Positions 1 through 64,000 of a stretch of 64,000 nucleotides of DNA are shown one piece after another. The DNA is from Letharia columbiana (Eukaryota; Ascomycota; Lecanoromycetes; Lecanorales; Parmeliaceae). The stretch is taken from positions 620,001 through 684,000 of the forward strand of contig NW_023501043.1 of assembly GCF_014066305.1 (NCBI RefSeq), in the 5' to 3' direction. Position numbers and translations under genes: made by a program. The number at the start of each line of letters is the position of its first letter. Position 1 is the first letter of the stretch. Under the pieces are notes generated by a model. The model searched no databases, was not told where the DNA came from, and worked only from the letters and a program-made list of their open reading frames with translations.

Positions 1-1
1 T

Positions 2-496
2 ATGGCTTTTACGGATTCGTCATTCACCAACAATAAAGACCTCTCTTCCCAAATCGGCTATATAATAGCCCTAGCTAACGCTCAGAACAAGGCCAATATC
101 ATCCATTGGCAATCGATTAAATGCCGCCGAGTCACTAAAAGCGTATTAGCCTCCGAACTTTACGTATTATCCCTGGGATTCGACGTTGCAGCCACCATAA
201 AATCTACTTTGGATTAAATCTTCTCTGGTACTCCCCAGGGGAAGATACCTCTTTCTATGTGTATAGACTCGAAATCTCTATACGAATATCTTGTCAAGCT
301 AGGGATAACACAAGAGAAAAGACTAATGATAGACATTCTATATCTAAAACAGTCGTATAAACGACGGAAAATCACCGAGATCCTATAAATTAGAGGAGAT
401 AAGAATTCAGCTGATTCAATAACAAAGGATAAGGGATGTGACGCACTACAACGTCTAGTGGATACGAATTACCTAGAACTAAATCTAGAAGGCTAA
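2..496 (+). pseudogene. Ty1/copia polyprotein C-terminus (RNase H), broken
   Basis: This is the tail of a copia-type pol reading frame that enters from the left edge. The first 71 codons begin with the RNase H segment FTDSSFTNNKDLSSQIGY and contain the SVLASELY box, both typical of fungal Ty1/copia elements. A TAA ends that stretch, but the same frame goes on with recognisable copia sequence (IDSKSLYEYL, then a K-rich segment and a DSITKDKGCDALQRLVD-like end) to a natural stop at 494-496. Two in-frame stops, at about 215 and 387, make it non-functional. The bias towards TAA and TAG in old glutamine and tryptophan positions fits RIP. The family call is firm; the rest of the element lies outside the window. 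Confidence 0.85.
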
Positions 497-674
497 ATGG
501 AAAGATAAGACACTGATACTGATCAATAGGAAGCCGTCTTAGCGCAGTGCTACTAGAAATACGCCTAGCATAACCGGATCTACGCCCACTGCAGCAGAGG
601 GAGTAATTGCGGTTATGGGGGTTACGGAGAAGGAATGTAACATATGAATAGCCTCATTTTCTATTTTTTGCCAG

Positions 675-870
675 TGTTGGAACGACTCAACACTCGCTAC
701 CACTAGTACCCATTCGGTCTAGTCATGGGTATATGAAGGCATTCTCAGAAACGTCAAAAAAAAGAGGCCACGATCGAGGTAAGGAAGGAAAAACTCAAGC
801 AACGTGATATTCTTCTCCGACGTATACCTGCACTACCTGAGTATTAACCACTATAAATCGAGTACCGTGC
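675..870 (+). repeat. Possible 3' LTR start of the copia relic
   Basis: About 180 bases after the copia stop codon the sequence TGTTGGAACGACTCAACACT appears, a TGTTGG start often seen in fungal copia LTRs, followed by a TATA-like string near 728. No second LTR copy or CA end could be identified, so the boundaries are a guess. Confidence 0.3.
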
Positions 871-879
871 ACTCGTTAG

Positions 880-2456
880 TCACTTTTCGGATGACTTTAC
901 AATCCTCTTATATTCAGTATTTAGCCTTATATGAACTGCTATTGTCTGGGATATGCTTTATAAAAGTATAAATTTGTATACTTCTCGGTAGAGTTCTCTA
1001 GATCCTTACTGGAAACCCACCCGTGTTTCGGAGCTGAAAATCTTTATCGCTATTATAATCTATATAGGAATCTATCACTTTTCTACTATTTATAATTATT
1101 GGAGGATTGATGATATTGCTCCGATGCCTTTGATTCTTACTAGCGAAATGGCACGGGACCGCTACGTGCTTCTTCGGAGAATGATTTATTATTTAGATTC
1201 TGACAAAGAGAATTCTTTTACTATTAGAAAGGGTAGATATTAGAAACCTATATGATATAAGAAGATACTTTTATTTGCTAATAAGATACGAAGTAATTGA
1301 AAGAAATTACGTACCTTAAGTAGTTACTATATAATTAATAAATATATAATTAAGAAGACGAGGTATACTTATTATTCTACTATGGCTTTAGATAAGTTAA
1401 TTAAAAAGAAATATAAGGTCTTTGCAATTGATAATAAGGGCTATCTCTATAACTATATATGATATTCGTTTAAAGAAAACCTCGAGGGTAGGTCTAAAGT
1501 TAAAGGTCTCGGAGATATAAGCGCTATAGTCTTTAAATTAATTACTGATATACTATTCTCTAACTTTATCCTCTTTATAGATAACTATTTTACTAAATTA
1601 AAGCTGGCTAGCAAGTTAAAGGTCGTAAGAATAGTTATATATAAGACTATAAAGTTAAATCGAATAAATCTTTTAAAATTACTTATGGAGATGAAATAGC
1701 GATTTGCTAAGAATATTTCATACGATATTCTTGCTATAGTGGTTTAGGATAATATTTTTATAATAGCCTAATAGGATAATAACCTTGTTTTGATTCTTAC
1801 TACTATCTACGGTATTAGAGAGATTAATAATATTATTATTAAAAAGAGAAAGTATCTTAGTAGAATAAGTATTAATAATCGCATTATCTTACCTACTTTC
1901 AAAGAGAATGGGAATAACGTCTGGCAAAAGGATTTCGGTATTTCGAAGATCTTTTTCTACTATAATAGATATATGGGGAAGATTAATCGATTTAATGTAT
2001 TGGTGACTATATATTCTTCTTATAGGACTTACAATCGAATATGAATGCCTTAATTTCACTAGAAATTAAATAGAAGTCTTTCGAATGCTTTTAAACTCTG
2101 TGAACCTATAGAAATATTTCGTTAGGAGTATTAGACGTTCCTTGAATAGATAATAGTGGGATTGCTTAAGGAAGGTAGAGAAGATAGGCGATCTCGGTAA
2201 TCTTTTACCTCACTTTCTACTCTATCGAAATTAGTATGAGATAATCATGAATGACAAGACTTGAAGATCGTTTAATAGTGTTTTATGTGTCGTTTGGATC
2301 GTTAGAAGAAGGGATTTCGGAGGTTTAGTAAAGAAATAAGCAGTAATAGTGAGGGAGTACGAAAGACTAGAGGGGGATGCGCTGTCTGTAAAATCTCTTT
2401 ATATAAGAAAGGGACTTATATAGAACGATTCCATTATAGTAAGAATTAAATGGAGT
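880..2456 (+). pseudogene. piggyBac-type (DDE_Tnp_1_7) transposase relic
   Basis: Reading through several stops gives a continuous piggyBac-like protein: an early VSELKIFIAIIIYIGIYHF segment with W-R-I-D-D and LTSEMARDRY (1030-1200), a DNYFTKLKLASKLK block (about 1575-1620), a KDFGI...YYNRYMGKINRF block (about 1935-1995), and a final cysteine-rich zinc-binding tail (CAVC...FHYS, about 2380-2445). The block order and the late Cys/His tail match piggyBac transposases. The coding strand is very A+T rich and has stops at many former Q and W codons, so it is a RIP-degraded fossil. The TTAA-flanked ends were not located. Confidence 0.75.
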
Positions 2457-2800
2457 CTATATAATAGATTACGACCATTTAATATGGATTATATAGTGGT
2501 ATTATAGTGGTGGTGTGGATAATAATGCTAGAATTCTCAAATGTTGCCTTTCGGCGGTTATCGGATACTTCGAGGTTTACTCCCCCGAAGACTCCTAAAT
2601 GCCAGCACATTGCGGGGCTTCAGTTTGTATCTAGGGTTTTTGCCCACGGGGCTACCAAGTGAAAGACCTTTAGCCTCGCCTTCACATCGATGTGTAATAT
2701 AGAAATGAGACTGTATTCCAGGCCTATAGCCCCGCCTTAGCGCACATAAATCTCAGGCCTATTTTGGCCGGCCTCGGAGTTTCTTCCCGGGCGTCTACTT
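2457..2800. other. Interval without a recognised gene
   Basis: This stretch is of balanced composition between the piggyBac relic and the H-type fragment. It has GC-rich patches around 2570-2780 but no long reading frame, no inverted ends and no motif that I recognise. It may be the remnant of another mobile element. Confidence 0.4.
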
Positions 2801-2829
2801 GCTTCTAAGACTTTTACCCTAGAGGGTGG

Positions 2830-2960
2830 GCCCTACGAGAGCCTTGCGACGGTCTTACGAGGCCCTATTTAGGTCTAAATAAGAGTGTCTAGCTATCAAG
2901 CGTAGACACCCCCGGGACCAGGATTTTTTAGCTGAGTTACTAATAATAACGGGGGTTAAA
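2830..2960. repeat. H-family foldback element, partial and mutated
   Basis: It matches one arm and the loop of the H hairpin seen complete at 51335-51512: a GGCCCTATTTAGGTC-like arm, the CTATCAAGCG segment, CCCCCGGGACCAGG and a T-run loop. The second arm is missing, and C-to-T changes are present. Confidence 0.6.
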
Positions 2961-3042
2961 AGCTTAATGTGTAAATCGTGCGCGGGAGGCTGCATTAGTG
3001 TGGACGGGGGACTGTCGGAGGGGGACTGTCCGAAGATAAGTT

Positions 3043-4029
3043 GCTCTACCTCTCTTTGGCGTATCACTAACTAAGGTGATAGAAGCCCGTCGTCTTTGAC
3101 CACCACTACGACCTCTGATATACTTTACACTTTCAGGGCACAGGGACGGCTACATCTATAAGTTGATGGCATCTTACATTTTCATACCCCAAGAAATAAT
3201 AACGGGCTAATTACTAATTCATACCTCGAAACTATGAATCCTTATCGAATTATACTTCTAATTACTGAATTATACCCCTAGGGGTATGATTTAGTAATTT
3301 GTTATTACTTGGAATATGATTTGATAATTTGCCATTTATGACAAAAATCGCAAAGGAGAAAATTCGCGACCTGGGCCATCCGATTATAGAAAAGAGGAAA
3401 TATCTCCGATCGTATTTAATGGATGACCTACTAGCTTAAATATTAGACGAAAGCCGAGTGGGCGTTAGTAGTAGCTTCTACGGGGGCTCTGCGACGGCCC
3501 TACGGGGGCCCTATTTAGGTATAAATAGGGGTCTGACTGTCAAGCGTAGATACCTCCGGGACTAGGCTTTTTTAGCTGAGTTGCTAATGCTTTAATAGCC
3601 AGATATTTCTATTTGAACCTAAATAGAACCCCCGTAGGGGCTGCTGCTAATAGTGGGCTAAATTTAGCCTCTTAGCCTGTCTACCCTCAGTCTATAACTC
3701 TCACATATAGTCTTCACTTCTAATAGTCTATATATAGCAAGTTTAATAAATTATCGAATCATATCTTAAGTAATTAATTCTTATCGAATTATATCTCAAA
3801 TTTTAATATAGGGGTATAATTCAGTAATTGGGGGTATGATTCGGTAAGGATTCGTACTTTCGGGGTATGATTCGGTAATTTACTTAATGATAACTTATAT
3901 TTTCATACCCTAAGTAGTAGCAACTTACAATTTCATATCTCATTTTTTTGGTGAGGGGTATGAAAATGTAAGATGGGGTATGAATTTGTAAGGATCGTAT
4001 AGTTTGGGGTATGAATTTGTAATTTGCCC
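3043..4029. mobile_element. Family A MITE, left-truncated, hosting a B element
   Basis: From CTCTACCTCTCTTTGGC onward the sequence follows the right half of the intact A copies at 6089 and 47404 (the CTAACTAAGGTGA block, the CACAGGGACGGCTACATC block, then the motif array). It ends with the expected TAATTTGCCC at 4029. A B-family element interrupts it at 3204-3884. The 10 bases after its right end (TACCCCAAAG) are themselves part of a second A-type end, so this copy was probably inserted into another A element. G-to-A and C-to-T differences from the intact copies indicate RIP. Confidence 0.75.
3204..3884. mobile_element. Family B MITE nested in family A, RIP-mutated
   Basis: It begins GGGCTAATTACTAATTC and carries B-type motifs (ATACCCC joined to TTAC-type ends), the core shared with family A (GGAGAAAATTCGCGACCTGG), an H-type hairpin and a closing motif array. 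The flanks AAATAATAAC (3194-3203) and TAATGATAAC (3885-3894) are a mutated 10-bp duplication. The intact A copies read AAATGGCAAC at the same point, which shows the original target. The right end has decayed and lacks the usual GCCC. Confidence 0.75.
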
Positions 4030-4241
4030 TACCCCAAAGACTGGCAACTTACAAATTCATACCCCATTTTTTTAGTGAGGGGTATGAAAATGTAAGATGG
4101 GATATGATGTTACGGAAAAGCGTGCCTTATCGCTAATCGTTGCGTCAAAGCGCTAAAAGAGCGTGAACCCCTGCCTGAATAGCCGTAACATATGAATTTG
4201 TAAGAATCCCATAGTTTGGGGTATGAATTTGTAATTTGCCC
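4030..4241. repeat. Family A right end, older copy
   Basis: This is a second A-type motif array ending TTTGCCC at 4241, directly after the first A copy. It contains forward and reverse ATACCCC motifs and is split by the 83-bp insertion at 4108-4190. It was probably the target into which the A copy at 3043-4029 inserted. Confidence 0.65.
4108..4190. mobile_element. 83-bp TGTTACGG...CCGTAACA insertion, solo-LTR-like
   Basis: The segment starts TGTTACGG and ends CCGTAACA and is flanked on both sides by TATGA (4103-4107 and 4191-4195). Removing it and one TATGA restores the uninterrupted A-family motif GGATATGAATTTGTAAG. A TG...CA end and a 5-bp duplication are what a solo LTR gives, but 83 bp is very short; a tiny MITE is the alternative. 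No coding content. Confidence 0.7.
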
Positions 4242-4271
4242 GCTGTAGACGAGTGTGGTAGGGTTCGATTA

Positions 4272-4895
4272 GGGCTAATTATCGAATCATACTTCTAATT
4301 ACTGAATTATACCCCTATATCAAAATTTAAAGTATAATTCGGTAAAGATTAATTGTTTGGGGTATGATTCGGTAATTTATTAAACTTGCCATAGTGGTCT
4401 ACTTAAATAGCCTACTGTTATAGATATAGACTAAGAGGTTAAATTTAGCTTAATGTTAGCAGCAGCCCTCACGGGTGCCCTATTTAGATTTAAATAGAGG
4501 TATCTAACTATTAAAGCATTAGTAACTCAGCTAAAAAAGCCTAGTCCCGGGGTGTCTGCGCTCGACAGCCAGATACCCCTAATTGGACCTAAATAATAGC
4601 CGTCGTAGAGCCCCCGTAGGGGCTGCTGCTAACACTTACTCGGCTTTCGTCTGATGTATTTAAGCTGATAGATCGCCTATTAAATACGATCGGGGATATT
4701 TTCTTTTTTCTATAATCGAATGGCCTAGGTCGCGAATTTTCTCCTTTACGATTTTTATCATAAATAGTAAATTATCGAATTATATTCTAAGTAATAGCAA
4801 ATTACTAAATTATACCCCTAGAGATATAATTTAGTAATTAGAAATATGATTCGGTAAGGATTTATAGTTTCGGGGTATGAATTAGTAATTAGCTC
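4272..4895. mobile_element. Family B MITE with 10-bp target duplication
   Basis: It begins GGGCTAATTATCG and ends AATTAGTAATTAGCTC (an original GCCC with one C-to-T change). Both flanks are GGTTCGATTA (4262-4271 and 4896-4905), a perfect 10-bp duplication. Inside are the B motif arrays, a complete but mutated H hairpin (about 4460-4640) and the conserved core near 4650-4750. It lies just left of the Fot1/pogo relic. Confidence 0.85.
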
Positions 4896-6088
4896 GGTTC
4901 GATTAGGAGCTGAACTAAGGCGAGGTGGGCGTCTTAGAGACTCTGGAGATAACGTCCATGATCGGATAACGAGAATAACTAGGCTTCGAGAATCTTGGCA
5001 TACTAACAGTAGCGCATAGAGATAATTGGTCAAATTTGGTAGGGCTACCACTAGTGTTCTCCATAATAAAGCTGCTGCTAGCCACCTTTCTCCGCTATTT
5101 TAATCCATAAACCATATGTAATGTAGTGAAATAATAATGTATTTGTCTATGTAGTAACCTTCAAATAGGCCCATATGGTAGTCAATTGAGTTAATTAAGC
5201 CCCTCGAAGAATAAATCGCTTTATATAGAGAACGTCGCCCGAATACCACTATTTTCCCTCTCAAATTGACTAAGTAATCTTATCCATCTCCTCATCACTA
5301 ACCTTAGAGGCCTTCAACTCAATATCTGACGATTTTTAATGTATGATGTTAAAGAAAAGTTACTCTATTAGATCCTCCTTTAAATCGTCCGTCTCGTTAG
5401 AGGAATTGTAATATACTTCTGGCCTATAGTCTAGAATAATAAACTTATACTTTAAGAGTATTTTACGGTAAGTATTCTTCTTTCGTAAATACTTTTAATA
5501 TTCCTTCTTTATAATTCGATATCGTATCTTCTTTATCTAATCTCGCTCCTCTTTAGAGGTCGTAATTTACTATATAAATACGACTTCTTTGGTTATAAGA
5601 CGGCTATTATTTAATATCAGTCTTCGGGAGGTGGATTTAATCTTTCGAACTCGATTCTCGCTGAATAATAATCGATTTTATTAATTTAGAAGAATATTAT
5701 CGACGTAGAGCTTAGCAAATCCCTTTTTAAGTTTACGGAGCCGAAGTTCTGCTGTGGGGCTTTGACGTATAGTCTTAAGAAGCTCTATTTGGAGTCGTAG
5801 TTGCTGTGTAGTTTTTGGAGTCTTTAGTGACGGCCGTCCGGGCTCGGGTAGCTCTGGCTCTGGAGTTATAGAATGATCTTCCTGAGGCAGACGCTTATAT
5901 ACCTCTTGAGGACATAGTGATACGAGACCAGTGGCTTTGAAGCCTGCTTGAATTACTTCGGGACGGAATATATACTCTCGTGCTTAAGTGTAAAGATTAA
6001 TAAACAAATCTTTGTTAATAGAGTTTATATTAAGCTCGGATTTTTTATTAACGATATCCTCGTATGCTTTCTGTAGTGGTTCAAAAAT

Positions 6089-6874
6089 GGGCGAATTACA
6101 TTTTCATACCCCAAACTATACGATCCTTACAAATTCATACCTCATCTTACATTTTCATACCCCAACGGGGTATGAATTTGTAAGATGCCATTAATAGGGG
6201 TATGAAAATGTAAGTTGCCATCTACAGGGGTATGATTTTGTAAGTTGCCATAGTGGCCTGGAATTGCTACCTAAGGGCCTACTTTCGAAATTTTGCAGAG
6301 GCTTTGAACCATCAAGGAGAGGATCCGCGATCTGGCCCGTTGGACCATAGAAGTAAGGGAATCTCTCCGACCGCATCTAATGAAAATTTTAACAGCTCCA
6401 AGACATCAGACGGAAGCCGAGTGGGCCAACTCGAGGGCCAAACGCAAGCACCCCACCCCACAACACCACACCACACCACCGTCATCGACAGCGGAGTCGA
6501 CGACCACTATCTGACGCTCAGTGGAGCCTACCGACCGCCATCTGCCAGGCAGCTACCGCTATCGTTCAAGACCCCCGTCCTCTACCTCTCTTTGGCATAT
6601 CACTAACTAAGGTGACAGAAGCCCGTCGTCTTTGACCACCACTACGTCCTCTGGTACACTTTACACTTCCAGGGCACAGGGACGGCTACATCTACAAGTT
6701 GGTGGCATCTTACATTTTCATACCCCAAGAAATGGCAACTTACATTTTCATACCCCAAGTAGTGGCAACTTACAAATTCATACCCCATTTTTTTGGTGAG
6801 GGGTATGAAAATGTAAGATGGGGTATGAATTTGTAAGGATCGCATAGTTTGGGGTATGAATTTGTAATTTGCCC
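6089..6874. mobile_element. Family A MITE, intact copy 1 (786 bp)
   Basis: It starts GGGCGAATTACATTTTC and ends GAATTTGTAATTTGCCC. The flanks are GTTCAAAAAT at 6079-6088 and 6875-6884, a perfect 10-bp duplication. Each end is an array of about six 18-bp motifs (CTTACATTTTCATACCCC and variants), three in one direction and then three inverted, so each terminus is itself a broad palindrome. The middle holds a coding-like remnant (see the core feature). It disrupts the Fot1/pogo transposase. It is nearly identical to 47404-48166 apart from a 23-bp indel and scattered changes, so it moved recently compared with its RIP-degraded surroundings. The 10-bp duplication and GGG start suggest a Mutator-like element; this is inference because no transposase is present. 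Confidence 0.9.
6265..6480 (+). pseudogene. Coding-like core shared by families A and B
   Basis: One frame here reads RDLARWTIEVRESLRPHLMK followed by a QTEAEWANSRAKRK-like basic stretch. The inverse strand of the B elements (for example 51640-51525) carries a related peptide, with KIRDLGHPTIEKRKYLRPYS and a QTKAEW end. Conservation at the peptide level across otherwise different families suggests a leftover exon of the autonomous parent. Its protein family is not recognised. Confidence 0.5.
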
Positions 6875-8074
6875 GTTCAAAAATAGCAACGTTAAATAAC
6901 TATAAGAGATATATCGTATAAGAAGGTAAATATAAGAAAAGGATCCTTCGGGCGTAATATACTATAACGAATTGCCACGTAATATAACTATTATAGCCAT
7001 TTAGAACTAATAGTCGATATATAATACCGTATATTACTTCTTTAATAGCGGGGTCAAAGACTTCTATCAGCCACTCCACCGTAAGCTTCGAATTCGTTCA
7101 ACCTCATAAACTAACAGCTATCTTTGTCCCATCCACAAGGTTCTGTTCCCACTAGCTGCTTTATTGATTTTTGCCTTTAAAGACGAGAGTCAATAAAATA
7201 GCCTACCCTATAGAGTTAACGACCTTAATAATTATAACTAATTCTCGATTTCCTAGCTAAGTCTTAAATCGACGTTTATCTTTAATTTTTATAATAACTT
7301 TCGCTCTAGAGGCTATGCTTATAAAAACCCCTTTCTCATCAAAATTGTAGATGTTTTCTATAAAAATCTTATACTCGATAATAACACTGACTAGGAGACT
7401 GAACCAGCGACGAATTATTCCGAGATATATAGCCTTCGCTCGATTATTATCTAATACTCTACTATATACAATTTTCAATTAGCCATTACGTTTTAGAAAT
7501 CGTTCCGTTTATCGTTTATTTACACGTATATCCGTATCCCCTGTTTTTGTTTGAAGAAGTTCTAAGACTATAGTACGTAAAGCGTCCACTCTAGGTAGGT
7601 ATCCCTATTCGATCAATTTTATACACCAGCCAGCTAGAATATCCTCCTCTTCTTAAGTAAAATGCTTTTACAGCTCTAATCCTTATATACGAGTCTTTCG
7701 ATTACGGGTATAAGTATATAATAAGAATATAAGAATGTTAAATTCGATAGCGAGCTTACTGAGTTTCTAAGTAGAATTCTTCTACCATAATTCTATTACT
7801 TTAGTTATACAAATTTCGAAAGCAACGGCCTTAAGAGGCTTCTTCTAAGTTATAATTATTTAATTAAGTATTATAAGCTAGATATTAGACTAGTAGTAGA
7901 GAGGACGAAGAAGGGGTAGAGAAATAGCGAGGTAGATATTTGAACTTCAATTATTGTTTTGTAGAAAGACCCTTGCTGACAAACCTATACTATATGCGGT
8001 TAGACTACTAAATTTTGTATGTGCTTACTAAGATTCTCGAAGCCCAGTCATTCTCGTTATCCGATCATGGACGT

Positions 8075-8390
8075 TACTACACCCGATAGGAGTGGTATTC
8101 TCTATGTATTTCTTCGATAGTGAGTGTTGTAGGATCCGTGTAGGTGCTGGACGAAGGCGAGGTGGGCGAAAGCAATAAGAAGGCTACCCTGATCAGAACC
8201 AGGGTGTTGCTACCATTGTTAAGGAATAGTTCTAAGTGAAATCATATGCATGAATAATATATGTGTGTGGTGTGATAATGTATGAATTATAGGAGGCCTG
8301 CAGTAGAAGAAGTCTTTATAGTACCGCAGTGCCAAGGCACTAAGCCCAATCGGGACGCCTAGTAGAGGAAACCGTAACATTATAATAAAC
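8075..8390. repeat. Flank of the pogo relic with an LTR-like end
   Basis: Moderately GC sequence. The part from about 8280 to 8377 (GCCAAGGCACTAAGCCCAAT, ending ACCGTAACA) resembles the end of the E repeats at 13834 and 53970, which end CTCGTAACA. It is probably an LTR fragment. Its start is unclear. Confidence 0.4.
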
Positions 8391-9410
8391 ATTTTTAATA
8401 TAGTCTATATAGATTTTAGCATTATCTTTTATAAATATCGAGTTTTTCTTTTTTAAATTATTAGATAGTAATAGTTTAAAACTCTTAGTATTCAATTATT
8501 TATCTCTATAATTAAATACTTCTTTTAAGAACTTACTTTATATATATTTTAAAGTTAATTTCTTTATAACTAGATCTCTTAATTAGAAATATAAGTTTTA
8601 ACTTAAATTCTTAATTAATTATATTCTAGATTATAAAAGAACTTTATTTTAATTAATAAATATATTTAATATAGTCTTAATATTATTAACCCCTTAATCG
8701 ACGCGTAATAAATATATATTCTCGATTTTTAGTTTTAAACTTTTAAATAAAGTCTTATTAGTTTAGATTACTCGAGTCTAATTATTTATAATCTAATAAA
8801 GATTTTAATCGTAATTCGTAAAGATAAGACGTTTTTTAGCTTAAGTTATAGTAATAATATTAGGCCTAGCTCTAATAATATCTAAGCTTATAGAGTTTAA
8901 TAGAGTATAATCGTATATATAATACGATATTCTCGTATCTTTATAGATCTATAGTCTAGTAATTAATAGTACTTATAGATAAAAGGTCGAGAATAAGCTA
9001 TACATCGACAACATCTTAGCTTTTTTAAAGCTCTTTAAAATTAAATTATAAATCTAAAGATATTAAGATTAATACTCGTTATAATCTTCTTATAAGTTAT
9101 TTATTTAAAATTCTATCTTCGCTTAATAACTCTAACTAAATATCTTATTAAACAATTCGATATTATACGAGAATATTCGATGTATATTAATTAATTATAT
9201 AAAATAGTAGATAAATAAATCGTAATACTATAGTTTTTAAATATAGCGCGTTTTATCTCGATTTAAGATAGTTTAACTATATTATAGATCTTAATTATTA
9301 TTCTTATAAAGGTATAAAACTCGCCTCGAGTATCGACTCGATAAGGGGACGATATTATACTATATAAAGCCTAGTAATAATATTATATAACGGTATTATA
9401 GATATGGTTT
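8391..9410. other. AT-rich RIP-degraded tract, no gene
   Basis: About 1 kb of extreme A+T content with abundant TA steps and no reading frame of note on either strand. It has the look of an old repeat after heavy RIP; the original element cannot be named. Confidence 0.6.
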
Positions 9411-9481
9411 TGGTGGGCAGCCCTATAGGGCTACCACTGCAAGACTTAGAAAAATTGAAGTTCGGATGACCCTCTACATTA

Positions 9482-9791
9482 GACAGGTTTAGCAATGTGA
9501 TTCAATAAAATGATTCAAAGCGGGAACAGCCTTACAGCCCTACGACTTTACTCAATAAGGCAAGAAAGTGAATTACCCTAAAGGGGGTTCCGGGGGTTAC
9601 ACCCCGAAGAAACTACGGTGCGAAAACCTAACTAGGCAACTATGCATTTGAATCACTGTTTCATAACATAAAACAGTGATTCAATTTGGAGGTGATCGAC
9701 GACGCTAAGTATTACCCTGTATGGTTAGCCTATTGAATTATTACCTTTTTCGTGTTGAATCATTCTTTTGAATCACATTGCTAAACCTGTC
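9482..9791. mobile_element. 310-bp MITE with TA duplication
   Basis: Inverted ends of about 37 bp start GACAGGTTTAGCAATGTGAT at 9482 and mirror at 9755-9791, flanked by TA at 9480-9481 and 9792-9793. Tc1/mariner-type MITEs show this. A second inverted pair inside, TTGAATCACTGTTT near 9650 and its complement near 9672, makes a smaller hairpin. No coding capacity. Confidence 0.85.
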
Positions 9792-9936
9792 TAAGCTAAG
9801 TATGCATGACTTATACATACTCTTAGAATAGATGCTGGAGACAGTGCCGCCACCCTCAAGACTGAAGAGGCTTCCGATGGTGTGTGCTGAAGCCGAAGTA
9901 TCGAAATGCCAAAGCACCTGCAAGTCCTCGCCAGGC

Positions 9937-12441
9937 TCAACTATATCCGTAGCCAATACCGCCAAGACCCTCACTGTCACTGCCACCAGTGGAATTGTCT
10001 CCGTAAAAAACGTTCCCGGTTTCATTGCTGGATTGAAAGTCGCAGTGTTGATCCAGAGTGGGCATTTGCTGACTGGCGGCAAGTCTATGGAGCGTTCGGT
10101 CGTGTTCCGGCCGCTGAGGGGAAGCATAAATGTTCTGGTGCAAGTCTTGAGCGAAGGGGTCTTCCAGATTCTGAGCCTGTAGTAAATATGCGGCTTCAAG
10201 GCTGGCTTTCTGCTGGTGATGCTGGTTGCTGTTTGTAGACGGCTTGGTCCTCTTAGGAGTATGAGGATTTGGACGAGCAAACTTGGGTTCAAGCGCGGAA
10301 AGCGACCTATCCGTTTCTCCGTCACTTAACGGCTCGTCACCCAATTTCTCCTCATCATCTTGATCATCTTCCATTTGGGCTTGTCCACGCTTCTTCGTCT
10401 TTATCATGGGCTTTCCTTTGCCCTGACCTTTCTCACCCAGATGCTCACGCCCTAGACGGATTGCCTCTGCCTTCTGATAATTGATTCGGCGGTTGTTCTT
10501 GACGCGCTGCAGAATGTCAGCTTTGGATCAAGTAAATGCTGAAGAACGGAACATACATCTTTCGCGTATTGCGGATCGTCAACCACACTGTAAGAGTAAG
10601 GAGGCTCTATCAAATGCTTGCACACCGTCTTTTGAAACTAAGACCACAATATCAGCAGAGTCCGCCGAACATAGTGAATGAGAGAGGGCGGCAGTACCGT
10701 AAGAGTCTCGCACAAGGCATCGAAACGCTTCTCAAATGATGCATACTGATTGATAGGTCTCTTTTCCCCCAGTGGAGTTCCCTCTTGTTGTTGAGCTTGC
10801 TTAGTCAAACTCTAAAGCATCTGAAGTCAATGTCATTGCCTTCAAGAGCACACTGTAAAGGTTCGCACTCACCAACAAGTCCACGCATACTTCTCTAATT
10901 CTCAACGCTTTGGCCTTGCGAACTTTCTCCCAGGTTTTCTGCATGCCTAGATTGTCCTCAACGTTGTCTGTATTATGCATTGCATCAACCAGTGCTGCGA
11001 CATTGGTGTGATCTGTTGGGCTCAAGTGCGTCAAATCCGCTGTTTGAAGCGCGACGGGATCGATGACCGCCTCGTTGTCATCATTACTCTTCAATTCCTG
11101 CTTTACGCGTCGCTTCTTCTGTATCTCCCGCGGGGCCATTTGACTCTTGAAGTTGGGGGTGGACACCACGTGATCCGAACCAGGTGAAGACAGCTCGCGC
11201 TTTACGCTCATTGGGCTCGACCCGTTGAAGCCGGAATCCGTCGGTTCCTGGCTCATGAAACGCGCATCTCGAGTGTCGCTAAGTTGCATACGATACTGCT
11301 TCGGTGAGTGGCTGGGCATTGACTTCCCTGGGGACCCTGAGAGGTGGTGATGGCCCATGTACGGCGAGCGAATGGATTGTTGTTGGAACATTGGTTGGGG
11401 GTCGGGATACTGTGGCTTCTGGAAATGCCCAGCTTCCCAAGGATTTTGTCCCGAGTTTGATGTCACTGAAGTTCTTAAGCTGCTCTCTTGAAAAGGCTGA
11501 TGGTTCTGCAAGACTTGAGATCCTCGGCTTGGATTTTGTGCGCTGGCGATCCGACGGAATGGGGGCCTATTCGATGCATGCTGTACATTTTGGTAGTCAC
11601 CATGAGATAGTGACACGTTAGGCGCTTGGCCGTCGGTGAAGCCATAGTTAAGTGACATGGTGTCTGGCACTTGGTCGGTAGTAAAGATACCTGAAGCAGT
11701 CGTATCAAACGGTGAAAATTGTGGTAGCTGAGGATGAATTTGATGGCGTAAATGTGAAGGATGTCGTACAAAGTGCTGAGGCTTCAATGTCGGTGAAGCT
11801 TGTATCTCAGCGGGTACGCTAGCGGAAGATGTGTTGTTCAGTACTTTGGGTGCAATTGGTACATATGTTGACATTGGCCTCCCAGTGGGTGTTGTTTGCT
11901 CAAAAGGATCATTCGATGATGCTGTAGCTGCATGGTTCTGGAACGAATTGTTTGGAACACAAAGTAGGCCTCCAGAGGGTGCAATGTGAGTTTGACTTTG
12001 TCTCGCATTGGTAGAACTCGCGCTTGTCATTGAGGATTCCCCCTGTTGCACGAGTGTTTTTGGGGAATTGTTGCTTGCATTCGAGAAGCTTTGATTTGCG
12101 CTGGGGTGGCCGTTGCTTGTATTCGGGGTTGTATTTTTGCGCGACTCATGCGATTGTTGTAATAGGTGTAGGCCCGAAGGATTGCTGTCCGTACCCGAGC
12201 TTCCATGGCTTGGCTGGGAGCCATATCCGCTTGCAAATGGACTCTGTCGACCACTGCCAGGTAAATCAGGGTTGGAGCAGTTGGGTGACGGAAGACACCC
12301 AGGCGTTTTTGCTTTATAGAAATCCATATCGAAGGAATCAAGGAGCTCGTTGCTCAATGGCATATCCTCAAATCTGCCATTTTGACAGCATACATCAAGT
12401 TCTTGCATTTTTTGGAAGTCTTGTTGATAAGTTTGGTCCAT
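9937..12441 (-). CDS. Four-exon gene, 773-aa low-complexity nuclear-type protein
   Basis: I joined exons 12441-10873, 10799-10698, 10637-10557 and 10506-9937. All junctions are GT..AG, the introns are 73, 60 and 50 bp, and every exon length is a multiple of three, giving 773 aa. The first 420 residues are Ser/Gln/Asn/Pro-rich and disordered. A basic KKRRVKQELK segment near residue 444 could be a nuclear signal. Next comes the most conserved-looking part (DLTHLSPTDHTNVAALVDAM, then a basic helical stretch), extending across the introns into NQYASFEKRFDALCETL, TVCKHLIEPPY and RVKNNRRINYQKAEAIRLG. The C-terminus is again low complexity. No domain is named with confidence; a chromatin or transcription role is only a guess. 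The clean splice phases argue that it is a functional gene. Confidence 0.75.
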
Positions 12442-12655
12442 GATGTAAGGATTTCCAGCACTGGACGACTCAAGTCACCTGATGTCTCAAGTCAATGCAA
12501 AGAGTGGTTGGTGAATTGTAAAAAGTGACTGTTTCGAGTCTAGGGAGATGAATAACTGGCGTCCGAACGAGTGAAGCCCAGAAAGCCGCGGTAATCAATT
12601 GACCGGAATTTGACCAGTAGCACCGGAAGTTCCGATGATGGATGTGGGTCGAGAT
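12442..12655. promoter_or_regulatory. 5' flank of the four-exon gene
   Basis: Short non-coding interval upstream of the ATG at 12441 and next to the gag relic. It presumably holds the promoter; no clear TATA box or known operator was seen. Confidence 0.35.
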
Positions 12656-13285
12656 TCAAGCTCTGGGGGAGTGCGCAAGCGCATTGACTGAAGAGTAGGG
12701 GCTAAGACGTCGTCTGGCAGATATATGTTGAATAGCCTCACCTCCGAGTCTTGTTATGACGTATGCAATTTTGAAAGCATAGGTGGGGAAATGATCATTG
12801 TTGTGAGTGAGTTTGTCATTAATTCTCATCTTCCAGTCATCAAATGGAACATTTGTACTGACACCATTGAAAACAGGTGGATCTGGAAGCCTAGTGCTAA
12901 GCGGCTGCCTGAGTGGCTGTCTGATTTGCGGTGAAATCAGTCGATGTCGATTTGCTCTAAGTGCTTCGAAATCTCGTGGAGTGGGTGGAGGTGGGGACGG
13001 GGGTGGAAGAGCAGAGATCCCGGCCGAGTTTTGGCCTTGTGTCTCGAATTCTTGAGCCTGATTCTCCCCCGGCTGAATCGATGTTCCATGATATCGCTGG
13101 TAAAGGTCCTCAGCAGATAGAGAGCGCTGCATCTGTGGCATGTGGAGTGATGGCGAGTTGGGAGGTGAATATCTTCTATGTAGGTCGTCGTATGTAAGGT
13201 AGGGCTGGTCATGGTATGTAGGTGATCGGCGATGTGGAGGTATGTATCTTGGTGTTGATGTAGGTGGGTTTGAGTCGGAATTCAT
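12656..13285 (-). pseudogene. Ty3/gypsy gag fragment
   Basis: The minus-strand frame from the ATG at 13285 gives about 208 residues: a Pro/Ser/Tyr-rich N-terminus (TSTPRYIPPHRRSPT), then LPDPPVFNGVSTNVPFDDW and KLTHNNDHFPTYAFKIAYVI, the signature of fungal gypsy Gag (pro-phe-x-gly, W, then a helical capsid-like stretch ending LGGEAIQHI). After that the frame turns into unrelated residues and stops, which looks like a frameshift or junction near 12715. No zinc knuckle, protease or RT follows, so the element is truncated. The upstream part of the same open frame (to 13417) is probably leader rather than protein. Confidence 0.7.
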
Positions 13286-13520
13286 GATGTGTTGAATGTA
13301 GGTAAAAATGAGGCGGAGAAGGCAGGCGTGAAAGTGAAAATTTTGGCTGAGCTTCTCTGCAGACACCAAATAGTGTTGTTTCTTTGCAAGGGTCTGCAAC
13401 ACTTGTATTTTGACCAATCAAGTCGCCGTGAAGCCTGTAAGTACTCTGAGCAGTGTTCTTTCGAATGGTAGAAAGTCCGCCGGGGTCTGTTATCCAGTGA
13501 TAGACTTTTTGCGGGGAAGG
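13286..13520 (-). repeat. Leader of the gypsy relic, repeated near 49 kb
   Basis: The segment with TTTCTTTGCAAGGGTCTG, a CCGTGAAG block and TTCTTTCGAATGGT matches 48970-49065 in order and spacing, with substitutions. It lies directly 5' of gag on the minus strand and so is probably the region between LTR and gag. The LTR boundaries were not resolved. Confidence 0.45.
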
Positions 13521-13833
13521 GAGCGGAGAAGAGTTTCTTGTATTCGATGTAGGGAACTCGTTTTTTGATGGATTGGGCTACTGTCGATAATGTAGGCTGT
13601 CTGATGTAGGTTCTTTCGAATGGTGTATGTGAGCCTCACATTGTGAGAGTTTCTGTATGATAGAATTACCCAGCGTTTTCTTTATCAGGCTCGGTCGCTT
13701 GACGCGAATTTGTTGACCATTCCTTCTCGTTTCGCTTAGATGCCAGTCCCGAAAATGGCAAAAGGGTGCTCAGAAAGTGAAAAACCCGTCAGTTCTCTTC
13801 GCCGGGGGGTGTACGAAGGAGCCTTACTATAAG

Positions 13834-13998
13834 TGTCAGGACCAGCATAGGTGCGATACCAGTATGGGTGAGGTAGATCAAGGATAATAAGGCTACCGAA
13901 CTATGTATGTAGGAAGGAGGCATGATATAGTAGGAGATGCCTCCGCCAAGGCACTAGGCCATAGGGCTGAGTGGTGTGTCAAGGGTACGCTCGTAACA
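13834..13998. repeat. E-family repeat, LTR-like
   Basis: Runs from TGTCAGGACCAGCATAGG to TACGCTCGTAACA. Related copies occur at about 53935-54147 (same strand), 58405-58580 (inverted) and 60930-61058 (same strand, RIP-mutated). A TG start and CA end suggest a solo LTR, but the flanking pentamers (ATAAG and TAAAG) match only in part. Confidence 0.5.
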
Positions 13999-14048
13999 TA
14001 AAGACGTTATAAAAGAAAGAGTAATCGTATGGGAACACGCTACACTTA

Positions 14049-14520
14049 GTATGGGCCACCCCAACGCTAAGGCCGCCCCAACACCAATTTTTTCAATAAT
14101 TTAAACCATCCATCCCTCACCTATCTACCACAACCACAACCATGCCTGACTCATATGCCGTCATTCAGGAACGTATCCAGAAGGCTTTAGCCACTATTGC
14201 CCCCGGAACAAAGCCCAAAGTCACTCGATTGGCTGCTGAATTCAACGTGCCCTACGATCAGCTCCTAAATCGCTACAATGGGATCCCCCCCAAAGACAGC
14301 CACTCTTACGCGCTCACAGATCATGAAGAACAGGCCCTACATCAGTACATACAACGGCTCGATGGATTGGGAATGTCTTGTCGTCGTCCGATGCTTAAAA
14401 GAGCTGCAAACTCCATACTCCGCGAGCGCCCTGGCCCCACCAAGTACCTAGGTAATCATTGGCCCACGCGATTTTTGAAGCGCAATTCTCAGTACAAAAT
14501 GCGCAAAAGGCCTATGAATT
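14049..14520 (+). mobile_element. 5' part of a second pogo/Fot1-like element
   Basis: A GC-rich start (GTATGGGCCACCCCAACGCT) follows a TA dinucleotide at 14047-14048 and leads, after a short leader, into a transposase N-terminus. The element is cut at about 14510 by C-family repeat sequence, and the right end is absent. Confidence 0.6.
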
Positions 14521-14522
14521 AA
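14142..14522 (+). pseudogene. pogo/Fot1 transposase N-terminus (HTH and CENP-B-type), truncated
   Basis: The 126-residue frame starts MPDSYAVIQERIQKALATI and contains a Psq/HTH-like segment (TRLAAEFNVPYDQLLNRYNG), then the CENP-B-type HTH (LTDHEEQALHQYIQRLDGLG) and the hallmark GNHWPTRFLKRNSQYKMRKR near residues 106-124. The family normally continues into a DDE domain of 300 or more residues. Here the frame ends two codons into C-repeat DNA. The surviving part has no internal stop, so the disruption is younger than the RIP-degraded relic at 4952-8074. Confidence 0.85.
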
Positions 14523-15232
14523 ATTCATTTTTTTTTTTTGATCAGGGCTATCGAGTAAATAGGTGAGCGATATTTGAATTCCTTGCACTTTAATAATTAT
14601 AAGACTAAATTTAAAAATTCTTTTTTTATCTAAAAGCCCACATTTTATTCTATAATTAAAAAAAGGAAACCCAAAATTTTAATAGAAAACAAAAAAGTTA
14701 TTCTAAAATCAAATAATGTATACCTGTAAGCGAACTTTGATAAGCGATATTTTGAATTCCTTGCGCTTTAATAATATAAGACTAAATATGAGAATTCTTT
14801 TTCTCTCTGGAAGCCCACATTTCGTTCTTTAATTAAAAAAAAAATCTCAAAACTTTAATAGAAAATAAAAAAGTTATTCTGAAATCAAATAATGTATAAC
14901 TGTTTTTTGATCAGGGCTGTCCGGCTGTCCTATTTTTTTGATGGTTGCGGACGCTAATTTATTTACCCGCGATGACTCAGCCGGTCTAATCAAAGAGCGT
15001 ACTCCGTAGTGACCCTGAATTTATGATTGGCTGCACATACAAATTCAAGGTTTTCAAGCTCAGCCCTATCTTATTCTTTTATATATACTGATTAATTACT
15101 TTTATAAAATTATTTTATTTATTATAGTAATAGCAATTATAATAATAATAAAAGAAATTTTTAATATTCTAATATTATATATTACGAGTAAAGGCCTATG
15201 AATTAAATTAATAATTATTTTTTTAATTAGGA
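14510..15232. repeat. C-family repeat with tandem subunits
   Basis: It begins near AAGGCCTATGAATTAAATTC. Two copies of a unit of about 190 bp follow (GAGCGATATTTGAATTCCTT...TAATAGAAAACAAAAAAGTT). Beyond them lie a more GC segment (GGTTGCGGACGCTAATTTAT to GATTGGCTGCACATAC) and an AT-rich tail. Related copies are at 57733-58390 and inverted at 62257-63010. No coding frame. At 15191 the CCTATGAATTAAATT start occurs again, and the LTR retroelement inserted there. Confidence 0.65.
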
Positions 15233-15237
15233 CTATC

Positions 15238-15379
15238 TGTCATGAGATGCCTCAGGGACACTCATAGGGCCACTAGCGTAGGCTTGGCACCGCACATATC
15301 TGCCTGCAGACCACATAGATTAATCAACATCTTTTACACCACACACATATATGAGTCAAACCATAATGATTCCTTAACA
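15238..15379 (+). repeat. Left LTR (142 bp)
   Basis: TG...CA ends, identical to the right LTR at 16415-16556 by eye. An LTR of this length is at the short end for fungal retroelements. Confidence 0.93.
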
Positions 15380-15381
15380 AT

Positions 15382-15395
15382 TGGTAGCAACACCT
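15382..15395 (+). other. Primer-binding-site-like sequence
   Basis: TGGTAGCAACACCT starts two bases after the left LTR. TGG followed by a tRNA 3'-end complement is the usual layout; which tRNA is not determined. Confidence 0.55.
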
Positions 15396-15564
15396 GGCCC
15401 TACTTCATAGGATATCCAGGCGTCATCAGACGTTTACGCAAAGCCTGCATCAACACCTAATAGTGCAACGCTCCAAGCCGGACCTCTAACACACTCGCTG
15501 TCATCGAGTACCTTTTGACAAAACCCACGCCCACATCGATCCTTTCGCTAGGCCTATCGATATC

Positions 15565-16245
15565 ATGAATTCATACGCTGCAAGACTTGCCTCATTCACG
15601 TCATGGCCACACGTATGTCCAAGTGCCTCTACCGTAGCCCGTGCTGGCTTTCATCGAGAATACGACCCTACTTTTCCATCTCCGGATCTCACTGTATGCT
15701 CACTATGCGGTCTTGATCCCTGTGACTGGGACAGTGACGGTAGTCCATTCGATTTCCACGCTACTCGATCACCGGAGTGTCCATTCGTACGTGCAATACA
15801 GCAGAAGAAGAAGCACCGGAATCAAAAGACTCGCCAGCAATATAAGAGGTCTCTACAAGCCGTCCAGCCAGCTATCCAGCCAGCCACTCAGCCAATCACT
15901 CAGCCAGCTCACCAATCCACTCAATTAGCCACTCAGCCAGAGCACTCAGTTGAGCAAGAGGAGGAACTACAACAGGCAAATGCGGAGAACACGGCGGAGA
16001 AAGCAAGCGGCAGCAAGGCCATCAGCACCAAGAACACGGCTCAGCTCTCTACGATCCCACGTCAAGTCATCACTCAGCAAGCGGAGAACACCACTGCAAC
16101 TTGGCCTATCATCCCCACTGCATTGATATGGTACATCACTGCAATGACGAAACAAGAGAAGGATCTACTGCGACGATCACAGCCAATTGGGCCACTGCAG
16201 GAGGACATCGGACGATGCATATTTGGACGAATTAAAACCGTCTGA
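15565..16245 (+). CDS. BIR-domain protein encoded inside the LTR retroelement
   Basis: The 226-residue ORF opens with MNSYAARLASFTSWPH. Residues 7-75 fit the BIR (baculoviral IAP repeat) fold: R-x3-F-x2-WP at the start, ARAGF at 25-29, then zinc ligands C45, C48, H65 and C72, which give exactly C-x2-C-x16-H-x6-C, with W55-D-x-D and CPFV after the last ligand. A basic stretch follows (KKKHRNQKTRQQYKRS), then Gln/Pro/Thr repeats of the form QPAxQPxTQ and an acidic region. In other fungi, BIR domains occur in Bir1/survivin-type chromosomal passenger proteins. Here the ORF takes the place of all retroelement genes, so it is probably captured host coding sequence. There is no RING or other partner domain. 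A biological function of this copy is unproven. Confidence 0.85.
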   Translation: MNSYAARLASFTSWPHVCPSASTVARAGFHREYDPTFPSPDLTVCSLCGLDPCDWDSDGSPFDFHATRSPECPFVRAIQQKKKHRNQKTRQQYKRSLQAVQPAIQPATQPITQPAHQSTQLATQPEHSVEQEEELQQANAENTAEKASGSKAISTKNTAQLSTIPRQVITQQAENTTATWPIIPTALIWYITAMTKQEKDLLRRSQPIGPLQEDIGRCIFGRIKTV

Positions 16246-16414
16246 TGTCGTGCTCCGGTACTATTCGAAGGGTTTCACTGCGACAGAAGATCTCGGGGGA
16301 ATCACACCACTAATTAGCACGGTGTCTCCATTTCTTTCCGGTTTTTCGAAAAGAACCATGCATGCATACTTCTTGCCATGAGGACATGGCATTTCTCTGT
16401 TTTTTGTGGGCAAT

Positions 16415-16556
16415 TGTCATGAGATGCCTCAGGGACACTCATAGGGCCACTAGCGTAGGCTTGGCACCGCACATATCTGCCTGCAGACCACATAGATTAA
16501 TCAACATCTTTTACACCACACACATATATGAGTCAAACCATAATGATTCCTTAACA
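16415..16556 (+). repeat. Right LTR (142 bp)
   Basis: Identical to the left LTR. It is preceded by TTTTTTGTGGGCAAT, at best a weak polypurine tract, and followed by the CTATC duplication. Confidence 0.93.
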
Positions 16557-16575
16557 CTATCGAGTAAGTACTTTA

Positions 16576-17281
16576 GAGCCCCTTCTGCAACCACATATTT
16601 TGGAAATAACCCCTAGATATTTCCACTAATTTTCAGCTTAGCGTCAAATATATACAGGGTATCGTTCTGTAACCATATTTCCACATATTTTCGCTTATTA
16701 AGCGAAAACAGGCTTGAAAATATCTGAAAACAACCCTCGAGGGTTGTTTTCAGCCAAAATAAGGCTAAGAACGCCAAGAATAGTGGACATCTATGACCGA
16801 TATATATATATTATTCTCTTTTTCTTATCCATGCTTCAGATTTGAAGCCGGTGTCTACTCTCTTGCTAAGACGATATTGTTGTACCATTTCGAAATGTTG
16901 CCTTCATAGTCTGGCTCCAAATCATAGGCAATGAGACACCGGTACCGGTAGACATGGAGCAGGCTCATTTGGGGCAATAATGGGAGTAATAGGAGTACCA
17001 ATGATAGTCAAAGCCTGTGCAGCAGTAGCAGCAGGTATCTCGGCCATGGTGATGTGGAATGGTAGGAATTCAATGGTTTTTTACGGAGAAGACAATTTTT
17101 GCGACGATTCTGACTCAGCCTCAGAAACAGGGTTACAGAACGGAACCGTACACATATTCTACTTGTTTTGGAAATATTCTAGCGTTATTTTCAAGCCTTG
17201 TTTTCATTAGCCAAGTGGTGGCGTTATTTAGTGGAAATAAGTAGGGGTTATTTCCAAAATATGTGGTTGCAGAAGGGGCCC
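16576..17281. mobile_element. Harbinger-like MITE (706 bp) with TTA duplication
   Basis: The left end, GAGCCCCTTCTGCAACCACA at 16576, and the right end, complement GGGCCCCTTCTGCAACCACA at 17281, match for about 40 bp. They are flanked by TTA (16573-16575 and 17282-17284). A three-base TWA target and a GG/GAG start are typical of PIF/Harbinger. The longest frame inside (16980-17210, 76 codons) shows no transposase motif, so it is non-autonomous. Confidence 0.8.
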
Positions 17282-17284
17282 TTA

Positions 17285-17789
17285 GGCCTCTTAAGACTGT
17301 CTGGCCGGAGGGGAGGTCGGTAGTGGGGGGGGGGGACCTCTGACTGCGTCGATTGGGAGGCATTTGTGAGGTAGTAAGGCCTCTTTCAATGAAACTACGT
17401 AGCAGCTATGCAATCACGAGGTCTAGATGCGTAGTTGATAGAATAGATAGATCAGTTGCTAGATGAACTAATAACTAAAGAAAGAAGAAGGGGAAAGGGG
17501 ACTCGCAAGTATTTAAGACTTTGTCAAGCATGTTGGATACTCGCCCTAGCTGCGTAGCCTGGCAAGCGACGCAAGCGAGCCTATCAGTTCGCTCCGAGTA
17601 CTTCCACCCTTACAGCATTTCGAAACGAACACTAAGGCAAAACACCAAGGATCGGCTACGCGAGATATACAGGAGCTTCAAATATGATAAGGAAGGTGGT
17701 AGAATGCGATATGGGAGAAGATTCATCTATTCAGTACTACTTTTGGTGGTGTGTGTGTGATTTTCTCAGTGCCAACTAGTGCTGTCTCG
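17285..17789. other. Interval without a confident gene; possible LTR
   Basis: It contains a G12 run at about 17325, a TGTGAGGTAGTAAGGCCTCT start at 17363, a TATA-like GTATTTAAGAC near 17510 and a TGTTGGATACTCGCC string at 17530. These could be pieces of LTRs, but no repeat partner or target duplication was found. The short open frames look like chance. Confidence 0.35.
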
Positions 17790-18150
17790 CTAGACGTCCC
17801 ACGAAAACTACACGCACAAATGAGTTCTAAATGATGATTGGCTGGGTCCTAAGGCCCAGCAGCACGTAGACAGCGGTCCACTATGCAGCTCAGCCCTAGG
17901 AAAACTCCCTCTACGTAAGGTAGAAGACCTGGAGTCTAAGTACAAGGAAACGCTGAAAAAACAAGGCGCGGGTGGGTGGGAAAAGTGCAAAAAAACCTCT
18001 TCTTGCGACGAGAGGAACAAGAATGAGGAGCAAAAAACAGGTGGGAACACCGCCTATTCAAGGCTCTTCCAACATGGCAATCTCGGCTATCCTGCCATAA
18101 GTGTGTGCTGTGCCTCTCCCTCACTAGCCCCCAGTCAAGCTGTGGCGAGT
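17790..18150 (+). repeat. LINE 5'-leader-like fragment left of the LINE
   Basis: It shares blocks in order with 34920-35230 and 52685-53010: AAAACTCCC, AGACCTGGAGT, GGTGGGTGGGA, GAATGAGGAGC or GAATGAAGAGC, AAACAGGTGG, and CTAGCCCCCAGTC...CTGTGGCGA. The three segments seem to be 5' regions of Tad1-like LINEs. This one ends exactly where the target duplication of the neighbouring LINE begins, so it may belong to an older insertion. Confidence 0.5.
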
Positions 18151-18164
18151 ATTCCAACGTTTTC

Positions 18165-19756
18165 TAGCTGCTGCCCTCAGGGCGGCGGTAGCATTTGCAG
18201 AAAGGGCGAACGATGAACCCAAAATCCAGACAGTCTTGGACGAAGTACGCAAACTAGCCATTGACTCAAGCAACCGAGACAGCAATATGGAGGAAAAGAT
18301 TACGCATATCAAGCACCAGGCAGCTAGCCTGGGAAGCAATACATCGACGGCCAGCTACGCCAGCGTACTGGGCCGGTCCTCGACATCCTCCTCCACCACC
18401 GGAGGAATCCCCATTGTACCACCAGCAATGCCGAAACAAGGCCAAGCACCATATAACAAGCTAAACGAGATCATTGTAAAGCTACAAGACGAGACAGCAA
18501 GCAAAGCATTGGAGGGGAAGACACCGAGCGAGATGACCACGATGGTCAATGGATATATAAAGAGCACGGACACCACAAGGAAACCTGTCAGGACGGCCAG
18601 GAGGCTAGCGAGTGGCGATATATGCATCATGGCTGCAAATGAGGAGGAGGCGAACAGACTGAGAAAAAGCAAGGATTGGACTCTGAAGATAAGTGGCAGC
18701 GCGAGAGTGATCACCAAAACGTATGGCCTCCTACTCCATGGAGTGAGGATCAATACATTCGACACCAAAGACATGGCCACGGCAATCAAAAGGGTTCAGA
18801 ACGAGAACGCCAACACGCTGAGCCTCGACATAGTGTGGCTGGGCTGGTTCGGCGCGAATAAAGAGGGTTATGACAAGGGTTCATTGATCATCGAATTAGC
18901 ATCCCCAGAGGAAGGAAATAGAGCACTGGAAGAAGGCCTAGTTATCGGTTCGGAACTACATGGCTGTTGCGTCTACAACAAGCAGTGTAGATCGAAGCAA
19001 TGCTTCGTATGCTGGAAATACGGTCACCTGTCGACTGCATGCCCTAAAAAGGATCACTCAGTGTGCGGGAAATGCTCAGGGGAGCATCATCATAAAGATT
19101 GCACGGCCGACACTCGCAAATGCCCGGTTTGCGAGGGACCACATGAGGCTTGGAACAAGGTATGTACAGCAAAGAAGAGGGAGATAGCGAGAATGAGAAT
19201 GGCGAGACAATGGACTCCTTCACGATTCGTGACAACGAAGGAGGCACCGGCTAGCTACCAAACAAGCGATCAATCAAACAACTACTTTCAGAATGCGTCC
19301 AATCGTGGGCGAAACGAGGAATTTTTCCCGAGGCTGGCATCCACGCGCGGTGGGCCAGCAGGCAGAGGTAGGATAGTCAGCAGGGGAGGAATCAGAGCGC
19401 CGGACCTCGAAAGAACTACTACACCGAATCTCCAGCCGAGTGGAAGGAGGTATGCTTCCACATCACCAACAAGGGCCTCGCCTAGAAACAGATCGCCCTC
19501 CAAAGCAGTAGACGAAGCCAAACGATATGAGGACGGTATAGCGGCAGGGGAAATTAACAACCCCGAGGACGACAGACAGCCCCTGAGTCAAAAGAGTGGC
19601 AATGAGAGAATTGCGGTCCCCGTCAATGGGAACAAAAAGAGACATATCCGGTCCATCGACGACCAAGAAAAGGAGAACACTCAGGAAGGGGATACGGACT
19701 CTATGGACTGGGCGGAGCGAGTAAGCAACACTAACAATAACACCGAGAAATGGTAG
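18165..19756 (+). pseudogene. LINE ORF1 (gag-like) with zinc knuckles, 5'-truncated
   Basis: The frame is open from the left edge of the LINE to TAG at 19754-19756, about 530 codons. No ATG lies at the expected start, and the first residues (LAAALRAAVAFAERAND) look internal, so the N-terminus is missing. Order: an alpha-helical Ala-rich start, a Ser/Thr linker, an RRM-like middle part (about residues 110-260), then CCHC knuckles (CFVCWKYGHLSTACPKKDH, CGKCSGEHHHKDC, CPVCEGPH) and a basic, Arg/Ser/Pro-rich tail. ORF1 proteins bind element RNA. The stop overlaps the ORF2 start (ATGGTAG), which suggests coupled translation. Confidence 0.8.
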
Positions 19757-22700
19757 CACACCCCAGTCAGCTATCAATACTGCAATACAACACAAGGAAA
19801 TCCAGAACGGTCATGGTAGAACTCTTCGATAATGAAAAGATCTATGACATCGATATAGTAGCAATTCAGGAGCCCTGGAGAAACACCAACACAAACACGT
19901 CGTATCATCCCCTGAAGGATAGATTCAACTTGATCTACCCCTACCATAACAACACACGAGTGTGCTTCTATATCAACAAGAGAATATCACCAAAGCAATG
20001 GTACCCATCATATCACTCACCGGACCTCTGCACTCTTAACATCAAGTCCGAAAACAATAGAATTATACGCATACACAACATCTACAACCCCGGCGACCAA
20101 CAAACAGACGGACTTGACGAATTACATGAGACGCTTGCGAAGTCTAAGGATGACGAACAGATCATGCTAGGCGACTTCAATCTTCACCACACGATGTGGG
20201 GGGACCGGATGCTCGTATCGATGAGAGAGCAGAAGAACTAATACTCATAGCGGAAGAATTCGCCATGGAACAAGCATTGCCAGTAGAAACGGTGACATAC
20301 GAAGAAAACTGTCAAACAACAATAGACCTACTATTCGCCACTCCAGCACTAACAGCAAATGTCATTAACTGCAATATCGGAAATGATTTCGAAAGCGGAT
20401 CTGACCACCTCCCAATTCTCACAAAGCTTGAGCTGGCCGTGATGGAGTTAGCACCAACGACACGCCGAAACTTCAACAAACTGGACGCCGAGGTCCTGAG
20501 AGAGACACTCGCTAGAGCCATGGCATCGAAAGAGTGCCTAGCCAATCCCCAGGGGAATGGTGAAAACCTCACTAACGATGGCATCGATCATCAAGTAGCG
20601 GCCATTATTGACTCTATCCAAGCGGCCATAGAGGAGTCCACTCCGGTCATCAGGTTGTCGCCACGGTCTAGACCGGGATTCACGCCAGAATGTAAGGAAG
20701 CACAAAGGCGTTGCAAATCGCTGAAAAGAAGCTGGAGAACGACGCTCTCGGAGGAAGCATGGGATGAGTATAAAGTCGCCAAGAACTTCAAAAACAACCT
20801 GATCAAGAGAACTACCAGGAAGGCGTTCAGAGAGTTCGTGGCAGAGGCGTGTGAGTCGCCGCAAATGATGTGGAAAAAGACCAAGTGGGCCAGAAAACAA
20901 CTTACAACACAGGCGTGTCTCCCTCCGCTATTTGACAAAGATAAACGAGAATACAACGAACCAGGCCCGAAGGCAGATCTTCTTATGAGAACGTTCTTCC
21001 CACCACCGGTACAGGCGGATTTAGATGATATCAGCGTCGACACGGCGTACCCACAAGCCTACCTGATGGGCACGATCACCGTGAATGAGATAAGAAAGGC
21101 CATAACGCAGGCACCGTCAAAGAGAGCACCGGGGGAGACGCGATCCCCAACCTGATTCTCAAGGAGATCCTGGAGCCGTTACTCCCTCATCTACATAGAA
21201 TATTCAATGCATGCATGACGAACGGCTACTGCCCAGAGCACTTTAGGACATCGATAACAATTGTCCTTCCGAAGCCGGGCAAGGACCACTCGATTCCTAA
21301 AGGATACCGGCCAATAGCTCTGCTTAACACCATAGGAAAGGCAATGGAGTTTATTCTTGCTAGGAGAATAGCGTATCTTGCGGAGACACATGGACTCCTA
21401 CCGGCCACACACATGGGAGGCCGTAGATTACGGTCATGTGAACACGGCATCCACTACCTTCTAGAAAGGATATATCAGGCCTGGAACTCTGACAAAGTAG
21501 CCACGATGTTACTGCTAGACGTTTCAGGTGCATATGATAAAGTCTCTCATCCTCGACTGCTCCACAACCTCCGAAAGCGAAAAATCGACACGAGAGTAGT
21601 TAACTGGGTAGAATCGTTCTTGTCCAATAGGACAACAGTGCTGAAAACAAGCGAACACTCCACACCAAAGACTCCCATAGCAACCGGAATTCCTCAAGGA
21701 TCACCGCTGTCGCCCATACTTTACCTCTTCTACAACTCAGATCTCATTGATGAATGTAACAGTCGCGCCGACTTAGGAACGGTAGCCACCGGCTTCGTAG
21801 ACGACATAGGCCTTCTGACAGTGGGAGACTCCACCGAGGAAAACTGTAACGCACTCCGCAAAATCCACGACGAAGTTTGTATGAAGTGGGCGTTACGACA
21901 CGGATCGGAGTTTGATCCCAGCAAATATCAACTGCTGCACCTCAGTAGAAAACAGAGATTCAGCTTAGACCATCCCCTGCAACTCAACGAGAGGCAATGC
22001 ATTGAGGCGAGACGCTTTGTCCGCTATCTAGGAGTCGAAATCGACTCTAAACTTCTATGGAGCCACCACAACAAGGAGATTCGGTCTAAAGCTACCAAAA
22101 GCATCGGTGCACTGGCGAGGATTGCCGGATCGACGTGGGGTGGCAACTACAAGAGCATGAGACAGCTCTATCAGGCGGTAATTATCCCACAAATGACGTA
22201 CTGCTGCTCAGCATGGTACCAGCCCGAAGACACTGCCGGCCACAACAAAACTCACCTCTCATCGCTACAAAGGATTCAATCTCAGGCAGAGAGGAAGATA
22301 ACTGGAGCATTCAAGGCCACATCCATTCCAGCACTCGATATAGAAGCGCACCTCCTACCAGTTAAACAACAGCTAGACAAGATCACCTCGGAAGCTGTCT
22401 TACGAATCGCCACTAGTCCAGCATATGGCGAGATCATTAAGCCACGTTTCGAGCGATGGAAGTCCAAAAGAAAACCCAAGAAGAACAGGAAACTGAGTCC
22501 ACTGGAGCGACATACCAACAGATTCGAAGAACGATACGGCGACACCAATAAGATTGAGAAACTACGCCCTTTCAGCGCCGCTCCCGACTGGGAGCCTCCC
22601 AAAACGATAATTCATAAGACCAAGAAAGCCGCCAAAGAACTGGCCAAAAGATCGATTGATGAGGGACATGCAATGATATACACAGACGGCAGCGGGATCA

Positions 22701-23692
22701 ATAAAAAGGTGGGAGCATCAGCTGTATCGTCAGACATTGGTTCTACTTTCAGTGTCTATTTGGGCTCAAGCGACTGGTACACGGTGTACTCGGCGGAGCT
22801 GCATGGTATTCTTCAAGCTCTAACTATGGCAGCCGTGCACCAAACAAGGCTGCAACTCAGCAGAGTCATAGTGAACACGGACAATCAAGCATCGATTCAG
22901 GCTATCGGAGACCCGGGCAAGCACTCGGGGCAGATCTATGTGATACAGGCAGTACAGATCATCAATTCGCTAAGGCATCTCGGGGTAGCAACAGAATTAC
23001 ACTGGATCCCGGCGCACATCGGTATCGACGGCAATGAATGGGCGGACAGGGAGGCGAAGAAGGCCACTGGCTGGCGAGAGCGAGTGGTCCATAACAAAAG
23101 AGTGGAGGTAAACACTAACGAAACAGCCCAATTGTCAGTCATACAGGTAAGGATGATATCGACGGTTAAGACAGCTATCAGGGACCACGCGATGGAACAA
23201 TGGACTATCGAATGGGCCAACGAGAAGCGAGGCGGCATTCTTAGAAGGATCCAACCAACACCGTCGAAACAAATACAACTTCTGCATTCGAGAGTCAAGC
23301 GCGCTAAGACGTCGCTGATAACGCAAATGAGAACCGAGAAAATAGGTCTCAAGGCCTTTCTTTATAACCGATGGGTACCGGATATAGAGGATGAAGAATG
23401 CGAGTGTGGAGCGAAGCAGACGGCTCGGCATATCCTTCACGAATGTAGGCTGTTCAGCAAGAAGCGAGGAATGTGGTGGGCCGAAGAAAGAAGGAAGGTG
23501 AAAGAGGGGGTTATTACTCACAAGGACATGCTAACAAAGCCGCGCTACGCCTCTATGGCGGCGGACTTTATAAGGAGTACTGGGCTTATTGGGCAATATC
23601 AAGCCCTTGATGAGGACCAACAACAAGGATTCACTAGGGTGGGCGGTCAAAAAGAAGGACACGGTCAAGACGGGAGGGCCCCAGCGATGTAG
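19750..23692 (+). pseudogene. LINE ORF2: endonuclease, reverse transcriptase, RNase H; two frameshifts
   Basis: Three frames join into one protein of about 1,310 residues. Part 1 (19750-20205) is the APE-like endonuclease with QEPW and LGDFNLHH. Part 2 (20196-21140) completes it (SGSDHLPI) and enters RT. Part 3 (from about 21135) holds the RT core (KGYRPIALL, LLLDVSGAYDKVSHP, GIPQGSPLSPILY, GFVDDIGLL as the YADD box), RNase H (YTDGSG, SAELHGILQAL, NTDNQASIQAI, WIPAHIGIDGNEWAD) and a C-terminal CxC-x7-H-x4-C motif. Each junction lies at a G run that is one G too short (TGGGGGGACC at about 20197 and CCGGGGGAGA at about 21129), so the lesions are single-base deletions, real or from sequencing. 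Otherwise the ORF is intact. Confidence 0.88.
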
Positions 23693-23890
23693 GGTGCACC
23701 CCTTCCCAAGGATCAAGTACAGCAAGATGCAGAACCATGACGGTGACTTGTATAGCCTCATTTATTTGAGACCATATGATTGGCCGAAAGGATCAGATAG
23801 ATTACGTAACTCGCATAGTCGGCCACTAGGGCAAGACTTCAGGGTAGTATGATGTAATCAATCAATCAATCAAATCATTCCAACGTTTTC

Positions 23891-24640
23891 CATTCTGGGC
23901 GATCTCGGCATTCTCACCAACGCCACTGTGTTCACGGTCAAGCTTGATATCAAATTGGAGAAAGCTACGCCGGAGATGCTTGGATTAACTGGCTCGGTTA
24001 CGATTACGAAAGAGGACATCATTATTCTGAACGGCGAGGGCAGCGTAGACGTAATAGCACAGAGGTGCGAGCAGATTCGCGGCGTTATGGATGATCCATC
24101 AACGTTCGACTACGAGAAGGAGAAGCTGTAAGAGCGCCTGGCTCAGCTGTCCGGAGGTGTGGCTGTGATTAAGGTTGGAGGTGCTTCCGAAATTGAAGTT
24201 GGAGAGAAGCGCTGTTGATGCTTTGAACGCGACCCGTGTAGTTGTAGAGTAAGGTATCCAACCAGGTGGACGGACTGCACTCTTGAAAGCTGCCGCCAAT
24301 GCGCTAGGCTCCGTCAAGCCCACCAACTTTGATTAACAGCTGTGTGTCAGTATCATTAAGAGCGCCATTACTCGGACGATGTTGGAGTTCAGCATCTCAG
24401 CCCTATTGTGCTTGGCAATAACTATAAGTAGCACACAAACTCCATAGAAAAACAATAAGCCGTCATCAAATTCATCAGTTGAGAACGCTGGTACTGAAGG
24501 TAGCGTTGTCGTTGGCAAGCTTATGGATGAATTCGGATCAGACTTCAACAAGGGCGCAAAGGGCGAATATGTTGACATGATCGCTTCCGATACTACGATA
24601 TGGCATACTTGGCACGGTGTTGAATTGATGACCTGATGTG
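23891..24640 (+). pseudogene. HSP60 (GroEL-type chaperonin) pseudogene fragment
   Basis: Read in shifting frames, the sequence follows mitochondrial HSP60: [56 protein letters not shown], then after a TAA ERLAQLSGGVAVIKVGGASE, VDALNATR, GRTALLKAAANALGSVKP, and near the end KLMDEF and KGEYVDMIA. It corresponds roughly to the last half of the apical and equatorial domains. Several stops and frameshifts make it dead. The left end coincides with the LINE insertion, and the N-terminal half of the chaperonin is absent. Composition is normal, so it decays by indels and scattered changes rather than heavy RIP. Confidence 0.85.
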
Positions 24641-24925
24641 CGTTGGACAAGCAAGGGTTCGAGCTAGTCTACTTGCCAGATGCTATCTGTCTAGGATCAA
24701 TGCAGCTAATGTACAGCATCTGCAATCGTACGCTTCCTCAAGAATAGCTGCAGGAGATACATTGATAGAAGCTCGGGGTGTTAGTTGCAATGAGCAAGTA
24801 TAACGGTGCCATCATCAACTAACAAATGAACGATATGGATGAAGCAATTCCGCTGGGGCAATATCGAAGTGGCTTTAGGCTTGAGCGAACCGTCGGGTAA
24901 ACTTATTATCTAAAACACGATTTTC
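24641..24925 (+). pseudogene. Unidentified gene fragment with stops
   Basis: One frame reads as protein through five stops: FELVYLPDAICLGSMQLMYS, then a KLGVLVAMSKYNGAIIN segment and NDMDEAIPLGQYRSGFRLER. It looks like a conserved coding stretch but I do not recognise the family. It is not obviously HSP60, so the junction between two gene pieces lies near 24640. Confidence 0.4.
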
Positions 24926-27900
24926 TCAACATAGTCCAGAAGCTTTGGATCGGGCCACACCTTTCGGAGCGCTTGATTTTCTCCTTGTCATCTTTCGGCT
25001 ACGACCATTCAGAAAGGGCGACTGAGAGTCTTCGATGATTGGTCCAAGGGCCTTCGCCTGCTTAGGTCCAGCTTCTTGCACCTTACTTGGCCGAACCTGC
25101 GAATTTGTATCGTTGAAGTCGGCCGCAACAGTGCTAAGCTTTCCCTGTCTAGGATCTTTAACGCTGCCTTGTGGCTTGGTCGAATCTCGAGTGATGCTCA
25201 CTTCTCTATGCGAGCTTGGATTTTTGGTGTCATAACCATGAGCGGTGACTTGAGTAGTAGAGGTGGCTGTTGAAGATCTGGGCATCGCGTAATTATGCCC
25301 AGCTTTGGAATGAATGCGCGCCTGCGACTGCGAGTAAGACTCATCTGTGGTACGAGAGCCGGTATGTGGTGTAGTTTCGCGAAACGATCGTTGCTGTCTT
25401 CGCTGCGTCTCAGAAAGTACCGTTTTATGGAATACCGAGTTCCGGGAGTAATCGTGGTCTTGGGCACGGGAATCGGCTCCAGGAGTCGATGGGAACAGGT
25501 GAGATATATCCTCACCAGCTATGGTTTGAGACTCTTCTCGAGCATAGCCGGCAAAAGGGTCATACTGGTGTAATTCGTCAAGGCTTACGAAGGGTGAGGA
25601 TTCAGGTGGTTGTGAATCCTCTAGTATTTGCATAGAGGATTTAGGAGTCGCGGGCCGCACGGAAGAGCTTTGATCTATCGAGGCGTGCTGGGAGTCTCGA
25701 TGCTGAGTATGTATTCTGTGAGCTGGTTGCGTACCTCGAACGGAAGGGCTTTGCCCAACCATCCTAGACGAGCTAGGCCTCGTAGCCAGCGTTGCTTGAA
25801 GTGCCATGATGTCCAGATTCTTGGCTTTTACTTGATCGTTCGCCCTGTTCAACATGGCTTGCAAGCCCGAATATTCGTAATTCTTTTCAGTGTTCCGCAC
25901 GATGATTTCCTTCAGATGAAGCTGGAGAGCCTTCCTTGTCCCGATAACAGCCTCTTTCTCGCTCTGTGCCTCTTTCAGCAATACTTGCAACTGAGCAGTC
26001 TCCTTTTCTGATTTCTCTTTCTCCGCTTTCAGCATATTGACTTGTCTGGTTACGTTCTTTAACTTCTCTTGGGCCGGGGACTTCTCCAATCTCAGCTGCT
26101 GGATAGCGTTCATGTGCTCGCTTTGCATATTTGCAATCTGCATGTTCGCTGCCTTTGATAGCTTTCTTCTCAGTCGATCCCGCTTAGCCATAGCTTGGCT
26201 CTCGCTCGTTAACATTTTTTCTCGCACTTTCGTTGTTTCTTTGCACGCAGTCTCGAGTTGTTCTTGGCTAGTAGCCAAACGTTCAGTCGATTCTCTAGCA
26301 TCTGTGGAACTTTGCTGAAGTTGACTGGAAAGATCTGCAGCTTCTTTCCTTAAACTGACAATTTCGCTCTGAAGAGTTCTATTTCGAGGGTCAAGCTCCT
26401 GGATGTGGAGTAAAGCTTGTGAGGCCTCTGTAGGTTGGCTGTGACCTCTGGCTGCAACAGTCTCTAAAGTCACAATCCTTCGCGACTGCTCTTGGTCTTT
26501 GAGTCGGAGAGCTATAACTTCTCGGCGAGCGTCCGCAAGTGAGCTCTCGGTTGCCTGTAACTGTTCTCGAACAGTAGCCCTCACCTCCCGAAGGTCGCTG
26601 ATTTGTTCTGACAAGGCGTGTTCAGAAATGATGTTACCGCTTAAGGCCCGAAGTTGATCCTGCACAGCCAGCGCAAGCTGCTTTTGTCCTGCCTCCATCG
26701 AGTTAGAACTTTCCTCGCAAGCTTCGACGGAACGAGCAATCCTATCTTTGTGTTAGCATGGTTATGATCGACTAGACGAAAGGCACGTACCCTTCGACAA
26801 AGCTGTCCATATTATCATTGAGCTTTCGGAGGTCTTCTGGCTTGACAGTATCCGCATTGTGAAGCTTTTGCAAGATTGTGAAGCATTGCTCTAGCATTGG
26901 CCCAACCTGGCCATGGGACTCTGACTCTGAATTTTTGTTGGGCGGGACGATAGACTGGGCCTGGTGCAACAGATCGTCGATTTTGCTAGTGATAGTATCG
27001 CGATGGCTGGTGAAAATTTCCAATAATCGCCCATGACTGGCAGTGATCCTGGAAATCTGGTCTTCCAGGCGGTTGCTTCTCTCTCGTTCGGCCATAAGCA
27101 AACTTTCGTCGCCTCGAAGCTGGGTACTTTGATGTTGTACAGTCTGGGCAAGATTCTCGATTCTATGACGGGCCTCGTCCCCAAGTTGTTGGGATCTGAT
27201 GCGCTCCTGCTCTGCTGACTTCTGGGAATCCTCCAGTGTATAGTGTAGTTCATTTCTGGCTAAGAAGACATCTTCATGCTTTTTGTGCAAGTCATCCGCA
27301 TCCTCTCCAAGCCGCTTGTGATCATTTGTGACGCCTTTGACATAGTCATTCAGCTGCTTAATCTTGCTTTCCCAGATCGGCTTGTTGGCCTTGAGTCTTA
27401 AAAATTTGGCAGTCTTCCAAGTCTCACGTTGTACGACCTCATGTAATTGACCAGAGAGATAATTGATCATGTCTCGTAGCTGTTGGATTTCAGCCTCCAT
27501 CTGGTGTTCTGTAGTCCTGAAATATTCGAGCTCTTGCTGCCCCTGCCATCGATGATACATGAGTAGTTTTATGATATCACCCTCTATATAGGTTTCCTTG
27601 GGTGACGGAGGACCAACCGTAGCTAGGCCTGTCGTGGTCTTTCTCTGGCGGGATTTGACAACCTTGGGAGCACCAGCCACTGAGGTCAAAGGATCTTTGG
27701 AGGTCTTGGCCGAACGATTCTGCTTGATAAATGATAGTTGATGGACGACTTTCACGGTTTCGGCGAGACTGTGATCGGACGTGAGAGTTGTTATAGTGGG
27801 CGGTGAGTTTGGAAAAGGCACTGAAGTATAATCATGCTTACATGAGAAGACTCGGTGGGCTTCGGTATTGACGGCATTTTGAACAGCTCGACTGGTGTCT

Positions 27901-28307
27901 GATAGGGGTGGCGACTGGTGGGAGCGTGTCTCAGTGAGGTTAACGGGGGTTTGCTTCGGTCTTCGGAAGTCAAACTGTTGAACTGGCTTGGCTTTGGTGA
28001 AGGAGAAGCCAGCAGCGGGGTCTTTACCTGAGGAGGCGGGTCGAGTGAGCACCTTTATCGGTGCTTGCTGAGAGTGTTGTTGGAAAGCTTGTGGAGAAGG
28101 TTGACTGGAGTCTCCGGAAACAATGCCCTCGAGAATAGCTTCATCGGTTTCAGCCTGAAGCCTGCTGTCGACATGGCCTTGAGGGCCTATATAAGGGCCT
28201 GAAAGGTCAGCTGTACAGCGGTCGATGCTATTAAGATGAGGTACTTGCCATGGTGAATGCTTGAGACAAGCTGTGTGGGCCAGTCTTGATCGGTAGCTTG
28301 CCTCCAT
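24926..28307 (-). CDS. Large coiled-coil protein, two exons, about 1,110 aa
   Basis: Exon 1 (28307-26791) and exon 2 (26741-24926) join across a 49-bp GT..AG intron (26790-26742) in phase, giving 1,110 codons and a natural stop. Residues 1-250 are Ser/Gln/Pro-rich. From about 250 to 490 and from 525 to about 830 the sequence is strongly heptad-like (Leu, Glu, Lys, Gln, Arg) with no breaks, a long coiled coil. The last 280 residues are basic and Ser/Arg-rich, ending RSRKMTRRKSSAPKGVARSK. This suggests a structural or scaffold protein (cytoskeleton, spindle pole or septum), but no family is assigned. The start is uncertain: another frame upstream (MAASHDPPSRTLEANHADEG, from about 28372) could be a first exon. 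It is the most intact gene of its region. Confidence 0.75.
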
Positions 28308-28763
28308 TCCCCCTCGTCAGCGTGGTTAGCCTCTAAAGTTCGGGATGGAGGGTCATGGGAGGCAGCCATGCTTGCGACGTACTCCCAAACCCTAGAGCGT
28401 AATGGTTGAAGGACTGTCGAGAAAGCAGCAAGCCAAGAGTGTGGAGACGATATCAGGGGACAAGGCAAACATTTATTCGAGGAGCTTAGGAATCTAGTTA
28501 TGAGGCGTGACTTCCTTGCAGGCATTTGCAGCTAGCTACATGTAGAATAGGTGCTTGGCGGTAGGGTTATACCTTTAGCGTATTCAAAAACATCTGGAAT
28601 GCTTGGCACCCGAGATCTTTCACACCACACACCGAAATTCGTACTGTAGCATAGAAATCTCTCCGCAAAATCCTTTAATAACACTGCTATCGTTAGCATA
28701 GGTCCCAAATGAAAAAATGAAGCTATACTGAAGTCTTGGCATGTTCCTCAGCCCCCCAATCGC
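28308..28763. promoter_or_regulatory. Upstream region of the coiled-coil gene
   Basis: About 450 bp of non-coding sequence, apart from a possible alternative first exon at 28372-28240 on the minus strand. No further motif recognised. Confidence 0.35.
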
Positions 28764-28764
28764 C

Positions 28765-29128
28765 ATGGTTGTTTCCCTTGATACTCCTACTCAGGCGAAG
28801 GCCGAGCATCTTCTTCATTCCTACTGAAAGCCTTCGCAAGTAGCCAAAGAGGTCCGCTGTTCTCTTAGTACTGTTTATAGGTGGAATCAGCGCTTACAGA
28901 TGTATTATACTATGGGCCGTCTACCTCACGCCCTACCTAATGGCCGTCCTCGTCGACTTACTCGTACCACCGCTGCAAAGGAGGCTCTTCTAGAGTATCA
29001 GAGTCGGAAACCGTAAGACGAGCTGGCGGTATTCCTGGAGGAAGAGTGGGGCATTAGAGTCAGCCAGCCTACGGTCAGCCGTCTATTAAGAGAGAGCTAC
29101 GGTCGGCCGTCTATTAAGAGAGAGTAGG
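28765..29128 (+). pseudogene. Tc1/mariner-like transposase HTH fragment
   Basis: The frame shows an N-terminal helix-turn-helix (VAKEVRCSLSTVYRWNQRL), the linker GRPRRLTRTTAAKEALLEYQ and a second HTH (IRVSQPTVSRLLRE), the paired-like DNA-binding half of Tc1/mariner or related DDE transposases. Two stops interrupt it, no DDE domain follows, and the last 17 bp (CGTCTATTAAGAGAGAG) are duplicated in tandem after an 11-bp spacer. It is a truncated relic. Confidence 0.65.
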
Positions 29129-29182
29129 TATGGCAACGGTCTCTAGCATTCGACCCGGCCTTAGGCGGTGGAAGCGTCCGTC

Positions 29183-29225
29183 GGGCGAATTACTAATTCA
29201 TACCCCAAAAGTATGGATCCTGTCA
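29183..29225. repeat. Single A/B-type element end
   Basis: GGGCGAATTACTAATTCATA and one further ATACCCC motif match the left end of the A/B MITEs, then the similarity stops. It is a broken terminus without a partner. Confidence 0.6.
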
Positions 29226-29500
29226 GCGTGTCTAGTTCCTTCTATGCATGCGTCCTTCCTACATCCTTCCATGCTATTCCATCATTATTCCTTTCATGTA
29301 GCTAGCCATAGATAGCAGTGCTTTGTTCTCCATCAGCTACATAATGGCTGATGGCCCCACCACTGAATCTACATGCATTCTACATCATCACCGTTGTGCC
29401 TCGCTGAGAGATACAGTTGATTAGCGAGGAGTGTTAGTATAGGATGAACAGTGTTACTGAGTCTGAAGGTTCAACGTCGCACATTTCGATCGTATCAAAA
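29226..29500. other. Short interval, nothing recognised
   Basis: Unremarkable sequence between the element end and the minus-strand pseudogene. The open frames here are short and overlap without motif support. Confidence 0.4.
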
Positions 29501-29501
29501 G

Positions 29502-30187
29502 TCAGTTGTCCCATCCTCGGCCGAAGTCTACCAGTCGCAGCTTTCTTGCATCATCGGTATGAAATTGCGCGACCTTCGCTCGAACCAGAAACCGAACAGC
29601 TGCCGACTCTCGCGATATGTTGATGTAGGAATCTGAATCCTCATCTCCAGCAGCGGCGTTCAAAAGGTCTTCGGTCAGGGTTCGGAAACTTGCCAGGGCG
29701 GCCTCCTTCTCACTTCGTACACCAATTTCTTCATCTTCATTACCATTCTCGGAATCCCAGATCTCGTCATTACGCATTTTCCGCTTTGCCTCGGTCTTCG
29801 CAATATCTGCGTCCACCTTCCTTGCTCTCCCTTGCTGATTTGAAGCCTGCCTTCAACATCTCCTCATCTACTTCTACTGAATCGCCTACTGTAGGACCAC
29901 CAAGATCTTCAGCTGCTAGCATCGCGGCCAATTGCTCATCGACAAACTTGTTGAAAGCTTTCACTAGATCCCTGAGTGCCATCATGTAGTGGCGTTTTCG
30001 CTGCTGCTGCTCTTGAATTATAGTATTGGCCCGATTCCTCGGTGCTCTTTTCCGATCGTTCTTCGTTCTCCAATCGAAGCTTCTCGATCCTTCCCTCAAG
30101 TGCTTGTGTGATGGACCGGGCATCCCTCAAATCAGCTTCTTCTTGCCGAAGATGCTTTCGAGATTTGGAAACATTATCCTTGGTCTC
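29502..30187 (-). pseudogene. Possible CENP-K/Sim4-type kinetochore protein, frameshifted
   Basis: Minus-strand pieces in three frames follow each other without gaps: TKDNVSKSRKHLRQEEADLR and ITQALEGRIEKLRLENEERS (30180-30045), then EQQQRKRHYMMALRDLVKAF and a long acidic helical stretch (30030-29840), then KRKMRNDEIWDSENG through AAVRFLVRAKVAQFH and LRLVDFG to a stop at 29502. Long N-terminal coiled coils and the compact C-terminal end recall fungal CENP-K-like kinetochore subunits; this is from memory of the family pattern and not verified. Two frameshifts (near 30040 and 29830) and loss of the N-terminus make it a pseudogene. Confidence 0.5.
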
Positions 30188-30189
30188 TG

Positions 30190-30577
30190 TGAGAGAGGGT
30201 CCTGACTGTTAGTGGTTTGGTGGACGCAACAGCAAAGGTACGACGGCATCTTTTTCACCGTTCACATGTTTTCTAATGCTGACAAACATAGGCTTTCGGG
30301 CTTATCATACGGACTTTGAACAACGAGCCCCTTGAGGCTCCTTCTACCTCCCAGTCCAAGACGTATCCGCTACGTCTGCTCATTCCTCACATCCTGATCG
30401 GCTCTATCATCGGGAAATCTGGCGTATGCATTCGTGAGATCCAGGAAGCATCTGGCGCCCGTCTCAACGCATCCGACTCGTGCTTGCCTCTCTCCACAGA
30501 ACGATCTCTCGTCGTTCTCGGTGTCGCAGATACTGTGCACATTGCTACTTACTATGTTGGACAGACGCTTGTGGAGC
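30190..30577 (+). pseudogene. KH-domain RNA-binding protein fragment with intron
   Basis: Exon remnant 30190-30237 (ERVLTVSGLVDATAK), a 54-bp GT..AG intron (30238-30291), and exon 30292-30577 join in frame. The protein contains a linker (PLEAPSTSQSKTYPLRLLI) and a full KH domain with the GXXG loop (IGSIIGKSGVCIREIQEASG, then an STERSLVVLGV strand), as in fungal PBP2/HEK2-type poly(C)-binding proteins with several KH domains. The fragment breaks at 30578, exactly where an A/B element end begins, and on the left it abuts the minus-strand kinetochore-like fragment. Confidence 0.75.
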
Positions 30578-30648
30578 GGGCAAATTACAAATTCATACCC
30601 CGAAACTATGAATCCTTACCGAATCATACCCCTAATTACTGAATTAAA
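30578..30648. repeat. A/B-type element end joined to the KH fragment
   Basis: It starts GGGCAAATTACAAATTC (A-like), continues with GAAACTATGAATCCTTACCG (B-like), then ATACCCCTAATTACTGAATT and stops. This is a mixed A/B terminus without a partner end, directly truncating the KH coding sequence. Confidence 0.65.
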
Positions 30649-31170
30649 TAGTTTTGAAATCGTAACGAAGCTCTGGAGAGCCATGGCCTTCAACAGGCCG
30701 GAAACACGGTTCACGGAAATGCAATAAAGCGACGAAGTTAAACTATGGACGTCACAAAATACTCTTCAGTCAAGCCAAAGCTGTCGTCATCATAGACGAG
30801 TACGGTGAAAATTAAGCAAGTCAACGACAGCGATGGTTCGTTCGAACCTCCAAAAGTGGATGAAGGGTACGAGTATCCCTCTTTGGGCGTGACTTTAGTA
30901 CCCAGTCCGTAAGAATGACCGGCTTCGGTACCGTGGTTGCCAATCAGGACCCGACATTACGATACCATGTCTGCATTCGACACATCGTACCACGAGACAG
31001 CGACCTCAAACGCCTTATCCTATCCGAGGCTATCATCCAGCTGTCGTTTACGGCCTATGTGCGGCGTACTGTTGATCCGGTGCAGCACCAGATCTGCTAC
31101 CAAGATCGCCAATTACGTTCTAACCATCTTGATCTCCTCCGCAAGATCATGCGCAACCTTCCGTGAACGA
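30649..31170 (+). other. Interval with coding-like but broken frames
   Basis: Plus-strand pieces such as GSFEPPKVDEGYEYPSLGV (about 30820) and RLILSEAIIQLSFTAYVRRT (about 31010) look like protein but sit in different frames with stops. It may be a further gene fragment of the same degraded region; no family is recognised. Confidence 0.3.
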
Positions 31171-32350
31171 AGCACTTCCCACCACAACTTCGATATCTTT
31201 CGCGTGATGCAATCCCAACCAGTTGCCTGGCGTTAGCAACAACAACTGACAACACCAACCAGAACGAAAAACGGCAAGTTGCCCGCGGCCTGCTTTAACC
31301 CCGAATGCCTTAAGCAATGATGATGAGTCCGAACGCACGCTTGAAGTCATACCTATCAGACTGTACTCTGAACCCAAGCGGAAGAGCCCAACCCAATCGA
31401 ACCCTATGCTATCATGGCTATGTTGTACACAGTCTGGAATTCGCAAGAATTCCCCTACCCTGCTCCTCTCCGTGCGAACATGCTTTCTTTCACCATCATC
31501 TCTTTATTCATTCATTCAATCCGCTGACCGCGGTATGCATGTCCCGTGGCCCAAGGGAGCGAGTACGTATGTCAGCCGCGTGAGGAGATCGCGTGAGTGC
31601 ATGCACGCATGCGGTTGATTCATTCCTTCCTTCCTGACTGATGCGGTGCTTGCTATCGGGAAAGAGGCTGTAGCGGGTGCATCGTGGCTAGAGGGGACAT
31701 TGGTTCATTCACGCGCTTCGGCGTCTGTGTACGCGGGTGTGGAGGAGCGAGTTGTGGGGCTGTGTCGGTCGCTTACTTGCTTGCTGTTTCGGTTATTGTA
31801 CGGCGCTTGTGACGGATTGTGTGATGTTCTGTTTCGCTGCTTGGGTGGTAGGTAGGTAGGTAGGAGAAAGAATGGGTGGTCAGGTTCGGGGAGCATGTTG
31901 GAAGGGAAATCGCTCGCTTGCATTGACGGATAAGTTGTCGCTCTCACTCGTTGCTCTCGCTTGCTTGCTTGTTTGCTTTTCTGTGATGTTGGATACGTGT
32001 ACCTAAAACTCATATATTCAATTCAATGCAAGTCAATCAAATATCCAGAAGATACACTCCCGGCCCATGTCTACACATCTAACAGGATCTGCTATCCCAA
32101 ATATCCTGCTCTCTGCCTCCCTCTCCTTGACTCTCTTTCGCCTTCTTCTAGCTCGTGTTCAATTCAGTAAAAAGCCAACAGGCAAACCAAGCTCGTGGTC
32201 CACGCAAAGATGATGTTCCTTGCACCGTCCGCTCGAAGGAGGTGGTGGTTGGAACTTTGCGCCAGGGGGCCGGGAGAAACGACCTAGCATCGACCGCTCC
32301 CACCCTCTCTCTGAAACTCGCTCTTTTACGCCTTCTCCCTATCCATTCGC
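31171..32350. other. Intergenic region with short simple repeats
   Basis: No supported gene. It holds short repeats (GTAGGTAGGTAGG near 31848, GCTTGCTTGTTTGC near 31962) and several overlapping open frames on both strands without motif or splice support. It includes the 3' flank of the SET gene. Confidence 0.45.
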
Positions 32351-34042
32351 TCAGTCGTGAGTCTGGTGCCGCGGACCGTCGTCGTTCATTTCTTGCGCTC
32401 GAGACGCTGACTCGAGGACCGCGAGTCGATGCAGCCCTCGTGGAAACCGGCGTCTTGGCTTTATTTCGTCTGGTTCCTTCGCTGGAGGCTTTTTGCGGAG
32501 CCCGACGGTGGCCGTAGTGTGCGATGTATTCGGCTCGGGATCCGACCGCTTTGAGAGCGGTTGCTTGTCGGAGTCGGATGCTTTGGGCTTTTCTTCTTCG
32601 GCGGGTCCTGCTTCTGCTTCCGCTTCCGGTGCTGTTGCTCCACGAGTCTGTTCCGGCGACTGAATCTCTGCGTCAGAGTCTGTGGGATCGTTGTCCCGAT
32701 CGTCCAAGGCGCCCGGCTCAAGTTCTTCGGTATCCTCATATTCCTGCATCTTCGCCCCCTTTGCCTTCTCGAGTTCCTGCTCCAATTCCTCAATGTATTC
32801 GATGGTCTTGCAAACGACATCCGAGTCGTCCCCAAGACACACTACTTCCTCCTCCAGCTCCAAGTGCGCAAACGTCAACGCTTCCTCGAAATTCCCTCGG
32901 CCCCGGAGATAGTCCGCTGCGTCGCGGTACGGCGTCATCAGCTCCCCATGCAATCCTTCCTCTTTGATAAGATCTATCAGTTGCAAGACCGGCGTTAGAG
33001 GGTCTTGCAGTCCGTAGACCAGCAGCGCCTCGTTCAGCATGGACTGAAACATGATGATCTGGTCGTTGAGAGCCTTCATGACGAGACGGCGCTCCTCGCT
33101 CGCTTTTCCAGAGGCGGTTTCGGTCTGACATGCCGGGCAACCGCAGTAGAAATTGTAGATGCGGAGCTCGGATTGGCGCTGGTCTCGTGTGCAGAAGGCG
33201 CGTCCGTAGCAGATTGTCATCTCTTCGCCTTTTGGAATGTCGGTCATGCTGTGCAGGACTATCTCATCGCGCTTCTCGCTCCAGGAGTAGTAGATGTTGG
33301 GGAGGCAAGAGTGGTTGAATCGTGTCGCGGTTAAGAACATGGCGGCCGCGGACCCAATGTTGAAGCAATTGGCCTCGAAAATACACATGACGTCGATCAT
33401 GTTAGTATTGTCCGAGCGATTGGGGCAGTGCAACTGCATATACTGTTGTCGTCTTGCAAAGGGCATGCGCTGAAATTCTTCGAGGACTGTTCGAGCATTG
33501 TATGGCTTGGTGACAACGAAGAATGGCTTATCGACTAGAACGCGTTCTCCTTTGACGACGTGTCGAGCAGCGAAAACACCCTGGCCTTTTCCCGGCGATT
33601 CCTTGATTATATAGGGGCCAATTGGGTCCGGAGACCGGTAGGGTTGCCTCGATTCCCCGCCATCGATGAGCATGGCGTCTGTGACGGCCGGGCTAGCTGC
33701 AGTCTCCACCAATGGCAGCTGACAGTCATATCCTGCGGCGAGCCAGATGTTGACGATGGCGTCCATATCAAGCACTTCAGATTCTGGAAAATTGACAGAT
33801 CCATCGTTCATGGCCTGGGGAGGAACCTCTGACGAAAGTATACCCCATAGGATTGCAGGGCCGGCAAATGGCCTTTTTACAGTCTCGTTGGGTTGGGCGG
33901 TTTCTTGTTGTTCCTGAAACGCCAGGTCCGTGGTTGCGGCATCCAGTGAGCCATTTTCAGCTTCATTTGCCACGCCGCATTCAGAATGTCGCTTGCACTC
34001 TGAGATCAGGATACCCCAGAGAATCGCCGGGTTGAGAAGCAT
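32351..34042 (-). CDS. SET-domain protein, SMYD-like (563 aa)
   Basis: A single uninterrupted frame with ATG at 34042. Residues about 140-290 form the SET domain: GKGQGVFAARHVVKGERVLV at the start, RFNHSCLPNIYYSW (NHSC is the pseudoknot and cofactor motif) near 245, a GEEMTICYGRAF block, and a post-SET-like CGCPACQ with zinc cysteines. An alpha-helical part follows, then an acidic, Pro/Glu-rich disordered tail and a basic end. SET proteins of this type methylate lysines on histones or other proteins; the substrate is unknown here. The N-terminus has a repeated PAILWGIL motif (residues about 5-12 and 61-68), which looks like an internal duplication. No lesions, so it is probably functional. 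Confidence 0.85.
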   Translation of the reverse strand: MLLNPAILWGILISECKRHSECGVANEAENGSLDAATTDLAFQEQQETAQPNETVKRPFAGPAILWGILSSEVPPQAMNDGSVNFPESEVLDMDAIVNIWLAAGYDCQLPLVETAASPAVTDAMLIDGGESRQPYRSPDPIGPYIIKESPGKGQGVFAARHVVKGERVLVDKPFFVVTKPYNARTVLEEFQRMPFARRQQYMQLHCPNRSDNTNMIDVMCIFEANCFNIGSAAAMFLTATRFNHSCLPNIYYSWSEKRDEIVLHSMTDIPKGEEMTICYGRAFCTRDQRQSELRIYNFYCGCPACQTETASGKASEERRLVMKALNDQIIMFQSMLNEALLVYGLQDPLTPVLQLIDLIKEEGLHGELMTPYRDAADYLRGRGNFEEALTFAHLELEEEVVCLGDDSDVVCKTIEYIEELEQELEKAKGAKMQEYEDTEELEPGALDDRDNDPTDSDAEIQSPEQTRGATAPEAEAEAGPAEEEKPKASDSDKQPLSKRSDPEPNTSHTTATVGLRKKPPAKEPDEIKPRRRFPRGLHRLAVLESASRAQEMNDDGPRHQTHD

Positions 34043-34862
34043 TTGACCTTCCTATAATCCCTTGGCTTTAGACGTGTTGAAAGCCATGGCGGGGCTTGAC
34101 CTACCATGGCGCCAATCCTTGCCGCTGCTGCTTAAAGTAGATCTTCGGATGCGGTAATCTCTCCTAGAGCAAATCAATCCAGAAAATGCAACAATCCAAG
34201 CCTTGCGAAAGTTCACAGTCTATAAGTCCAATGTTCTGGCTTGGGATTGCTGAACAGCGATGAAAATGCTGGCTGGATATAGATTTATGATAGCGATACC
34301 ACACTGAGACAGATTGTGTCGGAGTATGACGGTCTGAGAGCTGTTGAAATGGGCAAGTTGTCTGTGGCCTTGTAGCTGCGGAAGCGGTGCTCACTGAGAA
34401 CACAGAAGTGATCGACGGAGAAGTGATGACCGACTAAGAAGATTTAAGAGAATGGTGATGGAGAGAGTGAATATGGGGGAGTGCTCGTGAGATCGACAAA
34501 GAGAAAAAAAGTGATCGGAGAAGCGTGTCGGAGAGAAGTAGTCAAAAGTAGTCAAGTGGCCGATAGAGAAGAGAAGAAGATTGAGAGGTTGGCTGTAGTC
34601 CTTCAGGTTAAGTTTGTATCTGTTAGAGAAGCTTCAGGTGTTTCTTCCCAGCAGATATCTCGCGGGCAAACCCGCCCATGGCAGTAAGCACCATACTCGC
34701 ACTCTGCAGAGCGCGACATCATGGAGAGTGACGAAGCCTGCTAGGACATTCATCACTTTCCAGAGGTTGAAGAGTCGTAGTCCCGAATTAGTTGTCACAT
34801 TCATGAAAAACACGCGTCAATGCACGCATAGGGGCCCACATAGAGTGTAGATAGTGGTTGGG
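34043..34862. promoter_or_regulatory. Upstream region of the SET gene
   Basis: About 800 bp without a supported gene, leading away from the ATG at 34042. Purine-rich stretches (GAGAAGAGAAGAAGATTGAG near 34570) are visible; no TATA box or known operator is assigned. Confidence 0.4.
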
Positions 34863-35230
34863 CCGTCTCACGCCGGGGATAGCCAGCCTAAATAGGCCTA
34901 AATAGAGGCCTGAACAGGCATATTTCTCGTACCCCAGCGCAAGAAAACTCCCATGCCTATGGCATAGACCTGGAGTGAAATGATAGCTAGCTATGTATAG
35001 GTGTGGGTGGGTGGGACAAAAAGTGTGCAATGGCTCTGAAAGAGACGAAATCGAATGAAGAGCCATTGACAGGTGCAAAACAGGTGGCTATATAGCTCGT
35101 ACTGGACACCTATCCCCAACCCCTTGCCGGGGTACTAACAGGGGTACCAACAGGGGTACCAACAGGGGTACCAACAGGTACCAACAGGGCCATGATGTCA
35201 TGTGACCCACTAACCCCCAGTCCCTTCACA
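34863..35230 (+). repeat. LINE 5'-leader-like fragment with 12-bp tandem repeat
   Basis: It is nearly identical to 52620-53005 over most of its length (AAAACTCCCATGCCTATGGC, GGTGGGTGGGACAAAAAGT, AATGAAGAGCCATTGACAGG, GTGACCCACTAACCCCCAGT) and more distantly related to 17790-18150. From 35131 to 35190 it contains about four to five units of GGGGTACCAACA. It is cut off before any ORF1-like sequence. Confidence 0.65.
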
Positions 35231-35439
35231 GTAGGATATGGTAGTAGAACCAACTCCCACCCCACCGCCCGCCTACATCCCTCGCTCAATAGGCAAGGAT
35301 CAGAGCGCATACCTACACCTACCTCTACACCTACCTCTATACTGCAAGCGTCACAGCGGGGGGGTTTGCGACCGCTGCAGCAGCCACCCCGACGACTAAT
35401 CTTAGGCATTACACGAGGAGGGTGGTGCTACACAGGCCT
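35231..35439. other. Short interval, nothing recognised
   Basis: A CACCTACCTCTA repeat (two and a half copies near 35310) and a G7 run near 35360. No gene or element end recognised. Confidence 0.4.
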
Positions 35440-35870
35440 ACATGCAGGGTAACGAGGCTATGTTCAATACGTTTCAGATGTAGGAAGACCTGCTGGCCGA
35501 TAGGTAGTGGACATTTAAGTATGATAGGCGTATTTTTAGTAGCAAGCAGAGAGGGTAGCCAGCCAATCAGCTATCGCCATAGAGGAATTATTCAAAGACC
35601 TCACTAATCGACGAGTTGAAACCGTCCGATGTTATAAATCTACAGGGAGAGACATAGGGAGGCTTGCCCTGTACTCTACCATCAAGCATCTCCGCAAGAA
35701 TCTCGAAGAGACTAGATGCGGGTTCTTTACGATTTCCGGTTAGATTTCGTTAGCTTCCGCGCGGCCGCTAACCAGGTTAGGGGGGCTGTACGCCTAGTAG
35801 ATAGGGGCTGTACGCCTATTGAATAGGGGCTGTACGCGTAGTAGATAGGGGCTGTACGCGTAGCAGCAGC
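35440..35870. mobile_element. G-family element, half copy (type G2)
   Basis: The part at 35440-35690 matches the interior of the complete G element at 61651-62248 on the inverse strand (TACATGCAGGGTAACGAG, GATAGGTAGTGGACAT, GAGAGGGTAGCCAGCCAATC). TTAGCTTCCGCGCGGCCGCT near 35750 is shared too. Its end is different: four units ending GGGGCTGTACGCSTAGTAGA instead of the CATGTACACCCCC units. The left inverted end is missing. Confidence 0.65.
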
Positions 35871-36042
35871 CTTACAAATTCATACCCTAAACTATAGGAT
35901 TCTTACAAATTCATACCCCATCTTACATTTTCATACCCCTCACCAAAAAAATGGGATATGAATTTGTAAGTTGCCAGTCTTTGGGGTATGAATTTGTAAG
36001 TTACCATTTCTTGGGGTATGAAAATGTAAGATACCACCAGCA
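35871..36042. repeat. A-family motif array (single end)
   Basis: Six 18-bp motifs: three ending ATACCCC/CCCTA in one direction, then GGGATATG/GGGGTATG in the other, as in the ends of the A MITEs. It joins directly to the H element. Confidence 0.7.
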
Positions 36043-36205
36043 TGTTAGCAGCAGCCCTCACGGGGGCCCTGCGACGTCCTACGGGAGCCCTACGGGGCCC
36101 TATTTAGGTCCAAGTAGGAGTGTCTGGCTGTCAAGCGCAGAGACCCCCGGGACCAGGCTTTTTTGCGTTTGACAGCCAGACACCCCCATTTGGACAGACG
36201 TACCC
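36043..36205. repeat. H-family foldback element, right arm incomplete
   Basis: It starts TGTTAGCAGCAGCCCTCACG and carries the inner stem (GTCTGGCTGTCAAGCGCAGA and its complement GACAGCCAGACACCCCC), but the outer right arm is replaced by other sequence after about 36200. Confidence 0.7.
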
Positions 36206-36724
36206 CAGGGTACGTTTGGTGGATGGCGTGGATGGCGGCAAATCGCTGAAATTCCCAAAATCCACGCCTAAAAAAAGTGGTCTGAAACTCCTTACCTACT
36301 AATTGCATGGTATGATAGGAAGGCATGTTGGAGGCACAAGTGAACCTCTGGCCAGCCACCCAGCTTAGTAAAATGTGGCACGCTATGCTAGCGTTCCCGG
36401 CGCATATAAGCAGCCATTGAAGCACGACAATTCCATCCTTCAGGGATTGCTCTTGAACACGATAACCATGCATAGACACGTCTGTCCGTCCATCTGTGTG
36501 TCGATGATGCCAGCCAAATCCCATGCTCTTCAACCATTCCATCAAGGTAGAATCCCCCGAAGAACAAGAATAGCAAGTGTGTTTTTGAGGAATGGTGTCG
36601 AAAAGCTTGAGCAAAGACGGACACTCATTGACGAGAGCTGGATGTCCAGGACGACGGCCAGTATGGATGAGAGTAAATCCAGAAAAGGGTTAGTATCTGG
36701 AGCAGGGGAATGATGCCGCAGTGC
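36206..36724. other. Interval without a confident gene
   Basis: A TATA-like CGCATATAAGCAG lies near 36395 and an open plus-strand frame of 112 codons (36375-36713) follows, but the frame lacks any motif and has weak codon bias. Nothing further seen. Confidence 0.35.
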
Positions 36725-36806
36725 TTACTCGGCCCAATCCATATCGTTCTTGACCTCGTTGCCAGGCTTGATCCCCATCTTCTTCGTTGCTTCCATACTT
36801 ACGAGG

Positions 36807-37412
36807 TCAGTATAGGTCGTTCGGAGGCTGCGCAGTAAGGCACTTACAGCTTGGAATCCAGCTCGCCTCTTTGTTATTGCTGTCGATGTTCATCTCATCG
36901 ATTCCTTGCCCTTTGGTGTCGCTCATTTGCTGATTGCTTGCCCCTTGTTGGTCAGACTGAGCGCTTCGATTCATCTTGTAAATTTCCGCGCAGTGTCTCT
37001 TAGCACCGAGTAAACCCGCTTCATGAGCTCCTCCGCCCTCTGTATCTTCCACGTTTCTCTTTCTCTTTGCCAGCTTAGAAACTCTTGCTTTATGCTCTTT
37101 CTCAAGAGATGCGCTGTGTGAATCAATGACACTATCTTCCGGTCGGGTGCTGGAAGACATGGCCGTGCGTTTGTTGGTGATCAGGGAGGGGTGTTGTAGA
37201 GGGCGTTTCTGGTCGAAGAGATTTATCGTCCCTATGGAAGTTGACTCGATTTTGCCGGATGTGCAGGTATGTGCAGTCAGCGTCTGTGTAGTTCTGAAGG
37301 TTTGGGAAGTCAGGTGGTAGCCGTTCAGGAGTGCTTCGGGATTGTCTATTGGGGTTGCTTGCCCTTTCATATGTCTCAAACAACGGTAGGAGTCTAGATT
37401 AGTGTGTGCCAA
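36807..37412 (-). CDS. Hypothetical small nuclear-type protein (about 200 aa)
   Basis: The minus-strand frame from 37412 gives 201 residues with a Ser/Thr-rich start, a basic KARVSKLAKRKRNVED stretch, and an Asn/Gln/Ser-rich end. Near the end of the frame a GTAAGT donor (about 36848) is followed by a possible second exon (MEATKKMGIKPGNEVKNDMD, 36795-36724) that reads like a natural C-terminus, but the phase does not fit cleanly. The protein start could also be the later ATG before SSSTRPEDSVIDSHSA. No domain recognised. It belongs to a run of minus-strand small genes up to 43.8 kb. Confidence 0.5.
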   Translation of the reverse strand: MAHTNLDSYRCLRHMKGQATPIDNPEALLNGYHLTSQTFRTTQTLTAHTCTSGKIESTSIGTINLFDQKRPLQHPSLITNKRTAMSSSTRPEDSVIDSHSASLEKEHKARVSKLAKRKRNVEDTEGGGAHEAGLLGAKRHCAEIYKMNRSAQSDQQGASNQQMSDTKGQGIDEMNIDSNNKEASWIPSCKCLTAQPPNDLY

Positions 37413-37560
37413 GATGCGATTTGGTCTGGAAAGTTACAGCGTTGTTGTGGGAGAACTTGAAGCTAGTGAAGGATCCGCACTAGTCCATTTTTGTTTCCAT
37501 CACAATTAGTCTATTGCACTGTGCTACTCTATCTAATTGACAAGGTTACTAAAAGCAAAA

Positions 37561-37822
37561 TCAATTCTCCCAAAGAGGCTCTATCTTGACAGTTGGCTCT
37601 GGCTTTACTGCAATAAGCTCTGACGAAATCTGGGGTGTTTCCACTGGAGAGTACTGCTGCAGATTGCCGTGGTTCACAAAAGCTGCTGACTCCAGAGACA
37701 TCTGTTGCATCGCGTCAGCATCTGCACTACCATCCGGCGACCACGTCCCATCCTCCTCTCCACCGAGCTCCGTGTTGGAAATGTATGAAGGATTGATTGA
37801 TGAACGATGGAATGGTATGTAG
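37561..37822 (-). CDS. C-terminal exon or fragment, MQQMSLE...VKIEPLWEN
   Basis: The minus strand reads without stop from about 37815 to TCA/TGA at 37561 as an acidic protein end: GGEEDGTWSPDGSADADAMQ, then SLESAAFVNHGNLQQYSPVE and VKPEPTVKIEPLWEN. The VKxEP strings resemble sumoylation sites (psi-K-x-E). The upstream exon was not found. The next fragment to the right ends with a similar VKPEPEIKAEC. Confidence 0.45.
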
Positions 37823-37916
37823 GCTACTTAAATACCATGTGAAGCCCATGCTAATTTGCCACCTGATTGCCACCATTAGGGGTAGCTACAACACAGGTGC
37901 TGCAGCAAATCTCAAC

Positions 37917-38535
37917 ACTCCGCCTTGATCTCCGGCTCCGGCTTGACAAAATGCTCCTCCTTGACAGTCTGCTCAACGCCTGACATCGCATCCATATTTT
38001 CCTCTTTCTCCGCCTTGAAGACTGTCCCTTGATGCTCTTCTTTCTGTGTCTTGTTCTTTTCAGATTTGTCGGGCTTCGATGTCCTCTACGGGGAACGGCG
38101 GCTCTGGCCGTGGGTGGGGCAGGTGCGACACCCTCCATCTGCTGCTTAAAGCGAGAGTAGCGCATGCGCTCGAGTAGGTTCTTGGAAGTGCCCAGCACCG
38201 AGGACGGCGAGGACTTCGCGGCCAATGTCGAAGGCGGATGCAATGATCGTGGTGGTCGCGCGGCACAGGGTGGCGTTGACGGTGATTTTGTTGACGGTGG
38301 CATGGATATCGAAGCTTTCTAGTCTCGGACGTGATGCGCTTTCGCAGTGTTGGATGCTGTCTTTCTGAGCTGGTGGATTGGGACCGCGGAGGGTGGTGCC
38401 TGAGTTTATGGATCTTGAGATGGATATGCGTTCAGGTTGATGGCTGCTGAGATAGCGCAGGTGATAATGATGATTGGGTTGGTTGTCCAGACATCGAGAT
38501 AAGATATTCCATCGAGCGCTTACAGGTAACACAGA
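37917..38535 (-). pseudogene. Broken nuclear-type gene ending VKPEPEIKAEC
   Basis: Protein-like stretches lie in two frames: NLLERMRYSRFKQQMEGVAP followed by PAPPTARA (38180-38090), then KSEKNKTQKEEHQGTVFKAE through VKEEHFVKPEPEIKAEC and a stop (38065-37917). A frameshift or unspotted intron lies between them. Upstream the coding potential is unclear. Confidence 0.4.
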
Positions 38536-38847
38536 TCAACAGGTCACAAAAGCATAACACGATTCGCATTTTTGCAAAACCCAGAAACCGGTCTGATTGC
38601 GCACTATCTAACCAACGCTATCCGAGAAATGCCCTTCAAGCGTGCGAGCGTCGCCAACGAAAGACATGCCCAAGCCGCCGTCCGCTATGCCACTTCCTCC
38701 ACACTTACTGATCCTCATCCTCTCTCAGCAACACGAAAACCGTCAAGACGTGCACCGATCGAGATCTCGGCTGCGGTAAAGCGGTGCCAGGTTTCCACAA
38801 AAGCCCACCTGTAGCCCAACGCCGGCCATCGACGATCGGACCTCCAC

Positions 38848-39063
38848 TCAAGCAACGGCGTCGTAGAGACTGTAGAGTGTTAGCGTAACAAGATCGAGAA
38901 ACAGGTCAAGAGGACATACTCATCGTGCTCCAGATCAATGCCCTCTTCCCCCGCTTCAGCTTTGAAAACTTCGGCGCCGATGCCGTCCACCTCGGCTTCG
39001 CCGCCGACCTTCTTTTCCGACTTCATCTTCTTCTGCGCCATTGGCGTGAAGAGGCTCGCTCCT

Positions 39064-39102
<39 letters not shown>

Positions 39103-39573
39103 TCGTCGTCGTCTTCTTCGTCGTCGTCGTCTTCGTTGACGTTGGCCTTGCGCTTGCGGGTTTTGGTCGCGGTGCCGGAGGAGGTTGAAGGTTTTGGCTT
39201 GGTGGCCTTGGTGGCTTTGGAGGCGGTGGCGCCGTTGGCGGGTTTGACGGTGCGTTTGATGGATTGGAATTTCTGGCTGAGTGGGACGTTAGTGGATGGA
39301 TGAGATTGAAGTGAGTGACGGTATCTGGAGGCAGAGCTCGGGTGCCGAGTCGAGCGTCTGAGGTGATACTTTGACCGTCATGGCACAGTAGAGACGTCGC
39401 CACAGCTGGAGAAAGAGATGTAAGAATCATAGAACCTACCGACAAGCCTCGCCTGTTAAACCATCTCCCATGACTGCTGCAATGGTGTCCCAGGCAGAGC
39501 GAGTAACGGCTGGATTGGTGATCATGATCACCTCGATCAACAGTCGCTTTTCGCGAGCATCGTCCCAAGGCAT
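38848..39573 (-). CDS. Myb/SANT-like small protein with poly-Asp tract (170 aa, 3 exons)
   Basis: Exons 39573-39440, 39276-38920 and 38869-38848 join with GT..AG introns of 163 and 50 bp in phase, total 170 codons plus stop. The N-terminus (MPWDDAREKRLLIEVIMITN, SAWDTIAAVMGDGLTGEACR, QKFQSIKR) is a Myb/SANT-like helix-turn-helix with the conserved tryptophans. Ala/Thr/Lys-rich sequence follows, then a nearly uninterrupted run of Asp encoded by a GAC/GAT repeat (39064-39130), KKMKSEKK and an acidic tail. Suggested role: DNA or chromatin binding. The plus-strand poly-Ser and poly-Val frames here are shadows of the repeat. Confidence 0.75.
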
Positions 39574-39950
39574 AATGAATCGAATGGTGGTGACGGTAAG
39601 AAATTTTTCATTTTATATGTATATTTGAATGAGCTTAGATGTGAGGAGAAGATGTGTTTTGGAGCACGAGGTGTCTGAAGGGCGGATTCTTGAGGTTGTT
39701 GGGAGGTGAGTAAGTTAAAGGTAGAGGATGATTAGAGTAAGATGAGGTGGATGGTGATCCTGGGTTCTATGTTAGCTGTCGATCACCTAGGAAGTGAATC
39801 TGTAATCGATTACAACCTTGACTCAACTCTTTTTGCAACTTCTGTGAGTGAGTGAGTGAGTAATTGCATAGATACCCAGAAGTTTTCGGTGCTCTCCGAT
39901 ATTTACCAGCCTGCAGCATTGGTCAGGTGGACCGTCAGCATATTCTCGAA

Positions 39951-40680
39951 TCAAAAGACGATTCGAATGAAACCATACCCGCTCTGCGGCTCCTCCTTGA
40001 TCCCCTTACCGCGCTTCTTGGTGGGAGTCCTATTGCTCTTCCCCACGCGGCCGCCGATGGTCTTCTCCTTTGAGGGAGTGCCGACGGTAGACTTGGGCTT
40101 GTTTGGCGTGACAGTGGCGGAGAGGGTGCCGCGGGCGGGAGCTTCGGGACGCTCGCCGGAGTCAACTTCTGCTTTCAAGGCCACTGCTTCCTTCTTGATG
40201 ATGCTGAAGCGGCCTTCGATTGAGTCGTAGGTGGCGCCTGTGGGTTATCAGGATAGGCAACGGAGAAGCAGGAGATGGGAGGTGGTAGATTTGAAAAAGG
40301 CTGGAGGATGCTTGAATCGTTGCCACATACCGTTTCCGTACTCTACATGGACGCGATCTTGCGGTAGTCGAGCTGGAAATTGAAAGTCAGCATTGTTCTT
40401 GAAAGACTTGAGGTGTAAGTGTGAAGAGAGCGACGCTGCATTGACAGAGACAGAGGGTGAAAAGGCCGAGAAGATGGAGAATGTAGAGGACCGCAAGCAA
40501 TGATCAAGAGACTCTAGTCATAACTTGCAAACCACTTAATATGGCATGAAGTAAAGCTGTGAGCATACCTTCATATCCTGGGCAGCCACCATTGCCGCCA
40601 GGAGGCGGGTGAATGCTTCCGGGTCTTTCCAGTTGTCCGAGGAGCAGAAGCTGTGAAGGTCTATACGGAAGTGAGTTGTC
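39951..40680 (-). pseudogene. Nuclear-type small gene, frame broken by a 5-base insertion
   Basis: Exon pieces: about 40670-40569 (SSDNWKDPEAFTRLLAAMVA), 40372-40331 (LDYRKIASM) and 40237-39951 (ATYDSIEGRFSIIKKEAVAL, then a Pro/Thr/Lys-rich tail with GGRVGKSNRTPTKKRGKGIK). Introns are GT..AG. In the middle exon TAGAG is inserted after ATG compared with the frame needed to reach the third exon, giving a stop. No ATG was found for the first exon. The pattern (short helical domain, GRF-I-KK, basic Thr/Pro tail) recalls a family that is multicopy in Dothideomycetes; this is from memory. Confidence 0.5.
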
Positions 40681-41219
40681 CAAGCTTCAAAATCAGAGTG
40701 CAATTTGAATAATGTGAGGTGTTCGAGTTAGTAAATAGAAGTAGAGATCGAATGATTTGGACCAGAAAAGAAAGCTTAGACTTACAGTAACGAAGTGTGG
40801 TGAGAGGAAGCGTTGTGGTGGGACGGAGTGAAGGTGATGTGAGTCCGAAGAAGCAGCTTGGATACAACAGCTCAAAGATATATATATAATCCTCGGAAGC
40901 CAAATCTTATATCCGAAGCGCAATCTTCTGGTAAAGCAAAGCCTGGAAGGATGCAGACAGGCAAAATCTTCCACAGAGTCTGCTTCAAGGACACAATAAA
41001 CAGAGCATACAACAACCGACCCCAAGAACCTAGAGCAAGTATTTGTATCACTCCTAGACCTTTCGCGAGCTTGCAGAAAGGCCCTCGAACTGCCTCTCTC
41101 AAGGCTCCGGCAGCACACGACTTTTCCCGTCGCTCACAAGCCAGCACAGCTCCCCACGCTATGACTCACACCTATCCTCCGTTGCAATCTTTCCCTGCGT
41201 TTCAGTACATCAAATAAGA
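40681..41219. other. Interval without a confident gene
   Basis: It contains a possible 5' UTR with a GTAAGT donor (about 40787, minus strand) for the neighbouring gene. Open frames on both strands (e.g. 40858-41217 plus) lack motifs. Confidence 0.35.
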
Positions 41220-41269
41220 TGCAGCGCATTGTCTTCAAGAGCAAAATTAAGGAGAATAAGTGTGAGGGT

Positions 41270-41403
41270 CAGCTTGAGAGCAATGACGATAAGGTTGCAA
41301 CACGGGGTGAGGTATGAGTATTTGCAGATGCGGTGATGCTGCCGTTGAAGTTCTTGACCATGGCGACCATGAGCTGCAGCTCCTTCTCGCTGAATTGAGA
41401 CAT
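41270..41403 (-). CDS. Short ORF, MSQFSEKELQLMVAMVKNFN
   Basis: The minus-strand ATG at 41403 opens a 44-codon frame whose first 25 residues have the look of the N-terminus of the small helical proteins next to it (charged helix, KELQL). It runs into a stop without a domain. Either a remnant or exon 1 of an unresolved gene. Confidence 0.35.
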
Positions 41404-41419
41404 GAGCGGATTGGATGTT

Positions 41420-41784
41420 TACTGCTAGTAAGTGTCTGAATTTCAGAAGGAGGATCAGCAGTGCTCGAAGTCAGTGATCAAAACAACCGGAGGCATAATG
41501 GTACTAACAGATTATTGTAGAAGGAGGATATTGAATAAAACAGTAGATGAAGGACCAGTATATGAGTATCTAATGGACAAGTTGCTTATTGTTGTCAATG
41601 GTTGGTAAGGGTTTTCGAGGAAGAAAGGAAAGGTGAAATTTTAAAGTGAGAGTTCGCTGTGAAGTATTTATATGTACCAAACTTCCAGGAGGTATAATAA
41701 GGAGCGCGGGTCCGCGTTTCACTGGCAACTGAACTGTGAGAGAGTCATCCTTACACGCGCGGGGGAACGGTAAGGTACGCTTAC
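41420..41784. other. Interval without a confident gene
   Basis: AT-leaning non-coding sequence at the 3' end of the multi-exon gene. Nothing recognised. Confidence 0.35.
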
Positions 41785-43776
41785 CGGGACAAGCGGCGTC
41801 TTTTGGCTGCTTGGAATGCCCTTTGGATGGTTGTATATGTCGATCGGCTGTGGCACTGCCACGAATACTCTTGTCGATAGAGTCCCAGATATGATCTAGG
41901 AACATTCCAATATACGCGACAAACAGCGTGAGAAAGTCTGACTTGTTGGGCCAAGTCAGTCCGAGCTTAGCTCATGATTTAACCCAAAGGTTGGCTCTCA
42001 GAGACGCAAAAGGTTACGTACCCTGCCTAACCCCATCTCGCCGGCACACCAGCCCCCCTCACACTCACCCTTCCCCTGATAAACCATCCGAATAGCCGCG
42101 ATAAGCTGGTGCTTGAATAACTTTATCATGAGACCAATAATCAAAACCATACTCGACTGAGCGATATCGTAGGAATCGTCGCCAGTCATAGCGCAGTTGC
42201 GAAGCCAGTTCCCCTCGTCCTCGCTCTCGCTCACATGATAAATTAAATCGAACTCTGCCTTCTCTGACATTGGACATGTGACGTTGACCTTACGACGCTT
42301 GTTGCGCGAGGTAGGAGGGATGGGTTCCTCGTCCTTTGGTCGGGAGGATCGATCCCCGGGATAGAATATTTCGGAGCTACTTTATCGTACGACAGCGGCG
42401 GAGCTTCTTCGTACCTTGGTAACTTTAGTCGCAAGGTATGCGTACAGGTTCAGTATAAGGACGGTGACCCACCGAGCTCAAAGTGGGACTGTCCTGCCCT
42501 CTCTTCTGCATAGCGTCTCTCCTCGAATGAGGACCCTTCTGCGAGCAAATGATGTTGCGGGGTCGACGAGTAGGATGGCGGGTGGAAGGGCAGTTTGATC
42601 GTGAAAGGCACTAGTTACGTGAGTCAAAATGTTCCTAGATAACTTCAGTATGGTTGTGAAGACGTACCGGACACCGGATTTGGGTGTTGCTTGTCTACTG
42701 CCATCAGGTCCTCTTCCTTGTGCAGAACAGCTTCGGGGAAAGCTGGAGTGGGACCCTTGCCGCTAACCACGGTGTCAGCCCGGTCACCACACATAATTGA
42801 GGTGAGATAGAGATACCAGGGCTAGTCGGCTGTTTTCGCTGCGGTGTCGGAATCCAAAAAGACATTACGCGTGAGGTGCAGGCCTTGCAGGTACCGAATT
42901 GCATCATAGAAATGTCGGTCGTGGTAACGGCCTCGTGAGTGTCGACTGACTTATACACCCAGGCTTCGCTGGCTTCTGCCATGATGGAATCCTGACGGAG
43001 CAACGCTATCAATCTTGCCAAAGAGAGATCGCTAATCTCCACTTCGGCCTTTGGCTTATTCAACTCCGGACGCTGCACAGTGACCGCGCTTTATGGCAGC
43101 CGGAATTGACCATCAGGATAATCACGATAGACAATGATTCCTTGTTGCGAAATGGTTCGAAGAGCTCCTTCGTATGTCAAGGGAGAGGGCTATAGAGATG
43201 TCGACACCCAAGGAGAGGGCCGGGTGGCTGCTGCCGCCATCATAGGGTGCTCTGGTAAGGTAGTTTCAGCAGGCGCAGGGGTCACGCTGGGCACGTCCTT
43301 GAGTCTCTTTCGCCCTTTGTTAATGAGATAAGGCATCATACCCTCGCATAATGCTCCTTCCACTTCGTTGAAGCTTCGGCGACAGCGTTCAGGTCACTGG
43401 CGAACTTATCAAGCCACTTCGAAACAACTTCATCCATTTTGGTTGCGTAGATGTCACGCCAGCTGCTGTTGATTCTGTCTTCTGCTTCGAACAAGCCAAA
43501 ATCTTGAGTCAAGGGGTCACAAAACTTCTTCCATCTCTCCCACAAGGCATCCTTCCTCGCGGCAAAGACCCTCCATGATGTATGCTTTGCCATAACTGTT
43601 TGCCCGGCCATGCGGTTTCCTCGAAGCCCGATAATACCTTCTACGCCATGATGTAAAAGACGGCGCGGTGTGTATGAGGTTGAGAGGGGAGAGGAAGTAG
43701 TGGTGGGCGAAGTGAGGAAGACGTGGTAAAGAATGTGAGATATGTACGGAGCCAATCCACTAGTGAGTTCAGCCAT
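41785..43776 (-). CDS. Multi-exon hypothetical gene
   Basis: Several minus-strand blocks read as protein in one direction: 43776-43354 (MAELTSGLAPYISHILYHVF; later TSWRVFAARKDALWERWKKF and FASDLNAVAEASTKWKEHYA), about 43170-42900 (TYEGALRTISQQGIIVYRDY and DLSLARLIALLRQDSIMAEA), about 42780-42670 (ending LHKEEDLMAVDKQHPNPVS before GTACGT), about 42590-42470 (LAEGSSFEERRYAEERAGQS), about 42340-42070 (CPMSEKAEFDLIYHVSESED and SSMVLIIGLMIKLFKHQLIA before GTGAGT) and about 41960-41785 (SDFLTLFVAYIGMFLDHIWD). Not all junctions resolve, and a stop at about 43205 needs an intron. Two hydrophobic segments near the end might be membrane helices. Function unknown; it may be partly decayed. Confidence 0.45.
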
Positions 43777-44118
43777 TGAACGTAAAGTTCCTCTCTGTGG
43801 GCTATTGTCGATGGAGACCTTGATATCAAAAGTATTATTACTGCGATCAACAGGTGCGGAATTAAATATGAAGTTGTTATCTCGAACAGTAGGTCCAAAG
43901 GATTATAGTTCATGGCAGAGGTCGGGTAATGTGTTGAGTTGATTCTTCACTACACCTGATTAAGATTCAGGTCACCCGCAGCAGTGTGCGAATTCACCAC
44001 ACGCCTATGTCCACACTCACTGACGTCTTAAATCCCAGCTAACAGACCTACAGCCTGACTTTACAAAGATCTCACGACCCTTCAAGACCCATCAGATTGC
44101 AAGATCCTATCAATCCAT
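43777..44118. promoter_or_regulatory. Divergent intergenic region
   Basis: 342 bp between the minus-strand ATG at 43776 and the plus-strand ATG at 44119, so it could act as a shared promoter. CT-rich leader sequence precedes 44119. No specific factor site assigned. Confidence 0.35.
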
Positions 44119-44485
44119 CATGGTTAGACAAGCAAAAGTTGTGGCCGATGAGCTGGGCGGAGAAGACCCAGGAATAGCCAGCGACGATGTGTATTATGAG
44201 TCCCCAGACCCTCATGTACGATGGCGGCAATTACGAACCCACCCCTGATCCGGCTAAGAAGGACGCAGAAACCTCGAATAATTCACGTGCGTGCAAAGTG
44301 AAGCTCATGTTCGAAGGCGAGACTTCCCTCATTCGAGACTTCTCTTTCTGAGCAGACCTTCACCCGTCCCAGAGCGTGAGCGCGAGGATGAACTGGTCCA
44401 CGGCTGGGTGATTCGACTCGATGCAACAAGCGATATCAGCAACTTACATTATCTTCGGACAGTCCCCCGTCAAACTAAATATGTG
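44119..44485 (+). pseudogene. Gene 5' fragment cut by a D repeat
   Basis: The start MVRQAKVVADELGGEDPGIA and VYYESPDPH looks natural. The frame then needs a one-base shift to continue as MYDGGNYEPTPDPAKKDAET. After about 44290 coding sense fades, and at 44486 D-family repeat sequence begins. A truncated acidic protein of unknown function. Confidence 0.4.
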
Positions 44486-44735
44486 CTGGGGCGCGGGGCT
44501 AATCAGTAGTAGAATGCGGAGGACTGGTTTTTGACTATCTCTGATTCTCAGGGAGACCCCTAAAACCCCTCGGACCCTTCGGGGGCTCTCCGAGGGCTCT
44601 CCGAGAGCTCGTGCCAGAGGGGCTCTTCTCGCAAGCTCGACAGACGAATACTTTATCAAATTTCGTCTACGCTACATTATCTGAAAGCGCATAAGTAATT
44701 CTACAACTCTACAGACTTAATTTATTATTCATTAT
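44486..44735. repeat. D-family repeat, copy 1
   Basis: It starts ATATGTGCTGGGGCGCGGG and shares with 54246-54880 and 55385-55910 the blocks CTCAGGGAGACCC, CCTCGGACCCTTCG, GGGCTCTCCGAG, TCTTCTCGCAAGCTCGA, GAATACTTTATCAAATTTCG and GAAAGCG. This copy lacks the long hairpin of the other two. Confidence 0.65.
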
Positions 44736-44767
44736 TAGGGGTTTTCAGAGTAACTTTTTTCCGCGTG

Positions 44768-44850
44768 GAATCGTCGGAGTTTCGGAGTTTCAGTGATTCG
44801 CCACCAAAATCTGGTGGCGAATCACTGAAACTCCGAAACTCCGACGATTC
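44768..44850. repeat. Perfect 39-bp-arm palindrome
   Basis: The arms (GAATCGTCGGAGTTTCGGAG... at 44768-44806 and its exact complement at 44812-44850) are separated by 5 bases (AAATC). An 83-bp hairpin with no mismatch; it contains two GGAGTTTC units per arm. Confidence 0.9.
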
Positions 44851-45047
44851 TATCTCCGAGAATAACCGCCAAAAAAGTACGGTTATTATGGAATATTCAA
44901 ATATTTAGATATTCGGATATTCGTAGACACTTCACGTGACTATTTTAGGTAAATTTCGAGTATTATTTGGGCCTTCCTATTCTTTCTATCTATCTTCCAC
45001 ACGCCTATATCCTTTTAACACGCCATAATAGAAAAGAGAAAGCCCAC

Positions 45048-45325
45048 CGTCACTCTCAGCGTCACTCACCGTCACTCCCACCGTCACTCCCACCGTCACT
45101 CCCACCGTTACTCCCACCGTTCCCACCGTCCCCCCACCGTCCCCCCACCTCCCCCACCGTCCCGTCCCACCGTCGCCCACTCCTCCCACCGTCACTCCCA
45201 CCGTCACTCCCACCGTCACTCCCACCGTCACTCCCACCGTCACTCCCACCGTCACTCTCACCGTTACTCCCACCGTCACTCTCACCGTCACTCCCACCAT
45301 CACTCCCACCGTCACTCTCTCTAAC
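45048..45325. repeat. 12-bp minisatellite (CACTCCCACCGT)n
   Basis: About 20 imperfect units, with a C-rich interruption at 45120-45185. The open frames across it on both strands are products of the repeat. Confidence 0.9.
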
Positions 45326-45464
45326 ACTCAAAGAACTTGTAACCCTAAGATCAAATGGTTGTAATAAGATATAGATCTTATTATCAATTGATTCTATGCA
45401 CGAGACGAGGCAATCACACCGATATTCATAGAGGAAAAGGAATCGAAGAAGGTGGCTTTGAAGA

Positions 45465-45605
45465 TTTTGATTTTTTTTTTCCAGCTTCCTCTTTGGGACG
45501 TACTAGTACCCGTTTGTACCCGCGTTTAGATCGAAGATGAGGAAATAAGACCGTAGCGTGAGGCAAACCCTTTTTATTCAATTTTTTTTTTTTTTTTTTT
45601 TGGGG
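45465..45605. repeat. D-family tail and poly-T
   Basis: TTCCAGCTTCCTCTTTGGGA, then GTACCCGCGTTTAGATCGAA and GAGGAAATAAG, match the 3' part of the D copies near 54945 and 55970. A T20 run lies at 45581-45601. Confidence 0.55.
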
Positions 45606-45790
45606 GGTTTTGGTATGTAGGAAATATTCACTCCCTGCGTACATTGTAGCACTAACTGCGACTGCGGAGTGGCCATTAAATCTACCCTATCAAATTCAAA
45701 TACTCCTCCCATTTGACTTTGTACGATTACCGACTATCCTCCTAGTAGTACGCACTCGGTTCACCTACCTGTACTCCCTTTCCTACAGTT

Positions 45791-48210
45791 ATGCCACCAG
45801 GACGGCCCAAGAAAGACGTAGAGTCACACAAGGAGTTCATCCTCCACCTTCATGACCAGAACAAGGAGTACAAAGAGATCTTACGACGTCTATCTACTCA
45901 GCGCGGCTTTAACATCAGTAAGAATGTGCTCGAGCAACACCTGCGGATATGGGCCAAGAAACGCTACGATAAACCAGAGTGCAGGGACGAGACACTCCGC
46001 GATGCTCTCATTGCGACTCTGTTCCTTCAGCAAAACGCAAATGATAAAGAGATATTAGTGGTACTGGAGGCGAAGGATCTACGTGTGACTTCAGATAAGC
46101 TCCGGCGATTGAGAGTGGCAATGGGTTTGAGAAGAAAACGTCCGCTGAAGGATGCTCGCTCTCATGATGAGGAGATTATACGCATTATCACAGAGCATCT
46201 GGATCAGGGTGTCATTGGTGGCTGGGCCCTCACGCATCTTTACGCATACTTTCGTCGTAACGGTGTGTTTATCTCGAGGAACGATATCATGTACACCTTA
46301 AGACTCGTGGATCCGGAGCGCGTCAGTGGTAGATACCAGAAGAAACAGCACAGAAGGAAGAAGTTTTTGGTAGCCGGCCCCAATGCTATATGGTCAGTTG
46401 ACGCCCACTGCAAGCCAGAGATCATTGGCATTCAGATCTACGCCGTGATCGATGCGTACTCCCGCAAGGTCATCTGGATCTATGTGGGAGGCTCCGGACG
46501 CACAGCTGTCAGCGTCGTAAAGCAGTTTTTGATGTATATGGAAGAGCATAAGATTATGCCGGAAAGGTTTCGTTCAGACCGGGGTGTTGAGACCATCCTT
46601 ATTGCCGATGCATTTCATCAATTGTGTGAAGTACAAGAAGATCGATCGGAAGAGGATCGTGCCATTGAGAAGTGCTGGATGTTTGGCAAAAGCACCGCTA
46701 ATCAACGTATTGAATCTTGGTGGATGCATCTACAGTCCTCACAACTCCGTCAATGGGTGCTCTTCTTCGACCGGTTGAAGGAGGAAAACCACTTTGTAAA
46801 GGATCGGCTAGCGGATACCATTGCTGTGTACGCTATCTATATGCCCTTGGTTCGAGCGGAGGCCTTTGAGTTTGTTAAGAATTGGAATGAGCACCGAATT
46901 CGCAAGCAAAAGACTCGCCCGCATGTGACTTCCGGTTTGCCATGGTTTATGTACGAATATCCCGAGGAACCAGCGGTGGACTGCTCCAGCGTACCGAATC
47001 CTGACCTTGTTGATACACTTCATCAAGAAGTGGAAGCATACGATCTGGATGAGTACCTTCCCGCGGTGACACTACAGTGGTGTCATGAGAAGATGCGATC
47101 GCTTAGTTTTGATCCGGCAACTTTGACGGCAAAGGATGTACTTGAGGAGGAGGGAATGGGAAGACGTGTGCACGGTCACGTTTTTGTCCTTCTCAAGCAG
47201 GAGGTCGAACGGCATCTCGCTGTGGGTAACAACAGTCCAACCCTGACGTTAACGCAGATACCAAAGGGAGCTGGGTCTTGGAAGCCTTCTGAAAAGGCTA
47301 TGACAGCCTTTCATGAGGCTTAGAGGAATGAGGAGCCAGCGGAGTTCAGGGATCACATGGATAATGTTCTTGCAGAGTCAGATGATGAGAACTATACGTC
47401 TGAGGGCGAATTACATTTTCATACCCCAAACTATGCGATCCTTACAAATTCATACCCCATCTTACATTTTCATACCCCAATGGGGTATGAATTTGTAAGA
47501 TGCCATTAATAGGGGTATGATTATGTAAGTTGCCATCTACAGGGGTATGATTTTGTAAGTTGCCATAGTGGCCTGGAATTGCTACCTAAGGGCCTACTTT
47601 CGAAATTTTGCAGAGGCTTTGAACCATCAAGGAGAGGATTAGAAGTAAGGGAATCTCTCCGACCGCATCTAATGAAAATTTTAACAGCTCCAAGACATCA
47701 GACGGAAGCCGAGCGGGCCAACTCGAGGGCCAAACGCAAGCACCCCACCCCACAACACCACACCACACCACCGTCATCGACAGCGGAGTCGACGACCACT
47801 ACCTGACGCTCAGTGGAGCCTACCGACCGCCATCTGCCAGGCAGCTACCGCTATCGTTCAAGACCCCCGTCCTCTACCTCTCTTTGGCATATCACTAACT
47901 AAGGTGACAGAAGCCCGTCGTCTTTGACCACCACTACGTCCTCTGGTACACTTTACACTTCCAGGGCACAGGGACGGCTACATCTACAAGTTGGTGGCAT
48001 CTTACATTTTCATACCCCAAGAAATGGCAACTTACATTTTCATACCCCAAGTAGTGGCAACTTACAAATTCATACCCCATTTTTTTGGTGAGGGGTATGA
48101 AAATGTAAGATGGGGTATGAATTTGTAAGGATCGCATAGTTTGGGGTATGAATTTGTAATTTGCCCATACGTCTGAGGGTCAGGCATCGGTCGACGGTGA
48201 GGAAGGTTAA
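45791..48210 (+). pseudogene. Retroviral-integrase-like DDE transposase gene, broken
   Basis: A 510-residue ORF (45791-47323). N-terminal part (1-120): two HTH-type segments beginning MPPGRPKKDVESHKEFIL, as in fungal proteins of the integrase-core group. Residues about 195-380 form the RNase-H-fold catalytic core: WSVDAH (D204), YAVIDAYSRKVIWIYVGGSG, RSDRGVET (D263) and STANQRIESWW (E308), a complete DDE triad. After the TAG at 47321 the same frame continues open for about 26 codons to the A MITE. After the MITE and its duplicated target ATACGTCTGA it goes on as EGQASVDGEEG to TAA at 48208-48210. So the original protein was about 550 residues, and lost its tail by a stop mutation (probably CAG to TAG) and an insertion. 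The core is intact, so the shortened protein might still fold. Confidence 0.85.
47404..48166. mobile_element. Family A MITE, intact copy 2 (763 bp)
   Basis: It starts GGGCGAATTACATTTTC and ends TTTGTAATTTGCCC. The flanks are ATACGTCTGA at 47394-47403 and 48167-48176, a perfect 10-bp duplication. It is near-identical to 6089-6874 except for a 23-bp deletion (after GGAGAGGAT, near 47640) and scattered substitutions. It interrupts the tail of the integrase-like gene. Confidence 0.92.
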
Positions 48211-48262
48211 TCGTTGGCCTCCTCGATTGATACTCTTCCATTGTTCAAAGGAACACACACCT

Positions 48263-48317
48263 CATGAGTCTCTTCCAACACACACTTATGATAAGTGTGT
48301 GTTGGAAGAGACTCATG
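48263..48317. repeat. Perfect 27-bp-arm palindrome
   Basis: CATGAGTCTCTTCCAACACA... at 48263-48289 and its exact complement at 48291-48317 are separated by a single G. It lies about 50 bp after the original stop of the integrase-like gene, so it could be an end feature of that element or a terminator-like hairpin. Confidence 0.9.
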
Positions 48318-48949
48318 GTAAGCATGCCACTCTCGCACCAAACAAAGCCCCTGTTTCCCCAGCAAATCAACAGGCGGCCCGGTAAAACCTCGGACATCGT
48401 GTTTTTGAACGAATTGAATTCATCCGAAGTCCATATATTGCGCCCATGCCTCACTTTTTAGTACTCAGAAATCGATTGCTCAGACGCTTATCGTTCAACC
48501 CACTTCACATAAGCCCTACCAAGCATGCTCCCCTTGTTAGCATACTTATAAAGGTCTTCCGAAGCCATGGTGCGGCATCTGCAGGCCTCACTGTCGCCGT
48601 TGGTGGCCTCGATCGATATCGACTATCTGGTATGTCATGGAGAAAACCACCAAAAGATCATATGATATTGTTTTAAAGTTTAGTGCTCGCGGTTCGGTTC
48701 GGCTCGGGGGCACCCGGACCAATCATATTGCACCATCCGACAATTCCTTCTCTGCCCGAAAATCAAATATCAAATAGCCACTCAATGACAAGATACCTAT
48801 TCAGCCACCATTTCTACATTTCTTCACTAAATCTCTTCAAACTGAAAGCCCATTAACGCTTGAGTAGTGTGCTCGCGACCATGTATTTACTAGACTCTTG
48901 AAGGACCTCGCTGTCGCCTACACCGCCTTTATAAAGATAGATTTCTCTA
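48318..48949. other. Interval without a confident gene
   Basis: Only short frames without motifs. Probably 3' flank of the integrase-like element followed by old repeat sequence. Confidence 0.35.
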
Positions 48950-49260
48950 CAAACCTCAAAATGGTGGCGTTTCTTTGCAGAGGTCTAGAATGCTTGTTTC
49001 TTATTCAATTAAGATACCGTGAAGAGTAAGGATACTTCGAATGTTACTCTTTCGAATGGTGTTGCTCCGCAGAGGGGGTTCATTGTATGGTTGTGGAGTG
49101 TTTTAGACTTTTGACCGATATGCTCGGTTTCCTCTTTCGGATTCTTAGTGGATATGCTCGGTTCGCTGTTCGGGCTGTATTTGTTGTTCGGGCTGTATTC
49201 GTGACCGAGTATGTAACACCGAATGTGTAACCAATTGTGTGACCGAGGTCTTTTGATTAT
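48950..49260 (-). repeat. Gypsy leader/LTR-like fragment
   Basis: 48970-49065 matches the leader at 13375-13480 (TTTCTTTGCAGAGGTCT, CCGTGAAG, CTCTTTCGAATGGT). Next to it are repeats of ATGCTCGGTT and GTTCGGGCTGTATT (49110-49200), probably LTR sequence. No gag follows on the minus strand. Confidence 0.4.
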
Positions 49261-49329
49261 GAATATCTCGCTATTGCCCACATTATTCGACTGTCTCTCT
49301 CATATCTACACCCATACCTATTACTGATT

Positions 49330-50517
49330 ATGGCCAAATTTACACGTTTCTGTGAGGATCTACCGGGCTTCGATCACCACACATTACGGCCTGGAAAAGG
49401 ATGTGTGGGCTGTGGAGTCGAGGGCCGGGAGCAACAGCCAAAGGCCCCAATTTCTATCATAGATATTCATGACTCCCCCAGGCCAGCACGCATGCTTGGA
49501 AAGAGAGAGACGCCGGCTAGTTTGAGTCGTACTAGCTCCATTACCAGGGACCAGGCTCTCAACGATACCCGATCTCATGCAGGTAGTCGGGCTATGCACA
49601 CAGGTGGCATCAGTGATCGTGCCCGATCCAATGACAGTGGTGTCACAGCGTCTATTTCCAAGGCTTTGGTGACACCGCGTCATCAATTCTATGATCCAGC
49701 AAGCCTAGATCTTCTGGAGCTTGAGTATACCAATAATAAGTCTTTTCGTACGTAATTACCATTGCTGAATAGTTGATGTTGACTGATCCAACAAATATAG
49801 GTTCTATCTCACTGAGATTAGTGGATAAAAATCTACCTGGGCTGGATATCGAGCAATGGATCAAAGAAGACATGGTTCCAGAAGGTGAAACCTGGAATGC
49901 TATCATCTACGATCCTCGAGTGACTCGTCGACGGCAAAGGTCCTTCTTCTACACCACGTCGCTTTCCACTTAGTGTCCTTAACAGCGATTTCACACGCGA
50001 TATCCTCCAAGCCTGCAAGGAAGAGAAGGGTGAGCGCACGCTCTTCATAGTATGTGAAATACCGGATCCGGATTACCTGCAAGCAGTGGAAAGTCCCATC
50101 AAGGAAGACAAGGCTACACGCAAGAAGGCAGCCAAAAAGGAGCCGGAGTCGAAGAAGGATAAGACCAAGAAGGAGAGTAAGCCTACACCAGCGGAGTTCA
50201 AAGCACCGTTGAGGCCTAGCACACGTGCAACGAAGAAGGATCCGGGCGAGGACTTGCAAGGTGACGTTGTTGAGACTGGTAGTCTTAAGCTGGAAGGGAT
50301 CAAAGAGGAAGGTCTTGAAGTTAAAGAGGAAGGTAGCGGTGAGACTGAGAGTGATGAAGAAGAAGACGATGAGGTATGATCTACATGTCTACGAAAGCTT
50401 CTTGTGTACTGACTATTCAAGGTGGACCCGTCTAAGTCTCATAAGAGGGGTGCTTCTGTTACATCGCCTGAAGGTAAGAACGCTACAAAGAGGGGTGGAA
50501 GAGTAGCGCCGAGATGA
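49330..50517 (+). pseudogene. Hypothetical three-exon gene with one-base insertion
   Basis: Exons 49330-49747, 49801-50373 and 50422-50517, introns of 53 and 48 bp, GT..AG. The total is 1,087 nt, one more than a multiple of three. The frame changes at about 49925-49930, where GTGACTCGTCGACGG would need one T less to run VTRDGKG. With that correction the protein has about 361 residues: an N-terminal part with C-x2-C (GCVGCGVEG), a Ser/Arg/Thr-rich linker, a compact middle (SISLRLVDKNLPGLDIEQWI, then SDFTRDILQACKEEKGERTL and FIVCEIPDPDYLQAVE) and a long Lys/Glu-rich tail ending GGRVAPR. No family recognised. Sequencing error or a real lesion cannot be told apart. Confidence 0.55.
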
Positions 50518-50982
50518 GGCTGTCGTCTAGGTATGAGTTGAAAACAGGTAGCATTTGTGGTGTCATGATTTGTGGCCACTGGTGCCGATGTCTTTCTTGA
50601 CTTGCGATGCTGACATGCGCCTCCATGATACGCCCTGAGGTCGCTCTCATTTGGCAGGGTAGCGCAAACCCTCAGTTGGCGTTCATCTGATATTTTTCTA
50701 CCAGCCTCATTCTTACCATGTGCGCTGTTCGAACCGATGGTGACATGACCTTATCATTAATAGCTAACCGTCCACCACCCATATCGGACCGAGATATGGG
50801 TCCTAGCTACCATGGACGGTGCTCGGTAGCGGCGTCCAGTACACCTTGCCGTCGCCAGACCTCACTGCCGTACTCGAGATTTTCGTCATCCGAGTCCATG
50901 CTGACATAGCCTCACCAGCTCACCTAGCTATCCACCACCCACATCGGACCGAGCTACAGGTCCTAGCTACCGTCGGGTTTGC
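50518..50982. repeat. Interval with a direct duplication
   Basis: No gene supported. A segment of about 55 bp (CCACCACCCATATCGGACCG ... CCTAGCTACCATGGACG) at 50768-50818 returns with changes at 50932-50977, about 164 bp apart. Confidence 0.5.
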
Positions 50983-51103
50983 TCCTTGGGACGGGCTAAT
51001 TACCGAATCATACCCCGAAACTATGAATCCTTACCGAATCATACCCCTAATTACTGAATCATACCCCTACACCAAAATTTGGGGTATGATTCGGTAATTA
51101 ATT

Positions 51104-51773
51104 GGGCTAATTACCGAATCATACCCCGAAACTATGAATCCTTACCGAATCATACCCCTAATTACTGAATCATACCCCTACACCAAAATTTGGGGTATGA
51201 TTCGGTAAGGATTAATTGCTTGGGGTATGATTCGGTAATTTACCAAACTTGCTGTGTAGACTATTGGGAGTGAAGACTATGTGTGAAAGTCACAGACTAA
51301 ATATAGACAGGCTGGGGGGTCAAATTTAGCCCACTGTTAGCAGCAGCCCCACGGGGGCCCTATTTAGGTCCAAATAGGGGTGTCTGGCTGTCAAGCGCAA
51401 AAAAAGCCTGGTCCCGGGGGTGTCTGCGCTTGACAGCCAGACACCCCTATTTAAACCTAAATAGGGCCCCCGTAGGGCCGTCGCAGGGCCCCCGTGGGGG
51501 CTGCTGCTAACACCCACTCGGCTTTCGTCTGATATATTTAAGCTGGTAGGTCACCCATTGAATACGGTCGGAGATATTTCCTCTTTTCTATGGTCGGATG
51601 GCCCAGGTCGCGAATTTTCTCCTTTGCGATTTTTATCATGAATGGCAAATTACCGAATCATACCCCAAGTAATGGCAAATTACTGAATCATACCCCTAGG
51701 GGTATGATTCAGTAATTAGGGGTATGATTCGGTAAGGATTCATAGTTTCGGGGTATGAATTAGTAATTAGCCC
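51104..51773. mobile_element. Family B MITE (inner), 670 bp
   Basis: A full unit from GGGCTAATTACC to TAATTAGCCC. It inserted next to a ...ATTAATT site of the outer element: left flank TAATTAATT and right flank GGATTAATT, consistent with a 9- or 10-bp duplication in which the left copy lost three bases (AGG). Its sequence is close to that of the outer element. Confidence 0.8.
51335..51512. mobile_element. H-family foldback element, complete (178 bp)
   Basis: The ends TGTTAGCAGCAGCCCC and GGGGGCTGCTGCTAACA are inverted, and nearly the whole element is one long stem (AAATAGGGGTGTCTGGCTGT and its complement) with a short loop containing AAAAAAAGCCTGGTCCCGGG. The flanks CCCAC (51330-51334 and 51513-51517) form a 5-bp duplication. 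Confidence 0.8.
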
Positions 51774-51899
51774 GGATTAATTGCTTGGGGTATGATTCGG
51801 TAATTTACCAAACTTGTTGTGTAGACTATTGGGAGTGAAGACTATGTGTGAGAGTCACAGACTGGGTGTAGACAGGCTGGGGGGCTAGATTTAGCCCAC

Positions 51900-52078
51900 T
51901 GTTAGCAGCAGCCCCCACGGGGGCCCTATTTAGGTCTAAATAGGGGTGTCTGGCTGTCAAGCGCAAAAAAAGCCTGATCCCGGGGGTGTCTGCGCTTGAC
52001 AGCTAGACCCCTCTATTTAAACCTAAATAGGGCCCCCGTAGGGCCGTCGCAGGGCCCCCGTGGGAGCTGCTGCTAACA
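51900..52078. mobile_element. H-family foldback element, complete (179 bp)
   Basis: Same structure and same place within the outer B element as the copy at 51335-51512, again flanked by CCCAC (51895-51899 and 52079-52083). Since it is at the same site in both B copies, H was already part of the B element before it multiplied. Confidence 0.8.
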
Positions 52079-52374
52079 CCCACTCGGCTTTCGTCTGATA
52101 TTTAAGCTGGTAGGTTATCCATTAAATACGGTCGGAGATATTTCCTCTTTTCTGTGGTCGACTGGCCCAGGTCGCGAATTTTTCTCCTTTGCGATTTTTG
52201 TCATGAATGGCAAATTACCGAATCATACCCCAAGTAATGGCAAATTACTGAATCATACCCCTAGGGGTATGATTCAGTAATTAGGGGTATGATTCGGTAA
52301 GGATTCATAGTTTCGGGGTATGAATTAGTAATTAGCCCTCCTTGGGACCGTGCAGCACTCGTCGACCAGCCGAG

Positions 52375-52475
52375 ACCTCTGCTTGCCTACTTGCTTGCCT
52401 ACTTGCTTGCCTACTTGCTTGCCTACTTGCTTGCTTGCCTTGCTTGCTTACTTGCTTACTTGCTTAATCGCTTAC
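52375..52475. repeat. 12-bp minisatellite (CTTGCTTGCCTA)n
   Basis: About five regular units, then irregular CTTGCTTA units. Non-coding. Confidence 0.85.
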
Positions 52476-52614
52476 GTTCCTTCTTGCTACAGCGATAGGC
52501 ACGGCATTCCAGAGCATCAAAAGAAATGATGTCTGGAAGCTTATTTGGGAGCCTGTTAGTGTTCTCATTCTCACGCATCACACATACACAGGGCACATAG
52601 ATATGAGGTATCAA

Positions 52615-53060
52615 GTGGTTGGGCCATCCCGACGCCGGGATAACACCTGAATAGAGGCCTGAACAGACGTATTCGTACCCCAGCGCCGAGAAAACTCCCA
52701 TGCCTATGGCATAGACCTGGAGTGAAGTAGTAGCTAGCTATGTACAGGTGTGGGTGGGTGGGACAAAAAGTATGCAATGGCTCTGAAAGAGACGAAATCG
52801 AATGAAGAGCCATTGACAGGTGCAAAACAGGTGGCTATATAGCTCGTACTGGACACCTGTCCCCGACTCCCCAACCCCTTGCCGGGGTACCAACAGGGGT
52901 ACCAACAGGGGTACCAACAGGGGTACCAACAGGGGTACCAACAGGGGTACCAACAAGGGTACCAACAGGGTCATGATGTCATGTGACCCACTAACCCCCA
53001 GTCCCACTGTGGCGATTAGCCATGGCCTGGCAAATACCGGGCAAATGCAAGTGGGATATG
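52615..53060 (+). repeat. LINE 5'-leader-like fragment with GGGGTACCAACA repeat
   Basis: Near-identical to 34863-35230. The tandem part 52888-52972 has seven 12-bp units. In one frame they encode repeated GTNR, which is probably incidental. It extends further than the other copy, to CTGTGGCGATTAGCCATGGC, similar to the end of 17790-18150. Confidence 0.65.
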
Positions 53061-53339
53061 GGCATTTGTTCATAAATCTGCTGGTACAGCCTGGTTTTAT
53101 TATACTGTTTATTCAATTTGTAATTGCGTGTAATAACCATAACAATATGCATGGTATGGGGGTTTTTGGTGGATTTGAACTCACAGTCATATGCCGAGAG
53201 GCTAGTCACTAGCCAGGTAAGATGGGCGTTTTCAATAGGTGTCCTACTGGCCTGGATGGAATATCGTATGCTATTTTATATATCTCGCCAGATCAAAAAC
53301 AGGCCACATGTGAGCCCCCAGCAGGGATACCTACTATGC
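53061..53339. other. Short interval, nothing certain
   Basis: A tRNA-3'-half-like string around 53160-53215 on the minus strand was considered and not accepted. No gene. Confidence 0.3.
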
Positions 53340-53900
53340 CAGGTCTATAGACGGCCACTATAGTACTATAGGATTGGCCATTAGGATAGGTCATGGTAGT
53401 AGGCCTTTGGAATAAGTGGTAGTGGTAGCTGTGGTGATAGTTACATTTTGGATTTGGATTTTGATGGCGCGCAAAAAACATGAAAAAAAAAAAATTAAAA
53501 AATTGAATAGAAATCAAATGGAACAACGACAACGTATGCGCCCTACTCTTATTTGCGCCCATTTTAAATTCGATAATTCCTACGTCTACTATATCAAGCC
53601 TATAGACGGCGACTATAGTACCGTAGCATTAGCCATTATGATAGACTATAATAGTAGGCTATTTGAATAAGTGATAGTGGTAGCTGTAATAGTGTAGCCA
53701 TGGTAGTGGTAGCTATCTATATCGAATTTACATTTACGCTCATTTCAAATCCGATAATTTCAACGTCTACTATATATATTAGGCCTATAGACGACGACTA
53801 TAGTATCGTAGTATTAGCTATTATAATAGACTATAATAGTAGACTATTTAAATAAAGTAATAGTAGTAGCCATAGTAGTAGTAGCCATAATAGATTTATC
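53340..53900. repeat. Three diverged tandem units
   Basis: The unit with GCCTATAGACGGCGACTATAGT, ATTAGCCATTATGATAGACT and GGCTATTTGAATAAGTGATAGT occurs at about 53345-53445, 53600-53705 and 53785-53885, increasingly A+T rich to the right. Poly-A interrupts it near 53480-53500. Confidence 0.6.
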
Positions 53901-53934
53901 GAATTTAAAATGAACGTAAATAAGGGTAGGGCGT

Positions 53935-54147
53935 AAATGGGGGTAGATACGATTAGTACGTGGGTCTATCAGAATCGGTATAGATGCAATATTAATGTAG
54001 GTATTTTGAATAAGATAACTAAGGTATCGAACTATGTAGGTAGAAGGGAGATATTAAGTAGTAGATGGATGCCTCTGCTAAGACACGCTAGGCCCGAATG
54101 GGTGAGAGGGCTAAGTGGTGTGTTAAGGATATAGAATACGCTCGTAA
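53935..54147. repeat. E-family repeat, copy 2
   Basis: Similar to 13834-13998 in its right part (CGAACTATGTAGGTAG, GATGCCTCTGCTAAG, AGGGCTAAGTGGTGTG, ACGCTCGTAACA) with transitions. The left part is not alignable by eye. Confidence 0.55.
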
Positions 54148-54245
54148 CAGGGTCAATCACATAAAACCCATTTTTTTGATTTTTGAGTTTCGGAAAATCA
54201 TAATTTCATAGCCATACTTATTACTTTACTACAATAAATACTAAT

Positions 54246-54995
54246 ATGTGCTGGGGCGTGTCCTTCCCAGTAGTGAAAAGCTTGCCAAGTACTGGTTTTT
54301 AACTATTTTTGATTCTCAGGGAGATCCTCTAAACCCCCTCGGACCCTTCGAGGGCTCTTTAAGGGTTCTCCGAGAGCTTCTGTCGAGGGGCTGTCAAAGC
54401 AAGCTCGAAATTTGATTATTTTAGTGATATTTGATTGATTTCGAGCTTGCTTTAACAGCCCCTCGACAGAAGCTCTCGGAGAGCCCTTAAAGAGCTTCGA
54501 AGGGTTTAAGGGATTTTAAAGGATCTAACTCTAAGAATCGAGAGAGACGTTAGAGAGAGACGTTAGAGAGAGACGTTAGAGAGAGACGTTAGAGAGAGAC
54601 GTTATAGTTCACTGAGAATCGAGAGAGACGTTATAATTTATTTGATATTCAGGGGGAGACCCCCTGAAACCCCCCTAACCCTCCGGAGGCTCTCCGAGGG
54701 CTCTCCGAGGGCTCCTGCCGGAGGGGCTCTTCTCGCAAGCTCGATAATTTGAATAAAAATCTTAGTTTTTAGTATATCTTTACGAATACTTTATCAAATT
54801 TCGTCTTCGCTACTTTATTTGAAAGCGTATAATTAACTCTATAACTCTATAAATTTACTTTATTATCATTTATTACGTAACGTTAAAGGAATTAAATAGA
54901 ATAATTTAATAAAGTTGATGTTGGAGGTTCAGCCTTATGGTGCTTCCTCTTTTGGACGTACCCGTGTTTAGAACGAGGATGAAGAAATAAGGTGT
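54246..54995. repeat. D-family repeat, copy 2, with long hairpin
   Basis: From ATATGTGCTGGGGCGTG on. 54310-54515 folds back on itself: GATCCTCTAAACCCCCTCGG ... AAGCAAGCTCGAAATTTGAT then ATCAAATATCAC-like spacer and CGAGCTTGCTTTAACAGCCC ... AAGGATC. The repeat GAGAGACGTTAGA (five units) lies at 54541-54605. The tail continues to the GTACCCGTGTTTAGA block. Confidence 0.65.
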
Positions 54996-55080
54996 GTTTT
55001 AGACTAGAAATCGTGAAATCCGAGGATCTGATTGGCCAACCTTAAATTTATGGTTGTCGAACATTTTGTGATTTCAGTCT

Positions 55081-55384
55081 TGAGTAATGAGAAAGCAAGC
55101 TTTCCAATTAGGAAATTCCTTCGGGTACGCTGAGAGACTCTATAAAGATCTAAATAGAGGTATCAATAGCGTAAAGTGCAGAGTATCAGCTACCGAAAGA
55201 CAAGTCTTAAATTACTTATTAGAGAGCTATCATATAAAAGTAGAGTTACACTGCGCAACGGGGCGAGGTGGGGCGGGGTTTTGGGTGTCCAACACCACCC
55301 CGCTCAGGGGCGGGGTTTTAACGGGGTGGGGTTTTCTTAACGGGGTAAAGGGGGCACCCCGCTGCCCCCGCCAAGCGTATCAAA
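55081..55384. repeat. GC-rich insert with CACTGCGCAACGGGGCG end
   Basis: A G-rich block (55252-55378) that starts CACTGCGCAACGGGGCGAGG stands out in the AT-rich region. A near-complement, CGCCCCGTTGCGCAGCG, ends at 56399. The pair resembles hAT-type ends, but no 8-bp duplication was found. Confidence 0.4.
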
Positions 55385-56130
55385 TATGTGCTGGGGCGCG
55401 GGCTTCCCAGTAGTGAAAAGCTTGCCGAGTACTGGTTTTTAACTATATTTAATTCTCAGAGAGACCCTCTAAAACCCCTCGGACCCTTCGAGGGCTCTTT
55501 AAGGGCTCTCCGAGGGCTTCTATCAAAGGGGCTGTTAAAGCAAGCTCGAAATTTAATTATTTTAGTAATATTTGATTGATTTCGAGCTTGCTTTGACAGC
55601 CCCTCCGATAGAAGCCCTCGGAGAGCCCTTAAAGAGCTCCGAAGGGTTTAAGGGATTTTAAGGGGTCTAACCCTGAGAATCGAGAGAGATAGTTGATATA
55701 CTTAGGGGGAGACCCTCTGAAACCCCCCTAACCCTTCGAGGGCTCTCCGAGGGCTTCTGCCGGAGAGGCTCTTCTCGCAAGCTCGATAATTTAAATAAAA
55801 ATCTTGATTTTTAGCATATCTTTATGAATACGATATCAAATTTCGTCTACGCTATATTATTTGAAAGCGTATAATTAACACTATAACTTTATAAATTTAC
55901 TTTATTATTATATTTTTAATAAAAGAAAAGAAATCAAAAAAGGTAGATTTAAGAATTTTAAAGTTCTTTTCCAGCTTCCTCTTTTAGACGTACCCGTGTA
56001 TACCCGCGTTTAGATCGAAAATAAAGAAATAAGGTGTGTTTTAGACTAAAAATAGTAAAATCCGATGATCTGATTGGTCACTAGCCTCTTAGCGTAGCAC
56101 CCATTCTCGTTTTCAAGTCTTTAGCATTAA
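55385..56130. repeat. D-family repeat, copy 3, with long hairpin
   Basis: Same order as copy 2. The foldback 55455-55675 (GAGACCCTCTAAAACCCCTC ... and complement ... AAGGGGTCTAACCCTGAGAA) has arms of about 100 bp around the AATTTAATTATTTTAG spacer. It ends with the CTTCCTCTTTTAGACGTACC and GCAAGCTTTTCAATTAGA blocks also seen after copy 2. Confidence 0.65.
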
Positions 56131-56405
56131 GAAAGCAAGCTTTTCAATTAGATTAGCTTGAGACTATTGCCCCCGTAACGTTCCCGTAACGCCTTTCTTA
56201 TATACCTACTAATCATCTTTCTAAGCATCTATATTATTTTACACTCTATTTTACCGCAGTTCTTAATATATAATATCAAAATTTAGAGGGGTCGCTTAGG
56301 GGTACCTAGGGTCCACCGAGGTAACGGCCCGAAACCCCACCCCGACCCCCGACCCCCCCCCCGAAACCTCGTCGGAGTCCCCCGCCCCGTTGCGCAGCGT
56401 AAATA
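56131..56405. repeat. Mixed repeat end, GC-rich
   Basis: AT sequence leading into a C-rich block (56285-56400) that ends CGCCCCGTTGCGCAGCG, the inverted partner of 55258-55275. Confidence 0.4.
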
Positions 56406-57732
56406 TTATTATTCTATAAGAAGTGACCTAAGAAAACCTGGTTTATTACAACTCAACCATTACTAAGAGTCGCTATAAAGTTCTCTAAGAGACTATATAT
56501 GAAACTTATATCTAATCGAGTTAACTTTTACTATCTTTCGCGCGAGCGCTAACTTAATTAAAGGGGTTTACGACTAGTAGATAGAGGATATACGCGTAAT
56601 ACTTATCTAAATTAATTATATTATATTATCATTTTATTTCTATTACTTTTAAACGACGTATTATTAATATAACTTATTTTTATTAAAAAGTATATAAATA
56701 GAAATAGTAATTAAATTTAATAAAAGAGTAAGCTATAGAATTATAGATTCTATAAGTAATAGATTCTATAAATAATAGAGTAGAGTTAATTTATAAGAGT
56801 ATCTCTTATTGAATATATTACTAATAAGATATTAATAGTAAAGAAGATTATAAAAATTAGATATAAACTATATAGTAAGTTTCTAAAACTTTATTTAAAT
56901 TTAAAGAGTTAATTTAATTAGTTTTTAAATAAAGAGCGTTTTATAACTTATAATCTAGAAAAATTACTACGATAATTTTAGCTTATTAAATTAATAATTT
57001 AAAATTATAATATTTAAAAGAAAGATATATATAATATAAATAAAAAAGAGTTTACTCTTAATATTATTAATAAAGCGAGAGTTATATACTTTAAGTATAA
57101 TTTATAAATATATATAGTTTAAAATGAAAGTAGAGAATAGATAACTTTAATTAAATATATATTCGCGAATAAACGTATTAGAGATTCGAGACTTTTAAAA
57201 GAAGTAAGTATATTCTTAAATTAGTTAAAGTAGTTATAAGGTATAGAGAAAGATAATTCTTTAAATAATATAAGATTATTGATTAATTAAGCATAAAAGA
57301 AAAAATCGAAGAAAGCTATATCGATTAGAGATCGAAAAGATATAATATATAATATGAAATTTAAGCAATTTTCGAGATATTATCTTAAAAGATATAAGAT
57401 ATTTTCAATTCTACTATTTTATATATAAACTATCGTATTTTAAAATCGTCTCGTATAAAATAGACTAGTCTCGTTATAGTACTTTAAGAATTATAAGATT
57501 CTATAAATAGATTATAAAGATATAATTTTTTTTAGAAAAGAAGTAAAAGTTGAAAAATTCTAAGTTTAAAAAATCTTATACCTTTTCGATTAGTAGCTAT
57601 ATCTCGTTAAGTTACGCTAAGAATATAACGAAACGAATTCTTTTATTATTTATCATCTTTAAAGATAAGCTTTAGATAAAAATCTAGTTTATTATTTTTA
57701 AAAATAAGTACTTAATTATTATATTAAGTACG
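56406..57732. other. AT-rich RIP-degraded tract, no gene
   Basis: No usable frame. 56540-56610 is a mutated G2 end (TTTCGCGCGAGCGCTAAC, GTAGATAGAGGATATACGCG). 57340-57590 is a mutated copy of the segment at 61205-61440 (ATTTTCGAGATATTA, TCGTCTCGTATA, GAAGTAAAAGTTGAAAAATT). Confidence 0.6.
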
Positions 57733-58395
57733 AGTAAAGGCCTATGAATTAAATTCATAATTTTTTTTTTAATTAGGGCTATCGAGTAAGTAGGTGAGCG
57801 ATCTTTGGTGAGCGAACTTTGGTGAGCGATATTTGAATTCCTTGCACTTTAATAATTATAGGACTAAATTTAATAATTCTTTTTTTTTCTGAAAGCCCAT
57901 ATTTCGTTCTATAATTTAAAAAAAAATCTCAAAATTTTAATAGAAAACAAAAAAGTTATTCTAAAATTAAATAATGTGTACCTGATTAGGGCTGTCCGAC
58001 TGTCGAGCGAACTTTGGTGAGCGATATTTGAATTCCTTGCGCTTTAATAATTATAAGACTAAATTTCAAAATTTTTGAAAATTCGAAAAGCACAAACAGC
58101 GTTTCAAAATTTTAAAAAAAAATTTCAAAATTTTAATAGAAAATAAAAAAGTTATTCTAAAATTAAATAATATACACCTGTTTTTTAATTAGGGCTGTCG
58201 AACGAACTTTAATAAGCGATATTTAAATCTCTATCTTTTAATGATTATAAGATTAAATTCTCTAATTTCTAAAGCGTTAAAAAGCGTAAACTACGTTCTA
58301 TAATAAAAAAAAAAAACTTTAAAATTTTAATAGAAAATAAAAAGGTTATTTATTTGTAAATAACGTATACCTATTTTTAATAAGAGGTCTTCGAA
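57733..58395. repeat. C-family tandem repeat, copy 2
   Basis: It starts AAGGCCTATGAATTAAATTC like 14510. Three units follow (GAGCGATATTTGAATTCCTT ... AATAGAAAACAAAAAAGTTA) at about 57825, 58018 and 58215, period about 190 bp, the third one strongly RIP-mutated. Confidence 0.7.
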
Positions 58396-58404
58396 AGAGC
58401 TAGC

Positions 58405-58580
58405 GTATTACGAGCGTACTCTTAATATATTACTTAGCCCCATAGCTAGCTAGCCTTAACGATGGTATCCCCTATTATATTATATCTCCTTCTTACATAT
58501 ATAATTCGATAGCCTTATTATTCTTAATCTATCTCACTTATACTAGTATCGCACCTATGCTAATTCTAATATAGCGAGCT
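58405..58580. repeat. E-family repeat, inverted, RIP-mutated
   Basis: The inverse of 13834-13998: TTACGAGCGTAC, then TTACTTAGCCCCATAG, ATATCTCCTTCTTACATATA and TAGTATCGCACCTATGCTAA. Confidence 0.55.
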
Positions 58581-58713
58581 AACTTAGTCGATCTAATTAA
58601 AGAGATTTAAGAGCGTAGTAACTCTAAGTTTATAATTAACTGCACATATAAATTTAAAGTTTTTTTAGCTTAGCTCTATCTTATTCTTTTATATATATTA
58701 ATTTTAATATTAG

Positions 58714-59435
58714 AGACTTTCAAAGTTACTATTGCTATTGCAAATAGTAACTATTTAACCCCTACAGCCCTACTCAGCCTTATCATTTGCCAACGAAATA
58801 GTAACTTTTTTTCTACTAGTTAATAGCAACTCCAGACTTGCTATTACACTCAAATAGTTACTATTTGATATTCTAAAATCGGCCCTAGCTTAGTCAAATA
58901 CCTATATCTCGTCCATATCGCGTCTATGTACTCGTACCTCCTGCGGAGTCATAGCTAGAAAGACTCCCAAACGCCGTCTAATTGACGCCTGCACTAGATA
59001 TCTACTTGTTAAGAAGATCGCCGAGGCTTTGGACAGCAGCGATACTAATTCGTCTGACTCCGAAGGCGAGGATCCCGTTATAAAAACCCTCTTAGAGGTG
59101 ACTGGGAAACGCTGTCTTTGGAGTCGCCTTGCGAGGGGTCTTCGTCGATGTAGAGTCTTGAGGCATAACGAGTAGCGATAGCTATGGCAATGAGAGGACG
59201 TAGATATGTATTTGGTAGTAGCTATTACTAGTAGTATTAAGAGGTTATCTTCGATAAATACTCTAGCGGAGGCCCTATAACGAATACGATTAGACGGTAT
59301 TTAGTCAAAGAATATATTTCGAAGAATATTCAGCTATTTACTATTCAATAGTAAGGTGCTTTCAGAGTACTAGTAGCTATTTGACGATTTTTTAATAGTA
59401 ACTATCTAATAGTAAAATCGAATATTGAAAGTTCC
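58714..59435. mobile_element. F-family element with a transposase-like remnant
   Basis: Short inverted ends GAGACTTTCAA and TTGAAAGTTCC, with repeated ATAGTTACTATT motifs near both. The interior is less AT-rich and in one frame reads KTPKRRLIDACTRYLLVKKI followed by an acidic SSDTNSSDSEGEDP, similar in style to the N-terminus of a transposase. No catalytic domain. A second copy starts at about 63525. Confidence 0.5.
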
Positions 59436-59690
59436 TATTATAAAGTAGAAGAGATAAAAGAGATAATAAAAGAAAAGATAAGAATTATAAAATAGGAGAA
59501 AATAAAAATAAAAATGATAAATTAATTAAATTTAAAAAATAATAGATTAACTTCTTTAATATAATTTCTCAATGAAAATAAAAAATTATTATTATTTCTA
59601 TACTAGTTTATTATATCATTTTAATAAAAGGTAGACGTTTTACTATTACGTCGGATTTATCGGATTTTAGAGCGCGTAAATAGAGATAAC
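59436..59690. other. AT-rich tract, no gene
   Basis: A+T rich, only repeats of AAATAAAAATAAAAATGATA type. Confidence 0.5.
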
Positions 59691-59784
59691 GTGCAGATGG
59701 GGGTTGGAAACAAGTAGTCTCCGTTCGGTTAGTGTGCAGGTTCTTCTGTCACCCGCGTGCCAATCATAAATTCAGAGTCACTAC

Positions 59785-59868
59785 CGAGGGTCGGTGACAA
59801 AACTCTCCGCCGACTTTCTCCCGCAGCCCCCACTAAAAGTCGGCAAAGACTTTTATCACCGACCCTCG
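59785..59868. mobile_element. 84-bp mini-MITE with TAC duplication
   Basis: Inverted ends of about 33 bp (CGAGGGTCGGTGACAAAACT... and the mirror ending CACCGACCCTCG, 28 of 33 matching) around an 18-base loop, flanked by TAC at 59782-59784 and 59869-59871. The same surrounding sequence without insertion exists at about 14992-15038 in the C repeat (inverted), with one TAC. This empty site confirms the insertion. Confidence 0.88.
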
Positions 59869-59871
59869 TAC

Positions 59872-61650
59872 GGAGTACGCTTTTTGCTTAGACACCACGG
59901 GTAAATAAATTAGCGTCCGCAACTATCAAAATCTCTTTTCCTACTTTTAATCCTTTAATAACTTTACTTTTTTCTTTTAAAAAATTTCGATCTTTTTTAA
60001 AATAATATAGGATATATTGCGCGTTTTACTAATTTAAGAATTATGAAATTTGGTTCTATATTTACTTAAAGACAAGGAGATTAAGTATCTCTTATTAAAG
60101 TTCGCTCGACAGCTCTAATCAAAAAAAATAGATGTATATTCTTTAAATTGGAAATAACTTTTTTGCCATCTATCAAAAAAAATCGATTTTTTATTTAACT
60201 TATAAAGCGTAAATTCTTTATTTTAATAATTTAAGAAGTATGAAATTTAGTCTTATAATTATTTAAAGGCAAAGAATTCAAATATCGCTTATTAAAGTTC
60301 GCTTATCAAATTTGCTCGATAGCTTTAATTAAAAAAATAGATTATGAATTTAATTTATAGATCTTAACTCGTTTAGAAATATTAATATAAGATTAAGAAT
60401 TAATATTTTTAATAATAAAGCGTTTAATTAATATAATTAGTATATATAAGAGATTAAGATATAGCTAAGCTAGAAAATCTTAAATTTATATATATAATTA
60501 ATTATAAATTTAATAGATCTACGCTTTTTAATTAGATACCGCGGATAAATAAATTAACGTTCGTAATTATTAAAATCTCTCTCTACTAAACTACTAAAAT
60601 AGATTTACTATTCTCTAAAAAAAAATTTAAATTATAGTATTAGAAAATTATTATAATTTAACTCATATATATATATAGTATAAAAGATATTAATTATTCT
60701 ATATGCCTATAGAATAGATAAGATATATGCGATATTAAGCCTAAGCTAGTAGTTCTATAAGTATTTCTAAGATATCTTATAATATATAGAACGTAGTTTA
60801 CGCTTTTTAATAAGATAAAAGTTATTAAATTTAGTTTTATAGTTTTTTAAAAGTAAGAAATTTCAATATTGCTTATTAAAGTTTACTCGATAGTATTAGA
60901 ATTAATATAGATATAATATTAATATAAGTAAGATAGAATTAGAATAATAAGACTATCGAATTATATATATAGAAAGAAGATATAATATAATAGAAGATAT
61001 CTTCTATTAAGATACTAGGCTATAGAATTAAGTAATATATTAAGAATACGCTCGTAATAGATAGCTCTAGTTAGAAAAAATAGATATACATTATTAAAAC
61101 TTAAAATAACTTCTCTCTTTTCTATTAATTTATTTTTTAAAATATAAAGCGTAATTTACATATTTTAATAATCTTAAGATTATAGAATTTAGTTAATGGC
61201 CGGAAAGGTATAATATTTAATATGAAATTTAGATAATTTTCGAGATATTACCTTAAAAGATATAGGATATTTCTAATTCCACTCGATATTTTATATATAA
61301 ATCATCGTTTTTTAAAATCGTCTCGTATAGAATAAACTGGCCTCGTTATAGGGCTTTAATTTCTAAGAATAGATTATAAAGATATAAATTTTCAAAGAAA
61401 AGAAGTAAAAGTTGAAAAATTCTCAGTTTAAAAAATTCATTAAAATTCTCTTATTAAATATACTCGATAGTTTTAATTAAAAAAATAGATTATAAGTTTA
61501 ATTAGTATATATAAAAGAATAAGATAGAGCTAATCTAAAAATCTTGAATTTGTATATATAGTTAATTATAAATTTAAAGTTACTACGCTCTTTGATTAGA
61601 TAGGCTTAGTCAGCCCGCTAGCCCTTTCGAGGCCTCTTATTAAAAAAATA
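59872..61650. repeat. AT-rich C- and E-related degraded repeats, no gene
   Basis: Pieces of the C family (GGTAAATAAATTAGCGTCCG at 59890, its mutated copy near 60540, GATTAGATAGGCTTAGTCAG at 61592), the E family (60930-61058) and the 61205-61440 segment also at 57340-57590. Everything is RIP-degraded, with no frame. Confidence 0.55.
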
Positions 61651-62248
61651 GAGAAGTGATACACGTACACCCCCTTTTTATACATGTACACCCCCTTTTG
61701 ATACATGTACACCCCCCCAAATCCGATTAGCTTCCGCGCGGCCGCTAGCCGCATAAGGTATAAACTCCGCATATAGCTTCCTGGGGAATATTGTCGAGAC
61801 TCTTAGTGGTAGCAAGGTAAGCCTTCCCAGATCTCTCCTGATAAAGTCTAAAAGATCAGACGGTTTCAAATCGTCGAATGGTGAGGTCTTTGGATTGTCC
61901 TTCTATGGCGATAGCTGATTGGCTGGCTACCCTCTCTCGTTGCTACTAGAAATACGCCTATCGTACTCGAATATCCACTACCTATTGGCCACCTGGCCTT
62001 CCTACAGCAAACATGATCTCGTTACCCTGCATGTAGGCTCGCGTATCACGTCCACCTCGCTATCGACTACCTCGCTGTCGATTACCTCGCTGTCCGCCTC
62101 GTGTAGCCCCACCTCTTTCGGCTATGTGCGGAGTTTATACCTTATGCGGCTAGCGGCCGCGCGGAAGCTAATCGAATTTAAAGGGGGTGTACATGTATCA
62201 AAAGGGGGTGTACATGTATAAAAAGGGGGTGTACGTGTATCACATCTC
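61651..62248. mobile_element. G-family element, complete (598 bp)
   Basis: Inverted ends of about 120 bp. Each has three units of about 21 bp (GATACATGTACACCCCC with T-rich spacer), then GATTAGCTTCCGCGCGGCCG and ATAAGGTATAAACTCCGCA. The flanks are AAAAAATA (61643-61650 and 62249-62256), an 8-bp duplication in low-complexity C-repeat sequence. The interior carries part of an ORF-like stretch also in G2 (35440-35690) but no recognised protein. Arms nearly perfect, hence young within RIP-degraded surroundings. Confidence 0.8.
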
Positions 62249-62256
62249 AAAAAATA

Positions 62257-63010
62257 GATGTACGTTATTAACACATAGAATAACTTTTTTATTTTCTATT
62301 AAAATTTTGGGATTTTTTTTTTAAATTATGGAACGAAACTTTTGCTTTCAGATAAAAAAATAATTATTAAATTTAGTCTTATAATTATTAAAGCGCAAGG
62401 AATTCAAATATCGCTCACTAAAGATCGCTCGACAGTCGGATAGCCCTGATTAAAAAACAGGTACACATTATTTGATTTTAGAATAACGTTTTTATTTTCG
62501 ATAAAAATTTTGAGATTATTTTTTTAAATTATAGAACGAAATTTTAAATTTAGTCTTATAGTTATTAAAGCGCAAGGAATTCAAATATCGCTTACTAAAG
62601 TTCGCTCGACAGTCGAATAGCCCTAATCAAGAAACAGGTACACATTATTTGATTTTAGAATAACGTTTTTATTTTCGATTAAAATTTTAAGATTATTTTT
62701 TTAAATTATAGAACGAAATGTTCGCTTTCAGATAAAAAAAGAATTATTAAATTTAGTCTTATAATTATTAAAGCGCAAGGAATTCAAATATCGCTCACTA
62801 AAGTTCGCTCGACAGTCGGATAGCCCTGATCAAGAAACAGGTATACATTATTTGATTTTAGAATAACGTTTTTATTTTCTATTAAAGTTTTAAGATTTTT
62901 TTTTAGATTATAAGAATATAACTTACGCTTTCAGATAAAAAAAGAATATCTAAATTTAATCTAATAAATATTTAAAAGTAGAGGATATAAATATCGCTTA
63001 TTAAAAACTT
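62257..63010. repeat. C-family tandem repeat, inverted (four units)
   Basis: Units of about 178-202 bp with AGGTACACATTATTTGATTT at 62459, 62636 and, as AGGTATACATTATT, at 62839, each ending CTCGACAGTCGGATAGCC. The orientation is opposite to 57733-58395. Confidence 0.7.
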
Positions 63011-63524
63011 ATATACTTTATTAAGAATACTCTTTTATATAAGCTTAGATAATCGAGTAGTAATAATTTTAATAAAATTCGAAACTATTTCGCTCCGTTC
63101 TCGATTCGAATCCATAAATCTCCCTTGCTAAAAAATCGTAAAATCGTAAATTCTATCAATTATAAAAATGAAAATAATAATAATTAAAATGAGAAGCCTA
63201 TAAGAGATATTAAAATTAACTTTTATTAATTAGATTTAAATTAATTTAGATTTAATTATATTTTTAGAAATATATTATTAATATAACTTCTCTTTTTTAT
63301 ATTAAAATTTAATTATTATTACTCTAAATTATAGAACTTATTCTACGCTTTTTAATAATTTAATTTTTTTAAAATTCGATCTTATACTCCTAAGTAAATC
63401 TTAAATTAAAGTATTTTTACTCTTCGAGAATCGAGTTTAATCTCGATATTAGAAAAAAAAAATTAACTACTTTTCATAAATTTAATTCATGGGTCTAAAG
63501 TTATTTATAGATATAAACTTATTA
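63011..63524. other. AT-rich tract, no gene
   Basis: RIP-like sequence without frames; nothing recognised apart from general similarity to the C surroundings. Confidence 0.5.
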
Positions 63525-64000
63525 TAATATGAGCTATTAAAGTTACTTCTGCTATTGTAAATAGTAACTATTTAACCTTATTTATTATTCGTTAGCTCTA
63601 CGAATAGCAAGTAGCAAATAATTTTAAAGTAGCAGGTTCGGACCTTCTATTCCACTCAAATAGTTACTATTTTATATTATAAAATACGCTCTAACGTAGT
63701 AACATACATATATCGCGCTATCGTTAAGTCTTTATATCGGCAGAGAGCTCTGGCTAGATAACCTTAGGCGTAGTTTTCTTACCAGACGTCTTTGGGGTAG
63801 ATATTGTTAGAATATCAGGTATGTGATATGTAGAACGGACGGATTGATTTCTCTAAAACCTCTCCGGGGCCAGGTCCTAAGTACAGTACAAAATCAGGTG
63901 GCTGGGAAATACGGTGGCTGGGATGCGTTGGGGCCACATTTCGACAGATATAATGAAGGTGATGAGAAATAGCGATAGCAATGGCTATAGAAAAAGGTAG
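63525..64000. mobile_element. F-family element, second copy, cut by window end
   Basis: It matches 58714 onward: AAAGTTACTTCTGCTATTGT, AATAGTAACTATTTAACC and CACTCAAATAGTTACTATTT. Inner sequence diverges after about 63720. The right end lies beyond the window. Confidence 0.5.

What the first reader, a model, noticed from the sequence alone, without database searches (positions are those of the whole stretch)
15238..16556. A tiny LTR retroelement that carries a BIR-domain gene instead of gag-pol
Seen directly: two identical 142-bp LTRs, CTATC duplications, a TGGTAGC primer-binding-like site and one 226-codon ORF. Residues C45, C48, H65 and C72 give exactly the BIR spacing C-x2-C-x16-H-x6-C, with R-x3-F-x2-WP and AGF in the right places. 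BIR domains are otherwise known from IAPs and Bir1/survivin. A non-autonomous retroelement spreading a BIR protein could affect cell death or chromosome segregation control, or simply be a carried passenger. I know of no described fungal family of this kind, but I could not search.
Basis: partly seen in the sequence, partly recalled or inferred. Interest (0 to 1): 0.92.

Follow-up and report, generated by a model that had tools for sequence, protein, structure and literature searches.

The report
Mini-retroelement with swappable BIR-domain cassette
In a lichen-forming fungus, a tiny virus-like jumping element carries a cell-death/chromosome-type BIR protein domain fused to what looks like a leftover of its own coat protein; relatives carry other front-end modules in the same slot, and the BIR part is still being preserved by natural selection.

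Summary
Confirmed and extended. It is one of a family: of 15 two-LTR copies examined (this one included), 14 have 5-bp target duplications. Eleven of the 15 carry BIR; the other four carry, in the same slot, unrelated N-terminal modules (three) or a Gag capsid (one). Cassettes, leaders and tails have recombined between copies. The BIR module is under purifying selection between unbroken copies (e.g. 15 synonymous: 5 nonsynonymous changes, neutral expectation 5.6 synonymous), and heavily mutated copies show no such excess. The shared C-terminal tail is only weakly constrained and may hold a short relic of Gag capsid. A Gag-only and a gag-pol element in the same genome share the primer-binding site and are plausible helpers. 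BIR-plus-tail proteins occur in L. lupina and, down to 42% identity, in unnamed sources. I read it as a non-autonomous LTR element whose Gag N-terminus was replaced by a host-derived BIR that now serves the element. What the BIR binds is unknown. No description was found in the searches made.

The parts
15233..15237 (.). target-site duplication CTATC, left copy
15238..15379 (+). 5' LTR, 142 bp, TGTCATGA...TTAACA
   Evidence: identical to 3' LTR; 40 scored matches in the genome out of 126 first-look candidates, a lower bound
15382..15397 (+). primer-binding-like site TGGTAGCAACACCTGG
   Evidence: TGGTAGCAACACCT is found in 21 of 68 loci including gag-only L074 and gag-pol L077; primer tRNA not identified
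15380..15564 (+). 5' leader, shared by BIR, non-BIR and gag-only members
   Evidence: 95% identical to gag-only element L074 over 186 nt
15565..15849 (+). BIR cassette, residues 1-95
   Evidence: Pfam PF00653; purifying selection
15850..16245 (+). TQP-rich linker and shared C-terminal tail of the ORF, to the stop codon; residues 183-211 align to Gag capsid
   Evidence: 197 matches to the ORF in the genome (capped list), most of the listed ones to the tail part only; hhalign 34 columns, E 2.1e-4, probability 46%
16207..16414 (+). 3' region shared with gag-only members (its first 39 bases are still coding in this copy)
   Evidence: 80% identical to L074, 83% to L023, 75% to L075
16395..16414 (+). 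conserved pre-LTR stretch in the place of a polypurine tract, not canonical
   Evidence: GTGGGCAAT in 14 of 15 two-LTR copies
16415..16556 (+). 3' LTR
16557..16561 (.). target-site duplication CTATC, right copy

Best explanation
It is a non-autonomous LTR retroelement related to Gag-only elements, probably of Ty3 type. Transcription runs from LTR to LTR. The RNA is primed at the TGGTAGCAACACC site, packaged by Gag supplied by other elements, reverse transcribed and inserted with 5-bp duplications. Its one ORF makes a small protein: a BIR domain of host origin in the place of Gag's N-terminal coiled coil, then a TQP-rich linker and a degenerate tail that may keep a remnant of capsid. Recombination between family members, most likely template switching between co-packaged RNAs, swaps this N-terminal cassette, so one LTR family carries BIR, other modules or a Gag. 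SHOWN: LTRs, target duplications, many copies, the BIR domain, cassette and segment exchange, purifying selection on BIR. INFERRED: helper-driven mobilisation, template switching as the route, the capsid remnant (suggestive), the Ty3 kinship (from capsid likeness), and that the BIR protein helps the element by docking RNA, particle or integration complex to a host partner. This last step is the least certain; about 0.35 on its own.
For: LTR, TSD, ORF; 14 of 15 two-LTR copies have a 5-bp TSD (L014 and L023 after completing the LTR ends). BIR. Modules: of 68 loci tested, BIR in 16 (one a 27-aa fragment), Gag capsid in 9, coiled-coil CC_MPTF in 6, MQ in 3, Gag-N coil in 2, MASN in 1, a longer MNTI family in 26, none of the seven in 9; some loci hold two. 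Exchange: L013 (BIR) and L017 (MQ module) share tail 96.0%, 3' region 99.5%, LTRs 98.6/96.5%, but leader only 82.8% and the cassette is unrelated (38.5%); L017 and L021 share the MQ cassette at 97.4% but tail 83.5% and leader 85.4%; L012 (BIR) and L021 (MQ) share the leader at 97.2%. Selection (2000 random placements of the same changes): L010-L022 15 synonymous:5 nonsynonymous, neutral mean 5.6; L010-L013 13:5, 5.2; L013-L012 14:8, 6.2; no simulation reached these values. Heavily mutated L030/L043 pairs: 12-17 synonymous against 18.7-21.9 expected. Host source: nearest host BIR L071, 44% over 81 aa. Helpers: Gag relatives inside stop-free 2197- and 2335-aa frames that also hold RVT_1; same 14-nt primer site in L074 and L077. 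The Gag model (pLDDT about 88-97 in the capsid) has dArc1 and PNMA2 capsids as its five best PDB matches.
Against: No pol-bearing element with this very LTR was found; L077 shares a 15-nt match at the primer site and no LTR similarity at E 0.01. The tail-Gag match is short and only 46% probable. The Gag model's PDB matches all have Foldseek E >= 0.056, and Pfam finds no Gag family in L079, L076, L077 or L074 pieces. The tail shows only weak coding constraint (11 of 55 pairs at P < 0.05). Of 15 near-complete BIR modules 7 have stops. Pairwise selection tests share lineages and are not independent; pairs with the more diverged copies L018, L027 and L029 are weak (P 0.05-0.62). No expression or transposition data. 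The primer tRNA was not found and there is no canonical polypurine tract.
Confidence: 0.7

Rival explanations
1. Passenger capture: the BIR fragment is a neutral hitch-hiker spread by an active LTR element, as with plant retroelements that carry host gene pieces.
For: Other copies carry different or no BIR; of 15 near-complete BIR modules 7 have stops; the tail is only weakly constrained.
Against: Two- to threefold synonymous excess between unbroken copies, absent in pairs with heavily mutated copies; zinc ligands invariant down to 42%-identical relatives.
Confidence: 0.15
2. Recurrent capture: BIR looks constrained because it was taken several times from a conserved host gene, not because the element needs it.
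For: A host gene with the same N-terminal pattern exists (L071).
Against: The BIR profile search of the genome lists 17 matches: 11 in element copies and 6 in four other loci; the nearest of these four is 44% identical to the element BIR. Relatives share the same fusion into an RNxxTRxQY-type linker, also P0016, P0024 and P0033.
Confidence: 0.07
3. The BIR protein acts for the element as a cell-death or stress brake (IAP-like), favouring survival of cells with active copies.
For: BIR family membership.
Against: A single BIR, and Pfam shows no RING or other known IAP domain. The acidic residue four after the conserved Trp, D in NAIP BIRs, host L071 and P0033, is G59 here; that this residue binds peptide N-termini is recalled.
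Confidence: 0.08

Closest known systems
TR-GAG elements (terminal-repeat retrotransposons with GAG; described in plants, PMC8704663, abstract and passages seen)
   Same: LTR elements with one ORF and no pol that can transpose; the present genome has Gag-only members (L074, L023, L075) with the same leader and 3' region.
   Different: Here the Gag N-terminus is replaced by BIR or another module and the capsid is at most a relic.
TRIM elements (PMC4717578 and PMC13317346, passages seen)
   Same: Short LTRs, small size, non-autonomous, 5-bp TSDs; PMC13317346 cites a TRIM that captured a P450-like gene fragment.
   Different: TRIMs are described there as having no coding capacity; this one has an ORF with a selected domain.
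Maize Bs1 (PMC13317346, passages seen)
   Same: LTR element with host gene pieces fused into a chimeric ORF.
   Different: A plant element without BIR; not known to me as a set of interchangeable cassettes (recalled).
RLG_Kyoko/RLG_Beelzebufo pair (lichen alga; PMC12542154, passages seen)
   Same: Non-autonomous and autonomous LTR pair.
   Different: There the pair was inferred from conserved LTRs, primer site and polypurine tract; here only the primer site ties the element to a gag-pol element. No BIR mentioned in the passages seen.
Bir1/survivin and NAIP BIR domains
   Same: BIR zinc ligands and core.
   Different: Single BIR on a mobile element, joined to a tail shared with other family members.

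Membership tests
BIR domain (PF00653) | profile match above curated cut-off | tested here: met
   42.5 bits against 22.9
BIR domain (PF00653) | C-x2-C-x16-H-x6-C zinc ligands | tested here: met
   C45 C48 H65 C72, invariant in A1
BIR domain (PF00653) | BIR fold | tested here: inconclusive
   AlphaFold mean pLDDT 50.5; no fold search made
IAP cell-death inhibitor | inhibits death or binds IAP-type peptides | not testable with these tools
   one sequence hint against: G59 in place of D
LTR retrotransposon | paired LTRs with target duplication | tested here: met
   14 of 15 two-LTR copies
LTR retrotransposon | primer-binding site matching a tRNA 3' end | tested here: inconclusive
   conserved site, but no tRNA found with two patterns
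LTR retrotransposon | polypurine tract before 3' LTR | tested here: not met
   the conserved GTTTTTTGTGGGCAAT is not purine-rich
TRIM | short element with LTRs of about 100-250 bp (range recalled) | tested here: met
   1319 bp, LTR 142 bp
TRIM | no coding capacity | tested here: not met
   226-codon ORF with selection on its BIR part
TR-GAG | single ORF encoding full Gag | tested here: not met
   BIR plus tail; at most a 34-column capsid remnant
element with a known autonomous partner | gag-pol element with same LTR | tested here: not met
   L077 shares the primer site only; the search was limited to Gag relatives

The most novel reading that the evidence does not exclude
A fungal retroelement family uses interchangeable N-terminal cassettes in place of Gag's head as docking modules. 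The BIR cassette hijacks a Bir1/survivin-like interaction (chromatin or the chromosomal passenger complex) to bring the element's RNA or integration complex to chromosomes, playing the part that chromodomains play in chromoviruses (comparison recalled). Exchange of cassettes lets the family change host contacts.
Probability: 0.13. Interest if true: 0.92.

Novelty: new variant of a known kind. Interest (0 to 1): 0.72.

Why it matters
Non-autonomous LTR elements are usually treated as empty parasites. Here one carries a host-type domain kept by selection, and its relatives show the same slot filled by other modules, apparently by recombination. That makes a testable system for how retroelements gain, swap and keep host domains, and a possible new use of BIR outside cell death and chromosome segregation.

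Tried and rejected
Whole-BIR-gene idea: rejected; the module ends near residue 95 and joins a tail shared with non-BIR copies. Tail as a constrained domain: weak; 11 of 55 pairs at P < 0.05, one at P < 0.001, though most pairs lean the same way. Identical LTR in a pol-bearing element: not found; search by Gag instead gave L076-L078. Primer tRNA by two patterns: nothing convincing. AlphaFold on the ORF: too poor for a fold search. Protein search with the host BIR L071: only itself. Gag profile against PDB sequences: nothing significant. Ten paper searches listed no paper whose title or abstract start describes such an element; combined 'BIR domain' with 'LTR retrotransposon', and their 5 hits looked unrelated from the listing. 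These cover open-licence PMC papers only. Seven papers were opened for passages (name six of them; none was read whole). Rows dropped: of 97 proteins, 21 entered A3 with the window ORF and 11 entered A4 with the window ORF and host P0098; of 57, 15 entered A2 with L076 and L077. Selection was run on 10 non-redundant BIR rows (L012 stands for the identical L015, L016, L020; L030 and L043 left out), and on 16 chosen pairs. The ORF has 197 genome matches, not all listed; of the 60 loci L009-L068, 58 hold the tail. The module census is thus a sample chosen by score, and L073-L080 were chosen for Gag or gag-like sequence.

Full report
WHAT IS THERE. Two identical 142-bp LTRs (15238-15379, 16415-16556), CTATC on both sides, and one 226-codon ORF with a Pfam BIR match at E 9.6e-11. 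The window is contig C8:620001-684000 of a 52-Mb assembly in 161 contigs. Lengths of C95 (105482) and C8 (1343376) equal the contigs of proteins named Letharia columbiana HO173, so this is a lichen-forming fungus.

IT IS A FAMILY. The LTR has 40 scored matches out of 126 first-look candidates, a lower bound. I cut out 15 loci with two LTRs (L009-L023, the window's own copy being L010). Fourteen have 5-bp target duplications (L014 and L023 after completing the LTR ends); L012 does not. Eleven of 15 carry BIR. L017 and L021 carry an unrelated MQ module, L011 a MASN module, and L023 a mutated Gag. Of 15 near-complete BIR modules, 8 have no stop, 5 have one to three and 2 have six. L012, L015, L016 and L020 are identical over the module although LTRs among them differ by up to about 3%.

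THE ORF IS A FUSION. Residues 1-95 are the BIR cassette; the rest is a TQP-rich linker and a tail that has many matches elsewhere in the genome, behind other N-termini. Gag-only relatives (L074, L023, L075) have the same leader (95% over 186 nt to L074) and 3' region (80%, 83% and 75%). Their Gag has an N-terminal coil, a Q/P/T-rich linker and a capsid. A profile of 22 tails aligned to a profile of 17 Gags gives one match: 34 columns, E 2.1e-4, probability 46%, at the place expected if the tail is a worn-down Gag. I take this as suggestive. The Gag model is confident in the capsid (pLDDT about 88-97); its five best PDB matches are dArc1 and PNMA2 capsids, with PEG10 and Arc lower, all at E 0.056 or above. 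Pfam names no Gag family in these proteins, though one source calls P0099 (the L079 Gag) a retrotransposon gag domain protein.

SEGMENTS HAVE BEEN EXCHANGED. L013 (BIR) and L017 (MQ) are 96.0% alike in the tail, 99.5% in the 3' region and 98.6/96.5% in the LTRs, but 82.8% in the leader and unrelated in the cassette. L017 and L021 share the cassette at 97.4% while tail and leader are 83.5% and 85.4%. L012 (BIR) and L021 (MQ) share the leader at 97.2% (all). Template switching between co-packaged RNAs is a known route to such chimeras (PMC13317346, passages seen); that it acted here is inferred.

BIR IS KEPT BY SELECTION. I counted changes between copies and placed the same changes at random 2000 times (16 pairs). 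For: L010-L022 15 synonymous and 5 nonsynonymous (neutral mean 5.6 synonymous), L010-L013 13 and 5 (5.2), L013-L012 14 and 8 (6.2), L010-L019 14 and 7 plus one stop change (6.2), none reached by simulation; L010-L012 11 and 7 (5.2; P 0.0025), L022-L013 8 and 4 (3.6; P 0.0065), L012-L014 6 and 3 plus one stop change (2.6; P 0.013). Weak or against: L022-L012 10 and 10 (P 0.043), L010-L027 13 and 17 (P 0.047), L010-L029 12 and 17 (P 0.089), L010-L018 9 and 14 (P 0.15), L012-L029 5 and 14 (P 0.62). The four pairs with heavily mutated L030 and L043 show no excess (P 0.97-1.0). pN/pS is 0.10-0.29 between L010, L012, L013 and L022, and 0.36 pooled over all 45 pairs of 10 rows. The tail shows weak constraint (11 of 55 pairs at P < 0.05). 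The coiled-coil cassette is unclear (2 of 10 pairs at P < 0.05) and MQ has too few changes; Gag capsid codons show an excess in 14 of 15 pairs.

AGE AND ORIGIN. Of 97 related proteins, those with a listed name are L. columbiana or L. lupina; the others are unnamed. P0033 (42% over 92%) keeps both BIR and the LLRRSQP tail, while P0016 and P0024 keep BIR and the RNKKTRQQYKR linker. So BIR has been joined to this kind of protein for a while. The BIR profile search lists 17 genome matches: 11 in element copies and 6 in four other loci. The nearest of these, L071 (one open frame over the domain), is 44% identical over 81 residues. A single old capture from a relative of this gene is the simplest origin.

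WHO MOVES IT. Two stop-free frames of 2197 and 2335 aa contain both a Gag relative and reverse transcriptase. L077 (the start of the 2197-aa one) has the same TGGTAGCAACACCT site; no LTR similarity was found. A closer helper may be lost, missing from the assembly, or missed by my Gag-based search.

WHAT BIR MAY DO. Its conservation on an element that depends on others says it helps the element or its RNA in some way. By position it replaces Gag's coil, so a docking role is my first guess (about 0.35). The acidic residue four after the conserved Trp, D in NAIP BIRs, L071 and P0033, is G59 here, which weakens a classic IAP-peptide role; that this residue binds peptides is recalled.

NOVELTY. Gag-only and gene-carrying LTR elements are known, in plants by the papers seen (PMC8704663, PMC4717578, PMC13317346, passages). 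A BIR-carrying LTR element with exchangeable cassettes was not found in ten searches of open-licence PMC (listed under Tried and rejected). I file it as a new variant of a known kind.

Noticed in passing
window 16575-17282: 55-nt inverted repeats, 95% complementary, 598 nt apart, right next to the element: MITE-like.
   Followed up: no
window 20154-23692: Two overlapping open frames with endonuclease, reverse transcriptase and RNase H domains: looks like a non-LTR element.
   Followed up: no
window 45749-47323: 524-codon frame with a Clr5 domain fused to an integrase core (rva_4).
   Followed up: no
window 32351-34051: SET-domain open frame in the repeat-rich window.
   Followed up: no
L070 (C25:180900-182500): Host-like open frame of 292 aa with two BIR matches followed by what looks by eye like a C2H2 zinc finger.
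   Followed up: no
L041, L053, L047, L048: A larger family (MNTI module) in which the same tail is repeated in tandem and read in more than one frame.
   Followed up: partly
P0004, P0012, P0013, P0015 (Letharia lupina): Public gene models lack the zinc-binding core of BIR, perhaps through a wrongly predicted intron.
   Followed up: no
L012: Two-LTR copy without matching target duplication, possibly a recombinant between copies.
   Followed up: no
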